Positions 1 through 64,000 of a stretch of DNA of 64,000 nt are shown piece by piece. The position numbers and the translations under genes are program-made. Origin of the DNA: Candidatus Copromonas faecavium (nom. illeg.) (GTDB lineage: Bacteria > Bacillota > Clostridia > Lachnospirales > Lachnospiraceae); assembly GCA_018712915.1 (NCBI GenBank), contig DVGC01000025.1, positions 29,344 through 93,343 on the forward strand, in the 5' to 3' direction. How positions within the stretch are numbered: position 1 is the stretch's first letter; every line of letters starts with the position of its first letter. The notes under the pieces were generated by a model. That model did no database searches. It worked only from the letters and a program-made list of their open reading frames with translations, and was not told where the DNA came from.

Positions 1-491
1 GCTCCCACATGCTGGATTTCGCTGCACATCCGGACGCAGTCGCCGCAGAGGATACACTTGTTCATGTTGCGGACGATGGACGGCGAAGAATCATCAATGG
101 GATAGTCGGGCCGGTTGTTTTTAAAACGGATATTGTCCAGGCCAAACCGTCTTGCAAGAAACTGAAGCTGGCATTTCTGGTTTTTCTCGCAGACCGTACA
201 GTCCCTGCAGTGGGAAGCCAGAAGAAGCTCCAGGATCATTTTCCTGTGATGATGCAGCTTGGGGGTGTTGGTGCGGATCACCATCTTATCTTTCGGCGGT
301 GTGGAGCAGGAGGCGATGATGCCGCCATGTTCATCCTCCACCATGCACATCCGGCAGGCGCCGTAGATGGACAGATCCGTGTAGTAGCAGAAGGTCGGAA
401 TCGAGATACCGACTTTCCGGATGACCTGTAAAATGTTTTTCTCATCGGTAAACTCCGCGCGGAGACCGTCAATGATCATATATTTTGCCAT
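1..491 (-). CDS. hydA: NADH-dependent [FeFe] hydrogenase large subunit, N-terminal part (runs off window start)
   Basis: Reading the minus strand from ATG at 491 gives MAKYMIIDGLRAEFTDEKNILQVIRKVGISIPTFCYYTDLSIYGACRMCMVEDEHGG...HCRDCTVCEKNQKCQLQFLARRFG...MNKCILCGDCVRMCSEIQHVG: 2Fe-2S ferredoxin domain, His-Cys3 cluster motif and start of a 4Fe-4S domain. Adjacent to HydB/HydC-like genes. Confidence 0.85.
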   Translation of the reverse strand, partial: MAKYMIIDGLRAEFTDEKNILQVIRKVGISIPTFCYYTDLSIYGACRMCMVEDEHGGIIASCSTPPKDKMVIRTNTPKLHHHRKMILELLLASHCRDCTVCEKNQKCQLQFLARRFGLDNIRFKNNRPDYPIDDSSPSIVRNMNKCILCGDCVRMCSEIQHVG

Positions 492-503
492 GGCATTCCC
501 CTC

Positions 504-2402
504 CTATCCTTCCTTGACCGCACCGAAGGGACAGCCTTCCAGACAGGCGCGGCATTTGATGCATGTTTCCTGATTGATGACGTGAGGCTGCTTTACGGTG
601 CCGGAGATGGCTCCCACAGGGCACATCCGGGCGCATTTGGTACAGCCGCGGCAAAGCTCAGGATCAATCTGAAGGGAAATCAGGGCTTTGCACTGGCCGG
701 CGGGACATTTCTTGTCCACCACATGGGCCATGTACTCGTCACGGAAATATTTCAGGGTACTGCTGACCGGAGACGGAGCCGATTTTCCAAGGCCGCAGAG
801 CGCCGTCTCGGAAATGGTGGAGGACAAATCCTCCAGAAGCTCAATATGTTCCACTGTTCCCCGCCCCTCTACGATATCGGTAAGCAGCTCCAGCATCCGT
901 TTGGTGCCTTCTCTGCAGGGAACGCACTTTCCGCAGGATTCATTCTGGGTGAAGTTCATAAAGAATCTGGCTACTTCCACCATACAGCTCTGGTCATTCA
1001 TAACCACCAGGCCGCCGGAGCCGATCATGGCGCCAACCTTCTTTAAGGAATCGAAATCCAGATGGATATCCAGGTGATCTTCGGTGGCGCTGATGCAGAG
1101 ACAGCCGCCGGAGGGGCCGCCGATCTGGACCGCCTTGAATTTGCCGCCTTTGACGCCGCCGCCGATGTCGAAAATGATTTTTCTCAGAGTCGTTCCCATG
1201 GGAACTTCAATCAGGCCGGTATTGTTGACGTTTCCGGTCAGGGCAAAGGCTTTGGTTCCATGGTTGTTTTCCGGGCCGATGGTCTGATACCAGGCCGCGC
1301 CCCGGTTGATGATGGGAGCCACGTTGCAGTAGGTTTCCACGTTATTTAGTACGGTCGGTTTATCGAACAGGCCGTGCTCCACCGTGCGGGGCGGTTTGAC
1401 CCTTGGCATTCCTCTGTGGCCTTCGATGGAAGCAGTCAGGGCGCTTCCTTCGCCGCAGACGAAGGCACCGGCTCCCTGGCTGATTTTAATATCAAAATCG
1501 AAGCCGGAATTTAAGATGTTTTTGCCCAGAAGGCCTCTGGCCCTTGCTTTTTCGATGGCCAGGGAAAGCCGTTCCACGGCCAGAGGATATTCGGCCCGGA
1601 CGTAAATGTAGCCGTTATGGGCTCTGGTGGCAATGCCGGCGATGATCATGCCTTCAATCACACGATGAGGATCGCCCTCCATCATGGAGCGGTCCATGAA
1701 GGCACCGGGATCGCCTTCGTCTCCGTTGCAGACAATGTATTTTTCCGGTTCGGACTGGCGCAGCACCTGCTCCCATTTCTTTCCTGTGGGGAAACCGGCG
1801 CCGCCTCTGCCGCGAAGACCCGCATCTGAGATTTCCTTTACAATTCCTTCCGGCGTCATATCAAACAGAGCCTTGGCCACGGCACTGTAGCCGCCGACGG
1901 CGATATATTCGACGATGGATTCGGCGTTGATATGGCCGCAGTGCTCCAAAGCCACCCGCATCTGCTGCTTATAGAAGGGGATATCGTCCTGGCGCTGGTA
2001 GGGAATGCCGTCTTTATCCCGGTAAACCAGCCGGTCCACCACTTCATCGCCAAGAATACTGGTTTCGATGATTTCCTCACAGTCTTCCGGCTTTACCTTA
2101 ATATAAAGCCAGCCCATGGGTTCGATCCGGAGCAGCGGGCCCATCTCGCAAAAACCATGGCAGCCGCTTTTTTTCAGGCCGACGGAGTCTCCGTGGGGTT
2201 CTTTTTCCAGGGTAACGGCACAGTGGATGCCCTTTTCTTCCATCAGTTCCTTCATCCGGTCGAAAATCTTTAAGGAACCGCCGGCCACACAGCCGGTGCC
2301 GCCGCAGATTAAGATCTGCTTTTTCTGGGCATTCAGGGCCTTTCTGTATTCTTCCCGCCGCAGTTCCAGTTCTTCTCTGGTATTGATTCTTGTTATGCTC
2401 AT
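504..2402 (-). CDS. hydB: NuoF-like NAD(P)-linked hydrogenase/diaphorase subunit (HydB/HndC type)
   Basis: 632 aa with N-terminal thioredoxin-like 2Fe-2S region, NuoF core (GRGGAGFPTGKKW, GAGAFVCGEGSAL, ESCGKCVPCREGT) and two C-terminal CxxCxxCxxxCP ferredoxin motifs. ATGA overlap with the upstream gene. Confidence 0.9.
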   Translation of the reverse strand: MSITRINTREELELRREEYRKALNAQKKQILICGGTGCVAGGSLKIFDRMKELMEEKGIHCAVTLEKEPHGDSVGLKKSGCHGFCEMGPLLRIEPMGWLYIKVKPEDCEEIIETSILGDEVVDRLVYRDKDGIPYQRQDDIPFYKQQMRVALEHCGHINAESIVEYIAVGGYSAVAKALFDMTPEGIVKEISDAGLRGRGGAGFPTGKKWEQVLRQSEPEKYIVCNGDEGDPGAFMDRSMMEGDPHRVIEGMIIAGIATRAHNGYIYVRAEYPLAVERLSLAIEKARARGLLGKNILNSGFDFDIKISQGAGAFVCGEGSALTASIEGHRGMPRVKPPRTVEHGLFDKPTVLNNVETYCNVAPIINRGAAWYQTIGPENNHGTKAFALTGNVNNTGLIEVPMGTTLRKIIFDIGGGVKGGKFKAVQIGGPSGGCLCISATEDHLDIHLDFDSLKKVGAMIGSGGLVVMNDQSCMVEVARFFMNFTQNESCGKCVPCREGTKRMLELLTDIVEGRGTVEHIELLEDLSSTISETALCGLGKSAPSPVSSTLKYFRDEYMAHVVDKKCPAGQCKALISLQIDPELCRGCTKCARMCPVGAISGTVKQPHVINQETCIKCRACLEGCPFGAVKEG

Positions 2403-2884
2403 GGACAGAGGCCCTCCTCTTTTCGGATTTGCTCGATGATTTCCCTTGCCTTTTCCGGCGTCATGGCCGGGTGGACATGGTCGTTGACCGTGCAGACGGG
2501 AGCCAGTCCGCAGGCACCCAGACAGGATACGGTTTCTACCGTAAACAGCATGTCATCGGTGGTTGGCTTTTTGTCGGTGACGCCAAGAATGCTTCGGATT
2601 TCTTCCAGTATCGGGACGGATTTTCTCACGTGACAGGCAGTACCGTCGCAGATCTTAATGATATATTTTCCCTTTGGCTCCAGGGAGAAATTCTCATAAA
2701 AGGTGGCGACACCATAGATGTTGGCCTGGCTGATGCCCAGCTTCTTAGCCACATAGATTAACGCATCCTGAGGCAGATAATGATATTCTTTTTGGATATC
2801 CTGCATGATGCCAATAACCAGGGTGGGATCGTAATCATGGGCTTTCAAAATTTCGTCAAGGGTCTCGGTGCTTGTCGGACTCAA
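2399..2884 (-). CDS. hydC: NuoE-like thioredoxin-fold 2Fe-2S subunit (HydC/HndA type), TTG start
   Basis: 161 aa; CDGTACHVRKS...CLGACGLAPVCTVND motif; AAGGAG upstream of a TTG start. Confidence 0.88.
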   Translation of the reverse strand: MSPTSTETLDEILKAHDYDPTLVIGIMQDIQKEYHYLPQDALIYVAKKLGISQANIYGVATFYENFSLEPKGKYIIKICDGTACHVRKSVPILEEIRSILGVTDKKPTTDDMLFTVETVSCLGACGLAPVCTVNDHVHPAMTPEKAREIIEQIRKEEGLCP

Positions 2885-3077
2885 TATACCAGCTCCTTTC
2901 CTTATTTTAATGGGAATGCCGGAATTCGCTTCCGGCGTTCCTAATGGACTGTTTTACAATTGTTAATTTTACCACAATCGCTGCTGAAAACACAATAGTA
3001 TTTGTGGATAATAAACAAAAGATAAACATGGGGTTCAGTATAGAATCTTCAAATCTGGGAAAAAAGGAATTTTTTTC

Positions 3078-3106
3078 TTGACTTATTGACTTTGGCGTGT
3101 TAAGAT
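3078..3106 (+). promoter_or_regulatory. Promoter of rpoBC: TTGACT-17 bp-TAAGAT
   Basis: TTGACT at 3078-3083 and TAAGAT at 3101-3106 with exactly 17 bp between. This places the TSS downstream of the ORF-track start at 3105. Confidence 0.75.
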
Positions 3107-3200
3107 GAGAAATGCACTATTGTGGTATCTTGTGCCTTATGGTACCATTATGCCCAAAAACAGGATTGAAATAGAGAAAGAAAACAGGGGTGAAACGTCA

Positions 3201-6200
3201 ATGGAGAAAAGCAGAATACGTCCGGTTCCGGCCGGAAAAGGCGTAAGAATGAGCTACTCAAGACAGAAGGAAGTTCTTGAGATGCCCAACCTGATCGAAA
3301 TCCAGAAGGATTCCTATCAGTGGTTCCTGGACGAAGGCCTGAAGGAGGTCTTTGAGGATATCTCCCCAATCGCGGACTTTGCCGGTCATCTGAGCCTGGA
3401 GTTTGTGGACTTCACGTTATGCCGGGATGACATTAAGTATACGATTGAGGAGTGCAAAGAGCGGGATGCTACTTACGCCGCGCCTTTGAAAGTAAAGGTA
3501 AGACTCTGCAACAAAGATAAAGACGAAATCAATGAACACGAGATTTTCATGGGTGATCTGCCGTTGATGACCGATACGGGTTCCTTCGTGATTAATGGCG
3601 CGGAACGTGTTATTGTAAGCCAGCTGGTTCGCTCCCCTGGAATTTATTATGGAATCGACCGTGACAAAATCGGTAAAGAGCTTTTTTCCTGCACCGTAAT
3701 CCCCAATCGCGGCGCATGGCTGGAGTATGAAACGGATTCCAACGACGTCTTTTATGTCCGTGTGGACCGTACAAGAAAGGTGCCCGTAACCGTTCTGGTG
3801 CGTGCCCTCGGCTATGGAACCAATGCGGAGATTACCGAGCTGTTCGGTGAGGAACCGAAGATCACGGCCTGCTTCGGCAAGGATCCTTCTGATAACTATC
3901 AGGACGGCCTGCTGGAGCTGTATAAAAAGATCCGTCCCGGTGAGCCGCTTTCCGTGGACAGTGCGGAGAGCCTTTTAAACAGCATGTTCTTCGACCCCAG
4001 AAGATACGACCTGGCAAAGGTGGGACGGTATAAATTCAATAAGAAGCTGCACTTTAAAAACCGCCTGACCGGACAGATTGCGGCTGAAGATGTGGTAGAC
4101 GTTACGACCGGAGAGATCCTGGCAGAGGCCGGAAAGGCCATGACTAAGGAGCAGGCCACAGCCATTCAGAACGCTGCAATTCCTTATGTGTGGGTTCAGA
4201 CAGAGGAAAGACGGGTTAAGGTTCTTTCCAATATGATGGTGGATCTGGCTCATTATGTGACCTTTGATCCGGAGGAAGCCGGCGTAACGGAGATGGTATT
4301 TTATCCGGCCCTTGCGGAGCTTCTGGAGAAGGCGGACGGTCTGTCTGAGGAAGAATTAAAGGCAGAGATTCACCGCCATATCCACGACCTGATTCCGAAG
4401 CACATTACGAAGGAAGATATCCTTGCTTCCATTAACTATAATATGCATCTGGAGTACGGAATCGGAACAAAGGATGATATCGATCATCTTGGAAACAGAA
4501 GAATCCGTGCCGTGGGCGAACTGCTGCAGAACCAGTACCGCATCGGTCTTTCCAGAATGGAGCGTGTGGTAAGAGAGCGGATGACCACCCAGGATATGGA
4601 TGGAATTACGCCGCAGTCCTTAATCAACATCAAGCCGGTGACGGCGGCGGTGAAGGAGTTCTTCGGTAGCTCTCAGCTGTCCCAGTTCATGGACCAGAAC
4701 AACCCGCTGTCTGAGCTGACCCATAAGAGACGTCTTTCCGCCCTGGGACCGGGAGGTCTTTCCAGAGACCGTGCCGGATTCGAGGTTCGAGATGTTCATT
4801 ATACGCACTACGGCAGAATGTGCCCCATCGAGACGCCTGAAGGTCCCAACATCGGTCTGATCAACTCTCTGGCGACCTATGCGAGAGTCAACCAGTACGG
4901 CTTTGTGGAAGCGCCCTACCGTGTCATCGACAAGACCGATCCGGCCAACCCCAGAGTCACCGATGAGGTCATCTATCTGACGGCCGATGAGGAAGATAAT
5001 TACGTAGTGGCTCAGGCCAATGAGCCGCTGGACGAGGAAGGCCACTTCATTCACAACAACATTTCCGGACGGTTCCGCGAGGAAACCTCTTCCTTCCAGA
5101 AGCGTTCGGTGGATTTGATGGACGTATCCCCGAAGATGGTATTCTCCGTGGCGACTTCCATGATTCCCTTCCTGGAGAACGACGACGCCAACCGTGCCCT
5201 GATGGGTTCCAACATGCAGCGTCAGGCCGTTCCCCTTCTGACAACGGAAGCTCCTGTTGTAGGAACGGGTATTGAAGGAAAGGCGGCCGTGGACTCCGGC
5301 GTCTGCGTTCTTGCGAAGAATGCCGGAGTGGTGGAGCGTTCCGCTTCCAATGAGATTATTATTAAGCGTGATTCGGACGGCAACCGGGATGTGTACCGTC
5401 TGACCAAGTTTAAGAGAAGCAACCAGAGCAACTGCTATAACCAGAAGCCCATCGTCTACAAAGGTGACCATGTGGAAAAGGGCGAGGTAATTGCAGACGG
5501 CCCGTCCACCAAGAACGGTGAGATCGCCCTGGGAAAGAACCCCTTAATCGGCTTCATGACCTGGGAGGGATACAACTACGAGGATGCGGTTCTGTTAAGC
5601 GAGAAGCTGGTGCAGGACGATGTTTATACCTCTGTCCATATCGAGGAATATGAGGCAGAATCCAGAGACACCAAACTGGGACCGGAGGAAATTACAAGAG
5701 ACGTTCCCGGCGTGGGCGAGGATGCCTTAAAGGATCTGGATGAGAGAGGAATCATCCGCATCGGCGCGGAGGTTCGTGCCGGTGATATCCTTGTGGGTAA
5801 GGTAACTCCCAAGGGAGAGACAGAGCTGACTGCCGAGGAGCGGCTGTTAAGAGCTATTTTCGGTGAGAAGGCAAGAGAAGTCCGCGATACTTCCTTAAAG
5901 GTGCCCCACGGCGCTTACGGAATCGTTGTGGATGCGAGAGTATTTACAAGAGAAAACGGCGATGAACTGGCTCCCGGCGTGAACCAGACCGTCCGTATCT
6001 ATATTGCGCAGAAGAGAAAGATTTCCGTGGGCGACAAGATGGCCGGCCGTCACGGAAACAAGGGTGTGGTGTCCCGTGTGCTTCCGGTGGAGGATATGCC
6101 CTTCCTTCCCAACGGACGTCCGCTGGATATCGTGCTGAACCCCCTGGGTGTGCCGTCCCGTATGAATATCGGACAGGTGCTGGAGATTCACTTGAGCCTG

Positions 6201-7076
6201 GCCGCCAAGGCCCTTGGCTTTAATGTATCCACGCCGGTTTTTGACGGTGCGGATGAGAACGACATTCAGGATACGCTGGAGCTGGCCAACGACTATGTAA
6301 ATATGGAATGGGATGCGTTCCAGGAGAAATATAAGGCTCTGGTGAAGCCGGAGGTTATGGAGTATCTGGGAGAGCATCTGGATCATCGTGCGCTCTGGAA
6401 GGGCGTTCCAATCCAGAGAGATGGAAAAGTCCTCTTAAGAGACGGACGGACCGGAGAATACTTCGACAGTCCGACCACCATCGGTCACATGCATTACTTA
6501 AAGCTTCACCATCTGGTAGATGATAAGATTCATGCCCGTTCCACCGGCCCATATGCCCTGGTAACCCAGCAGCCCTTAGGCGGCAAGGCCCAGTTCGGCG
6601 GACAGCGGTTCGGTGAGATGGAGGTTTGGGCTCTGGAGGCTTATGGTGCATCCTACACACTGCAGGAGATCCTGACTGTGAAGTCCGACGATGTGGTGGG
6701 ACGTGTAAAGACCTATGAGGCCATTATCAAGGGAGAGAATATTCCGGAGCCGGGTATCCCCGAGTCCTTCAAGGTACTGCTGAAGGAGCTTCAGTCCCTG
6801 GGACTGGATGTGCGTGTGCTGCGTGACAACGGCGAGGAGGTCGACATGTCTGAGAACATCGACTACTCCGACACCAATTACGATCTGCGCTCCATCATCG
6901 AAGGCGACAGAAGCTACAGCGACAAGGGAGAAAACCTGGGCGATTATGGCTTCCAGAAGCAGGAGTTCAAAGGCGAAGAGCTTGTGGACGTGGAGGATGA
7001 TGATTATACGGAGGATTCTTCGGACGACGATTATATCAACGATGAATACACCGAACATGACGCCGATGAGATTTAA
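3201..7076 (+). CDS. rpoB: DNA-directed RNA polymerase subunit beta
   Basis: [51 protein letters not shown]...; [54 protein letters not shown]. Start moved from 3105 to 3201 on homology and promoter position. Confidence 0.98.
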
Positions 7077-7097
7077 TAATAGAAGGGAGTACCGTTC

Positions 7098-10754
<3,657 letters not shown>

Positions 10755-10780
10755 ACATCTGAAATAAATACGCAGGATAG

Positions 10781-10811
10781 CAGCGAGGGAAGAAGGATTC
10801 CCTCGCTGTTG
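10781..10811 (+). terminator. Intrinsic terminator-like hairpin after rpoC
   Basis: AGCGAGGGA-agaaggat-TCCCTCGCT followed by GTTGT. T tract is weak. Confidence 0.6.
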
Positions 10812-10844
10812 TACGTTATGGGGAGTTAGAAAAGGGAAACTATT

Positions 10845-12011
10845 ATGATAACAGTATTATCGCATTTATTTATTAAGGACAGGGAGCACCTGGAAGACGG
10901 GGGAGTCAGAAGGGCCTATGGAATGCTGTGCAGCATTGTGGGAATCCTTTTGAATGTGCTTTTATTTGCAGGCAAATATCTGGCCGGTGTTTTAAGCGGC
11001 TCCATCGCTGTCACCGCAGATGCCTTCAACAACCTGTCAGATGCCGGTTCCTCCTTTATTACGCTGGTGGGATTCCGGTTTTCCGGGATGAAGGCGGATG
11101 CCGACCATCCGTTTGGCCATGGAAGGATTGAGTACATATCCGGTTTCGGAGTCTCCGTGGTGATTATTCTGATGGGCGTTGAGCTGCTGAAAACCTCGGT
11201 GGAAAAAATCCTTCATCCGGAACCGGTCAATGCAGGCCTTCTTCCGGCGGCTATCCTGGTGGCCTCCATCTGTGTGAAGCTGTACATGGCCTTTTACAAC
11301 CGGAAAATCGGAAAGAAAATTGACTCAGAGGCCATGAAAGCGGCCGGCATGGACAGCCTCAGTGATTCGGCGGCCACGGCAGCTGTTTTGCTTTCCATGG
11401 GAGTAGGATATTTTACAGGACTTCAGATTGACGGCTGGTGCGGATGCCTGGTGGCCTGCTTCGTTCTGTATGCCGGTTATGGAGCTGCCAGGGATACGCT
11501 GAATCCCCTTCTTGGACAGCCGCCGTCCAGGGAATACGTGGAACAGATTAAGGAAATCGTTATGAGCCATCCGGGGATCCTGGGAATCCATGATCTGGTG
11601 GTTCATGATTATGGTCCCGGAAGAAGGATGGTGTCCCTTCATGGGGAAGTATCCGGAAACGGCGATATTTTTGAAATTCATGACATGATAGACCGGATTG
11701 AGAAGGAACTGAATCAGAAAATGGGCTGCGAGGCCGTGATTCACATGGATCCGGTGGAGGCGGACAATGAGGTCGTGACGGAAACGAAACAGGAACTGAC
11801 CGCTCTGATTGCCGGCTCCTATCCTCAGGTATCCATCCATGATTTCCGAATGGTCCAGGGACCCACGCATACAAATTTAATATTTGACGCGGTGGTGCCT
11901 TACGGTTATGATAAGAGTGATGAGGACGTGAAACGGGGAATCGAGAACCTGGTGACGGAACACTGGAAGAATTATTTTGCCGTGGTTCAGGTGGAGCAGT
12001 CCTACGTATAG
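10845..12011 (+). CDS. Cation diffusion facilitator family transporter
   Basis: 388 aa; multi-TM, DAFNNLSDAGSS, ADHPFGHGRIEYI, C-terminal CDF cytoplasmic domain. Confidence 0.9.
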   Translation: MITVLSHLFIKDREHLEDGGVRRAYGMLCSIVGILLNVLLFAGKYLAGVLSGSIAVTADAFNNLSDAGSSFITLVGFRFSGMKADADHPFGHGRIEYISGFGVSVVIILMGVELLKTSVEKILHPEPVNAGLLPAAILVASICVKLYMAFYNRKIGKKIDSEAMKAAGMDSLSDSAATAAVLLSMGVGYFTGLQIDGWCGCLVACFVLYAGYGAARDTLNPLLGQPPSREYVEQIKEIVMSHPGILGIHDLVVHDYGPGRRMVSLHGEVSGNGDIFEIHDMIDRIEKELNQKMGCEAVIHMDPVEADNEVVTETKQELTALIAGSYPQVSIHDFRMVQGPTHTNLIFDAVVPYGYDKSDEDVKRGIENLVTEHWKNYFAVVQVEQSYV

Positions 12012-12018
12012 GAGGGGA

Positions 12019-13290
12019 ATGAAAATGAACGAGAACATTACGGTTTATCAGGGAAAAAGACCGGGAGGAATGCCGCCGGCTTTTCTGGATGCTGACGCTG
12101 CAAAGCGTGTGAGAAACTTTCATCAATCTTTGGAGGAGTACGAGAAGACGCCGCTGGTTTCGCTGGATTCCATGGCCAAAAGACTGGGCCTTGGAGGCAT
12201 CTACGTAAAGAATGAATCCAAGCGGTTTGGGCTTAATGCGTTTAAAGCGCTGGGAGCTTCCTACGCGATTCATGAGCTTCTGCTTAAGGAAGCAGAGGCG
12301 GAAGACGGGAAAGGGACCGGTATTTCCGGAAACGGAGCCTGCGGCAAAGAGACGGGCGGCAGCCGGAAGAAGGAAGAACAGGCGGGAAAGAGCGGACAGC
12401 CTGGGGACGGGCAGACCGTTCATCCTGCGTTCCCTGGCGGAAAAGGAAAGGTATTTGTGACGGCAACCGACGGAAACCACGGAAAAGGCGTGGCCTGGTC
12501 TGCCTGGAAGGCCGGAGGAAGGGCTTTTGTGTTTATGCCCAAGGGATCCAGAGAATGCCGGGTGGAGGCGATTGCGGCCATCGGAGAGACAAAGGTGACG
12601 GTGACGGACTGGAATTACGATGATACCGTACGGTATGCCTGGAATTTTGCCCGGGAAAACGGCTATTATTTTATTCAGGACACCGGATTTGACGGATACA
12701 CGGAAATTCCCAACCTGATTGGTCAGGGATACCTGACGATGATTGAAGAGGCGCTGGAACAGCTGGCAGAATACGGGGTGGAGAGACCGACCCATGTGTT
12801 TCTGCAGGCAGGTGTGGGCACCATGGCCGGGGCGGTGCTGGGATATCTGGCCAACCGGTATCAGGAGAAGCTTCCGACGGTATCCATTGTGGAGGCAGAT
12901 GAATCGGCCTGCGTGCTGGCTTCCGCAAAGGCAGGGGAGCGGGCAGCCATTGGCGGCAACCCTCAGACGGTGATGGCCGGATTAAACTGCGGAGAGGTAA
13001 GCATCTGCGTCTGGCCGATTCTCAGAGACTTCGCCAGCTTTTATATTTCCTGTCCTGACTGGGTGACAGAGCTGGGAATGCGGACCTATGCGCATCCGGA
13101 AGGAACGGATCAGCCGGTGATTTCCGGGGAATCGGGAGCTGTCGGCCTGGGTCTTATCATGAGCCTCTGCGAAAAAGCGGAATATGAAGAGAGCAGAAAG
13201 GCCATGGGTCTGGATGAAAACTCCAGGATTTTACTGATTTCCACGGAAGGAAACACGGATCCGGAGCATTACGAAGCAGTTACGAAGTAA
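12019..13290 (+). CDS. dpaL: Diaminopropionate ammonia-lyase (PLP, fold type II)
   Basis: NESKRFGLNAFKALGASYAIHELL; TATDGNHGKGVAWSAW; LQAGVGTMAGAVLGYL; SGESGAVGLG; STEGNTDPEHY. Start assigned to MKMNENI rather than ORF start 11977. Confidence 0.92.
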   Translation: MKMNENITVYQGKRPGGMPPAFLDADAAKRVRNFHQSLEEYEKTPLVSLDSMAKRLGLGGIYVKNESKRFGLNAFKALGASYAIHELLLKEAEAEDGKGTGISGNGACGKETGGSRKKEEQAGKSGQPGDGQTVHPAFPGGKGKVFVTATDGNHGKGVAWSAWKAGGRAFVFMPKGSRECRVEAIAAIGETKVTVTDWNYDDTVRYAWNFARENGYYFIQDTGFDGYTEIPNLIGQGYLTMIEEALEQLAEYGVERPTHVFLQAGVGTMAGAVLGYLANRYQEKLPTVSIVEADESACVLASAKAGERAAIGGNPQTVMAGLNCGEVSICVWPILRDFASFYISCPDWVTELGMRTYAHPEGTDQPVISGESGAVGLGLIMSLCEKAEYEESRKAMGLDENSRILLISTEGNTDPEHYEAVTK

Positions 13291-13443
13291 TAGTTTGAAA
13301 TTGGTTTCCAGGCCGCCTTCTGGATACGTGGTTCGTTTCTTTATTTCTTCATCTTTGTTTCTTTTTTGAGAAAACAGTTGTCTGATGTTTGAAAAAATGA
13401 TATTCTATAGCTATGTAATCAGGCAAAAAGGAGGAATCTGCTT

Positions 13444-14475
13444 ATGAAAAAGTGGAAAGCAGCACTGGCGGTTATCCCGATGACAGCTGCTCTGTCGTTT
13501 CCGGCATTTGCAGGCGAATGGCATCTGGATATGAACGGCTGGTGGTACGAAACTGACGATGGCGCCTACTACCGGAATGGCTGGCAGTGGATTGATGGAA
13601 ACCAGGATGGCTGGGCAGAGTGCTATTATTTCAACAATCAGGGCTATGTGTCCGTGCGGACCAGACAGGTGGATGGCTGGGAAGTGAATGAAGACGGCGC
13701 ATGGACGGTGGATGGTGAGATTCAGCGCAAGTATGTTCCGGTTCCGGGAATGGAAAATGATCCGGCGGCTGTAGAGGCATACCGGACGGCCTACGAAAAG
13801 AATGAAAATCTGACCACGGCCGATGTGGATGCCAACTACGTGATGACCATGGAGATGGAAGGCGTTTCTCTGGATATCGGAATGAACATGAATATGAAGA
13901 TGCGCGGGCTGGATGGAAATAATCTGGAGTTCCTGGCGGAAGGCACTATGACCATGCTTGGCGCGGAAATTCCCATGACCATGTTCTATACGGATGGTTA
14001 TATGTATACGGATGCCATGGGAGAGAAGAGCCGGCAGCCTATGGAGGCAATGGAAGCGGTGGCCCAGGCCAACAGCACGGTTTCCTCCGGTGTAGATATG
14101 GATTTGTCTGTTATGCGAGGAATGCGGATGCGGGAGGAAAATGGAAAGACGATCATTTCCTTCTCCATGGATCCGGTTATGATGAATTCCGTCATGAATT
14201 CTATGATGCTGGATATGAGCGCCTATGAGGAGCTGGGAGTGGATGCTTCTTATCAGCTGAATTCCTGCAGCGGAGAGATGGTCATCAACAGTGAAGGCTA
14301 TTATGAGAGCATGGTTCTCAATATGGATATGGGAATGGATATGTCCGCAGAAGGAGAAACGCTCCATGTTGTTTACAAGCTCAATATGGATATGACTTAT
14401 AACAATCCTGGACAGGAGGTTTCCTTTACGCTTCCATCCACGGAAGGATACCAGGATGCCTACTATACGGTATAA
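13444..14475 (+). CDS. Secreted Met-rich protein with N-terminal cell-wall/glucan-binding-like repeats
   Basis: Signal peptide MKKWKAALAVIPMTAALSFPAFAG, then GEWHLDMNGWWYETDDGAYYRNGWQWIDGNQDGWAECYYFNNQGY repeats, then a Met-rich domain resembling DUF6612-type lipoprotein domains. Confidence 0.7.
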   Translation: MKKWKAALAVIPMTAALSFPAFAGEWHLDMNGWWYETDDGAYYRNGWQWIDGNQDGWAECYYFNNQGYVSVRTRQVDGWEVNEDGAWTVDGEIQRKYVPVPGMENDPAAVEAYRTAYEKNENLTTADVDANYVMTMEMEGVSLDIGMNMNMKMRGLDGNNLEFLAEGTMTMLGAEIPMTMFYTDGYMYTDAMGEKSRQPMEAMEAVAQANSTVSSGVDMDLSVMRGMRMREENGKTIISFSMDPVMMNSVMNSMMLDMSAYEELGVDASYQLNSCSGEMVINSEGYYESMVLNMDMGMDMSAEGETLHVVYKLNMDMTYNNPGQEVSFTLPSTEGYQDAYYTV

Positions 14476-14611
14476 GGACCGGCAGATGGCGGAAAAATAC
14501 TCCGCCAGGAGGCATACAACGATAGAAACGGAATAACAGAAAGACCGGAACGAAGTGAGGCTGCGGGGTAAGCTCTGCGGCGGATCGGTTTCCGGAGAGA
14601 TGAAGATGGGG

Positions 14612-14639
14612 CAGGCCGTCTGCGAAAGCAGGCGGCCTG
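14612..14639 (+). terminator. GNRA-capped hairpin, possible terminator
   Basis: CAGGCCGTCTGC-gaaa-GCAGGCGGCCTG followed by TTTGCTG. One G-T wobble; weak T tract. Confidence 0.4.
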
Positions 14640-14748
14640 TTTGCTGTCTAAACCACCACAAATAGCCATGAAAGCGGCAGCTTAGCCCGGAACCGAAGAA
14701 GCAAGACAGGCATATACTGGCAGTAAGCGAAACTGCGGGAGAAGGAAT

Positions 14749-15852
14749 ATGGTTTCAGTCAGTCTGTGCATGATTGTAAAAAATGAGGAAGACGTTCTGG
14801 AACGGTGTCTTTCAAGTGTTGGCGATTTTGCTGACGAAATCATTGTTGTTGATACAGGCTCTGCCGATCGGACGGAGGAAATTGCAAGACGGTTTACGGA
14901 TCAGGTTTATACGTTTGAATGGAGGGATGATTTTGCTGCTGCCAGGAATTTTGCTTTTCGTAAGGGACATGGAGAGTATCTGTTCTGGCTTGATGCGGAT
15001 GATGTGATCCCGGAAGAAGAGCTTTTGAAATTAAAGCAGCTGAAAGCTATGCTGGCAGAACCGCTGCCTGACGTGATTATGATGAAATATGCTGTGAGCT
15101 TTGATGAAACGGGACGTCCCATTTTTACTTTTTTCCGGGAACGGCTGGTGAGAAACGGCCCCTTGGCTGTCTGGCAGGGGCGGGTGCATGAAGTGATTCC
15201 CTCTTTTGGACGGGTAATGAAAGTGGACATTACCATCGAACATCATAAGCTGAAAACGGCAGACTCCGACCGGAATTTAAGAATCCTGACAGATATGAAA
15301 CAGAAGGAAGGGCTGAAAACAAGAGATCAGTATTATTATGGAAAAGAACTTTACTACCATGAAAAATATGAAGAGGCCAGCCAGGCACTGGCGGAATTTC
15401 TGGAACGGCCGGATGGATGGAGTGAAGATCAGATAGATGCCTGCCGGTATCGCTCCTACTGCCTGCATCAGCTTTCCAGGGAGAGGGAGGAGCTTCATTC
15501 TCTGGTTTCTGCTCTGGAATTTGGGGTTCCCAGGCCGGAGCTTTGCTGTGATATCGGCTGGTGGTTTTACAGGAAGGAGCGGTTTGCAGAAGCGGCATGG
15601 TGGTACCGTCAGGCACTGAGAAATGGAAAAACGGCCGGAACGGATGGCTTCATTCAGGAGGACTGCCGGGGGTATATCCCATGCCTGCAGCTTTGCGTCT
15701 GCTTTGACCGGATGGGGAAAAAAGGGCTGGCGGCCTGGTACAACGAACTGGCAGAACGGTTCAAGCCGGGAACGGAAGTCTGTGAACGGAACCGGAAGTA
15801 TTTTCAGCAGATTGGGGTAAATGCACGGCAAGGCAGGCCAGGAGTTTCGTAA
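14749..15852 (+). CDS. GT2 family glycosyltransferase with C-terminal TPR-like region
   Basis: VSLCMIVKNEEDVLERCLSSVGDFADEIIVVDTGSADRTEEIA...FLWLDADD; helical repeat C-terminus. Confidence 0.88.
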   Translation: MVSVSLCMIVKNEEDVLERCLSSVGDFADEIIVVDTGSADRTEEIARRFTDQVYTFEWRDDFAAARNFAFRKGHGEYLFWLDADDVIPEEELLKLKQLKAMLAEPLPDVIMMKYAVSFDETGRPIFTFFRERLVRNGPLAVWQGRVHEVIPSFGRVMKVDITIEHHKLKTADSDRNLRILTDMKQKEGLKTRDQYYYGKELYYHEKYEEASQALAEFLERPDGWSEDQIDACRYRSYCLHQLSREREELHSLVSALEFGVPRPELCCDIGWWFYRKERFAEAAWWYRQALRNGKTAGTDGFIQEDCRGYIPCLQLCVCFDRMGKKGLAAWYNELAERFKPGTEVCERNRKYFQQIGVNARQGRPGVS

Positions 15853-15967
15853 GCTGGTCGAAGATACGGAAGAAAGGGGCTGGGAGTTTCGTAAGCCGGG
15901 CGAAGATATGGAAGAAAGAAGCTGGGAGCTCCGCAGGCTAGGGAAAAGATATGACAGAAAAAGCTGG
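15841..15967 (+). repeat. 42-bp tandem repeat, about 3 copies
   Basis: ggagtttcgtaagctggtcgaagatacggaagaaaggggct / ggagtttcgtaagccgggcgaagatatggaagaaagaagct / ggagctccgcaggctagggaaaagatatgacagaaaaagct, starting at 15841, 15883 and 15925. Confidence 0.85.
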
Positions 15968-16081
15968 AAGGCTAACAAATAAGGATGAAGATTTGGCTAA
16001 GCGAGAGGAAATATCATCAGATCGGGACAAAATCGGATGTCCCGCATATGATAAAGTAAAACAAGCCAAGGAGAACAACTT

Positions 16082-17200
16082 ATGCTTCATCCTTATGAAA
16101 ATCATTCTATAGAAGATATGGCTGGCGAACCGGAGGTTCAGGGATGTTCCTGCGGATGGCAGAGGTCCTGCTGCCAGCGTTACTGCTGTTATGGCCCGAC
16201 AGGTCCCACCGGCCCGATGGGTCCCATGGGACCGAGAGGAATTACCGGGGCGACAGGGGCTACCGGCCCAATGGGTCCCATGGGATTCCCGGGAGTGACA
16301 GGAGCCACCGGAGCAACGGGAGCCACCGGGGCTACAGGACCGACCGGCCCGGCAGGTGCAGGACTGGAAAGTGTTTCTGAATTCGTTGCCGGAACACCTT
16401 ATCCGAGAGGGGCCATGGTTTATTATAATGGGGCTCTTTATCAGGTCAATCAGGATAATCCTTCCGGTATTCCCGGAATGTCACCGGATTTTAACCTGGT
16501 GACCGTAACGGGAGCGACAGGAGCCACTGGAGCCACCGGAGCAGCGGGTGCCACAGGAGCTACGGGAGCAACAGGAGCCACTGGAGCCACAGGTCCTACC
16601 GGAGCAACAGGCGCAACGGGAGCAGACGGAGCTGCTGGCGCTGTCGGTCCTGCCGGTGCAGATGGCGCAACGGGAGCGACAGGAGCCACCGGTCCTACGG
16701 GCCCGGAAGGAGCCGCAGGAGCAGCGGGTGCCACCGGAGCAACAGGCGCAACGGGAGCGACAGGGGCTACTGGTCCTACCGGAGCAGCGCCGCCGTTAAA
16801 TGCATTGTATGCGACTCAAACCGGCAGCCAGAGCCCGGTATCTGACGGCGATCCGCTGACCTTTGATACGACTCAGCTTTCGGAAGGAACTGCCATTACC
16901 CATACGGGAGGCAGCAGCGACATTTCCATTACAGAAAATGGTGTGTATGAAATTTCCTATTCTACAGTAGGAACGGATTCCACCGGTGCAGGTACTACCA
17001 GCGTTCAGCTTCGGGAAGACGGAACAGAAATTCCGGGAACCACCGCATCAGCCAATGTGGCCAATGCCAATGACCTGGCATCCCTGTCCGCAAGCGCCAT
17101 CATCAGCGTAACATCCGCTCCGGTAACGATTACGTTAAATATGATTGGTACCAATCAGGCTTTTACCAATACGGCAGTATCCGTGAAGAAACTGGATTAA
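16082..17200 (+). CDS. Collagen-like (Gly-X-Thr/Pro) surface protein with BclA-like C-terminal domain
   Basis: N-terminal Cys-rich cap [16 protein letters not shown]; two collagen-like blocks ([11 protein letters not shown]..., GATGATGAT...) separated by a non-collagenous [26 protein letters not shown] module; C-terminal beta-rich domain. Confidence 0.85.
16508..16790 (+). repeat. Degenerate 9-bp-periodic collagen-like coding repeat (second block)
   Basis: Repeated ggagccacn/ggagcgaca/ggtcctacc units encoding GAT/GPT triplets. Confidence 0.85.
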
Positions 17201-17247
17201 TGTGTACAGAAGCCGGCCCGGAAGACAGAGCTTTTTGAATACAGAAG

Positions 17248-17290
17248 GACCGGGGTCTGGAGAGCTGTTTCTCCGGGCCCCGGCCCTTTT
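17248..17290 (+). terminator. Terminator after the collagen-like gene
   Basis: GGaCCGGGGtctGGAGAgctgttTCTCCgggCCCCGGcCCTTTT. Confidence 0.6.
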
Positions 17291-17360
17291 ATCGGAAAGC
17301 TGTTTCTGTTTAATTAAGAACAAAAAACTCATCTGACAGTTCTTTGGGGGTTAAATACAG

Positions 17361-19034
17361 TCAGACATCCTGCTTTAACTGCTCCAGGGCATAAAGGGCT
17401 GCTCCGGTGGCCCCGACAATTTCCGGCTCCTCGCAGATATAGAGTCCGGCCTGCAGCTTTTCTTCCACAGCCCGTACCACGCCCGGGTTTTTGGCCACGC
17501 CTCCGGTCATCATAAATTCCGGCTCCAGGCCGACGCGTTTTAATAAGGAAAAGGCTTTTCCTGCGATGGCATGGCAGACACCGTTGGCGATATCTGCTTT
17601 TTCTTTGTTGTTGGCAATCAGAGAGATCACCTCAGATTCGGCGAAAACGGAGCACATGCTGGTGATTTCGATGTGTTCTGTCGAGGTCAGGGCAATGGCT
17701 CCCAGTTCGCTGATGTCCACTTCCAGCGTGCGGGCGATCATCTCAAGAAAACGGCCTGTACCGGCAGCACATTTGTCATTCATCACAAAGTCATGAACCT
17801 CACCGTTTTCGTCCAGGCTGATGGCCTTGCTGTCCTGGCCGCCGATGTCGAGGATTGTGCGGACCCTGGGATTGAAATAGTGTGCTCCTTTTCCGTGACA
17901 GCTGATTTCAGTAACATTTTCATCCGCAAAGGCAATGCTGACACGTCCGTATCCGGTAGACACAATTCGGGCCAGGTCTTTTCTTTCCAGCTTTGCTTTC
18001 TGAAGCACATCTGACAGAATCCGCTCTGCACTGTCGCCGGATTTGGCTCCGGTGCGTATCACGGAAGAGGCGATGATCGTTCGGTCCTGATTCATGATAA
18101 CGGCATTGGTTGAAGTGGATCCGCTGTCAATTCCCAGCACATACATGGTTTCAAGTCCCTCCTTATGCATTCTGATGGGTCTGGTTTTCGGCTGCAGTGA
18201 TTCGGCAAAGGCCTCGATTCTTGTCAGCATCTGCCCGTAGCTTTGTCTTGTGTAGTCAGTTTCCAGCTGAAGAACAGGCTTTTTCAGCCAATTTTTCAGC
18301 CAGGCATATTCATAGGAATAATTGTCGCAGAATTGGACGGTATGATACAGGATGCCGTCTACGCTGTCTGCGTACCGGCGGATCAGCTCGTCCCGGTTGG
18401 ACGCCTGCTCCATCCGCATACAGGGAAACTGGCTTAAAAGTCTGCGGGCATAACCGGTCATCACATCGTCTTCTTCCACCAGAATTTTCCGTTCAAGCCC
18501 GGTGCAGGTCAGGTCAAATGCGACCCGGATCTGCTTTTTCTGCAGAATATCCTTCATTTCCCTGCTGGCCCTTGCACCGAGGATTCCTATGGTGACGTTC
18601 TTTTTCTGCTCCTCTTTCTTCTGGCCGCTCTTTTTCTTTTTCAGATATTCCTGGAAGCGCCCGGGATTGAATTTTTTTCCGGAAAAAGTTTCGTATGCGT
18701 TTACCATGGCCTCAATTCTCTGGCGGTAAAGTGCGATTCCGGCATCTTTTGTAATTCTTGGAATATCCAGAATGTAAATGAATTTGTCAGGATATTCTTC
18801 TTTTAAAACGTCAAAAAGCCTGCGGATGCTGTCGCAGCAGGTGGTGAGAATGACGCCCTCGTAATCCGAGCGGATGACTTCTTCCAGAACGCCTTTGACA
18901 AAGCTGCAGATATTGGGATGCATCCGGGTATCTGCCTGACTGAAGCTTGTGACGTCTGGCTCGATCCGTTCCATGGAAACGCCCATGGATTCAAATAATT
19001 CTACCGGTGTGTATTTACAAATATAGCCTAGCAT
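17361..19034 (-). CDS. Fusion: 2-hydroxyacyl-CoA dehydratase-like (HGD-D/HgdB) module + ATP-dependent activator (HgdC-type)
   Basis: N-terminal ~296 aa: MLGYICKYTPVELFESMGV...TTCCDSIRRLF...VQFCDNYSYEYAWLKNWL...TDYTRQSYGQMLTRIEAFAE. C-terminal module: MYVLGIDSGSTSTNAVIM...ILDIGGQDSKAISLDENG...NDKCAAGTGRFLE...ITSMCSVFAESEVISL (both cluster-bridging Cys positions). Confidence 0.85.
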   Translation of the reverse strand: MLGYICKYTPVELFESMGVSMERIEPDVTSFSQADTRMHPNICSFVKGVLEEVIRSDYEGVILTTCCDSIRRLFDVLKEEYPDKFIYILDIPRITKDAGIALYRQRIEAMVNAYETFSGKKFNPGRFQEYLKKKKSGQKKEEQKKNVTIGILGARASREMKDILQKKQIRVAFDLTCTGLERKILVEEDDVMTGYARRLLSQFPCMRMEQASNRDELIRRYADSVDGILYHTVQFCDNYSYEYAWLKNWLKKPVLQLETDYTRQSYGQMLTRIEAFAESLQPKTRPIRMHKEGLETMYVLGIDSGSTSTNAVIMNQDRTIIASSVIRTGAKSGDSAERILSDVLQKAKLERKDLARIVSTGYGRVSIAFADENVTEISCHGKGAHYFNPRVRTILDIGGQDSKAISLDENGEVHDFVMNDKCAAGTGRFLEMIARTLEVDISELGAIALTSTEHIEITSMCSVFAESEVISLIANNKEKADIANGVCHAIAGKAFSLLKRVGLEPEFMMTGGVAKNPGVVRAVEEKLQAGLYICEEPEIVGATGAALYALEQLKQDV

Positions 19035-20314
19035 GTTTCCTCCTGTCCTGCTTTTGCTTCGTCCAGCATTTCCAGAAATGCTTCCAGACGGGTTTTCATC
19101 TGGCCGTCATGGCTGTTTCGCTTGTCGATTCCATCTCCGTCCAGAATCAGCATGGGCAGGTCTTTTTCCTGCAGACGTTCTTTCAGCAGAATGCTGCCGC
19201 CGGAAGACTGCTTGCAGCCCCAGTGGCAGAATTGAATGACGGCGTCCGGATGGAGCTCATCCGTCAGACGGCTGATGATTTCGGCTTTATGGGAATAGGA
19301 ACCATTATAAAGATTATGAATGAGTTTTCGTGCCAGAGAATGGAAGGGGCGGCTTGCGTCCAGTTCCTCAGCGGAATCCAGGGAAATATCGCTGGCGATA
19401 ATCTGGTATTTTTCGTTGGCGTTGAAATATTTCTGAAGACTCTCCTGGTAGAAGGGCAGCAGGTGAACCCATAGAATCTTTTTGCCTTTAAATTCCGGAT
19501 AAGTCTGAATGTCCTCCACCATGAAACGGACCAGATCCAGAAATTCCTGTGTTCCGATGAGAAGATGCATTCCCATCATAAGGTAAAGGCTGCTGACAAG
19601 CTTTCCAGGATAATAGTGTCTGCTCTGCAGCCGGAAAAATTTCCACAGCTCTTTCCTGGTTTCATTTTCAATCTGAAGGGACTGCTGCAGTTTTTCAATC
19701 CGGAAGGGTTTGTGAAAGACGTTTTCCAACCGGTTCGCCAGTTCCTCCAGCTGTGCGGCCAGGTAATCAACGGAGCCATCATCGGCTTCATAGGGAATAT
19801 CAAGAAGCGTAAACGGAATTCCTCTTTTCTTATCCAGGTAGCGGAAGGTATTGAGGTTTCCATCACAGGAAAGGGATGTGGTAACAGCGTACCTGGGCAG
19901 AGGGACGGCGCCGCTTTCGATGGCTCCGATAAAAGTTTTATGATAGGAACAAAGAGTCGGGGCAATTCCTTCGGTCTGGGCATAGTCGATAAAATAATCT
20001 TCCAGATGGTATCCGCTTAAGAAGCAGGAGAGGCACTCAATGGAGAGCGTGGCGAGCCCGAAAGAACCGATGAGCTCACAGGGAGCAAAAATATTGCCCC
20101 ATACATAACTGTCCCGGTGTGATAACGCATTGGCGACAAAGGACATCATCATGGACTCCAGCCGCTGATATCCCCTGGAAATATCTTTTTCCGGCAAAAA
20201 TTTCAATCGGTATTTGTTGGCCTGGAATCCCAGCAGGATTTTATTCCAGCTCTGCTCGGGATGTTCCGCAGTCTTGTCTTTTACGTATTGGATATACTGT
20301 TCTGCAATACTCAT
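19028..20314 (-). CDS. 2-hydroxyacyl-CoA dehydratase family subunit
   Basis: Start at MSIAEQYIQYVK with GGAGG upstream; FAPCELIGSFGLATLSIECLSCFLSGYHLED; FCHWGCKQSSGGSILLKERLQEKDLPMLILDGDGIDKRN. Stop overlaps the next start (ATGCTAG). Confidence 0.8.
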   Translation of the reverse strand: MSIAEQYIQYVKDKTAEHPEQSWNKILLGFQANKYRLKFLPEKDISRGYQRLESMMMSFVANALSHRDSYVWGNIFAPCELIGSFGLATLSIECLSCFLSGYHLEDYFIDYAQTEGIAPTLCSYHKTFIGAIESGAVPLPRYAVTTSLSCDGNLNTFRYLDKKRGIPFTLLDIPYEADDGSVDYLAAQLEELANRLENVFHKPFRIEKLQQSLQIENETRKELWKFFRLQSRHYYPGKLVSSLYLMMGMHLLIGTQEFLDLVRFMVEDIQTYPEFKGKKILWVHLLPFYQESLQKYFNANEKYQIIASDISLDSAEELDASRPFHSLARKLIHNLYNGSYSHKAEIISRLTDELHPDAVIQFCHWGCKQSSGGSILLKERLQEKDLPMLILDGDGIDKRNSHDGQMKTRLEAFLEMLDEAKAGQEETC

Positions 20315-20481
20315 ATCAGGTCCTCCAAAACAGAACGGATTCAGACAGGACAGCTCCTGCAGAATCCGCAAATCAGGGAATATTCGGTTCATCAGCCCGG
20401 AGGCTGATAAAAACTAAAGAATACTATACTATGTCCGGCTCAAAAAATCCAGGGGGAAAATGAAAAAAATTCAGATATGAA

Positions 20482-20596
20482 GAGAAAAATCCAGAGAAGA
20501 AGGCGAAATCGATTTGGGGAAAAAGGCGGAATTGATACGGGAAAGAGGGCAAAAACAATACGGGAAAGAAGGCGAAAGCAATATGGGAATAAAGGC
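20482..20596. repeat. 23-bp imperfect tandem repeat, ~5 copies
   Basis: Units at 20482, 20505, 20528, 20551 and 20574, each 23 nt and ending in GGC (e.g. aaaaacaatacgggaaagaaggc, gaaagcaatatgggaataaaggc). Confidence 0.85.
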
Positions 20597-20707
20597 AAAC
20601 ATGATGCACATAAGGAAAGAAAACGCGGATTCCCAACCATTTTTCCATAAACCCACGACAAAAAGGAGAAGTTCGTGGTATAATGTTCGGGAAGCAAAGA
20701 GCAGGGC

Positions 20708-20772
20708 AGTCTCAGGTATAGCAGGATTTTTGTCATGCTTGCATGAACAAAAATCCGGATATGCCTGAGACT
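20708..20772. repeat. Long inverted repeat/hairpin (arms ~31 nt, 2-3 nt loop)
   Basis: AGTCTCAGGTATAGCAGGATTTTTGTCATGC-tt-GCATGAACAAAAATCCGGATATGCCTGAGACT. Arms complementary with three mismatches and one bulge. Confidence 0.9.
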
Positions 20773-20805
20773 ATCGTGCGAATGCACGCGAGCGAGATGG
20801 AGCGA

Positions 20806-20881
20806 AGCGGAATCGAGCTCCTGCAGCGGAATCGAGCCCTGGGAGGGAAATCGAGCCCCTGCAGCGGAATCGTACATGCAG
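20806..20881. repeat. 19-bp tandem repeat, ~4 copies
   Basis: agcggaatcgagctcctgc / agcggaatcgagccctggg / agggaaatcgagcccctgc / agcggaatcgtacatgca. Confidence 0.85.
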
Positions 20882-20974
20882 GTTTCTGCGTTCACCGCAG
20901 AAATTCGGGCGCAATGAATGTACCGTGGCCGAAGGCTTTATGATCTGGAAATTCTGGAAACGAGGAGGAACTAT

Positions 20975-21421
20975 ATGATAGGGGAAGGAAAAGAGAGGGA
21001 GGAAACAGCGGAATTTGATGTCCGGCGCTTTTTCCGCTTCTTCCTGATTGGTGCCGGTGTATGCGCATTTTATATTATTTTCAGCATCGATGAGCGGATG
21101 TCCAACCGGGTCATTGACGGCCTGTTTATCGGCGGCCTGATTCCTTTTTTGTGGGGAAGTATTCTGCTGGCTAAATGGGCCGGAAGCTTTGAACTGATTA
21201 CCTATGCCTGCGGAAAGCTTTTCAGACGCAGGAAAGCCCGGAAAGAGGCAGGCAGACAGGGAAATGGAAAGCCTGCATCCGGAGCGGGCAGAGGACCGGC
21301 AACGTATCATGAATATCTTCTGGAACAAGATCAGAATACGAAACGCTGGTTTCCGGAACCAATGACGGCAGGCGGCATTTATCTGGTTGCTTCTGTGGCC
21401 GTTATGTTCTCCATATTATAA
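20975..21421 (+). CDS. Small membrane protein, DUF3899-like
   Basis: 148 aa, three predicted TM segments, GAGGAGG upstream of ATG 20975. Pattern GLFIGGLIPFLWGSILLAKWAGSFELITYACGKLFRRR. Confidence 0.6.
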   Translation: MIGEGKEREETAEFDVRRFFRFFLIGAGVCAFYIIFSIDERMSNRVIDGLFIGGLIPFLWGSILLAKWAGSFELITYACGKLFRRRKARKEAGRQGNGKPASGAGRGPATYHEYLLEQDQNTKRWFPEPMTAGGIYLVASVAVMFSIL

Positions 21422-21496
21422 GCAGCGGACATGAGACGGCAGATGGGAAAGAATGGCCGGAAGGGCCGGAAAAACAGGGAGAAAAGGAGAAGGTTT

Positions 21497-22993
21497 ATGG
21501 CAAAATATATGATGGCTTTGGATGCGGGGACAACCAGCAGCCGCTGTATCCTGTTTGATGAGAAAGGGACGGTCTGCAGCATGGCGCAGAAAGAGTTCAC
21601 CCAGTATTTTCCCAGGCCCGGATGGGTGGAGCATGATGCCAATGAAATCTGGTCGACCCAATTGGGAGTAGCCGTGGAGGCCATGTCAAAAATCGGAGCC
21701 TCTGCAGAAGATATTGCCGCCATTGGAATCACCAATCAGAGGGAAACAACAATTGTGTGGGATAAGAAAACGGGGGAACCGATCTGCCGGGCCATTGTCT
21801 GGCAGTGCCGTCGGACGGCCGGAGAATGTGATGCGCTGAAAAAGAAGGGACTGACAGAACTGTTTCGGGAAAAGACGGGACTTGTTATTGATGCGTATTT
21901 TTCCGGGACAAAATTGAAATGGATCCTGGATCATGTGGAAGGCGCCAGAGAAAGAGCGGAACGGGGAGAATTGCTGTTTGGTACGGTGGAGACCTGGCTG
22001 ATCTGGAAACTGACTGACGGGGCAGTACATGTGACAGACTATTCCAATGCCTCCCGTACCATGCTGTTTGATATCCGGAATCTGAAATGGGATGAGGAAA
22101 TTTTGAAGGAACTGGATATTCCCGCCTGCATGCTGCCGGAAGCACGGCCTTCCAGCTGTATTTACGGGTATACAAGCCCGCGGTTTTTTGGAGGGAAAAT
22201 TCCTATTGCAGGGGCAGCAGGAGACCAGCAGGCGGCACTGTTCGGCCAGACCTGTTTCCGGCCGGGAGAAGCGAAAAATACGTATGGAACGGGATGCTTT
22301 CTGCTAATGAATACGGGAAACTGTCCGGTTTATTCTGAGAATGGCCTGGTGACTACCATCGCCTGGGGGCTGGATGGTGAGGTAACGTATGCGCTGGAAG
22401 GTTCTATTTTTGTGGCGGGAGCAGCCATTCAGTGGCTGCGCGATGAGATGCGCCTGATTGATACGGCTGCGGATTCGGAGCGGATGGCACAGAAGGTTCC
22501 GGATTCCAATGGCTGTTATGTGGTGCCGGCTTTTACGGGTCTGGGAGCTCCCCATTGGGACCAGTATGCCAGAGGAACCATCGTGGGCCTGACCAGGGGT
22601 GTGAACCGGTATCATATTATCCGTGCCACTCTGGAGTCCATCGCTTACCAGACCAATGACGTACTCCGGGCCATGAAAGCCGACTCGGGAATTCGGCTGG
22701 AGGCTTTGAAGGTGGATGGAGGAGCCAGTGCAAATAATCTGCTGATGCAGATTCAGGCAGATCTGATTCAGGCGCCTGTGCACCGGCCCACCTGTGTGGA
22801 AACGACAGCCATGGGAGCCGCTTATCTGGCCGGACTGGCCGTGGGATACTGGGCGGATAAGGAAGATGTAATCCGCAACTGGTCCATGGATCGGGTATTT
22901 TCTCCGCAGATTGGAAAAGAAGAGCAAGACGCCAGACTGCGGGGCTGGAACCGGGCAGTAACGCGGGCCTGCGGCTGGGTCGGGGAAGAGTAG
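21497..22993 (+). CDS. glpK: Glycerol kinase
   Basis: [87 protein letters not shown]. Confidence 0.96.
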
Positions 22994-23056
22994 GAAAAGA
23001 CAGAAAAAGTGGGTATACTACTGTCAGAAGAATGACAGGATGGAGGAAACATAACG

Positions 23057-23464
23057 ATGGCAGAGAACCAGTTCAATTATCTGGACCCGGAGGAATATTT
23101 AAACCATAATCCCTTTATGAAATACAATCATATGGAAATCGTGACTATTTCACCGGAATGCAGCGAAATCCGTCTGAAAGTCAACCCGGATTCCCTGAAC
23201 CTGGGAGGTCATGTCCATGGAGGATTGCTGTATTCCCTGGCAGACGTGGTGACGGGAATCACGGCCAGGGCAGACGGAAGACGGTATGTGACCCAGAGCG
23301 CTCATATTAATTTTATCCGGAATATTTCGGAAGGCGTGGTCATTGCCAGGGGCGAGATGGTCCGGAGGGGAAGAACTATTTCCATTGTGCGCTCTACGGT
23401 CACGGATGAACAGGGAACGCTTCTGGCAGAGGCAACGGTGGATATGTTCTGCACGGGAGAATAA
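23057..23464 (+). CDS. PaaI-family (hotdog-fold) thioesterase
   Basis: LNLGGHVHGGLLYSLADVVTGITARADGRRYVTQSAHINFIRN; 135 aa. Confidence 0.88.
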   Translation: MAENQFNYLDPEEYLNHNPFMKYNHMEIVTISPECSEIRLKVNPDSLNLGGHVHGGLLYSLADVVTGITARADGRRYVTQSAHINFIRNISEGVVIARGEMVRRGRTISIVRSTVTDEQGTLLAEATVDMFCTGE

Positions 23465-23531
23465 GACAACTTATCCAGGCGTATCATAACCGGAAAATCC
23501 GGCTGTTTCAAAGAAAATTTCAGGTTTTTCC

Positions 23532-23560
23532 TTGACAGCTTTTTAAAGTCTGTATATAAT
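23532..23560 (+). promoter_or_regulatory. Perfect-consensus sigma-70/SigA promoter of the str operon (TTGACA-17-TATAAT)
   Basis: TTGACA 23532-23537, 17-bp spacer, TATAAT 23555-23560. Confidence 0.92.
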
Positions 23561-23562
23561 AA

Positions 23563-23593
23563 GGGGGCGTGCATTGAGGTACGTTCCCTTTTT
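23563..23593 (+). terminator. Hairpin + T5 overlapping the expected str transcription start
   Basis: GGGGGCGT-gcattgaggt-ACGTTCCC-TTTTT (8 bp stem with two G-T pairs). Confidence 0.6.
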
Positions 23594-23674
23594 GTGTGGG
23601 AAAATATCTGTTCAGTGCAGGCAGAAGGCTGAAAAGACGGCAACCAACAGTCAATATCACAGGAGGTGAAACGA

Positions 23675-24094
23675 ATGCCAACATTTAACCAGTTAGTAAG
23701 AAAAGGAAGAGAGACAGCAGTTAAGAAGTCTACAGCTCCGGCGCTGCAGAAAGGTTACAACTCCCTTCACAAGAAAGCTACAAATGCATCCGCTCCCCAG
23801 AAGAGAGGCGTTTGCACGGCTGTTAAGACGGCTACCCCGAAAAAGCCGAACTCCGCATTAAGAAAAATCGCCAGAGTTCGTCTTTCCAACGGAATCGAAG
23901 TTACAAGCTATATCCCGGGCGAGGGACATAACCTTCAGGAGCACTCCGTTGTATTAATCCGCGGCGGCCGTGTTAAGGATCTTCCCGGTACCAGATACCA
24001 TATCATCAGAGGTACTCTCGATACCGCCGGCGTAGCCAACAGAAAGCAGGCCCGTTCCAAATACGGCGCAAAGAGACCGAAAGATAAGAAGTAA
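23675..24094 (+). CDS. rpsL: 30S ribosomal protein S12
   Basis: [13 protein letters not shown]...[72 protein letters not shown]. Confidence 0.98.
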
Positions 24095-24413
24095 GGTAAT
24101 TACGAAGTAATTGCCGCTACCCAAACGGAGCGCAGCGGAGGAGTCTGACCCAACGGAGCACGTCATCGTGCGGAGAGAGGTCATTCGGGTTTCCCGTTTC
24201 GCCTAAACGACTGAGAAACCTGACACAGCGCATGCAGCGAAGTTTGGAAAAACAGGAAATCACGAACGACAGTAAAGTGTAGGCGGAACAGTGATGGTCC
24301 GCAGATAGTGCCGGTGATATTGAACCTGTAGGTTGCAGGAGATAGACAGAGACCGAGCGCGAACACATTTTATGGAAACATGTGAGTACCGTAGAGCTAA
24401 TCAATAAATGGTT
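24095..24413 (+). other. Long structured rpsL-rpsG intergenic spacer, candidate structured RNA or remnant element
   Basis: ~330 nt between rpsL stop and rpsG start with several local hairpins (GGTAATTACgaaGTAATTgCC; GCACGtcatCGTGC; GGTTTCcCGTTTcgcctAAACGactgaGAAACC; AACCTgtAGGTT). No credible ORF. Confidence 0.5.
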
Positions 24414-24428
24414 AAGGAGGGAAGTAAC

Positions 24429-24899
24429 GTGCCACGTAAAGGACATACCCAGAAAAGAGATGTATTGGCAGACCCGATTTACAACAACAAGGTTGTAACT
24501 AAGCTGATTAACAATATCATGCTGGATGGTAAGAGGGGAATTGCCCAGAAGATTGTATACGGCGCATTTGAAGAGGTTGCAGCAAAGACCGGCAAGGACG
24601 CCGTAGAAGTATTTGAAGAAGCCATGAATAACATTATGCCTGTTCTTGAGGTAAAGGCAAAGAGAATCGGCGGCGCTACCTATCAGGTGCCCATCGAGGT
24701 TAAGCCGGAGAGAAGACAGGCTCTGGCCCTTCGCTGGATGACCCAGTTCTCCCGTAAGAGATCTGAGAAGACCCAGCAGGAGAGACTCGCAAACGAGATT
24801 ATGGATGCAGCCAACAATACTGGTGCAGCCGTAAAGAGGAAAGAGGAAATGCATAGAATGGCTGAGGCCAACAAGGCATTTGCTCACTACAGATTCTAA
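24429..24899 (+). CDS. rpsG: 30S ribosomal protein S7 (GTG start)
   Basis: (V/M)[51 protein letters not shown] at the expected distance from GTG 24429. Confidence 0.97.
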
Positions 24900-24913
24900 A
24901 GGAGGAAAAATCC

Positions 24914-27037
24914 TTGGCTGGAAGAGAATATCCGTTGGAGAGAACCAGAAATATCGGAATTATGGCTCATATCGATGCGGGTAAGACCACATTGACCGAG
25001 CGTATCCTTTATTATACTGGCGTAAACTATAAAATTGGCGATACTCATGAAGGCACAGCTACCATGGACTGGATGGAGCAGGAGCAGGAAAGAGGAATTA
25101 CCATCACTTCCGCTGCTACGACATGCCACTGGACACTTCAGGAAAACTGCAAGCCCAAGGCTGGTGCACTGGAGCATCGTATCAACATCATTGATACTCC
25201 TGGTCACGTAGACTTCACGGTTGAGGTTGAGCGTTCCCTGCGTGTTCTGGACGGTGCTGTTGGCGTTTTCTGCGCCAAGGGAGGCGTTGAGCCCCAGTCC
25301 GAGAACGTATGGCGTCAGGCTGATACCTATAATGTACCGAGAATGGCATTCATCAACAAGATGGATATCATGGGCGCAAACTTCTATGGCGCGGTAGAGC
25401 AGATCCGCACCAGACTTGGAAAGAACGCCATCTGCATTCAGATCCCGATCGGCAAGGAAGATGAGTTCAAGGGAATCATCGACCTGTTCGAGATGAAGGC
25501 TTATATCTACAATGACGACAAGGGCGAGGACATCAGCATTGTTGACGTTCCGGACGACATGAAGGACGATGCGGAGCTTTACCGCAGCGAACTGATTGAG
25601 AAGGTCTGCGAGCTGGACGATGATCTGATGATGCAGTATCTGGAAGGTGAGGAGCCGTCCGTTGAGGATATGAAGAAGGTTCTGAGAAAGGCCACCTGCG
25701 AGTGCCAGGCAATTCCGGTATGCTGCGGTTCCGCTTACAGAAACAAGGGCGTTCAGAAGCTTCTGGATGCAGTTCTGGAATACATGCCGTCCCCCATCGA
25801 CATCCCGGCTATCAAGGGTGTTGACATGGATGGAAACGAGATTGAGCGTCACTCTTCCGATGAAGAGCCTTTCGCCGCTCTTGCATTCAAGATTATGACA
25901 GACCCGTTCGTAGGAAAGCTTGCATTCTTCCGGGTATACTCCGGTACTTTGAATTCCGGTTCCTACGTATTAAACGCAACCAAGGGCAAGAAGGAGCGTG
26001 TAGGCCGTATCCTTCAGATGCATGCGAATAAGAGACAGGAGCTTGACAAGGTATATTCCGGTGATATCGCGGCAGCTGTAGGCTTCAAGATTACCACCAC
26101 CGGTGATACCATCTGTGATGAGCAGCATCCGGTTATTCTGGAATCCATGGAATTCCCGGAGCCGGTTATCGACATCGCCATCGAGCCCAAGACAAAGGCA
26201 GGTCAGGATAAGATGGGCGAGGCTCTGGCCAAGCTTGCTGAGGAGGATCCCACCTTCCGTGTTCATACGGACAAGGAGACCGGACAGACCATCATTTCCG
26301 GTATGGGTGAGCTTCACCTTGAGATTATCGTAGACCGTCTGCTTCGTGAGTTTAAGGTAGAGGCCAATGTAGGTGCTCCTCAGGTTGCTTATAAAGAGAC
26401 GTTCACCAAGGCAGTTGATGTGGACAGCAAGTACGCAAGACAGTCCGGCGGACGCGGACAGTACGGACACTGTAAAGTACACTTCGAGCCCATGGATCCC
26501 AACGGTGAGGAGACATTCAAGTTTGAATCTTCCGTTGTGGGCGGCGCGATTCCGAAGGAGTATATCCCGGCAGTCGGCGAAGGTATCGAAGAGGCTACCA
26601 AGTCTGGTATCCTCGGCGGATTCCCGGTACTGGGTGTTCATGCCAATGTATACGACGGTTCTTACCACGAGGTTGACTCCTCTGAAATGGCCTTCCACAT
26701 TGCCGGATCCATGGCCTTCAAAGATGCTATGGCAAAGGCAAACCCGGTTCTTCTTGAGCCGATCATGAAGGTTGAGGTAACCATGCCTGAGGAATATATG
26801 GGCGACGTTATCGGAGACATCAACTCCAGACGCGGCCGTATCGAGGGAATGGATGACATCGGCGGCGGCAAGATGGTAAAAGCTTATGTTCCGCTGGCAG
26901 AGATGTTCGGATACTCCACGGACCTTCGTTCCAAGACCCAGGGACGCGGAAACTACTCCATGTTCTTCGAGCGCTATGAGCAGGTTCCCAAGAGCGTTCA
27001 GGAGAAGATTATCGCGGAAAGAAAAGGCGCGAAATAA
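24914..27037 (+). CDS. fusA: Elongation factor G (TTG start)
   Basis: [80 protein letters not shown]. Confidence 0.98.
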
Positions 27038-27049
27038 GCAAGAATGGGC

Positions 27050-27078
27050 TTGAAAAACCTTTTTTAATAGAATATAAT
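27050..27078 (+). promoter_or_regulatory. tuf promoter TTGAAA-17-TATAAT
   Basis: TTGAAA 27050-27055, 17-bp spacer, TATAAT 27073-27078, in the fusA-tuf gap. Confidence 0.82.
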
Positions 27079-27140
27079 GGTATTCAGCCTAGTTAATAAA
27101 GAATAGCCCAATGGGCACGAATTAAGGAGGACGTTTTAAA

Positions 27141-28334
27141 ATGGCAAAAGCTAAGTTTGAAAGAACAAAACCGCATTGTAACATTGGTACCATTGGACAC
27201 GTTGACCATGGTAAAACTACACTGACAGCAGCTATTACAAAGGTACTTTCCGAGAGAGTTGCCGGAAACGTAGCTACTGATTTTGAGAATATCGATAAGG
27301 CTCCCGAAGAGAGAGAGCGTGGAATCACGATTTCCACTGCACACGTTGAGTACGAGACTGACAAGAGACACTATGCACACGTTGACTGCCCTGGCCATGC
27401 TGACTATGTAAAGAACATGATCACTGGTGCTGCTCAGATGGATGGCGCTATCCTGGTAGTTGCTGCTACTGATGGTGTTATGGCTCAGACAAGAGAGCAC
27501 ATCCTTCTTTCCCGTCAGGTAGGCGTACCGTACATCGTTGTATTCATGAACAAGTGCGACATGGTAGACGATCCGGAGCTTCTTGAGCTGGTTGAGATGG
27601 AGATCAGAGACCTTCTTAACGAGTACGAGTTCCCGGGCGATGATACTCCGGTTATCCAGGGTTCCGCTCTTAAGGCTCTTGAGGATCCGTCCAGCGAGTG
27701 GGGCGACAAGATCATGGAACTGATGGATGCAGTTGATGCTTACATTCCGGATCCGGTTCGTGACACTGACAAGCCGTTCCTTATGCCTGTTGAGGACGTA
27801 TTCACCATCACTGGCCGTGGTACCGTTGCTACCGGCCGTGTAGAGCGTGGTACATTAAAGCTCAACGACGAGGTTGAGATCGTTGGTATCCATGAGGAGA
27901 CCAGAAAGACTGTTGTAACTGGTATCGAGATGTTCCGTAAGCTCCTTGATCAGGCTCAGGCTGGTGACAACATCGGTGCTCTGCTTCGTGGTGTTCAGAG
28001 AACTGAGATCCAGAGAGGACAGTGCCTTGTAAAACCCGGTTCCGTAAAGTGCCATAAGAAGTTTACCGCACAGGTTTACGTTCTGACCAAGGACGAGGGT
28101 GGCCGTCATACTCCGTTCTTCAACAACTATCGTCCGCAGTTCTACTTCAGAACAACTGACGTTACCGGCGTTTGCGAGCTTCCGGAAGGAACCGAAATGT
28201 GCATGCCTGGTGACAACGTAGAGATGACCATCGAGCTGATTCATCCGGTAGCTATGGAGCAGGGTCTTCGTTTCGCTATTCGTGAGGGCGGCAGAACTGT
28301 TGGTTCCGGAAGAGTTGTTTCCATCATCGAATAA
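27141..28334 (+). CDS. tuf: Elongation factor Tu
   Basis: [36 protein letters not shown]; complete EF-Tu. Confidence 0.99.
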
Positions 28335-28363
28335 TTCCTGTCGGGTAAACTGACAGACCGATT

Positions 28364-28401
28364 AAAAATCCCTTCGCCGGTCAGGCGGAGGGATTTTTTT
28401 T
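28364..28401 (+). terminator. tuf terminator
   Basis: AATCCCTtCGCCggtcaGGCGgAGGGATTTTTTTT. Confidence 0.9.
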
Positions 28402-28621
28402 GAGAAACTGCTGGTGACGGACACAGCACCCGGCAGCCGGGCAATCAGAACAGTCTTTTTCATCTCCCCGCAGATATGGGGGTGCAGCAATTCAGCAATA
28501 ATTCAGTGAAAAACTACTTGCAATTCACAGGGAAGTGTGCCAGACTATTTTAGTAAAGTGTAAGCCTTCTGGAGGGGAGCGCGGGCGGCCTTCTCCGGAG
28601 GAATACAGAGGAGGTTTTTGT

Positions 28622-30046
28622 ATGAAAAAATGTTTTGTTGTGTTTGGGGCGGCACTGGCACTGTGCATTACCGTTCCGTTTGTGGCCCTGGCGGATAAGG
28701 AGAATCCGAATCCCTATCTTGCGATTGTGATGAAGGGCAATGACCCGACTGTCAACATCGACATGACGGAGGATAAGAGCGGAGAGGGATGGAGCTTTGA
28801 CGCATCTTCCCATACGCTGATCCTGGACGGACTGGATGCTCAGAATATCCAGCTTTTTAACGCGGAGTATCCGGTTGCCGTTGAAATCGCCGGCGACAGT
28901 TCGCTGGATATGGGAATCTTTTTTAAGACGAAGGGTGGCGTAACTGTCTTTGGAGACGGGACGCTTACAATCGGAGGAAATCCGTTTGGACAAGTCGATA
29001 TCGGCGACGAGGTTACTATCGAGAGTGGAACGATTGTTTCTGAGAATCGTTTCTACTTAAACGGCGGAAAACTCCATATTGAGGGCGGTTCCGTGTTTGT
29101 AGACACCAGTGGTAATATGCCTTATGCTCTGATGGGCGCTACTTATACCTATGATGATGCGCTGACGATTTCGGACGGCGTTCTGACGCTCTGCGGAGAT
29201 AAGGAAGCCCTTTCTCTTAGCCATAATACAGGAGATCCCTATGATTCCTATGGAATTCATGAGGGCGTGGCCTTTACCGGTGAGGATGGGGAAGCGCTGC
29301 ATCTAAAAGTAGAGCAGCGAGTCTGGAACGACTATACAGATTATATTTCAACCATCAGCGATGAGGACGGTACTCCGGCAGCTTATGCGGAACTTACCGC
29401 GTCGGATGACACGACGGAGCCGATTATTATTCTGGATCCGTCGGCGGAGAAACCGGAACAGCCGGAGCAGCCGCCGGTGACGGATCCTGACGAGGAAGAG
29501 CCACCGGTTGCATCCGATTCTGATGCAGAGGAGCCGCCGGTTGCGTCTGATTCCGACGCAGACGATTCCATTGCTTCTGATTCCAATGCATCCTCTTCCG
29601 GTTCTTCGGGCGGAGGCGCTTCCGGAAGCAGCCTTTCCGCGCAGATGAGAGCGGATTCTCTGAATGCGGTTTATTCTGCAGATCTGATTTTCGGCGGAGA
29701 ATGGAGACTGGATGAAAACGGCTGGTGGTTTGTGGGAAATGACGGAAGTTATCCCAAGAACGTATGGGCGGAGCTTACATGGAATGGACAGACCGGCTGG
29801 TACTATTTCAATGCTCAGGGCTATATGCAGACCGGTTGGCTGCAGTTGGGGAACAGCTGGTATTTCCTTCATGACATCGCGGATGGAATGCAGGGACTTA
29901 TGTATACCGGCTGGCATGAAATTGATGGAAAATGGTATTATTTCAATGAGATTCCGTCAGGCCCGGTTCCGCTGGGAATGATGTTCGCAAATTCCATGAC
30001 ACCGGACGGATACCGGGTGGATCGGAATGGCGTCTGGATTCCTTAA
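28622..30046 (+). CDS. Secreted protein: beta-rich N-terminal domain, SD/EPP repeat linker, C-terminal cell-wall-binding repeats
   Basis: Signal peptide MKKCFVVFGAALALCITVPFVALA; linker EEEPPVASDSDAEEPPVASDSDADDSIASDSNAS; C-terminal GGEWRLDENGWWFVGNDGSYPKN...GWYYFNAQGYMQTGWLQLGNSWYF...GKWYYFNE. Confidence 0.75.
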   Translation: MKKCFVVFGAALALCITVPFVALADKENPNPYLAIVMKGNDPTVNIDMTEDKSGEGWSFDASSHTLILDGLDAQNIQLFNAEYPVAVEIAGDSSLDMGIFFKTKGGVTVFGDGTLTIGGNPFGQVDIGDEVTIESGTIVSENRFYLNGGKLHIEGGSVFVDTSGNMPYALMGATYTYDDALTISDGVLTLCGDKEALSLSHNTGDPYDSYGIHEGVAFTGEDGEALHLKVEQRVWNDYTDYISTISDEDGTPAAYAELTASDDTTEPIIILDPSAEKPEQPEQPPVTDPDEEEPPVASDSDAEEPPVASDSDADDSIASDSNASSSGSSGGGASGSSLSAQMRADSLNAVYSADLIFGGEWRLDENGWWFVGNDGSYPKNVWAELTWNGQTGWYYFNAQGYMQTGWLQLGNSWYFLHDIADGMQGLMYTGWHEIDGKWYYFNEIPSGPVPLGMMFANSMTPDGYRVDRNGVWIP

Positions 30047-30091
30047 GCCAAAACCGGCAGAGACTGTCAAATAAATAAGAAAGAAATTGAG

Positions 30092-30177
30092 AAAGGACGC
30101 TGCATAGGGCGGCCGCAGGCCGCCCCTCTTCTGAAATGGGCTGCCCGCCATTTCAGAAGAAGACGGCGTCTTTTTTT
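30092..30177. terminator. Multi-stem convergent terminator
   Basis: Outer AAAGGACGC/GCGTCTTTTTTT enclosing GGGCGGCCgcaGGCCGCCC and TCTTCTGAAATGG...CCATTTCAGAAGA. Confidence 0.75.
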
Positions 30178-30179
30178 GA

Positions 30180-31622
30180 TTAGTAGGTTTCCAAAGGCGG
30201 CAGGACACTGTCGGGCAGAGGACAGGTGTAGGCTCCGCCATTGCGTTTCTTTACTTCTTCCTTTGCTCTTTCTATGATATCAGGCCGGTCCATGGTCCGG
30301 ACACAGGAAAGTGCCATAACCTTTGCCGCCGTCAACAGTCCTTTATGAGCCAGAGGGCTGCAGGACTGTGCCACCATCTGCCAGGTATGTCCCACATTTC
30401 CGATGCAGGCGGTGGCAATGTTCAGATTGAGAGTGGGCGCTGCATAGCCCACGTCACCCACGTCGGTGGATCCGGCACTTAAGGTAATGCTGGCCGGATT
30501 GAAAGGATGAACTTCCGAATCCAGCGGCCGTTCCAGGATCTCCTCCAGCCGGTCTTCCCCATAGGTTTCTACGATTTGCTTTTTAATGGATTCCATGGTG
30601 GCGCCATGGTAAGTATGAAGAAATTCCCTTGCCATTGCATAATCGGATTCCTCCCACTTGGGAGCGCCCACCTCCTTCAGGCATTCATCGGCCACTTCCG
30701 CCAGGGCATTGTTGGGAATGTATTCGGTAAAGGCCATGGACAGATCACAGGTCATGGTGGTGTCGGTCATGATAGCGGCGCCTCTGGCCACATTTTTAAC
30801 CCGTTCAAACAGCTCCTTTGTCTGGGAAACCCATGGAGCCCGGACTTCATAGCGGATGACGGCATGATCCTGAACCACGTTGGGAGCAGTTCCGCCGGCA
30901 TCAATGTAGGCATAATGGATTCTGGCCTCGGGAATCATATGTTCTCTCAGATAATTGCAGCCCACGTTCATTAATTCTACGGCATCCAGCGCGCTCCGGC
31001 CCAGATAGGGGCATCCGCCGGCGTGGGCGGAAACACCTTGAAATTCAAAGTTGGCTCCCATAATGGCGTTGCTGTGAGTGGCCTCCACTTCATTCCTGGT
31101 CGCCGGATGCCAGGTATAAATGAAATCCACATCGTTGAACATCCCGGCCCGTGCCATAAACTGCTTGGAACCGGCACCCTCCTCGGCAGGACAGCCGAAA
31201 TAGATGATGGTACCGTCTTTTTTAAATTCCTTCAGATATTCTTTCACAGCCAGAGCGGCAGCCAGGGAACCGGTACCGAGGGCACAGTGACCGCAGCCAT
31301 GACCGGGAGCGCCCGGGCTGACCGGCTCTTTTTCCGCCAGGGCCGCTTTCTGGCTTAAGGAAGAGAGGGCGTCATATTCGCCCAGGATTCCCATAACCGG
31401 CCTGCCGCTTCCGTAAGAAAACCGTCCGGTAAAGCAGGTGGGGATGCCGGCATCGCCTTCTGTCAGCGTAAAGCCTTCTTCTTTTAAGATGGATTTTAAA
31501 AGCTCTGCTGATTTTGTCTCATGGAAGGCCAGCTCCGCATACTCCCAGATCTTATCGTTGGCGTCAAGGATTTTTTGGGATTTTTCATCGATAACATGTG
31601 TAAGAAATTCCAGATCGTTCAT
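30180..31622 (-). CDS. M20-family amidohydrolase (AbgB-like, p-aminobenzoyl-glutamate hydrolase subunit B type)
   Basis: GHGCGHCALGTGSLAAALAVKEYL; FGCPAEEGAGSKQFM; YTWHPATRNEV. Start set at MNDLEFLTHVIDEKSQ. Confidence 0.85.
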   Translation of the reverse strand: MNDLEFLTHVIDEKSQKILDANDKIWEYAELAFHETKSAELLKSILKEEGFTLTEGDAGIPTCFTGRFSYGSGRPVMGILGEYDALSSLSQKAALAEKEPVSPGAPGHGCGHCALGTGSLAAALAVKEYLKEFKKDGTIIYFGCPAEEGAGSKQFMARAGMFNDVDFIYTWHPATRNEVEATHSNAIMGANFEFQGVSAHAGGCPYLGRSALDAVELMNVGCNYLREHMIPEARIHYAYIDAGGTAPNVVQDHAVIRYEVRAPWVSQTKELFERVKNVARGAAIMTDTTMTCDLSMAFTEYIPNNALAEVADECLKEVGAPKWEESDYAMAREFLHTYHGATMESIKKQIVETYGEDRLEEILERPLDSEVHPFNPASITLSAGSTDVGDVGYAAPTLNLNIATACIGNVGHTWQMVAQSCSPLAHKGLLTAAKVMALSCVRTMDRPDIIERAKEEVKKRNGGAYTCPLPDSVLPPLETY

Positions 31623-31906
31623 GCTGTTTCCTTTCTCCGGCGACAGTGTCTGCGTACCAGGGGAGTGCCCTGTCCCTTGCACTGATGCCGGGATCATATG
31701 ATATCAGGTTCCGGTATCACAATGGTTCAAGAATCTAATCCGCGGCATATGCAATGAATATATGTGCTATTAACACTCTGCTATGCTGCATTGATAGTTT
31801 ACTATAGTTTGGGAGAAAGCACAATGAGTTTTTAGGGCAATTCTGCGGCAGGGTATTTACCGGAAAAGTGGGTCATGTTATGATAAGGAGCAAGGAGGGG
31901 ATTAGA

Positions 31907-32608
31907 ATGGCAAAACGGATTTATGTGGCAGATGATGAGAAGAATATCTGCTTTCTGATAGAGAATTTCCTGGAAAAAGAGGGATTTGAAGTAGAATGTT
32001 TCGGAGACGGCGAATCCCTTCTGGAGGCGTGTGAAAAGCAGATGCCGGACTTGTGCATTCTGGATATTATGATGCCGGGAATGGATGGGCTGACGGTCTG
32101 TACCCGGTTAAGAAAGATGAGCAATGTGCCGATTATTATCGTTTCAGCGAAGGATTCGCCGCTGGACAGGATTACAGGAATTACGCTGGGAAGCGATGAC
32201 TATATGGTGAAGCCGTTCCTGCCTCTGGAGCTTGTGACCAGGGTAAAGGCATTGTTTCGCCGGGTGGACGCATTTTCCAGCCCGGAAGAGGCCAGGGAAG
32301 ATTATGAGCTGGGGGATATCCAGCTTTCTCCCAAACGGCGGGCAGCGAAGCTAAAAGGGGCGGATTTATCCCTGACACCGCTGGAGTTTGACTTTCTTTG
32401 CCATATGATGGCCCATCCGGAGCATGCAGCCAGCCGCGATGACCTTCTAAAGGCGCTCTGGAAGGTGGACAGCCGTGAAGTGGACACCAGGGCCGTAGAT
32501 GACATGGTGAAACGTCTGAGAAAGAAACTAAAAGAGCAGGGAAGCTGCGTCAGAATCGAAACCGTATGGGGTTATGGATTCCGGCTGACGGCAGGAGGCG
32601 AGGAATGA
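31907..32608 (+). CDS. OmpR-family response regulator
   Basis: MAKRIYVADDEKNICFLIENFLEKEGFEV...DLCILDIMMPGMDGL; winged-helix C-terminus TRAVDDMVKRLRKKL. RBS AAGGAGGGG. Confidence 0.93.
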   Translation: MAKRIYVADDEKNICFLIENFLEKEGFEVECFGDGESLLEACEKQMPDLCILDIMMPGMDGLTVCTRLRKMSNVPIIIVSAKDSPLDRITGITLGSDDYMVKPFLPLELVTRVKALFRRVDAFSSPEEAREDYELGDIQLSPKRRAAKLKGADLSLTPLEFDFLCHMMAHPEHAASRDDLLKALWKVDSREVDTRAVDDMVKRLRKKLKEQGSCVRIETVWGYGFRLTAGGEE

Positions 32609-34065
32609 AGCTGAGCATCCGGATGAAAATCTTTCTTCCGGTCATGCTGCTTCTGATTGTGTTTCCCCTGACCTTCTGGCTGGTGTTCCGGTCTTCGCTG
32701 GATGTGCATATGAATTTCAATATCCGCAGATCCCTGGAGAACCTGGCCGGAGAAATGGACAGGCTGATTGGTGATTACCAGGAGCAGTACGAAGAGGAGG
32801 GCGGACAGGCATCAGACGGAGAAGGGCAGTTCAGGGAAAATGAACTTCTTATGGAGCTGCGCCAGTTAATCCAGACAAAAACTGGTGTGAACTGGCTGGT
32901 TCTGGGAGATCGGTACCGGGTGCTTCATCCCCAGAACTATGATGATGAGCCGATTATGACTTCCCTGTATTCGGAGTATTTAAGTCAGGTATCGGCAGCC
33001 GGAGAGTCTGCCTGGAAGGAAGGCGAAATTTTTGAGGATTCCATCGAGGGGAACCAGTATGTGCTGTACTGCCGGACAGTGGAACCGATTGGAAATCAGA
33101 ATGTTCGCTGCCTGATTCTTTACAGCCCCCTTTATGATACCAGGGAGATTTTGGATGATGTATCCGGTCTGGTATTTCTGATTATTGCCGTTATGGCGGC
33201 TGTTTCTATTATAATCGTCTGGTTTGTGGCCGGCAGCATTTCCGGTCCGGTAAGACGGCTCTGTGAGGCGGCCCGCGGAATCGGAGAAAAGAAATTCCGC
33301 CGGGTGGAAACCAGGGCAACGGTGAAGGAATTGTGCGAGCTGGAGGATGAGATTAACCAGATGCAGGAAAAGCTGTCGAAGGCAGACGAGGCGGAGCGCG
33401 CCTTTTTCCAGAATGCATCCCATGAACTGCGGACTCCGCTCATGTCTATCAGCGGATATGCCCAGGGGATTCAGCGGGGAGTTTTTGAGGATGTGTCCCA
33501 GGCTGCCGGGGTGATTCTGGATGAGAGCCGGAGGCTGACGGAGGTGGTGGACGGCATCCTGACGCTGACCAGGATGGACCAGCTCCGGTATCAGGTGGTT
33601 CCGGTGGAAGTGGAGCTGAATGCCTTTGTGGAGGATCAGCTGGAACGGCTGGAGGGGCTGGCCTATCAAAGGAAGATCCGGCTGGAATTTCACCCGCAGA
33701 AGGAGCATAAAATCACAACGGATGCCATGCTGCTGAGCCGCGCCTATTCCAATATTATGTCTAACTGTATCCGGTACGCGAAATCGGAGGTCCGGACAGA
33801 AATTTTCAGGGACGGGGAATGGGTGCGGATCAGGGTAACGGATGACGGACCAGGGCTCGGGAAGGAGGAGCTGCCCCATCTGTTCGACCGGTTTTATAAA
33901 GGGAAAAACGGAAATCATGGGCTGGGCCTTTCTATCGCGAAGGCATCCATGGAATATATGGGCGGAACGGTTACAGCCGTAAGCCGGGAAAACGGAGCCG
34001 AGTTTTTAATGGGAATGCCGCAGGATTGCCGCAGCTTGACCATAGAAGAACGGGAGGTTTTGTGA
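32605..34065 (+). CDS. Membrane sensor histidine kinase
   Basis: ATGA overlap with the regulator; two TMs, HAMP, FFQNASHELRTPLMSISGYAQGI, ATPase N/G boxes (VTDDGPGLGKEE, HGLGLSIAK). Confidence 0.94.
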   Translation: MKLSIRMKIFLPVMLLLIVFPLTFWLVFRSSLDVHMNFNIRRSLENLAGEMDRLIGDYQEQYEEEGGQASDGEGQFRENELLMELRQLIQTKTGVNWLVLGDRYRVLHPQNYDDEPIMTSLYSEYLSQVSAAGESAWKEGEIFEDSIEGNQYVLYCRTVEPIGNQNVRCLILYSPLYDTREILDDVSGLVFLIIAVMAAVSIIIVWFVAGSISGPVRRLCEAARGIGEKKFRRVETRATVKELCELEDEINQMQEKLSKADEAERAFFQNASHELRTPLMSISGYAQGIQRGVFEDVSQAAGVILDESRRLTEVVDGILTLTRMDQLRYQVVPVEVELNAFVEDQLERLEGLAYQRKIRLEFHPQKEHKITTDAMLLSRAYSNIMSNCIRYAKSEVRTEIFRDGEWVRIRVTDDGPGLGKEELPHLFDRFYKGKNGNHGLGLSIAKASMEYMGGTVTAVSRENGAEFLMGMPQDCRSLTIEEREVL

Positions 34066-34095
34066 TAAGATAAAATCAGCAAAGGAGGACAGAGA

Positions 34096-34542
34096 ATGAA
34101 ACGATGGATCTTTCTGTTCAGCCTGATGGCCTGCCTGGTATGCACGCCGTTTACAGGACTTGCCAATGATACAGACGCTGCGCAGCAGAAGTATGAAGAG
34201 GCAATTTCCGAAAACTGGAAGGAAATGCTGAAAGGGAGTATCCGGCTGGATACGTTGAATGCTGAAAACAATACCCATCTTCTCTGGTGGCAGGACGTGG
34301 AAAACCCGTCCAAGGAGGCAGCCGCCCTGGTGGAGCAGATTGAGGCTCTGATGGAGCAGCAGGAAGAGGACCAGGAGAGTATGGATCCTTATACAAAGGC
34401 CAAAAAGGCCTGTGATGAGAAGATGAATGCAGATGGAGCCAATGCGGCTCTGGAAAACATCATCCGGATACAGCAGGACAGGATCGAGGATCAGGAGGAG
34501 CTGGCAAAGCTCTGGGAGAAAGTAGACGGATTGGTGAAGTGA
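34096..34542 (+). CDS. Small exported helical protein downstream of the two-component system
   Basis: Signal peptide MKRWIFLFSLMACLVCTPFTGLAN; 148 aa; GGAGG upstream. Confidence 0.65.
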   Translation: MKRWIFLFSLMACLVCTPFTGLANDTDAAQQKYEEAISENWKEMLKGSIRLDTLNAENNTHLLWWQDVENPSKEAAALVEQIEALMEQQEEDQESMDPYTKAKKACDEKMNADGANAALENIIRIQQDRIEDQEELAKLWEKVDGLVK

Positions 34543-34555
34543 CGGATTACAAAGG

Positions 34556-34591
34556 AAAAAGCTGTGAGGTTGAATGCCCCACAGCTTTTTT
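34556..34591 (+). terminator. Intrinsic terminator
   Basis: AAAAAGCTGTGaGGttgaatgCCcCACAGCTTTTTT. Confidence 0.88.
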
Positions 34592-34682
34592 GGCTACTAT
34601 TTACAAAAAGAAGTGGAAAAATCAGCTGGAATATGGTTAAATAGGAGTAGACAATTTTAAGCGGTAAAGGAGTGAAGAAGTT

Positions 34683-35576
34683 ATGGAATCGATGAATGAT
34701 TTTAAAGAGGAGCTGGAAGCTTCCTTAAAACAGATACGAATCGGCGATATGGTAACGGGAACCGTTATTGATGTGACGGATGATGCAGTCCTGGTGGATT
34801 TGAAATCGTATGCGGACGGAGTGATCCGCAAAGAGGATGTGAGCGAGGATCTGGATTTTAATATGAAGGAGATGCTCCATCCGGGGGATGAAATTCAGGC
34901 AACAGTGGTGGATACCAACGACGGAGAAGGAAGGATGGTGCTTTCCGGCAAGGCGGCCAATGCTCTTTTGGCCTGGGATAAATTAAGAACGATGATGGAA
35001 GAACGGACGGTGGCGACAGTCAAGGTGGCTGAAATCGTCAAGTCCGGAGCTGTGGCCTATCTGGAGGGAATCCGAGGCTTTATTCCTGCTTCCCGGCTGT
35101 CGGACGAATATGTGGAGGATCTGACGGAGTTTGAAGGGAAAAATCTGGATGTGACGGTTATTACAGCCGATGAAGAGGATCACCGGCTGGTGCTTTCTGC
35201 CAGAGAGACGGCAAGAGAGAAAAAGCAGGAGGAGAAAAACCGGCAGATTGCCAAATGCGAGGTCGGCGCAGTGATGACGGGAACAGTGGAGACCTTAAAG
35301 CCTTACGGCGCTTTTGTGGCTCTGGAGAACGGTTTGACCGGCCTGGTGCATATTTCCCAGATCAGCACAAAAAGAATCAAGCATCCCGGCGTGGCATTAA
35401 AAGAGGGCCAGCAGGTAAAGGTTAAGATTCTTTCCACCGCGGATCATAAAATCAGTCTCAGCATCAAGGCGCTGGAGGAGGAAGAACCGGAGCAGGAGGA
35501 AAACTTCGACTATCAGGAAAATGGCCAGGCAAGCACTTCTCTCGGCTCTCTGTTAAAGGGAATCAAACTGAATTAG
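34683..35576 (+). CDS. S1 RNA-binding domain protein (S1-like, three S1 modules)
   Basis: GDMVTGTVIDVTDDAVLVDLKSYADGVI; GFIPASRLS; GAVMTGTVETLKPYGAFVALENGLTGLVHISQIS. Confidence 0.88.
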   Translation: MESMNDFKEELEASLKQIRIGDMVTGTVIDVTDDAVLVDLKSYADGVIRKEDVSEDLDFNMKEMLHPGDEIQATVVDTNDGEGRMVLSGKAANALLAWDKLRTMMEERTVATVKVAEIVKSGAVAYLEGIRGFIPASRLSDEYVEDLTEFEGKNLDVTVITADEEDHRLVLSARETAREKKQEEKNRQIAKCEVGAVMTGTVETLKPYGAFVALENGLTGLVHISQISTKRIKHPGVALKEGQQVKVKILSTADHKISLSIKALEEEEPEQEENFDYQENGQASTSLGSLLKGIKLN

Positions 35577-35612
35577 GGCGGAAATGAAAAGCCTGAGAGA
35601 GGAGGCGGCAGC

Positions 35613-36332
35613 ATGACAAATGAAACAGGCGCTGTTGACCAGATCGATCAGTGGAAATCAACGATGTTTTTATACAGTTCAGCTCTCAAATCCATCAACA
35701 CGAAGATCGAGATCCTTAACAATGAATTTATACAGCTTTATAATTACAATCCTATTGAACACATCACGTCCAGGTTAAAGACGCCGGCCAGCATTGTGAA
35801 AAAGCTGAAAAATGACGGCAGGGAGGTTACCATCGAGAACATGGTGGAATACCTCAACGACATTGCCGGAATCCGGATTATCTGCTCCTTTATGTCGGAT
35901 ATTTATCCGATTGCCGACATGATTGCCAGGCAGACGGATATTACGGTGCTTCATGTGAAGGACTATATCAAGTATCCGAAATCCAACGGCTATAAGAGCT
36001 ATCATATGGTGGTGACGATTCCCGTGTACCTGATCGACGGGAAAAAGGATACGAAGGTGGAAATCCAGATCCGTACCATCGCCATGGACTTCTGGGCGTC
36101 CCTGGAGCATAAGATTGCGTACAAGTTTGAGGGAAATCCGCCGAAACGTCTGGTTTCCGAGCTGAAAGCCTGTGCGGATATGGTGGATATGCTGGATGCG
36201 AAGATGTTTTCTTTGAACAATGAGATTATGAAGCTGGAAGAAGCAAAGAGAGCGGAAGAAGCGAGAAAGAGAGAGCTGGAAGAAGAAATGGAGATGGAGG
36301 AGGAGCTTCCGCCGGCAGGCGGAGATACGTAG
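35613..36332 (+). CDS. Small alarmone synthetase (RelQ/YjbM-like GTP pyrophosphokinase family)
   Basis: [20 protein letters not shown]...[13 protein letters not shown]...[15 protein letters not shown]...[23 protein letters not shown]. Confidence 0.92.
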
Positions 36333-36336
36333 GATT

Positions 36337-36810
36337 ATGAGAGTAGTGCTTCAAAGAGTGAAACATGCGTCCGTTCAGGTGGACGGAGAAACCATTGGCT
36401 CTATTGAAAAGGGATTTCTGATTCTTTTAGGAGTATCAGACCGGGACGACGAGAAAATAGCCGACCAGATGGCGGATAAAATCTGCCGTCTAAGAATCTT
36501 TGAAGATGAAAACGGGAAAACGAATCTGGCGATCAAAGATGTGGGCGGCAGCCTGCTGGTGGTAAGCCAGTTTACCCTGTATGCGGACTGCCGCAGAGGA
36601 AATCGTCCGGGCTTTACCGGAGCCGGTTCTCCGGCGGAGGCCAAACGGCTTTATGAATACTTTACCGAGCGGTGCAAAACCCATGTAGAGCATGTGGAGC
36701 ATGGAGAATTTGGCGCCGATATGAAGGTGGAGCTTTTAAATGACGGCCCGTTTACACTGATGCTGGACAGCGACGAGCTGTTTGCGCGCGCGGCGGGCGC
36801 TGCAAAATAA
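36337..36810 (+). CDS. dtd: D-aminoacyl-tRNA deacylase
   Basis: [63 protein letters not shown]. Confidence 0.96.
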
Positions 36811-36828
36811 GAAACGGAGGGGAATACG

Positions 36829-38220
36829 ATGAACGGCAAGGATCTGGAAAAGGAACTGTTATGGGAGACACCCCATATTGCCAAGGCGGCTCCTGCACAG
36901 CGGGAGGAAGCGCAGAGCTTCTGCGAAGGCTATAAAAAGTTTTTAAACGAAGGAAAAACCGAAAGAGAATGTGTGAAGACGGCAGCCGCCATGTTAAAGG
37001 CGGCCGGATATCAGGAGTTTGACCGGAATCGGACTTATCAGGCAGGAGACAAGATTTACTGGAACAACAGGGGAAAAGCACTGGCGGCAGCCACCATCGG
37101 CTCGCTTTCTTTGGAGGAGGGATTCCGGCTGAATGCGGCTCATATTGATTCGCCCAGGCTGGATTTAAAACCCAACCCTCTTTTTGAAAAGAATGAAATT
37201 GCCTATCTGAAGCCTCATTATTATGGAGGAATCCGCAAGTATCAATGGAGTACGGTTCCTCTTGCCATGCACGGCGTTGTGGTGCGCCAGGACGGCGAGG
37301 TGATTGAGGTTTCTATCGGAGAGAAGGAAGGCGAACCCCAGTTCTGTATTACGGATCTGCTTCCCCATCTGGCGGCTGAGCACAATGGCAGAAAGCTGGG
37401 AGACGGCATTAAGGGAGAAGAATTAAATATTATAATCGGCTCCATTCCCTTTGTGGGCGAGGACGACGAGACCTTGAAAACTCCCGTTAAGCTGATGGCC
37501 ATGAAGCTGTTAAATGAGAAATATGGAATGACGGAGAAAGACTTTACCAGGGCGGAGCTGGAAATGGTTCCGGCCTATAAAGCAGTGGATATTGGGCTGG
37601 ACAGAAGCCTGGTGGGCGCTTACGGACAGGACGACAGGGTATGCGCCTATACGGCTCTGAGAGCAGAGATAGAAGCAAAGTCCCCGGCCCATACGACTCT
37701 GACGGTTCTGGCAGACAAGGAAGAGGTAGGCTCTTCCGGAAACACCGGATTGAACTCGGATTTCCTTCTGCATATCATGGCGGATCTGGCAGAAAACATG
37801 GGCGCCCATTTCCATACGGTGCTGCGCCATTCCATCTGTCTGTCTTCGGATGTGAATGCGGCGTATGATCCGACCTTCGCTTCTGTTTATGAGGAGCGGA
37901 ATGCCTGCTACATCAACCGGGGCTGCGTGCTGACCAAATATACGGGAGCCAGAGGAAAATCCGGCACCAACGATGCCAGCGCAGAAACCATGGCCCAGGT
38001 CATCCGGATCATGGATGAGAACGGTGTTTACTGGCAGACCGGAGAGCTGGGAGCCGTTGATGTGGGAGGCGGCGGAACCATCGCTCAGTTTGTGGCTTCC
38101 ATGGACGTGGATGTGGTGGATCTGGGAGTTCCGATCTTATCCATGCATGCGCCCTTTGAGCTGGCTTCCAAGCTGGATGTGTACAACACGTACCGCGCAT
38201 TCTGTGCGTTTTACCGTTAA
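36829..38220 (+). CDS. M18 family aminopeptidase
   Basis: FRLNAAHIDSPRLDLKPNPLFE; YGQDDRVCAYTALRA; VLADKEEVGSSGNTG; DVGGGGTIAQF. Confidence 0.92.
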   Translation: MNGKDLEKELLWETPHIAKAAPAQREEAQSFCEGYKKFLNEGKTERECVKTAAAMLKAAGYQEFDRNRTYQAGDKIYWNNRGKALAAATIGSLSLEEGFRLNAAHIDSPRLDLKPNPLFEKNEIAYLKPHYYGGIRKYQWSTVPLAMHGVVVRQDGEVIEVSIGEKEGEPQFCITDLLPHLAAEHNGRKLGDGIKGEELNIIIGSIPFVGEDDETLKTPVKLMAMKLLNEKYGMTEKDFTRAELEMVPAYKAVDIGLDRSLVGAYGQDDRVCAYTALRAEIEAKSPAHTTLTVLADKEEVGSSGNTGLNSDFLLHIMADLAENMGAHFHTVLRHSICLSSDVNAAYDPTFASVYEERNACYINRGCVLTKYTGARGKSGTNDASAETMAQVIRIMDENGVYWQTGELGAVDVGGGGTIAQFVASMDVDVVDLGVPILSMHAPFELASKLDVYNTYRAFCAFYR

Positions 38221-38240
38221 TCAGCAGGAAACGGAATCCG

Positions 38241-38284
38241 GCAGGCCCATCGAACCTTTTGCAGTGTCCGATGGGCCTGCTTTA
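38241..38284 (+). terminator. Terminator-like hairpin after M18 aminopeptidase
   Basis: GCAGGCCCATCG...CGATGGGCCTGCTTTAT. Confidence 0.7.
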
Positions 38285-38389
38285 TGGAATGCGGCGGGCA
38301 GACAGCGGGAGAAATCTTAAAATTATATGAAAAGTCTTTCTTATGCCAGTTTGGTGTGGTAGAATATTTCATTGCATAACAATGACGGC

Positions 38390-38417
38390 TTTGACCCGGG
38401 CTTATGCCCGGGTCAAA
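38390..38417 (+). other. Perfect 12-bp stem-loop in the leader of the trigger-factor-like gene
   Basis: TTTGACCCGGGC-ttat-GCCCGGGTCAAA. No T tract follows on either strand. Confidence 0.75.
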
Positions 38418-38466
38418 AAATGAAATCGGTTATTGAAAAGACGAGGAAAGGAAAAAGAAAACAGAT

Positions 38467-39636
38467 ATGAAAAAATGGATGAAAACAGGCCTGATTGCGG
38501 CGGCAGCGGTGATGGCAGTTTCCGGCTGCTCCAGCAGCGGAGAGGAAACGACACCGGAAACAGAGGAGACGACAGCAGAGACGGTGTCGGAGGCGGAGCT
38601 GACGGATGAGGCCAGCATCACCCTTGGAAATTATAAAGGACTGGAACTGACGGCCAGCCGGACGGCGGTAACAGATGAGGATATCGACGCGCAGCTGGAA
38701 ACGCTGAGGCTCCAGTACCCGGCGGTGGTGGAAGGCCGTGCCGCCAAGGAAGGCGATGTGGCTAATATCGATTACGAGGGAACAAAGGATGGCGTGGCCT
38801 TTGACGGCGGCACGGCCTCCGGCTATGACCTGACTCTTGGAAGCGGCGCTTTTATTGAAGGCTTCGAGGACGGAGTCATCGGAATGATGCCCGGCGAGGA
38901 GAAAGACCTGAACCTGACCTTCCCGGAGGATTACCTTTCAGAGGATCTGGCGGGACAGGATGTGGTGTTCCATGTGACCTTAAATGAGCTGAAATCTTCA
39001 GAAGGCACGGAGGTGGATGATGCCCTGGCCCAGAGGGTGCTGGGAGATGAAAGCGCCACGCTGGAAGATCTGAGAACGCAGGTGAGCCAGTCTCTGGAGA
39101 GCCAGGCAGAAAGCAGCTTCTTCAACGCGGCCGGAAATGAGCTTCTGACCCAGGTAATCAACAATTCTGAGATTACCACAGACCCGGATGCGGTGGAGCA
39201 GATGTATCAGCAGCTTCTGACGACATACACCGCTTATGCTTCCCAGTATGGAATGGAGTTAAGCGATTTCCTCAGCCTGTTTTTAGGCACGGATGAGGAA
39301 GGACTCAGGACCAATGCTGATACGCTGGTACAGCAGGAGATGGTTCTGGATGAAATTATTGCAGCAGAGGATCTGACTGCCACAGACGAGCAGAAGGAGC
39401 TTCTGGCTCAGATGAACTACTTTACCAGTGCGGATGAGATGGTTTCTACATATGGAGAGGAATCTGCCAACCAGCTGTTTGATATGGGAGCCGCCTACTA
39501 TTATCTGATTGACAATGCAGTGGAAGCATCCCCGGAAACAGAAGCGGCAGAAACGGAAGCTCCTTCGGAGACAGCCGAAGATGGAATCCTGGCTGAGGAG
39601 GAGTCTGCGGCAGAAGCATCTGCTGAAGAGGAATAG
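38467..39636 (+). CDS. Trigger-factor-like lipoprotein (FKBP PPIase + trigger factor C-domain; no ribosome-binding domain)
   Basis: Lipobox MKKWMKTGLIAAAAVMAVSGC-SSSG; FKBP motif GDVANIDYEGTKDGVAFDGGTASGYDLTLGSGAFIEGFEDGVIGMMPGEEKDLNLTFPEDY; trigger-factor C-domain-like helical region; acidic Glu/Ala tail. Confidence 0.82.
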   Translation: MKKWMKTGLIAAAAVMAVSGCSSSGEETTPETEETTAETVSEAELTDEASITLGNYKGLELTASRTAVTDEDIDAQLETLRLQYPAVVEGRAAKEGDVANIDYEGTKDGVAFDGGTASGYDLTLGSGAFIEGFEDGVIGMMPGEEKDLNLTFPEDYLSEDLAGQDVVFHVTLNELKSSEGTEVDDALAQRVLGDESATLEDLRTQVSQSLESQAESSFFNAAGNELLTQVINNSEITTDPDAVEQMYQQLLTTYTAYASQYGMELSDFLSLFLGTDEEGLRTNADTLVQQEMVLDEIIAAEDLTATDEQKELLAQMNYFTSADEMVSTYGEESANQLFDMGAAYYYLIDNAVEASPETEAAETEAPSETAEDGILAEEESAAEASAEEE

Positions 39637-39702
39637 ACGGCGTTTCCGGGCAGCGTTCTGGGTTGGGCAGCGGGAATTACAAAACTTACGGAGGATGAAA
39701 AA

Positions 39703-40299
39703 GTGAAGCTTTTGGAAGACAGGATCCGAAAGAATGGCGTCATTCAGGAGGGAAATGTTCTGAAGGTGGACAGCTTCCTGAACCATCAGATGGATATTGA
39801 CCTGATAAACGAAATCGGGAAGGAATTTTTCCGCAGGTTTTCCGATGCCGGTGTGAGTAAAATTCTCACGATTGAAGCGTCGGGAATCGGAATCGCCTGT
39901 ATTGCGGCTCAGTATTTTCATGTCCCGGTGGTGTTTGCCAAGAAGAATAAGACAAAGAACATTGCAGGAGATGTTTTTACGGCGAAGGTGGAATCCTTTA
40001 CTCACGGAAAGACCTACGATATCATGGTTTCCAGGCAGTTTTTAGGCCCAAAGGACCGCATCCTTCTGATAGATGATTTCCTCGCCAATGGAAAAGCGCT
40101 GGAGGGACTGGCTAACATCGTACAGGAGTCCGGCGCCTTCCTTGCGGGGGCCGGTATTGTGATTGAAAAAGGATTTCAGCCCGGCGGCCGGCTTTTAAGG
40201 GAGAGGGGAATCCGTCTGGAATCCCTGGCGGTTGTGGAATCCATGGATGAAAAGGCAGGGGAACTTATTTTTCGCCAGGATCCATGGGATACTCTTTAG
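39703..40299 (+). CDS. xpt: Xanthine phosphoribosyltransferase (GTG start)
   Basis: KLLEDRIRKNGVIQEGNVLKVDSFLNHQMDIDL; RILLIDDFLANGKALEGL. Confidence 0.95.
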   Translation: MKLLEDRIRKNGVIQEGNVLKVDSFLNHQMDIDLINEIGKEFFRRFSDAGVSKILTIEASGIGIACIAAQYFHVPVVFAKKNKTKNIAGDVFTAKVESFTHGKTYDIMVSRQFLGPKDRILLIDDFLANGKALEGLANIVQESGAFLAGAGIVIEKGFQPGGRLLRERGIRLESLAVVESMDEKAGELIFRQDPWDTL

Positions 40300-40336
40300 A
40301 AAAATCCGGAAAACACGGAAACGGGAATGGAGAAGC

Positions 40337-41128
40337 ATGAACAGAAAGGCACTTTTTTTCGACATTGACGGAACTCTTTTAACGGATGAAACAAAAGAAC
40401 TGCCGGAAAGCGCCAGAAAGGCGCTTTTAAAGGCCCAAAATGCCGGTCATCTGATTTTTATCAATTCCGGACGGGCCAGATGCCTGATGCAGGAGGTGGA
40501 GGCACAGGTTCCGGCGGACGGTTATCTGTGCGGCTGCGGCACCTATATCGAGATTGGAGGAAAAACTGTATTCCATCATCTCATATCTGCAAAAAGACGG
40601 ATGGAGCTTCAGAGAGGTATCATTGCCTGCGGGCTTGACGGAATACTGGAGGGAACTTCCGGCTGTACCATTCAGAAGGCGGACGCCAGAATGCCGGAGG
40701 TGGAACGGGTCAGGACGCTTATGGAGCGGGACGGCTGCTTCCGTGAGGCCGACTGGGAGCGGGAGCTGGCAGATTTTGATAAGTTCTGTGTTCTTGCAGA
40801 TGAAAAAAGCGATGCTGCCCGGTTCCTTCGCATGCTGTCTCCGGACATTGCTTTTATTGACCGGGGAGGCAGACTGTATGAATGTGTTCCGGCAGGCTTC
40901 GATAAGGCTGCGGCCATGCAGTTTGTTCTGGAATATTTCGGGATTCCGTGGGAGGAATCCTATGCGTTTGGAGACAGTGCCAACGATTTGGCCATGATCC
41001 GGTATGCCTGTCATTCGGTGGTGATGGGGGAGCATTCCAGCGTACTGGAACCGCATGCCTCCTTTGTGACGAAGCGCGTAGAAGAGGACGGAATTGCCTA
41101 TGCGATGGAATGTCTGAATATTATATAA
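40337..41128 (+). CDS. Cof-type HAD hydrolase
   Basis: MNRKALFFDIDGTLLTDETKELP; YAFGDSANDLAMIRYACHSVVMGE. Confidence 0.92.
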   Translation: MNRKALFFDIDGTLLTDETKELPESARKALLKAQNAGHLIFINSGRARCLMQEVEAQVPADGYLCGCGTYIEIGGKTVFHHLISAKRRMELQRGIIACGLDGILEGTSGCTIQKADARMPEVERVRTLMERDGCFREADWERELADFDKFCVLADEKSDAARFLRMLSPDIAFIDRGGRLYECVPAGFDKAAAMQFVLEYFGIPWEESYAFGDSANDLAMIRYACHSVVMGEHSSVLEPHASFVTKRVEEDGIAYAMECLNII

Positions 41129-41283
41129 AGTGTGGCAGTATACAGGGCACTTTGCAGAACATGTCGAAATTTGCGTACGAATTTGCTTTCCTTTTGGAAG
41201 AAAATGTATTATATATGTTATTGATGGTATTGCAGGCCGATCCTGCGGAATCGGCATGAAGGGACAAAGGGGGCAAAAAAGCA

Positions 41284-41424
41284 ATGAGCGCCGAAGAACG
41301 GGTTGCCGCTCTGGAAGAAGAAAACAGGAGACTTCGTGAGGAAAAGGACGGGCTTCTGAAAATCATAGCACAGATGGAAATGACGTTAAACCGACTGATT
41401 GGACGATACATTACAGAAAATTAA
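41284..41424 (+). CDS. 46-aa leucine-zipper/coiled-coil microprotein
   Basis: MSAEERVAALEEENRRLREEKDGLLKIIAQMEMTLNRLIGRYITEN; AAAGGGGG upstream of ATG; followed by a terminator. Too short for the ORF track. Confidence 0.6.
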   Translation: MSAEERVAALEEENRRLREEKDGLLKIIAQMEMTLNRLIGRYITEN

Positions 41425-41425
41425 A

Positions 41426-41466
41426 AATGGCCTCCGCCAGAATTGGCGAAGACCATTTATTTTTTG
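41426..41466. terminator. Terminator, plausibly bidirectional
   Basis: AAATGGCCTCCGCCA-gaat-TGGCGAAGACCATTTATTTTTTG, preceded by an A-rich run. Confidence 0.8.
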
Positions 41467-41499
41467 CAAAACGGGTGTGTATCCGGAAGCGGCGATTCC

Positions 41500-42975
41500 T
41501 TACTGTACGATACCGTTTCCGTCTACGACCCATACTGTTCCGTTGGAATCCCGGTAATCCTTGAAGCCGCGGCCGAGTTCGGGCTTTTCGGAGGAGCTGG
41601 AGGAGGAAGATGCCTTCTGGATGCTTCCGGTGGAATTTACCAGGTACGTTACGCCGTTAAATTCCACGGGGGCGTATTTCTGATCCGCAGTTGCCTCTGC
41701 CCTTTTTCCGTTGAGGTAAAGAACATTGTTGTACAGACCATGGTAGCCCTGTCCCTTCTTATCTCCGTCGGTATAGAAGAACCAGTTTTCGTTTTCTCCG
41801 GTTTCCTCATTATAGATGGTCTGCTTTCCGGTTTCCATGATGCCGTTATCATCGAAATAGAAATTGGCCGTCTCTCCGTTTCCGATATTGACCACCTTCT
41901 GTCCGGTCTGCATTTCTCCCAGGTCATTGAACGCATATCTCTTTCCGTCGATGGAAAACAGCTCATTTCCCTTTACAGAGGAAAAATAAGGCTTTCCTGA
42001 TTTGAAGTAGAAGGTATAGGTTTCATCCATGTCATGAATGCCCTTGATTCCTTCGATGGTCCGGAAGCCGTCGGCCCGCTTTCCATCATTGCTCTCTCCG
42101 TAATACTGGTAGCTGGCAATGGAGGAAGCTGCATTCTGGGCATTTGATGCGGATGTCTGGTTCTGGGTACCTGTCTCCGCAGAAGCAGCCTGTGTTTCCG
42201 TACCGGTCTCACCGGCCGGAGCCTGGGCATCGGCCTGCGCAGCCGGAGCCTGATTTTCTGATATGGAAGCTGTGCTGTCCTGGCTGTCCTCATTTTCCGC
42301 AGGCATTCTTACCCATCCGGTCTGCATCTTTCCGTCAATGAAGGTGTAATAGGAACCATCGATTTTTTTATCGTACTGGGTTTCCACCATTTTTCCGTCG
42401 GAATTGAAATAATGCCAGTTTTCAGAGGCGCCCGGGGCGGCGGAGCTGTCCTCCAGCTTCATCCATCCGGTTCTCATGGAACCGTCGCTTCCCAGATAAT
42501 AGGAAGAACCGCCGATTTCCGTTTTTCCGGTCTGCATATGGCCGTACTCATCAAAATAGTACCACTTGGAATCCAGCTTCATCCAGCGGGAGGCGGCTGC
42601 CTTCCCATCTTCATCAAAGTAGTACCAGAAGGAAGCCGGCATATCAGGGGAGTCCGGATCCTCTTCGTTTCTTAATTCCATCCAGGTGTTTTTCACCATT
42701 TTTCCGTCTTCGCCTACATAGTAGTCATCAATCTTTGTATTTCTGGCAATCTGCCCGTCCTCATTGAGGTAAAACCAGTCTTCTCCGTTCTTTCTCCAGG
42801 AATCCGTTACCAGATATCCGTCTTCATCATAGTATACCAGCGAGTCGTCTTCCTGCGTCCATCCGTAATTTGCGGCATAAGCAGTATTTACGGCCGGCTG
42901 TCCGCCGAAGGCCGGAATCATGCCGAGGCACGCGGCAGCAGTCATGACGGCAAAAAGCTTCGTGGTTTTTTTCAT
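41500..42975 (-). CDS. Secreted cell-wall/glucan-binding repeat protein
   Basis: Signal peptide, then repeated YYDEDGYLVTDSWRKNGEDWFYLNEDGQIARN / WYYFDEYGHMQTGKTEIGGSSYYLGSDGSMRTGWMKL units; P/A/Q-rich linker. Confidence 0.85.
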   Translation of the reverse strand: MKKTTKLFAVMTAAACLGMIPAFGGQPAVNTAYAANYGWTQEDDSLVYYDEDGYLVTDSWRKNGEDWFYLNEDGQIARNTKIDDYYVGEDGKMVKNTWMELRNEEDPDSPDMPASFWYYFDEDGKAAASRWMKLDSKWYYFDEYGHMQTGKTEIGGSSYYLGSDGSMRTGWMKLEDSSAAPGASENWHYFNSDGKMVETQYDKKIDGSYYTFIDGKMQTGWVRMPAENEDSQDSTASISENQAPAAQADAQAPAGETGTETQAASAETGTQNQTSASNAQNAASSIASYQYYGESNDGKRADGFRTIEGIKGIHDMDETYTFYFKSGKPYFSSVKGNELFSIDGKRYAFNDLGEMQTGQKVVNIGNGETANFYFDDNGIMETGKQTIYNEETGENENWFFYTDGDKKGQGYHGLYNNVLYLNGKRAEATADQKYAPVEFNGVTYLVNSTGSIQKASSSSSSSEKPELGRGFKDYRDSNGTVWVVDGNGIVQ

Positions 42976-43333
42976 AATTTTTTCTCTCCTTTTTGTCTGC
43001 GCTCATTTTGCGCGGGCTGTTGTTTGCTTACGGGCAGATTATAACAGCTTGTCATCGGGAAAATCCAGTGCAGGTTGCTGGTAATACTGGCAGAGGGTGA
43101 CAGGCAGGCCAGACCCCTGAAAACAGAGACTAAATTCTTAAGAATTATTGTATTCAGGCAATTTTTGCGGCAAACCTGCGGATTTGCTGGACTGAACAGG
43201 AAGAACATGATACACTGGTTCTAAGAAAAAATTTCAGATATCAGACAGGACAGAAGGAAAGTCTGGCAGGCTTGCTGCATGCATCCCTGTCTGGGTACGT
43301 ATGAAAGAAAAGAGAAAGGAGTAATAAAGCCTA

Positions 43334-45310
43334 ATGAGAATGAAGGTTTCTGACTATATTGCCAAAAAACTGGTGCAGGAGGGGATCTCCGATGTGTTTA
43401 TGATTACCGGCGGAGGAGCGATGCACCTGGATGATGGTCTTGGGCATGAGCCAGGGCTTCACTGTTATTTCAACCATCATGAGCAGGCCTGCGCCATTGC
43501 AGCGGAGTGCTATGCCCGTATTCATAATAAGATTGCGGCTGTCTGTGTAACGACCGGCCCCGGCGGAACCAATGCCATCACCGGCGTGGTAGGCGGCTGG
43601 CTGGATTCGATTCCCATGCTGATTCTTTCCGGCCAGGTGCGTTATGACACCACGGCTCACAGCACCGGACTCGCCATCCGTGCCATGGGAGATCAGGAGT
43701 TTGAAATTACAAAGGCTGTTTCCTGCATGACCAAATACTGCGAGATGGTGCTGGATCCTATGCGGATCCGGTTCTGCCTGGAAAAGGCGCTTTATCTGGC
43801 GCAGACGGGAAGACCGGGCCCCTGCTGGCTGGACATCCCGCTAAATGTCCAGGGAGCTTATATCGAGACGGAAGAGCTTCTGGGTTTCGATCCTGATGAC
43901 TACGCGGCAGGAGGAACCGGCTGGTCGGCTCATGGAGTGGGCTGCGACAGCTGCACGCTCTGCATGATGAACAAAGTCGAAGGAAAACCGGCCATGATTC
44001 CGGAGGATGTAAAAGGCCAGGGCGAGCGCAGGGAACCGCTTCCGGAGCCTGTGACAGTGGAAAAGGCCAGGGAGATTATCCGCAGGGTCCGTGAGGCAAA
44101 GCGCCCGGTATTAAATGCAGGAAACGGAATCCGCATCGGCAAGGCCCATGAAGTATTCGCAAGGGTGGTGGACAAGCTGGGAATCCCGGTGGTGACCGGA
44201 TGGAACAGCATCGACTGCATGTATGATACCCATCCTCTGTATGTGGGACGGGCAGGACATATGGGCGACCGGGCCGGCAACTTTGCGGTTCAGAACAGCG
44301 ATTTGCTGCTTTCACTGGGAAGCCGCCTGTCGATCCGTCAGGTGGGATATAATTATAAGACCTGGGCCAGAGAAGCGTACGTCATCTATAATGACATTGA
44401 TTCTGAGGAGTTAAAGAAGCCTACGGTCCATGTGGACATGCCGGTTCATGCGGATGTAAAGGATTTGCTGGAAAAGATGGAGCTGGTACTGGACGAGGAA
44501 GAGTTCGACGAGAACGGCGGCCCGAAAGATCAGGAAGCTGTGGACTGGTGGGTGAAGAGATGCCAGGAGTGGAAAGAAAAATATCCGGTGGTGCTTCCCA
44601 AACATTACCAGGCCGGAGAAACGGAACCGGCCAACATCTATGCAGCTATTAAGGAGATCAGTAAGCGGGTAGAGGAAAACCAGATTACGGTGGTAGGAAA
44701 CGGCTCTCCCTGCGTGGTTGGCGGTCATGCGTTTGAGATGAAGAAAGGCCAGCGGTTTATCAGCAATTCGGCCATTGCTTCCATGGGATACGATTTGCCG
44801 GCGGCCATCGGCGCCTGGGTGGCGGATCACACGAAAGACATCATTCTGGTAACGGGAGACGGCAGCATCCAGATGAATCTGCAGGAGCTGCAGACCATCA
44901 TCCATCATAAAATGGGCATCAAGATTTTCCTGGTGAACAATGGAGGATATCACTCCATCCGCCAGACGCAGAGGACCCATTTCAAGCCGCCGTTTGTTGG
45001 AATCGGCGTAGACAGCCATGACTTAAGCTTCCCGTCCATGGAAAAGCTGGCATGGGCCTATGGCTATCCTTATGTGGCTGCCCACCACAACACGGAACTG
45101 GCAGAGGCGGTAGAAAAGACGCTGGCTATGGAAGGACCGGCTATCTGTGAGATTTTTGTTGATACGATCCAGTCCTTTGAACCGAAGGCAGAGGCAAAGA
45201 TGATGCCGGACGGAACCATGGTTTCCGTGCCGTTGGAGGACCTGGCGCCCTTCCTTTCTGATGAAGAGCTGGCAGAGAATATGATCATTCCGATGGTTAA
45301 GAACGAATAA
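43334..45310 (+). CDS. Thiamine-pyrophosphate-dependent enzyme (acetolactate-synthase-like) of a surface-glycan cluster
   Basis: MITGGGAMHLDDGLG...FNHHEQACAIAAECYARI; VTTGPGGTNAITGVVGGWLDSIPMLILSGQV; TPP motif GDGSIQMNLQELQTIIHHKMGIKIFLVNN. Contains an atypical Cys-containing insertion. Confidence 0.88.
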   Translation: MRMKVSDYIAKKLVQEGISDVFMITGGGAMHLDDGLGHEPGLHCYFNHHEQACAIAAECYARIHNKIAAVCVTTGPGGTNAITGVVGGWLDSIPMLILSGQVRYDTTAHSTGLAIRAMGDQEFEITKAVSCMTKYCEMVLDPMRIRFCLEKALYLAQTGRPGPCWLDIPLNVQGAYIETEELLGFDPDDYAAGGTGWSAHGVGCDSCTLCMMNKVEGKPAMIPEDVKGQGERREPLPEPVTVEKAREIIRRVREAKRPVLNAGNGIRIGKAHEVFARVVDKLGIPVVTGWNSIDCMYDTHPLYVGRAGHMGDRAGNFAVQNSDLLLSLGSRLSIRQVGYNYKTWAREAYVIYNDIDSEELKKPTVHVDMPVHADVKDLLEKMELVLDEEEFDENGGPKDQEAVDWWVKRCQEWKEKYPVVLPKHYQAGETEPANIYAAIKEISKRVEENQITVVGNGSPCVVGGHAFEMKKGQRFISNSAIASMGYDLPAAIGAWVADHTKDIILVTGDGSIQMNLQELQTIIHHKMGIKIFLVNNGGYHSIRQTQRTHFKPPFVGIGVDSHDLSFPSMEKLAWAYGYPYVAAHHNTELAEAVEKTLAMEGPAICEIFVDTIQSFEPKAEAKMMPDGTMVSVPLEDLAPFLSDEELAENMIIPMVKNE

Positions 45311-45489
45311 AACAGGCTTTCCGGGACTGCTTTTTACCTGCAGCGTCCGGAAAGCGGAAAGGCTGGAAAGAAATGGCAGCCAGGGCCGGAAGGCTTTGGC
45401 TGCCTGCTGCGCTTATATGGATCTGCACGGTTTGCGGCCTGCAGTGTGGTCTGAGGCCTGCGGGAACGATCCGGAGAACAGGAAAAATA

Positions 45490-46515
45490 ATGGAAGGAAA
45501 ACATGCGCCGATGGAAATCATTGTAACAGGAGCAGCCAGTTTTGTTGGAGCAGCCGCAGTCAGGGAGTTCCTGAACAGAGGGCACCGGGTCTTGGGAATT
45601 CTGCGTCCGGATTCCAAAACAAGGGAGGTTCTTGAAACTTCCTGCCGGGAATGGATAGAAAACGGGCAGCTGATTCTGGTGGAGAACGATCTGCAGACCC
45701 CGGAAAAACTTCCCGGACTGATTGGGGAAAAGCTTTCCGGAACGGAGAAATGTTTTTTCCATTTTGGCTGGGGAGGCTCCGGAAGCGGAGCACGAAATGA
45801 CAGGGAACTGCAGAAGAACAATCTGGAAGCTTCCCTGAATACGATCCGTGCTGCGAAAGAACTGGGCTGCGGGAGATTTTTCTTTTCCGGCTCTCAGGCG
45901 GAATACGGGCTCCACAGGGAGATGACGACGGAAGAAAGTGTCTGTGCGCCCCGTTCGGCTTATGGGGAGGCTAAGCTTGCCATGCGAAGAGACGGGGAGA
46001 TTCTCTGCAAAAGTCTGGGAATCCGCTATATTCACGGGCGGATTTTCAGCGTCTATGGTCCAGGCGACCATCCCTGGACGCTGGTGGAAACATGTCTGGA
46101 TGCCTGTATGAACGGAATGGAAATCCGCCTGGGCGCATGTACCCAGCTGTGGAATTTCCTTTATATGGACGATTTGGCCCGGGCACTGGCAGATTTGGCG
46201 GAGCTGCCGGAGGATGTACTGACATCGTTGGACAATCCGGTGTTCAATCTGGCGGGAGAGGAGACAAAGCCGCTAAAGAGTTTTGTGGAAGAAATCAACA
46301 GTCTTTGCGGCGGACGGGGGACTCTCGTATACGGAGCCCGAACAGAGAATGCAGAGGGGCTTGTCCATTTAAATCCATCCATTGAGAAGCTTAAGACTGT
46401 CACAGGATGGAGGCAGGAGACGGATTTTCGCCAGGGGATCCAGAAACTGATGATTGACAAACGGGAAAAAAAGGATACAATGGGTAACGTCGACAGAAAA
46501 AGCCGGAAAGAATGA
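45490..46515 (+). CDS. NAD(P)-dependent epimerase/dehydratase (extended SDR)
   Basis: MEIIVTGAASFVGAAAVREFLNRGHRVLGI; YGEAKLAMRR; start at 45490 or 45511 rather than 45373. Confidence 0.85.
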   Translation: MEGKHAPMEIIVTGAASFVGAAAVREFLNRGHRVLGILRPDSKTREVLETSCREWIENGQLILVENDLQTPEKLPGLIGEKLSGTEKCFFHFGWGGSGSGARNDRELQKNNLEASLNTIRAAKELGCGRFFFSGSQAEYGLHREMTTEESVCAPRSAYGEAKLAMRRDGEILCKSLGIRYIHGRIFSVYGPGDHPWTLVETCLDACMNGMEIRLGACTQLWNFLYMDDLARALADLAELPEDVLTSLDNPVFNLAGEETKPLKSFVEEINSLCGGRGTLVYGARTENAEGLVHLNPSIEKLKTVTGWRQETDFRQGIQKLMIDKREKKDTMGNVDRKSRKE

Positions 46516-46527
46516 GGAAGATACCAG

Positions 46528-47529
46528 ATGAAAAAAATCAGTATTTTGATTCCGTGTTACAATGAGGAAGAGAATGTGGTACCCATCAGTCAGGCTGTGA
46601 TTGGCATCCTGACAAAGGAACTGCCCCAGTATGATTATGAGCTGGTGTTTATCGACAACGATTCCACGGACAATACCCGTCCGCTGCTGCGGAAGCTCTG
46701 CGCGGAAAACCCGAAGATTAAGGCAATTTTCAATGCCAGAAATTTCGGACAGTTCAATTCTCCTTATTATGGGATCCTGCAGGTAACGGGAGACTGTGTC
46801 ATTTCCATGGTGGCTGATTTCCAGGATCCGGTGGAATTAATTCCCAGGTATGTAAAGGAATGGGAAAACGGCTATAAGATTGTCATTGGAATTAAAACCA
46901 GCAGCAGGGAAAACCCGGTGATGTACTGGCTCAGAAGCTGCTATTATAAATTGATCCGGATGATGTCGGATGTGGAGCAGATTGAGCATTTTACCGGTTC
47001 CGGCCTCTATGACCGGCAGTTTATCGAGGTTCTGCGCAAGCTGGATGATCCGACGCCCTTCCTGCGGGGAATTGTGGCGGAGCTTGGATTTAAAAGGAAA
47101 GAAATTCCCTATGAGCAGCCGAAACGCCGGGCGGGCAAGACCCACAACAATTTCTTCCGGCTTTATGATGCGGCCATGTTAAGCTTTACTTCCTATACGA
47201 AGGCAGGTTTGCGGCTGGCCACCTTTTTCGGTGCGTTCTGCGGACTGGTGAGCTTTGGAGTGGCTCTTGTCTACCTGGTCATGAAGCTTCTTTACTGGGA
47301 CCGGTTCCCGGCCGGAATGGCGCCTCTTCTGATTGGGATGTGTTTTCTTGGCTCGGTGCAGATTTTCTTCATCGGCCTTGTGGGAGAATATATTATGAGT
47401 ATCAATACCCGGGTCATGCACCGTCCGCTGGTGATTGAGGAAGAACGAATCAACTTTGAGGAGCCGGAAAGAGAAGACGGCTGCAAAGAAAATGCAGCGA
47501 AGGCTGCTTCTGTTCCGGACGAATCATAA
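46528..47529 (+). CDS. GT2 polyprenyl-phosphate glycosyltransferase (GtrB/DPM1-like) with C-terminal TMs
   Basis: KKISILIPCYNEEENVVPISQAV...FIDNDSTDNTRPLLR...NARNFGQFNSPYYGI; two C-terminal TM helices. Confidence 0.9.
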   Translation: MKKISILIPCYNEEENVVPISQAVIGILTKELPQYDYELVFIDNDSTDNTRPLLRKLCAENPKIKAIFNARNFGQFNSPYYGILQVTGDCVISMVADFQDPVELIPRYVKEWENGYKIVIGIKTSSRENPVMYWLRSCYYKLIRMMSDVEQIEHFTGSGLYDRQFIEVLRKLDDPTPFLRGIVAELGFKRKEIPYEQPKRRAGKTHNNFFRLYDAAMLSFTSYTKAGLRLATFFGAFCGLVSFGVALVYLVMKLLYWDRFPAGMAPLLIGMCFLGSVQIFFIGLVGEYIMSINTRVMHRPLVIEEERINFEEPEREDGCKENAAKAASVPDES

Positions 47530-47555
47530 GATGTCAGGTCAGGTTGGAGGATGTA

Positions 47556-49757
47556 ATGAGATATCATGTGGATGTTGTACGGATTCGGGAAAATTCCATT
47601 CAGGTCAATGGATGGGTCATCGGGAACAGCCCGGAGGACAGACCAAAATTCCGTGTGACAGATGAAAAGAAAAATCCGGTGCCGTTTGAATATGTGTCAA
47701 CCCGCAGGGACGATGTCAGCCAGATTTATTTTAAGCGGACAGTAGAACAGGAGCTGGGCTTTGATATCCGGTTTGATTATGTCCGGGGAAATACCTATCA
47801 TCTGGATATTCTGTGCGGAGGAAGAAAGGTCCGCGTCCGGTTCAATGAGGAACTGATAAAGAGGCGCTCCAGTGTGGCCTATAAACGGCGTCAGAAGCTA
47901 TTGGATCTGGCCAATATGGAGACGGTGCGGGTCGCGTGGGATTTCTTTAAGGAAAACGGCCTGAAGGCTCTGGTGCTGAAATCCAAACATAAAATCCAGG
48001 GAATCGACAATGATTACGATTACGGAGAATGGTGGGCTCTGACAAAGCCTACGGATGAGGAGCTGGAGGAGCAGAGAAAGGCGGTTTTCCTCTGGATGCC
48101 GAAGTTTTCCATTGTGATTCCCGTTTATCAGACGCCGGAAAAATATCTGCGGGAAATGCTGGATTCCGTCTGTGCTCAGACCTACGGCAACTGGGAGCTG
48201 TGCATTGCCGACGGAAGTCCTGAGGGACGGGACAGAGAGCGGATTTTGAAACAGTATGCGGAAAAAGATGAGAGGATCCACTACCGGATCCTGGGAGAGA
48301 ACCTGGGGATCGCCGGAAATACCAACGCGGCCATGGAAATGGCCCGGGGAGATTTTATCGTCCTGGCGGATCACGACGATCGGATGACGCCCAATGCTCT
48401 TTATGAATGTGCCAAGGCCATTAATGAGAACCAGGGCTGCGACGTTCTTTATTCCGATGAAGATAAGCTGGATATGGATGGAAAGGCTCTTTTCGATCCG
48501 CATTTCAAACCGGATTTTAACCCGGATTTGCTGACCAGCGTCAATTATATCTGCCATCTGTTTTTGGTAAAAAAGGCTCTTTTAGACCGGGTTGGAGGAT
48601 TCCGGGCCGAGTTTGACGGAGCCCAGGATTACGATTTTATTTTCCGCTGTACGGAAGCGGCGGCGAAAATCGTTCATATTCCCAAGGTGTTATATCACTG
48701 GAGATGTCATCAGGATTCCACGGCCAGCAATCCGGAGAGCAAGCTGTATGCCTTTGAGGCAGGTTCCCGGGCCATCATGGCTCATTATGAGAGGGTGGGA
48801 ATCGAGGCGCAGAAGGTGGAAAAGGGTGTGGACTACGGCATCTATCATACAAAATTCGTCATTAAGGGAGAGCCGCTGGTTTCGGTGATCATTCCAAACA
48901 AGGATCATACCGGAGATCTGGACAACTGCATCCGCCCCATGCTGACCAAGGGAACATACCGCAATCTGGAAGTGGTGGTGGTGGAGAACAACAGCACCAA
49001 ACAGGAAACGTGGGATTACTATGAGAAAATCCAGAAGGAATTTTCCAATGTCCGTGTGGTGCGCTGGGAACGGGAGTTTAATTATTCCGCCATCAACAAT
49101 TTCGGTGTGGAGCATGCCAGAGGAGAATACCTGCTGTTTCTCAACAATGACATCGAGCTGATCGCAGAGGACTTTATCGAGGAAATGTTAGGCTTCTGCC
49201 AGCGGGAGGATGTGGGCATCGCAGGAGCCAGACTCCTTTATGCGGATGATACCATTCAGCATGCCGGCGTGGTTGTGGGATTCGGCGGCATTGCCGGTCA
49301 TACCTTCATCGGGCTTCATAAGGCGGAGAACAGTTATTTCCACCGGGCCATGTGCGCGCAGGACTACAGTGCCGTGACGGCAGCCTGCATGATGAGCAAA
49401 AAGTCGGTATTCCAGGCAGTGGGAGGCTTTTCCGAAGAGCTGGCGGTGGCCTTCAATGATATTGACTACTGCATGAAGGTGCGTGCCCTGGGCAAACTGG
49501 TGGTATATGCTCCGTATGCGCTTTTATATCATTATGAATCCAAATCCAGGGGACTGGAGGATACGCCGGAGAAGGTGGCGCGCTTCAACAGGGAAATTGC
49601 GATTTTTGCCAAAAAGTGGCCGGATATCCTGAAGAACGGGGATCCTTACTATAATCCGAACCTGACATTAAGAAAATCCAACTTTGCCCTCAGGGATCTG
49701 AAAAAGGAGAAGATTGGAGAACCTTACCGACTGGAGGTGCCCCTTGATGAAACGTAG
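47556..49757 (+). CDS. Tandem two-domain GT2 glycosyltransferase with N-terminal accessory domain
   Basis: N-terminal IQVNGWVIGNSPEDRPKFRVTDEKKNPVPFEYVSTRRDD domain; GT-A #1 FSIVIPVYQTPEKYLREMLDSVCAQTYGNWELCIADGSPEGR; GT-A #2 VSVIIPNKDHTGDLDNCIRPMLTKGTYRNLEVVVVENNST...LLFLNNDIEL. Confidence 0.88.
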   Translation: MRYHVDVVRIRENSIQVNGWVIGNSPEDRPKFRVTDEKKNPVPFEYVSTRRDDVSQIYFKRTVEQELGFDIRFDYVRGNTYHLDILCGGRKVRVRFNEELIKRRSSVAYKRRQKLLDLANMETVRVAWDFFKENGLKALVLKSKHKIQGIDNDYDYGEWWALTKPTDEELEEQRKAVFLWMPKFSIVIPVYQTPEKYLREMLDSVCAQTYGNWELCIADGSPEGRDRERILKQYAEKDERIHYRILGENLGIAGNTNAAMEMARGDFIVLADHDDRMTPNALYECAKAINENQGCDVLYSDEDKLDMDGKALFDPHFKPDFNPDLLTSVNYICHLFLVKKALLDRVGGFRAEFDGAQDYDFIFRCTEAAAKIVHIPKVLYHWRCHQDSTASNPESKLYAFEAGSRAIMAHYERVGIEAQKVEKGVDYGIYHTKFVIKGEPLVSVIIPNKDHTGDLDNCIRPMLTKGTYRNLEVVVVENNSTKQETWDYYEKIQKEFSNVRVVRWEREFNYSAINNFGVEHARGEYLLFLNNDIELIAEDFIEEMLGFCQREDVGIAGARLLYADDTIQHAGVVVGFGGIAGHTFIGLHKAENSYFHRAMCAQDYSAVTAACMMSKKSVFQAVGGFSEELAVAFNDIDYCMKVRALGKLVVYAPYALLYHYESKSRGLEDTPEKVARFNREIAIFAKKWPDILKNGDPYYNPNLTLRKSNFALRDLKKEKIGEPYRLEVPLDET

Positions 49758-50874
49758 CTTTAGAAGAGAGAATCCCAATGCACAGACCACCATCATCATT
49801 CCCAATTATAACGGTCTGGATTTTCTGGAACCCTGTCTGGAGTCCCTGTCCAGACAGACAGTCCATGATTTCAAGGTGCTGGTGGTGGACAACGGCTCTT
49901 CCGACGGCAGTGTGGAATGGTTAAGGGAGCGGGAGATTCCTTCCGTTTTCCTTGAGGAAAATACCGGCTTCCCCGGGGCGGTCAACGTGGGAATCCGGGA
50001 GGCGGACACGCCGTTCGTCCTGCTGTTAAACAATGATACTACGGTGGATCCCCGCTTTGTTGAGTTCATGGAGCGGGCCATCCAGCGGTCGGAAAGAATT
50101 TTTTCTGTCAGCAGCCGGATTCTTCAGATGTATCAGCCGGAGCTTATGGATGACGCCGGAGATCTGTATACGGTGATGGGCTGGGCCTGTCAGAGAGGCG
50201 TGGGACGGGAGGCAAAGCGTTACGGCCGTCCATGCCGGATATTTTCCGCCTGTGCCTGCGCGGCCATTTACCGGCGGGAGATTTTTCAGCAGATCGGGTG
50301 TTTTGACGAAGCACATTTTGCCTATCTGGAGGACATCGACGTAGGCTACCGGGCAAGACTTTACGGCTACGATAATGTGTACTGTCCGGAGGCTGTGGTG
50401 TACCATGTGGGCAGCGGCACCAGCGGCTCCCGGTATAATGCGTTTAAGGTGCGTCTGGCCGCCAGAAACAATATTTATCTTCTTTATAAGAATATGCGGC
50501 TCTGGCAGCTGATTCTTAACGGCCCGTTCCTTCTTGCCGGAATGGCAGTGAAATATCTGTTCTTTAAGAACATGGGATACGGAAAAGAATACCTGTCCAG
50601 TCTGCTGGAAGGGATTCAGACCGCGGGCAGGCAAAAACGGGTTCCTTCCAGTCCGGGCCGCTTCCAGAGAGAGCTGGCCATTCAGCTGGAGCTTATGGCC
50701 GGGACGGCCGTGTACATTTACGAACTGTTCCGGCGCAGGACATCCGGAGCCGGAAAGACAGGAACACCCAAAGAAACGGAGGATTCCGCATCAAAGGCTG
50801 TCCGGGAATCAATACTGCAGGGAGCGGAAGGCGGAAAGAACGGTACAGCTCCCGGAAAAAAGCAGGAATCCTGA
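49747..50874 (+). CDS. GT2 glycosyltransferase (rhamnosyltransferase-like)
   Basis: TTIIIPNYNGLDFLEPCLESLSRQTVHDFKVLVVDNGSSDGSVEWL; LLLNNDTTVDPRFVE. Start overlaps the previous gene. Confidence 0.9.
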   Translation: MKRSFRRENPNAQTTIIIPNYNGLDFLEPCLESLSRQTVHDFKVLVVDNGSSDGSVEWLREREIPSVFLEENTGFPGAVNVGIREADTPFVLLLNNDTTVDPRFVEFMERAIQRSERIFSVSSRILQMYQPELMDDAGDLYTVMGWACQRGVGREAKRYGRPCRIFSACACAAIYRREIFQQIGCFDEAHFAYLEDIDVGYRARLYGYDNVYCPEAVVYHVGSGTSGSRYNAFKVRLAARNNIYLLYKNMRLWQLILNGPFLLAGMAVKYLFFKNMGYGKEYLSSLLEGIQTAGRQKRVPSSPGRFQRELAIQLELMAGTAVYIYELFRRRTSGAGKTGTPKETEDSASKAVRESILQGAEGGKNGTAPGKKQES

Positions 50875-50979
50875 GTCCCAGGGCGGGAATCTTTATAAAG
50901 TTTTAAGAAATCGTTTATATCCAAAATCTGCGGTTTCATGTATACTATACCGTAGAATCTGAACGTAAACTGTATGGAC

Positions 50980-51006
50980 GTCCCCCGGTCATCTGGGCCG
51001 GGGGAC
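50980..51006 (+). other. GC-rich leader hairpin upstream of the polyprenyl glycosylphosphotransferase
   Basis: GTCCCCCGG-tcatctggg-CCGGGGGAC. No T tract. Confidence 0.7.
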
Positions 51007-51037
51007 AGATAATCACGGAAAATCAGGTGGAACATTC

Positions 51038-52456
51038 ATGATAAAAGACAATCAGACAAGCCTGAACCGGTTCCATGTCGTGCTGGACGCTTTGGTGACG
51101 GCCGGCTCCTATCTGCTGGCCTGGTATCTTGTCATCGGAAACGGCCGGTCCAGAATGATGGGAAGAAATACTCTGGAGCCGGAATTTTATTTTGCCGCCC
51201 TGATTCTCATCGTTCCCGTCTACTTGTTTCTGTATTCGTTTTTTAATCTTTACACGCCAAAACGGGTGTTGGGACGCCGAAACGAGTTCGGGAAGATTTT
51301 AAAGGCAAATACCATCGGCGTACTGGTATTCGGCCTGGTGCTTTATCTGGGAAGTAAGGAGCCCCATCTGTACAATTTCTCCAGGCGCCTGGTCGTTTAT
51401 TTTTATATTATCAATGTGCTCCTGATTACAGCAGAGCGAAACACGATCCGGATTGTTCTCCGCTCTGCCCGTTCCAGAGGATATAACCTGAAACACATTC
51501 TTCTTGTGGGATATTCGGGAGCAGCAGAAGGCTTTGTGGACCGGGTGAAGCAGAATCCGGAATGGGGTTATCAGATCCGGGGTATTCTGGATGATAAGAA
51601 GGAACGGGGAAGCGAATACAACGGGATTAAGATCATCGGAACCATCGATGATCTGGACTATATTCTGGAACAGAATACGCTGGATGAGATTGCTATTACC
51701 CTGAGTCTTGGCGATTATGAAAAGCTCAGGCATATTGTGGCACTATGCGAGAAATCCGGCGTGCATACCAAATTTATCCCGGATTACGGGAACATCATTC
51801 CAACCGTTCCCTATATGGAGGATTTGCAGGGACTGCCGGTGATCCATATCCGGCATGTTCCGTTAAATAATATGATGAACGCGGCAGTAAAGCGGGCGAT
51901 GGATATTTTCGGATCCATCGTAGGGATTGTTCTGTTTTCCCCGATTATGCTGGTTGTTGCCGTTTTGATTAAACTGACTTCTCCGGGACCGGTGATTTAC
52001 TGTCAGGAACGGGTGGGACTTCACAATCGGCCGTTTAAGATGTACAAGTTCCGCTCCATGACGGTGCAGGATCCGGGAAAGGAAAAAAGCTGCTGGACAA
52101 CACGGGGCGATTCCCGGGTAACGGCCATTGGAAAGATTATCCGGAAAACCAGCATAGATGAGACTCCGCAGTTCTTTAATATCCTGAAGGGGGATATGAG
52201 CCTTGTGGGTCCCAGGCCGGAACGGCCGTTTTTTGTTGAAAAGTTTAAGGAGGAAATCCCCAGATACATGATTAAGCATCAGGTTCGTCCGGGTCTTACG
52301 GGCTGGGCTCAGGTCAACGGATACCGGGGCGATACTTCGATTATCAAGCGAATTGAGCATGATCTGTACTATATTGAGAACTGGAGTCTGGGATTTGATT
52401 TTAAAATCCTGTTTTTGACGGTTTTCAAGGGATTTATCAATAAAAACGCATATTAA
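51038..52456 (+). CDS. Exopolysaccharide polyprenyl glycosylphosphotransferase (WbaP/WcaJ-like)
   Basis: N-terminal TMs; KRAMDIFGSIVGIVLFSPIMLVVAVLIKLTSPGPVIYCQERVGLHNRPFKMYKFRSM; DETPQFFNILKGDMSLVGPRPERP. Confidence 0.94.
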   Translation: MIKDNQTSLNRFHVVLDALVTAGSYLLAWYLVIGNGRSRMMGRNTLEPEFYFAALILIVPVYLFLYSFFNLYTPKRVLGRRNEFGKILKANTIGVLVFGLVLYLGSKEPHLYNFSRRLVVYFYIINVLLITAERNTIRIVLRSARSRGYNLKHILLVGYSGAAEGFVDRVKQNPEWGYQIRGILDDKKERGSEYNGIKIIGTIDDLDYILEQNTLDEIAITLSLGDYEKLRHIVALCEKSGVHTKFIPDYGNIIPTVPYMEDLQGLPVIHIRHVPLNNMMNAAVKRAMDIFGSIVGIVLFSPIMLVVAVLIKLTSPGPVIYCQERVGLHNRPFKMYKFRSMTVQDPGKEKSCWTTRGDSRVTAIGKIIRKTSIDETPQFFNILKGDMSLVGPRPERPFFVEKFKEEIPRYMIKHQVRPGLTGWAQVNGYRGDTSIIKRIEHDLYYIENWSLGFDFKILFLTVFKGFINKNAY

Positions 52457-52471
52457 AATGAGGACAAAAGC

Positions 52472-54370
52472 ATGAATTATGAAGATGAATTGGAGCGCGT
52501 CCGCGCCAAAAGAAGCCGGAGACAGGAAACCCATAAGGCTGCTGCGGCCGGACCGAGAGATTCAAAGGCGGACAACCGTTTTATTTCCCTGGCTGAGCCG
52601 GGAAGCCGCGCCAGCCGTGCGGCCGGTGCCGGAAATGGAGGAAGTCATGGCAATGGAGGAAATTATGGGAGCGGCGGAAACCATGGCAGCTACCGGAGAC
52701 GGAAAAACGGCAGGAAAAAGTGGAGCACTAAAAAGAAAATCATTGTAGGCGTGATTGCAGGCCTGGTCATCCTGATTCTGGCGGCAGTGATTGGCGTTTA
52801 CGCGTATATTCAGTATAATCTGGGTCAGATGAACAGTCATGAATTCCGTACATCTGAAGTGGAAAATCCCAACATTTCCCTGGAAATGAAGGAACGGATG
52901 GAACAGGGATACTGGACTCTTGCCGTCTTTGGACTGGACTCCCGGGATTCCTCAACAGGAAAGGGAAACAGGGCCGATGTGATCATGATTGTCAATCTGG
53001 ACCGTGCAACGGGTGAGATTAAGCTTGCCTCTGTCTACCGGGATACCTATATGGATATCGGCGACGGTACCTTTAATAAGATTAATGAGGCTTATGCCAA
53101 GGGCGGACCGGAGCTGGCAGTGAAAGCGTTAAACAAAAACCTGGATTTGAATATTACCAATTATGCGGCTTTTAACTGGGCAGCGGTGGCAACGGCCATC
53201 AATATTCTCGGCGGTGTGGATATCGATATCAGCCGGGCAGAATTTTACTATATCAACGCCTTTATCACAGAAACGGTTCAGGGTACGGGAATCGGTTCGA
53301 CTCAGTTAAAGAGTGCCGGTCTGAATCATCTGGACGGTGTTCAGGCGGTTGCTTACGGACGGCTCCGTCTGATGGACAGTGACTATGCCCGGGTAGAGCG
53401 TCAGAGACTTGTCATTGAAAAGGCTTTTGAGAAGGCCAAGAGCGCTGATCTGGCTACGCTTGAGAGTCTGGTTGCCCATATGGTGCAGATGTGCGCCACT
53501 AACGTGGAATTCGGGGATATTTTCCCGCTGGCACAGAATGTTACCAAATATCATCTGGGAGATTCCCTTGGCTTCCCGTCAGCCAGAGGAGAGGAGCGGA
53601 TTCGGATCGGAAGAAATAACCTTTCCTGCATCGTTCCCCAGACACTGACCAGCAACGTTTCCAATCTCCACAGCTTCCTTTTTGGAGAGGAAGATTATGA
53701 GCCGTCATCGACGGTTCAGTCTATCAGCGCTCATATTTCCGAAGTGAGCGGCATGTATCATGAAGGAACAGAGGCTACCAGGGCTGCTACGGACAACGGA
53801 TATATTCCCAGTACGACGGCGGCTGCTGCTGAGACGCCGGAAGAACTGGAACAGAGTTCAGAAGGAGAATCCACATCGGAAGGAGAATCTGCTTCTGACG
53901 GAGAGACCCTGGAGGGAGAGTCTGAAAGCGGTGAGGAGAGCAGCACTCTGTATCCGGGACAGAGCCTGCCGGGAGCTGCGTCAGATGAATCCGGAACGAA
54001 CGGTTATCCCGGCACTTCTGCAGGTTCCGGACAGAGCACCAATGGAACCAGCCCGACCAGCAGCACAGACAGGCCGAGGAGCCCGGCTGATATCACGCCG
54101 ACGACAGAGGCGCCCTATGGTCCTGGCTATGAGTCTTCCGGTTCCGTACAGGAGGCTACAACGGCTGTTTCGCCGGAAACATCGCCTACGGCTCCTTCTA
54201 CTTCCATTATTGTTGTGGAGCCTTCCACGACGGCCGGTCAGACCACAGACGGGCCTGCCAGCGAAACTACGGCGGCTTCCGGAACAACGGCTGCGGCGCC
54301 TTCTTCTCCTGCGGACGAAACTCTGGCGGCCGGCAGTACCAACGGACCAGCTGCCGCATCGGGTTTGTAG
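52472..54370 (+). CDS. LytR-CpsA-Psr (LCP) family protein with long Ser/Thr-rich C-terminal tail
   Basis: Basic cytoplasmic N-terminus, single TM, LAVFGLDSRDSSTGKGNRADVIMIVNLDRATGEIKLASVYRDTYMDI...YGRLRLMDSDYARVERQRLVIE; ~200 aa low-complexity T/S/E/A/P tail. Confidence 0.93.
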   Translation: MNYEDELERVRAKRSRRQETHKAAAAGPRDSKADNRFISLAEPGSRASRAAGAGNGGSHGNGGNYGSGGNHGSYRRRKNGRKKWSTKKKIIVGVIAGLVILILAAVIGVYAYIQYNLGQMNSHEFRTSEVENPNISLEMKERMEQGYWTLAVFGLDSRDSSTGKGNRADVIMIVNLDRATGEIKLASVYRDTYMDIGDGTFNKINEAYAKGGPELAVKALNKNLDLNITNYAAFNWAAVATAINILGGVDIDISRAEFYYINAFITETVQGTGIGSTQLKSAGLNHLDGVQAVAYGRLRLMDSDYARVERQRLVIEKAFEKAKSADLATLESLVAHMVQMCATNVEFGDIFPLAQNVTKYHLGDSLGFPSARGEERIRIGRNNLSCIVPQTLTSNVSNLHSFLFGEEDYEPSSTVQSISAHISEVSGMYHEGTEATRAATDNGYIPSTTAAAAETPEELEQSSEGESTSEGESASDGETLEGESESGEESSTLYPGQSLPGAASDESGTNGYPGTSAGSGQSTNGTSPTSSTDRPRSPADITPTTEAPYGPGYESSGSVQEATTAVSPETSPTAPSTSIIVVEPSTTAGQTTDGPASETTAASGTTAAAPSSPADETLAAGSTNGPAAASGL

Positions 54371-54515
54371 AAAGCCGGGCAGAGAAAACGGATGATGCTC
54401 CAGTCCAGGCGGCAGATAAGAACCGGCCGGCGTAAGTAGTATAAAAGCTGCCTGGCATGAGCGGTATAAAAGCCGTCTGCAGCGTAAAATTGAATGAAAA
54501 CCGAATGAATTTTAC

Positions 54516-54557
54516 AAAAGGGATCTTCCTGCAAAAGCGGGAACATCCCTTTTTTTC
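54516..54557 (+). terminator. Terminator after the LCP gene
   Basis: AAAAGGGATcttcctgcaaaagcgggaacATCCCTTTTTTT. Confidence 0.8.
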
Positions 54558-54609
54558 TGGACTTTCTTTCCGGAGAAAAGCATTTGTCCGCCGAAAATGA
54601 GCAAAAGAC

Positions 54610-54648
54610 TTAAAAATCATTTTACATGAATTTTACATACAAGTTACC
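54610..54648 (+). promoter_or_regulatory. PhoP-box-like direct repeat array upstream of pstS
   Basis: TTAAAA-atcat-TTTACA-tgaat-TTTACA-tacaa-GTTACC: four hexamers at exact 11-bp period (54610, 54621, 54632, 54643). Confidence 0.82.
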
Positions 54649-54748
54649 GTTTCATGGTTTTTCCCGGATGAGAATCATGGTAAAAACATAGTGTACAAAG
54701 AAAGAGAAAAAAGAAATGGAAAGATAATTAGAGGAGGAAATGATTATT

Positions 54749-55708
54749 ATGAAACTGAGAAAAGTAATTACACTTGCAGGAACTGCAGTGATTGCAGCAG
54801 GAATGATGGCTGGATGCAGCAGCCAGGCTGAGGAGACAACCGCAGCGGAAACCACGACGGCAGCTGAGACAACAACGGCTGAGGAGACAACCGAAGCAGA
54901 AACGACAGCGGCGGAAGAAAGCAGCGAGGAGGCAGAAGGAGGCAGCGAGGCGGCTGCAGCCAATACAGACCTTTCCGGCAGCATTTCCATGTCCGGTTCT
55001 ACTTCCATGGAAACCTTTGCCAATGCTCTTTGCGAAAGCTTCATGAACCTGTATCCCAATGTTACGGTAACGGCTGAGTTTACCGGTTCTTCCGCCGGTA
55101 TCGAGTCCGTACTTTCCGGAGCATGCGACATCGGAAACTCTTCCAGAAACCTGACGGAAGAGGAAATTGGCTCCGGGGCTGTTGAGAATATTGTGGCCAT
55201 TGACGGTATTGCCGTTGTTGTTGACCCGGCCAACACCGTAACCGATTTGACTAAGGATCAGCTGATTGACATTTACACCGGAGCTGTTACCAACTGGAGC
55301 GAGTTTGGCGGCGAGAGTTCTCCGATTATCGTAGTAGGACGTGAGGCCGGTTCCGGTACCAGAAGCGCATTCGAGGAAATCCTTGGAATCGAAGATCAGT
55401 GCGCATATGCCAATGAGCTGGACAGCACAGGAGCCGTTATGGCGAGAGTTGCTTCCACACCGGGCGCCATCGGATACATCTCCCTTGATGTTCTGGATGA
55501 CAGCGTAAAGGCTCTGACTCTGGATGGTGTTGAGGCAACTGCCGAGAACATTCAGGCTGGCACATACTTCTTAAGCCGTCCGTTTGTAATGGCTACCAAC
55601 GGTGAAATTTCTGAGCAGAACGAGCTGGTACAGGCACTGTTTGATTATGTATACTCCGAAGAAGGACAGGATCTGGTTTCCAGCGTTGGTCTTATCACAG
55701 TTCAGTAA
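54749..55708 (+). CDS. pstS: Phosphate ABC transporter substrate-binding lipoprotein
   Basis: MKLRKVITLAGTAVIAAGMMAGC lipobox; ISMSGSTSMETFANALCESF; FTGSSAGIESVLSGACDIGNSSRNLT. TE/A-rich linker. Confidence 0.93.
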   Translation: MKLRKVITLAGTAVIAAGMMAGCSSQAEETTAAETTTAAETTTAEETTEAETTAAEESSEEAEGGSEAAAANTDLSGSISMSGSTSMETFANALCESFMNLYPNVTVTAEFTGSSAGIESVLSGACDIGNSSRNLTEEEIGSGAVENIVAIDGIAVVVDPANTVTDLTKDQLIDIYTGAVTNWSEFGGESSPIIVVGREAGSGTRSAFEEILGIEDQCAYANELDSTGAVMARVASTPGAIGYISLDVLDDSVKALTLDGVEATAENIQAGTYFLSRPFVMATNGEISEQNELVQALFDYVYSEEGQDLVSSVGLITVQ

Positions 55709-55783
55709 ATCAGAAGACAGGAACATGGACGGGCCGGTGCGGCACAACGCTGCTCCGGCCTGTTTTGGAGAAATGAGGAAGCT

Positions 55784-56716
55784 ATGACGGAAAAAAAGAT
55801 GTTTTCGATTAAAGGAAGCAGAAAAGAGAAAGCCCTCGTAGAGCATGTGGCTGAAGTCATTTTTACGGTGTGCGCTTTTTTCGCGGTTCTGGCTGTGATT
55901 TCCATTACCGCCTACATGTTTATCAATGGAACGCCTGCCCTGTTTCAGGTAGGCATTACGGATATTCTTTTCGGAACCGTATGGAAACCGGCGGCAGCAG
56001 AGCCTTCCTTCGGCATCCTGTACATCATCCTGACTTCCATCGTCGGCACGGCGGCGGCAGTGGTGATTGGAGCTCCCATCGGGATTCTTACGGCCGTGTT
56101 TATAGAAGAAATTGCTTCTCCCAGACTGGCCGCCATCGTGAAGCCGGCCGTGGAGCTGCTTGCAGGAATCCCTTCCGTAATTTACGGACTGCTGGGCATT
56201 TACCTTCTCAATCCATTAATGTATAAAGTGGAGCTGGCAATTTTCCGGGACTCCACCACTCACCGGTTTACCGGAGGTGCCAACCTGATATCTGCCATTA
56301 TTGTTCTTGCGATTATGATTCTTCCCACAGTCATCAATGTCAGTGTATCGGCTCTTCATGCTGTCCCCAGGAATCAGAAAATGGCTTCTCTGGCCATGGG
56401 CGCGTCCCCGATTCAGACGATCTTCAAGGTGCTGATTCCCCATGCAAAATCCGGAATTATTTCTGCAGTGGTTTTGGGAACGGGCCGTGCCATCGGTGAG
56501 GCCATGGCCATTACGCTGGTATCGGGAAGCTCCGTAAACTTCCCCCTGCCATTCAATGCGGTACGTTTCCTGACAACGGCTATTGTGGCCGAGATGGGAT
56601 ATGCATCCGGACTTCACAGGCAGGTGCTGTTTACCATTGGACTGGTGCTGTTTGTATTTATTATGTGCATTAATATTACTCTGACGAGGATTCTGAAAGG
56701 GGGCGAAGAAAACTGA
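55784..56716 (+). CDS. pstC: Phosphate ABC transporter permease PstC
   Basis: Multi-TM permease; LAGIPSVIYGLLGIYLL; GRAIGEAMAITLVSG. Confidence 0.94.
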   Translation: MTEKKMFSIKGSRKEKALVEHVAEVIFTVCAFFAVLAVISITAYMFINGTPALFQVGITDILFGTVWKPAAAEPSFGILYIILTSIVGTAAAVVIGAPIGILTAVFIEEIASPRLAAIVKPAVELLAGIPSVIYGLLGIYLLNPLMYKVELAIFRDSTTHRFTGGANLISAIIVLAIMILPTVINVSVSALHAVPRNQKMASLAMGASPIQTIFKVLIPHAKSGIISAVVLGTGRAIGEAMAITLVSGSSVNFPLPFNAVRFLTTAIVAEMGYASGLHRQVLFTIGLVLFVFIMCINITLTRILKGGEEN

Positions 56717-57591
56717 TGGCGGTCAATAGTGTAATGAATAAAAAAGTTCGTGTTTCCGACAACATTCTTCTTTGCCTGATTTATCTGTCCGCGATTGTGG
56801 CAGTGGGCCTTCTGGTGGGAATTATCTGCTATGTTTTTTACCGCGGAATCGGGAATCTGAGCCTGTCCTTTCTGGTTACGGAGCAGAGCCCCACAAAAGG
56901 CGTGATGGGTATTGCGGGAAATATTGTCAATACGCTATACATTGTTATTCTGACTCTGATTGTGGTGACCCCCATTGGTGTGGGAGGCGCCATTTACCTC
57001 AATGAATATGCAAAGCCGGGACGGCTGGTTTCCATTATTGAGTTTACCATCGAGGTTCTTACCGGAATCCCGTCCATCATCTTCGGTCTGTTCGGAAGCG
57101 TGTTTTTCGGCCAGACTCTGGGACTGGGCTATTCCATGCTGACCGGTTCCTTTACCCTGACGATTATGGTGCTTCCGCTGATAGCGAAAAATACCCAGGA
57201 AGCTCTCCGTACCGTACCGCAAAGCTACCGCAGCGGCGCTTTGGGTATCGGCGCTACCAAGTGGTACATGATCCGCACCATCCTTCTTCCCAGCGCCATG
57301 CCGGGAATTCTGACAGGAATTATCCTGGCTATCGGCCGTATCGTCGGAGAATCGGCTGCCCTGCTTTTTACATCGGGAAGCGGTTTTTACCTGCCCACTC
57401 CTGGTTTCGGCCTTGTCCGGAAGCTTTTTGAGTCCGGCGGAACGCTGACCATTGAAATGTACCTGCAGATGTCCAAAGGCGAGTATGATGTGGCCTTTTC
57501 CATTGCCTGTGTGCTGCTGATTCTGGTTTTGGGACTGAATTTCCTGACCAAGGTGATTGCAAACAAGTTTAACGTGGAAAAAACGAAATAA
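56716..57591 (+). CDS. pstA: Phosphate ABC transporter permease PstA
   Basis: LTGIPSIIFGLFGSVFFGQTLGLGYSMLTGSFTLTIMVLPLI; GRIVGESAALLFTSG. Confidence 0.94.
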   Translation: MAVNSVMNKKVRVSDNILLCLIYLSAIVAVGLLVGIICYVFYRGIGNLSLSFLVTEQSPTKGVMGIAGNIVNTLYIVILTLIVVTPIGVGGAIYLNEYAKPGRLVSIIEFTIEVLTGIPSIIFGLFGSVFFGQTLGLGYSMLTGSFTLTIMVLPLIAKNTQEALRTVPQSYRSGALGIGATKWYMIRTILLPSAMPGILTGIILAIGRIVGESAALLFTSGSGFYLPTPGFGLVRKLFESGGTLTIEMYLQMSKGEYDVAFSIACVLLILVLGLNFLTKVIANKFNVEKTK

Positions 57592-57606
57592 AGAGAGAGG
57601 AACATT

Positions 57607-58365
57607 ATGCTGGATAAAAAAATAAGCGTGTCCGACCTGAATCTGTACTATGGCGAGAACCACGCATTAAAAAATATCAATATGGGAATCCGCGAAAAGT
57701 CCATTATGGCCTTAATCGGACCGTCTGGCTGCGGAAAATCAACATTTTTGAAATGTCTCAACCGGATGAATGATCTGGTTGACGGAGTGAAAATCGAAGG
57801 AAAGATTTTGCTGGACGGAGAGGATATTTATGACCATGCGGTGGATACCACAAGGCTGAGAAAGAAGGTCGGAATGGTATTCCAGCAGCCCAATCCTTTC
57901 CCCATGAGTATTTATGATAACATTGCCTATGGTCCCAGGATCCATGGAATCAAGCAGAAAGCAAAGCTGGATGAGATTGTGGAAAATGCGCTGAAAGGGG
58001 CTGCGATTTTTGACGAGGTCAAGGACCGGTTAAAGAGCCCGGCGCTGGGACTTTCCGGAGGACAGCAGCAGAGGCTCTGCATTGCCAGGGCGCTGGCCGT
58101 TGAGCCGGAGGTGCTTTTAATGGATGAACCTACTTCCGCTCTGGATCCGATTTCCACGCTGAAAATCGAGGAGCTGATGCAGGATTTAAAGAACCGCTAT
58201 ACGGTTGTCGTTGTTACCCACAATATGCAGCAGGCTGCCCGTGTTTCGGATGAGACTGCTTTCTTCCTGCTGGGAGAGCTGGTGGAGGTAGACGACACTA
58301 TGAATATCTTCGGAAGACCGAAGGATAAGCGGACGGAAGACTATATTACCGGCCGGTTTGGCTGA
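57607..58365 (+). CDS. pstB: Phosphate ABC transporter ATPase PstB
   Basis: Walker [57 protein letters not shown]. Confidence 0.97.
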
Positions 58366-58380
58366 TTTGGGAGGAGAAAC

Positions 58381-59043
58381 ATGTCACCAAGAAAATTATT
58401 TGTACAGGAGATGGAAGACCTTCGTCAGGATGTACAGCAGATGGGAGAATGGGTCGTGGACGGCTATACCTGTCTGTTCGAGACGCTGGAAAAGAAGGAT
58501 GGGGAAACCATGAGCCGGTTCGTCCGTCATGACCGGGTAATCGGGGATATGCAGAGAAACATTGAGTCCCGCTGCCTGAATCTTCTGACCAGGCAGACTC
58601 CGGTAGCAGGAGACCTGCGCACCGTTTCTGCGTCCTTAAAAATTGCGTCGGATCTGGAGAGAATCGGAAACCATCTTTCCGATATGGCAGAGCTGTTCAC
58701 AAGAATGGGCTATGTGGATCTGAACGCCATCTCTGCTCATTTTTCGCCGATGATTGCCGAAACAAAGGTTTCTGCAGAGAAATCCGTCAGGGCTTTTGTG
58801 GAGCGGAATATGGATTTGGCCAGGGAAGTGATTGACCTGGACGATGTGATTGACGACTATTTTAATAAAATCAAGGATGATCTGGTGGTTGCTCTGGGAG
58901 GCAAGGTGGACAGCATCGATAATTATGTGGATGCTCTGATGGTTGCCAAATATCTGGAGAAAATTGCAGACCATGGCGTTAATATTGCCAACTGGGAGAT
59001 TTTCCAGGAGACAGGAGATATGGAAGACGAGAGACTTCTGTAA
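58381..59043 (+). CDS. phoU: PhoU phosphate regulatory protein
   Basis: Two PhoU helical repeats; LKIASDLERIGNHLSDMAE; AKYLEKIADHGVNIANW. Confidence 0.95.
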   Translation: MSPRKLFVQEMEDLRQDVQQMGEWVVDGYTCLFETLEKKDGETMSRFVRHDRVIGDMQRNIESRCLNLLTRQTPVAGDLRTVSASLKIASDLERIGNHLSDMAELFTRMGYVDLNAISAHFSPMIAETKVSAEKSVRAFVERNMDLAREVIDLDDVIDDYFNKIKDDLVVALGGKVDSIDNYVDALMVAKYLEKIADHGVNIANWEIFQETGDMEDERLL

Positions 59044-59151
59044 AAGGGGCTCCTGTAAACGGGATTTATGTGAAATATTCTGCAAAATGACAGTCCGCTG
59101 CGGGAAGGTGTTCCTGCAGCGGATTTTTTGCTGTAAGCTGGCAAAGTCGTT

Positions 59152-59961
59152 TTAAAGATGTTCCATCCGTCCTTTTAAAAGGGGAAGCTGTTCCCTGATT
59201 TCATCCACTTCTTCGAGGCGGATCGCTGTGGTCTGGATTCCTGCTCTGGCTCCCATCTGATTTAGAACTTTCCCCCAGGGAGAGACGGCGATGGAATGGC
59301 CCCAGGAATGGTAGGAAGCACTTCTGTCTCTGGCCGGAGCGGTTCCGAAGGTGAATACCTGATTGTCAATGGCACGGGAGCGGAACATGACTTCCCAATG
59401 GGCCGGTCCGGTAGTCATATTGAAAGCAGCCGGAACCAGAATGATTTTGGCTCCGTCCAGGACCATGCTCCGGGCAAGCTCCGGAAAACGAAAATCAAAG
59501 CAGATGCAGAGACCGATTTTTCCAAATTCTGTGTCAAAGACCGTGGACCAGGTGCCGGCGGTCAGCGTATCGGATTCTTTAAAGCTCTGTCCGCCTTTGA
59601 CGTCGATGTCAAACAGATGGACTTTCCGGTGCTTGGCCAGCTGACGGCCATCCCGCCCGAACACGTAGGCCGTATTATAAATGTTTCCTTCCGGTGTCCG
59701 CTCCGGCACTGAACCGGCGGAAAGATAAATCCCAAATTCTTTTGCCAGCCCGGACAGGGCGTTCCAGAGCGGTCCGCCTTCTTCCTCGGCATAGTCAGGG
59801 AAATTTTTTGTTTCGTAGGGACAGGCGAACATTTCCGGCAGGCAGACGATGTCCGCATGGCCTTCTTTGGCCTGCCGGAGCAGGGGAACCAGCATTTCCA
59901 CATTTTTCAATTTATCTTCATATACATGGGTCTGAAGCTGTGCAATCGTAAGGGTGCTCAT
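59152..59961 (-). CDS. Nitrilase-superfamily carbon-nitrogen hydrolase (omega-amidase-like)
   Basis: LPEMFACPYETKNFP; HRKVHLFDIDVKGGQSFKESD; GLCICFDFRFPELARSMVLDGA (Glu-Lys-Cys triad). Start at MSTLTIAQLQTHVYEDK. Confidence 0.9.
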   Translation of the reverse strand: MSTLTIAQLQTHVYEDKLKNVEMLVPLLRQAKEGHADIVCLPEMFACPYETKNFPDYAEEEGGPLWNALSGLAKEFGIYLSAGSVPERTPEGNIYNTAYVFGRDGRQLAKHRKVHLFDIDVKGGQSFKESDTLTAGTWSTVFDTEFGKIGLCICFDFRFPELARSMVLDGAKIILVPAAFNMTTGPAHWEVMFRSRAIDNQVFTFGTAPARDRSASYHSWGHSIAVSPWGKVLNQMGARAGIQTTAIRLEEVDEIREQLPLLKGRMEHL

Positions 59962-60072
59962 AAATCCTCCTGTATGAGTAAACGCCGGAAAACAGAAGTC
60001 CATTTCTGCCTCTTTCCGGCTGGTTCTCGGCAACAACCTTATTTTAGCATAGTTTTCGGCAGCTGACAGCCG

Positions 60073-60135
60073 AATTTCCGGAAAATGCAGTTAAATTTTC
60101 AGGAAAACCAATTTGATTTCCGGGAAAACCGGCCG
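60073..60135. repeat. Three 21-bp direct repeats in the divergent nitrilase/ACT-hom intergenic region
   Basis: AATTTCCGGAAAATGCAGTTA / AATTTTCAGGAAAACCAATTT / GATTTCCGGGAAAACCGGCCG. Confidence 0.75.
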
Positions 60136-60200
60136 CATCGTTCCATTGCATATGTCGCAGCTGGAAAATTTTGTCTGCGGTTTTGTACAGGAAGAAATAC

Positions 60201-60229
60201 TTGCATTTCCGGTGAAACTGTGCTAATAT
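60201..60229 (+). promoter_or_regulatory. Promoter of ACT-hom operon (TTGCAT-17-TAATAT)
   Basis: TTGCAT 60201-60206, TAATAT 60224-60229, spacer 17 bp. Confidence 0.65.
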
Positions 60230-60305
60230 CAGACACACGCATACAAGTGTGCTTGTAGGACGAACATATTCCGGCATGACGGGAAAATAAGGGAGATTAT
60301 ACGGT

Positions 60306-60752
60306 ATGGAGAGAAAGAATCAGTATTACGTCGTCAGAGATAAAGCGCTTCCCGAGGTTTTGCAGAAGGTAGTGGAAGTGAAAGCACTGATTGAGACCAA
60401 TCGAAATATGACGATTCAGGAAGCGGCAGAACGGGTGGGAATCAGCCGCAGCTCTTTTTACAAGTATAAGGACGAAATTTATCCGATTTCTGATAACACG
60501 CGGGGAAAAACGGTGACGCTGGTGATTCAGATGAGGGATGAACCGGGATACCTGGCAGATTTATTGAGGGTGGTTGCCGATTATCGCGCCAACATTTTAA
60601 CGATTCACCAGGCGATTCCGGTCAATGGCTTCGCGACAGTGACCGTAAGCGTGGAGGTTCTTTCCTATACGGGAAACATGGACGGCATGGTGGAGGAAAT
60701 CGAGCATCTTCCGGAAGTGCATGATGTAAAAATACTGGGAGTGGAGAAATAG
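60306..60752 (+). CDS. ACT domain-containing protein (PheB/UPF0735-like)
   Basis: RKNQYYVVRDKALPEVLQKVVEVKALIETNRNMTIQEAAERVGISRSSFYKYKD + C-terminal ACT domain. Confidence 0.9.
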   Translation: MERKNQYYVVRDKALPEVLQKVVEVKALIETNRNMTIQEAAERVGISRSSFYKYKDEIYPISDNTRGKTVTLVIQMRDEPGYLADLLRVVADYRANILTIHQAIPVNGFATVTVSVEVLSYTGNMDGMVEEIEHLPEVHDVKILGVEK

Positions 60753-61964
60753 ATGAAAGCAGCAATCATGGGGTATGGCACAATTGGCTCAGGAGTATTT
60801 GAGGTTTTAAACAGAAACCGGGAAATCATTGCAAAGAAGGCGGGGGAACCGATTGATCCGGTTCGGATTCTGGATCTGAGAGACTTTCCGGGAGATCCGG
60901 CGGAACGCCTGATCGTTCATGAAATCGATGAAATTCTTAAGGATGAAGCCATTGGGATCGTGGTGGAGACCATGGGAGGAACCAGCCCTGCATATGAATT
61001 TGTCAGGAACTGTCTTCTGGCTGGAAAGCATGTGGTTACTTCCAATAAAGCTCTGGTGGCGGCCCACGGGACGGAGCTCCTTGCCATTGCGAAAAAAATG
61101 GGCGTCAGCTTTCTTTTTGAGGCCAGTGTGGGAGGCGGAATCCCGATTATCCGGACTATTAATGAAAGTCTGGCCGGAGAGCAGATCGAAGAGATTTCCG
61201 GAATCCTCAACGGAACGACGAATTATATTCTGACGAAGATGTGTGAGGAAGGCTGGAGCTTCGGGGATGCGCTGAAAAAGGCACAGGAAATGGGATATGC
61301 GGAGCGGAATCCGGAAGCAGATATTGAAGGGCAGGATACCTGTCGAAAAATTGCTATCCTGACGGCGGTGGCTTCCGGAAAAGAAGTGGACTACCGTGAA
61401 ATTCCGACAGAGGGGATTTCCAGGATTTCGGATTTGGATTTCAGCTATGCGGCCAGGATGGGAGCGGCCATCAAACTTTTTGGGTTCAGCAGGATGATGG
61501 ACGGAAACGTATATATGGAGGCGGCTCCGGTGTTTATTGATGTGAAAAATCCGCTGTACTCTGTGGATGGAGTGTTCAATGGGATCCTGGTGAAGGGAAA
61601 TATGCTGGGAACGTCCATGTATTATGGGAGCGGTGCAGGAAAGCTTCCGACGGCCAGTGCGGTTGTGGGAGATATGATTGAAGCGGTCCGGAGAACATGT
61701 GATCCCACGGCCCCGGGCTGGAGTGAGGAAAAACTATGCATTTCTCCTGCCTCCCTTCTGCCAAGAAAGTACTTTGCCAGGTTTGAAGGTTCCCGGGCAG
61801 AGAAAAAGGAAGCTGTGGAGGCGGCCTTCGGACGGGTAAAGTGGATGGTCCTTGAGGGACTGGATGAATTTGCTGTTCTTACTTCTCCCATGACCGGAGC
61901 AGAATTTGATGCTGCTGCGGAAAAAATCGGCGGGCTGCGTCAGAAAATTGCGGCGGAGCTATGA
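60753..61964 (+). CDS. hom: Homoserine dehydrogenase
   Basis: MKAAIMGYGTIGSGVFEVLNRN; VETMGGTSPAYEFVRNCLLAGKHVVTSNKALVAAHG; FEASVGGGIPIIRTINESLAGEQIEEISGILNGTTNYILTKM. Confidence 0.97.
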   Translation: MKAAIMGYGTIGSGVFEVLNRNREIIAKKAGEPIDPVRILDLRDFPGDPAERLIVHEIDEILKDEAIGIVVETMGGTSPAYEFVRNCLLAGKHVVTSNKALVAAHGTELLAIAKKMGVSFLFEASVGGGIPIIRTINESLAGEQIEEISGILNGTTNYILTKMCEEGWSFGDALKKAQEMGYAERNPEADIEGQDTCRKIAILTAVASGKEVDYREIPTEGISRISDLDFSYAARMGAAIKLFGFSRMMDGNVYMEAAPVFIDVKNPLYSVDGVFNGILVKGNMLGTSMYYGSGAGKLPTASAVVGDMIEAVRRTCDPTAPGWSEEKLCISPASLLPRKYFARFEGSRAEKKEAVEAAFGRVKWMVLEGLDEFAVLTSPMTGAEFDAAAEKIGGLRQKIAAEL

Positions 61965-62290
61965 GATGGCCCTGCCTGTTCCGAGTGCTGACCGGCCTGT
62001 ATTGCCCCGGCTGCGGCGGCACAAGGGCCGTGTGGGAGCTTTTGACCGGGCATCCCGTAAGAAGTTTTCTATATCATCCGCTGGTGCCCTACAGCGCGGC
62101 AGTGGCTCTGTGGCTTCTCATTTCTCATCTTCTGTACCGGTACACGGGGAATGAGAGATATCACAGGGAGCTGGAACTTGGATACGTCTATGTGGGAATT
62201 GCAGTCATCATTCTGAATTTCGTCATAAAAAATGTGCTTCTTCTTTCCGGAACAGACGTCCTTGAGCTCCTTTCTCAGGGAAGGTTTTAA
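61961..62290 (+). CDS. DUF2752 membrane protein
   Basis: ATGA overlap with hom; RVLTGLYCPGCGGTRAVWELLTGHPVRSFLYHPLVPY (CPGCGGTRA motif). Confidence 0.88.
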   Translation: MRWPCLFRVLTGLYCPGCGGTRAVWELLTGHPVRSFLYHPLVPYSAAVALWLLISHLLYRYTGNERYHRELELGYVYVGIAVIILNFVIKNVLLLSGTDVLELLSQGRF

Positions 62291-62373
62291 GAAAAGGGGA
62301 GGAGCTTTGGGACTGCACATCTGGCGAAGCCTTTATCTGATATGGGCAGCAAAAGAAGGAATCGGAGGCAGCC

Positions 62374-63141
62374 ATGCAGAACGACTGGTTTACAGTAGAG
62401 AATATCGATCAGGATACATTCCCCATCAGCGAATATAAGCACTGGGAAGAACCCCACTGTTATCTGGTATGCGGGAAAAAAAGAGCGATTCTCATTGATA
62501 CAGGGCTGGGGGTATCCAACATCAGAAACATTGTGGACAGATTGACGAAGCTGCCGGTTATGGCGGTAACGACTCATGCTCACTGGGACCACATTGGCGG
62601 GCATTCCTGCTTTGATGCGATTGCCGTACATGAGAAAGAGAAAGACTGGTTATCGGTCAGGTTTCCCATCCCTTTATCGGTTGTTAAAAAGAATTTGATG
62701 AGATTCCCATGTGATTTTCCGGAAGATTTTGATATAAATGCCTATCAGATTTTTCATGGGACACCTGAAAGACTTCTGCATGACGGTGATTTTCTGGACT
62801 TGGGCGGACGGAGAATCCAGGTACTTCATACGCCGGGGCATTCCCCAGGACATTGCTGTTTCTATGAGCCGGACCGAGGATATCTGTATTCCGGGGATTT
62901 GGTGTATAAAGGCTGTCTGGATATGTTTTATCCGACCACTTCCCCGGAGCTGTTTTTCCAATCCATAAGGCGGGTACAGAAGTATCATGTAAACAGAATC
63001 CTGCCGGGACATCATCAGCTGGAGCTCCCTGCTTCTCTGGTAGACGAGATCGAAGCCGGATTTTTGCAGCTGGAACAGTCCGGAAAGCTCAGGCAGGGAA
63101 GCGGTGTATTTGATTTCCGGAATTTTCAGATTCATATGTGA
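62374..63141 (+). CDS. MBL-fold metallo-hydrolase
   Basis: IDTGLGVSNIR; TTHAHWDHIGGH; HTPGHSPGHCCFYE; GHHQ. Confidence 0.9.
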   Translation: MQNDWFTVENIDQDTFPISEYKHWEEPHCYLVCGKKRAILIDTGLGVSNIRNIVDRLTKLPVMAVTTHAHWDHIGGHSCFDAIAVHEKEKDWLSVRFPIPLSVVKKNLMRFPCDFPEDFDINAYQIFHGTPERLLHDGDFLDLGGRRIQVLHTPGHSPGHCCFYEPDRGYLYSGDLVYKGCLDMFYPTTSPELFFQSIRRVQKYHVNRILPGHHQLELPASLVDEIEAGFLQLEQSGKLRQGSGVFDFRNFQIHM

Positions 63142-63218
63142 TTGGAGACGGCCGCCAACGTGTTCCAGCGGCTTCAGAAGCCGATGCCGGATTCCCCAAT
63201 TTATATGTGAGTGTAAGC

Positions 63219-63252
63219 AGCCGCTGCGGGAAGATTCCGACAGCGGCATTTT
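63219..63252 (+). terminator. Terminator-like hairpin
   Basis: GCCGCTG-cgggaagattccga-CAGCGGC-ATTTTTAT. Confidence 0.6.
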
Positions 63253-63339
63253 TATGCAGGGGACATGTTTGGGGACAGAGTCAGAAAAATCGTGTCACGC
63301 GGGGCAGCAGAATCTTTATTTTCAAAAGGGGGAAGCAGA

Positions 63340-63903
63340 ATGCATGCATTTACAAAATTGCCTGCATGGGAACAAATGCTCAAAAGAATTGTCTGGCAGC
63401 AGTTGGGGGAAATAAACGGAAAAAGGATTCTTGACTTCGGAAGCGGGGAGGGAATAACGGCTGCCCATTATTCTGAGAACAATTCGGTAATTGCAATTGA
63501 GCCGTCTGAAGAAATGCTCTCGAAGGCATGGAGAAATGATAAATATGTTCAAATAGCTGGAGATGTTTCGGCGCTTGCGGAATTTGAAAGTGATTCTTTT
63601 GATTTGATTATCTGCCATAATGTTTTGGAGTATATTGATGATAAAAAAACAGCGATAACTGAGATGTCGCGTTTGCTGAAAACTGGAGGAACTCTTTCAA
63701 TTGTCAAACATAACCGCTTTGGGAGAGTGATGCAGATGGCTGTATTACTTAATGATATTAACAGAGCAAATGATTTGCTGGATGGAAAGAACAGTACAGC
63801 TTCAAAATTCGGATGTATCCGGTATTATGAAGATGATGATATCTTAAAATGGTGCAATCAATTAAAGTTAAAGCCTGCAAATAAAAAGTCAAGGCTAAAT
63901 TGA
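63340..63903 (+). CDS. Class I SAM-dependent methyltransferase
   Basis: MHAFTKLPAWEQMLKRIVWQQLGEINGKRILDFGSGEGITAAHYSENNSVIAIEPSEEML; AAAAGGGGG upstream of ATG. C-terminus may be truncated. Confidence 0.82.
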   Translation: MHAFTKLPAWEQMLKRIVWQQLGEINGKRILDFGSGEGITAAHYSENNSVIAIEPSEEMLSKAWRNDKYVQIAGDVSALAEFESDSFDLIICHNVLEYIDDKKTAITEMSRLLKTGGTLSIVKHNRFGRVMQMAVLLNDINRANDLLDGKNSTASKFGCIRYYEDDDILKWCNQLKLKPANKKSRLN

Positions 63904-64000
63904 TGAACATTGAAAATTTTATACAGGTTGAAAAAATAGGTATCACAATAAGACCACCACGCCTGTGCTGGCCTGAAAAAGTATTGTGGAATTATTCGGA

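Follow-up and report, generated by a model that had tools for sequence, protein, structure and literature searches.

A two-gene operon on the minus strand of the window (the whole 64,000-nucleotide stretch of DNA analyzed here) harbors an ORF that joins a beta-type 2-hydroxyacyl-CoA dehydratase subunit to its activator (activase), and this one gene very probably gives rise to two products, the 62.5-kDa fusion and a free 27.9-kDa activator initiated at an in-frame ATG at the domain junction. A preliminary description of this DNA had proposed this pair of products, and comparative evidence now strongly supports it: the internal start codon is present in 88/88 members of a clade of relatives, its Shine–Dalgarno (SD) sequence is strong and independent of codon phase, and synonymous codon choice around it is biased. 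A plain ORF reading yields one protein, where the evidence says two.

Organization of the dehydratase–activator operon

The operon comprises the fused ORF, an alpha-type partner gene and the following flanking signals.

19034..17361, minus strand: fused ORF, 557 aa (62.5 kDa), with matches to PF06050 (2e-45), PF01869 (5.5e-66) and TIGR00241 (2.5e-83); dehydratase beta-type subunit at residues ~1-281, linker at ~282-296, activase at 297-557
19028..20392, minus strand: partner gene, alpha-type 2-hydroxyacyl-CoA dehydratase subunit of 454 aa with an HGD-D domain (PF06050, E=6e-66)
19039..19044, minus strand: SD AGGAGG serving the fused ORF's own ATG (19034; ACAGGAGGAAACATG), anti-SD energy -9.7 kcal/mol
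17250..17283, plus-strand match in a scan for terminator-like elements: 15-bp hairpin, probable terminator, downstream of the operon and between convergent genes

The alpha-type gene lies 5' of the fused ORF and overlaps its start (ATGCTAG), which places two HGD-D (PF06050) subunit genes side by side; the nearest PDB entry to the alpha-type protein is 3o3m_A, the alpha subunit of HadBC. In the fused ORF, the PF06050 match spans residues 132-280 and corresponds to the C-terminal half of the profile, and the PF01869/TIGR00241 match spans residues 299-549, a complete activase that scores 279 bits on TIGR00241 against a cut-off of 125. No equivalog model matches the dehydratase subunits at its cut-off, and 2-hydroxyacyl-CoA dehydratase activity is a family-level prediction. 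The putative cluster ligands of the beta domain, C43, C66/C67 and C236, do not vary and match the NLC, TTCD and QFCQ motifs of DCCP in the alignment. Three other fusion homologues (L173, L174 and L185, in G555:C3, G642:C1 and G160:C29, respectively) have an interrupted beta domain; in the G642 homologue the beta halves are ~1.2 kb apart, suggesting an insertion. Convergent with the operon is a gene for a collagen-like protein of GXY (mostly GAT) repeats at 16082-17200 on the plus strand, and the hairpin at 17250-17283 between the two is likely a shared terminator.

An internal SD and start codon at the domain junction

The preliminary description had placed a strong SD followed by an in-frame ATG at the dehydratase/activator junction, with the activator beginning there at its canonical N-terminus. 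Both points are confirmed by the features below.

18164-18157, minus strand: internal SD AAGGAGGG, anti-SD energy -11.3 kcal/mol; motif kept in all three codon phases
18146-18144, minus strand: internal in-frame ATG, Met297 (codon 297); a start codon in 88/88 clade members
18147..18191, minus strand: inter-domain linker, predicted unstructured (pLDDT minimum near 281-290, block mean 55)
17361..18146, minus strand: predicted free activator, 261 aa, 27.9 kDa, with a complete HadI-like fold (4EHT, E=1.9e-72)

Read from 18170, the minus strand is ATGCATAAGGAGGGACTTGAAACCATGTATGTGCTGGGAATTGACAGC, with a gap of 11 nt between GGAGG and ATG. The predicted anti-SD energy of this internal site is stronger than that of the fused ORF's own start (-11.3 versus -9.7 kcal/mol), and its RNA (-6.6) is less open than the clade average. 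Since 2/461 internal in-frame ATGs in the large ORFs of the window have an SD at ≤ -11, one such site per window is unsurprising; it is conservation across relatives, not the window alone, that excludes chance. A second strong internal SD (-11.9 kcal/mol) with an in-frame ATG at window position 6846 (plus strand) falls in the ORF at 3105-7076; the local RNA there is structured (-11.5), and that site may be due to chance.

The internal start corresponds to the canonical N-terminus of the activase because residue 1 of HadI from C. difficile (Met1; PDB 4EHT) aligns exactly with Met297. In the AlphaFold model, the beta domain ends in a helix (266-280), residues 281-297 have no secondary structure and the first activase strand begins at 298, such that the seam is modeled as a flexible linker. 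The activase part gives Foldseek TMt values of 0.90-0.94 to 4EHT/1HUX (ASKHA-type fold), and on this model translation from Met297 would give an entire domain. The activase cysteines C422 and C461 do not vary among 41 fusions and align with the cluster-cysteine segments NDKCAAGTGRF and STCTVFAESEV of HadI.

Distribution of the fusion and of the internal start

We collected 134 distinct loci in which both domains are adjacent, in one frame at 133/134. An alpha homologue is present at 131 fused loci, with no locus of sufficient flank lacking one; around the fusion loci no other neighbor is conserved that could point to the substrate. Linker length among relatives ranges from 6 to 35 codons, always a multiple of three with no stop; retention of frame across ~20 linker lengths argues that the full-length fusion is under selection too. 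At one locus (L154, G777:C1:1479321-1480151), the loss of 1 nt from an A-run in the linker splits the frame and leaves a 284-codon open frame; the fusion is intact in L153 of the same genus, and the split, seen in a single-contig assembly, is either real or a homopolymer error.

A start codon occupies the canonical position at 88/134 loci (87 ATG and one GTG), and the sampled members of this group form one clade that includes the window (support 100/100 in a 75-row tree). At the other 46 loci the activase N-terminal residue is never Met; G, K, I, Y and F are among those seen there. Conservation of the SD in orthologues, which the preliminary description had named as a check, holds in the 88-member clade, where the start codon is always kept and the SD is strong in most members, and the internal start site persists across at least 80 gut-bacterial species. 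The same fusion is found in isolates, including Lachnoclostridium An196, Merdimonas faecis, Claveliimonas monacensis and others, and occurs across the Bacillota in many families of the phylum; by sequence comparison, it is ancient. This recurrence across species refutes an assembly or sequencing error that joined two separate genes, for which we see practically no likelihood: the window genome is a 64-contig draft, but the fusion recurs in at least 80 species, isolates among them, and 45/46 intact beta-domain matches below 1e-40 outside that genome lie in frames of at least 539 codons.

SD strength, RNA openness and selection

Over the 88 clade loci, the internal site has a mean anti-SD energy of -8.08 kcal/mol (87.5% at ≤ -7), next to -8.06 kcal/mol (63% at ≤ -7) for the fusion ORFs' own starts; the SD is only modest (-4.3 to -5.7) in ~10% of the clade. 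The corresponding means are -3.44 kcal/mol for 1393 other in-frame ATGs and -3.24 kcal/mol for all in-frame codons, with 8% at ≤ -7 in either set. RNA from -30 to +20 is alike open at the internal site and the ORF start (-3.2 and -4.2), compared with -11.3 at other in-frame ATGs. The SD-to-ATG distance in the clade is mostly 7-8 or 10-11 nt (mode 7, window 11).

For a synonymous null, codons were redrawn by each gene's own usage in 64 linkers thinned to differ at ≥9/36 nt, a step that reduces but does not remove kinship among the sequences; against it, the linkers show a stronger SD (z -6.3) and more open RNA (z +11.0) than expected. The SD core falls in the three codon phases at 57, 25 and 6 loci, encoding, for example, KGD (AAA GGA GAC), KEN (AAG GAG AAT) or RRE (AGG AGA GAA), which indicates selection on nucleotides and not on amino acids only. 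The linkers are purine-rich and the mean SD of the synonymous null is already -6.7, so part of the SD signal derives from the purine-rich linker residues. This feature speaks for an alternative in which the SD-like stretch slows ribosomes or assists folding between the domains, or simply results from a K/E/G/R-rich linker, with Met297 serving a structural role. We regard that explanation as very improbable: when codon order is shuffled instead, the null mean falls to -4.3 and the observed SD stands at z -12.5, other fusions lack an SD and carry G/K/I/Y in place of the Met, the single ATG substitution is GTG, another start codon, and pausing needs no start codon at a fixed spacing. These sequence comparisons support an internal initiation signal that is real and under selection.

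Lineages with a shifted site or no site

At 32/134 loci outside two site-bearing groups, the mean anti-SD energy at the same place is -1.9 (6% at ≤ -6), and the junction, for example KKGYFAGIDSGSTS, usually lacks an SD-preceded start codon; many of these linkers are likewise lysine-rich, yet the SD is weak. Orthologous fusions lacking any SD, which the preliminary description had counted against an internal start, therefore do exist, but in other lineages only (these 32/134), and the window's own clade keeps the SD. Site-less lineages mark where the trait is absent and are no refutation for the window's clade. In the second site-bearing lineage, of 14 loci (L126-L135, L137-L139 and L164), an in-frame ATG precedes the canonical residue by 3, 5 or 6 codons, and its SD is -8.06 and its MFE -2.0; these sites are comparable and would be internal starts that have either shifted or evolved independently.

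Parsimony on the tree requires at least five changes of the yes/no state of the site, and rooting with unfused activases did not settle gain versus loss, given long branches. That uncertainty in gained versus retained, together with the resemblance of the sequence to a gene start, is what speaks for the site as a relic of the activase gene's own prefusion start, now nonfunctional. Such a relic is nonetheless a most improbable account, and a passive scar of a recent fusion, which the preliminary description had offered as its alternative, is rejected: the fusion is old and spans the Bacillota, SD, start codon and open structure persist in 64 diverged linkers against synonymous nulls, and the signal is absent from fusions that belong to neither site-bearing lineage. 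The site may still have originated as a retained start, though not a passive one.

As 32/134 fusions have no site, a free activator is not needed by the enzyme family in general. A dedicated free activase was not found beside site-less fusions, with the fused activase only in 15/16 regions of 12-18 kb; near site-less L199, at a distance of 1.4-3.2 kb, lie two separate activase matches that are weaker (32% and 25%).

Proposed products and their roles

Activases are dimers in which one [4Fe–4S] cluster is held by two cysteines per monomer; hydrolyzing ATP, they transfer electrons to the beta subunit, and both the homodimer and ATP-driven electron transfer are known for HadI (PMC11574389). The preliminary description had invoked this homodimer as the reason for a free activator, a rationale that fits the literature on these relatives (PMC11574389). 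The two-gene operon very probably yields three polypeptides, namely the alpha subunit, the beta-activator fusion (from 19034) and the free activator (from 18146). Ribosomes would recognize the internal SD, which lies in weakly structured linker mRNA, and start translation at ATG297. The free activator would then pair with a second free chain or with a tethered one as the ATP-driven dimer bridged by a [4Fe–4S] cluster, which would bring the activator:dehydratase ratio to more than 1:1 and relieve two fusion chains of the need to pair. By analogy to HadI and HgdC, a free activator that supplies the second half of the dimer, or whole dimers, is plausible. It may serve to tune stoichiometry and not be strictly required, since site-less lineages exist without a dedicated free activase gene in 15/16 regions. 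A more elaborate scheme, about which we are doubtful, has free and tethered activators pairing as an asymmetric dimer whose free arm is exchangeable, with the internal start setting enzyme:activator stoichiometry and such sites having evolved repeatedly, at codons that differ between separate lineages of the fusion.

The free activator might instead come mainly from a short transcript of an internal promoter, translated through the same SD and ATG. In favor are a 9/12 match to a sigma-70-like promoter on the minus strand (18370-18342) and the internal transcription start site of rpn genes (PMC10327210); however, the match is weak (8 in the region versus 4.2 ± 2.2 in shuffles) and its stretch codes for conserved residues, making this route unlikely. 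It is compatible with two products from one gene, with an identical start site.

Two products would change how this orphan radical/redox enzyme is expressed and assayed, as activity could be lacking in a construct with a recoded linker or in one restricted to the long form. Sister lineages that differ in having the internal start offer a clean natural comparison of when a fused partner must also exist free, and a simple comparative screen for variable linkers that hold a start codon, an SD in whichever codon phase and open RNA could find more such genes.

Comparison with known systems

Among the closest known systems are HadI with HadBC, the (R)-2-hydroxyisocaproyl-CoA dehydratase of C. difficile, and HgdC with HgdAB, which share the activase fold, the cluster cysteines and the alpha/beta pair. 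The activator in those systems is a separate protein, whereas here it is fused to beta and has an internal start, and the beta domain is ~281 aa here versus ~375 aa in HadBC/HgdAB. In DCCP:DCCP-R of Carboxydothermus (7YYL), DCCP matches the beta domain and DCCP-R the activase, but activator and reductase are separate, unfused chains. Activase-containing proteins of ~1400 aa also carry the domain in a long frame, often with two activase matches, but their architecture is much longer and their activase is only 30-33% identical to that of the fusion. Open frames of ~1400-1550 codons with one or two activase-like domains occur in almost every genome searched (G000:C32 and C49, for example).

Bacteria and archaea are known to use in-frame internal starts to make a C-terminal partner, as with YscQ-C (PMC4295842), RpnS and Cas11d (PMC10327210) and Cas11b (PMC11899642), and initiation profiling has added others (PMC11005335). 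In Cas8b/Cas11b and Cas10d/Cas11d of type I CRISPR systems, an internal AUG in a large fused ORF lets its C-terminal part be produced separately as well, which supplies additional small subunits (PMC11899642; PMC10327210). These are CRISPR effector subunits rather than a redox enzyme with an ATP-dependent activator and bear no sequence relation to the fusion, but Cas8b/Cas11b is the nearest parallel, in that a subunit is both fused and made free. The Cas11-type subunit is a separate gene in other systems. In type III secretion, the C-terminal fragment of SctQ/YscQ-C made from an internal start assembles with the full-length protein (PMC4295842); this is a structural ring protein, however, and not a fusion of two enzymes known separately. 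RpnL/RpnS resembles the dehydratase–activator fusion in having an in-frame internal ribosome-binding site and start at a domain boundary, but differs in that the short form inhibits the long form and an internal promoter is present (PMC10327210). We found no description of this dehydratase–activator fusion in the open-access papers searched. The internal-start device itself is known, and the dehydratase–activator system is a new place for it.
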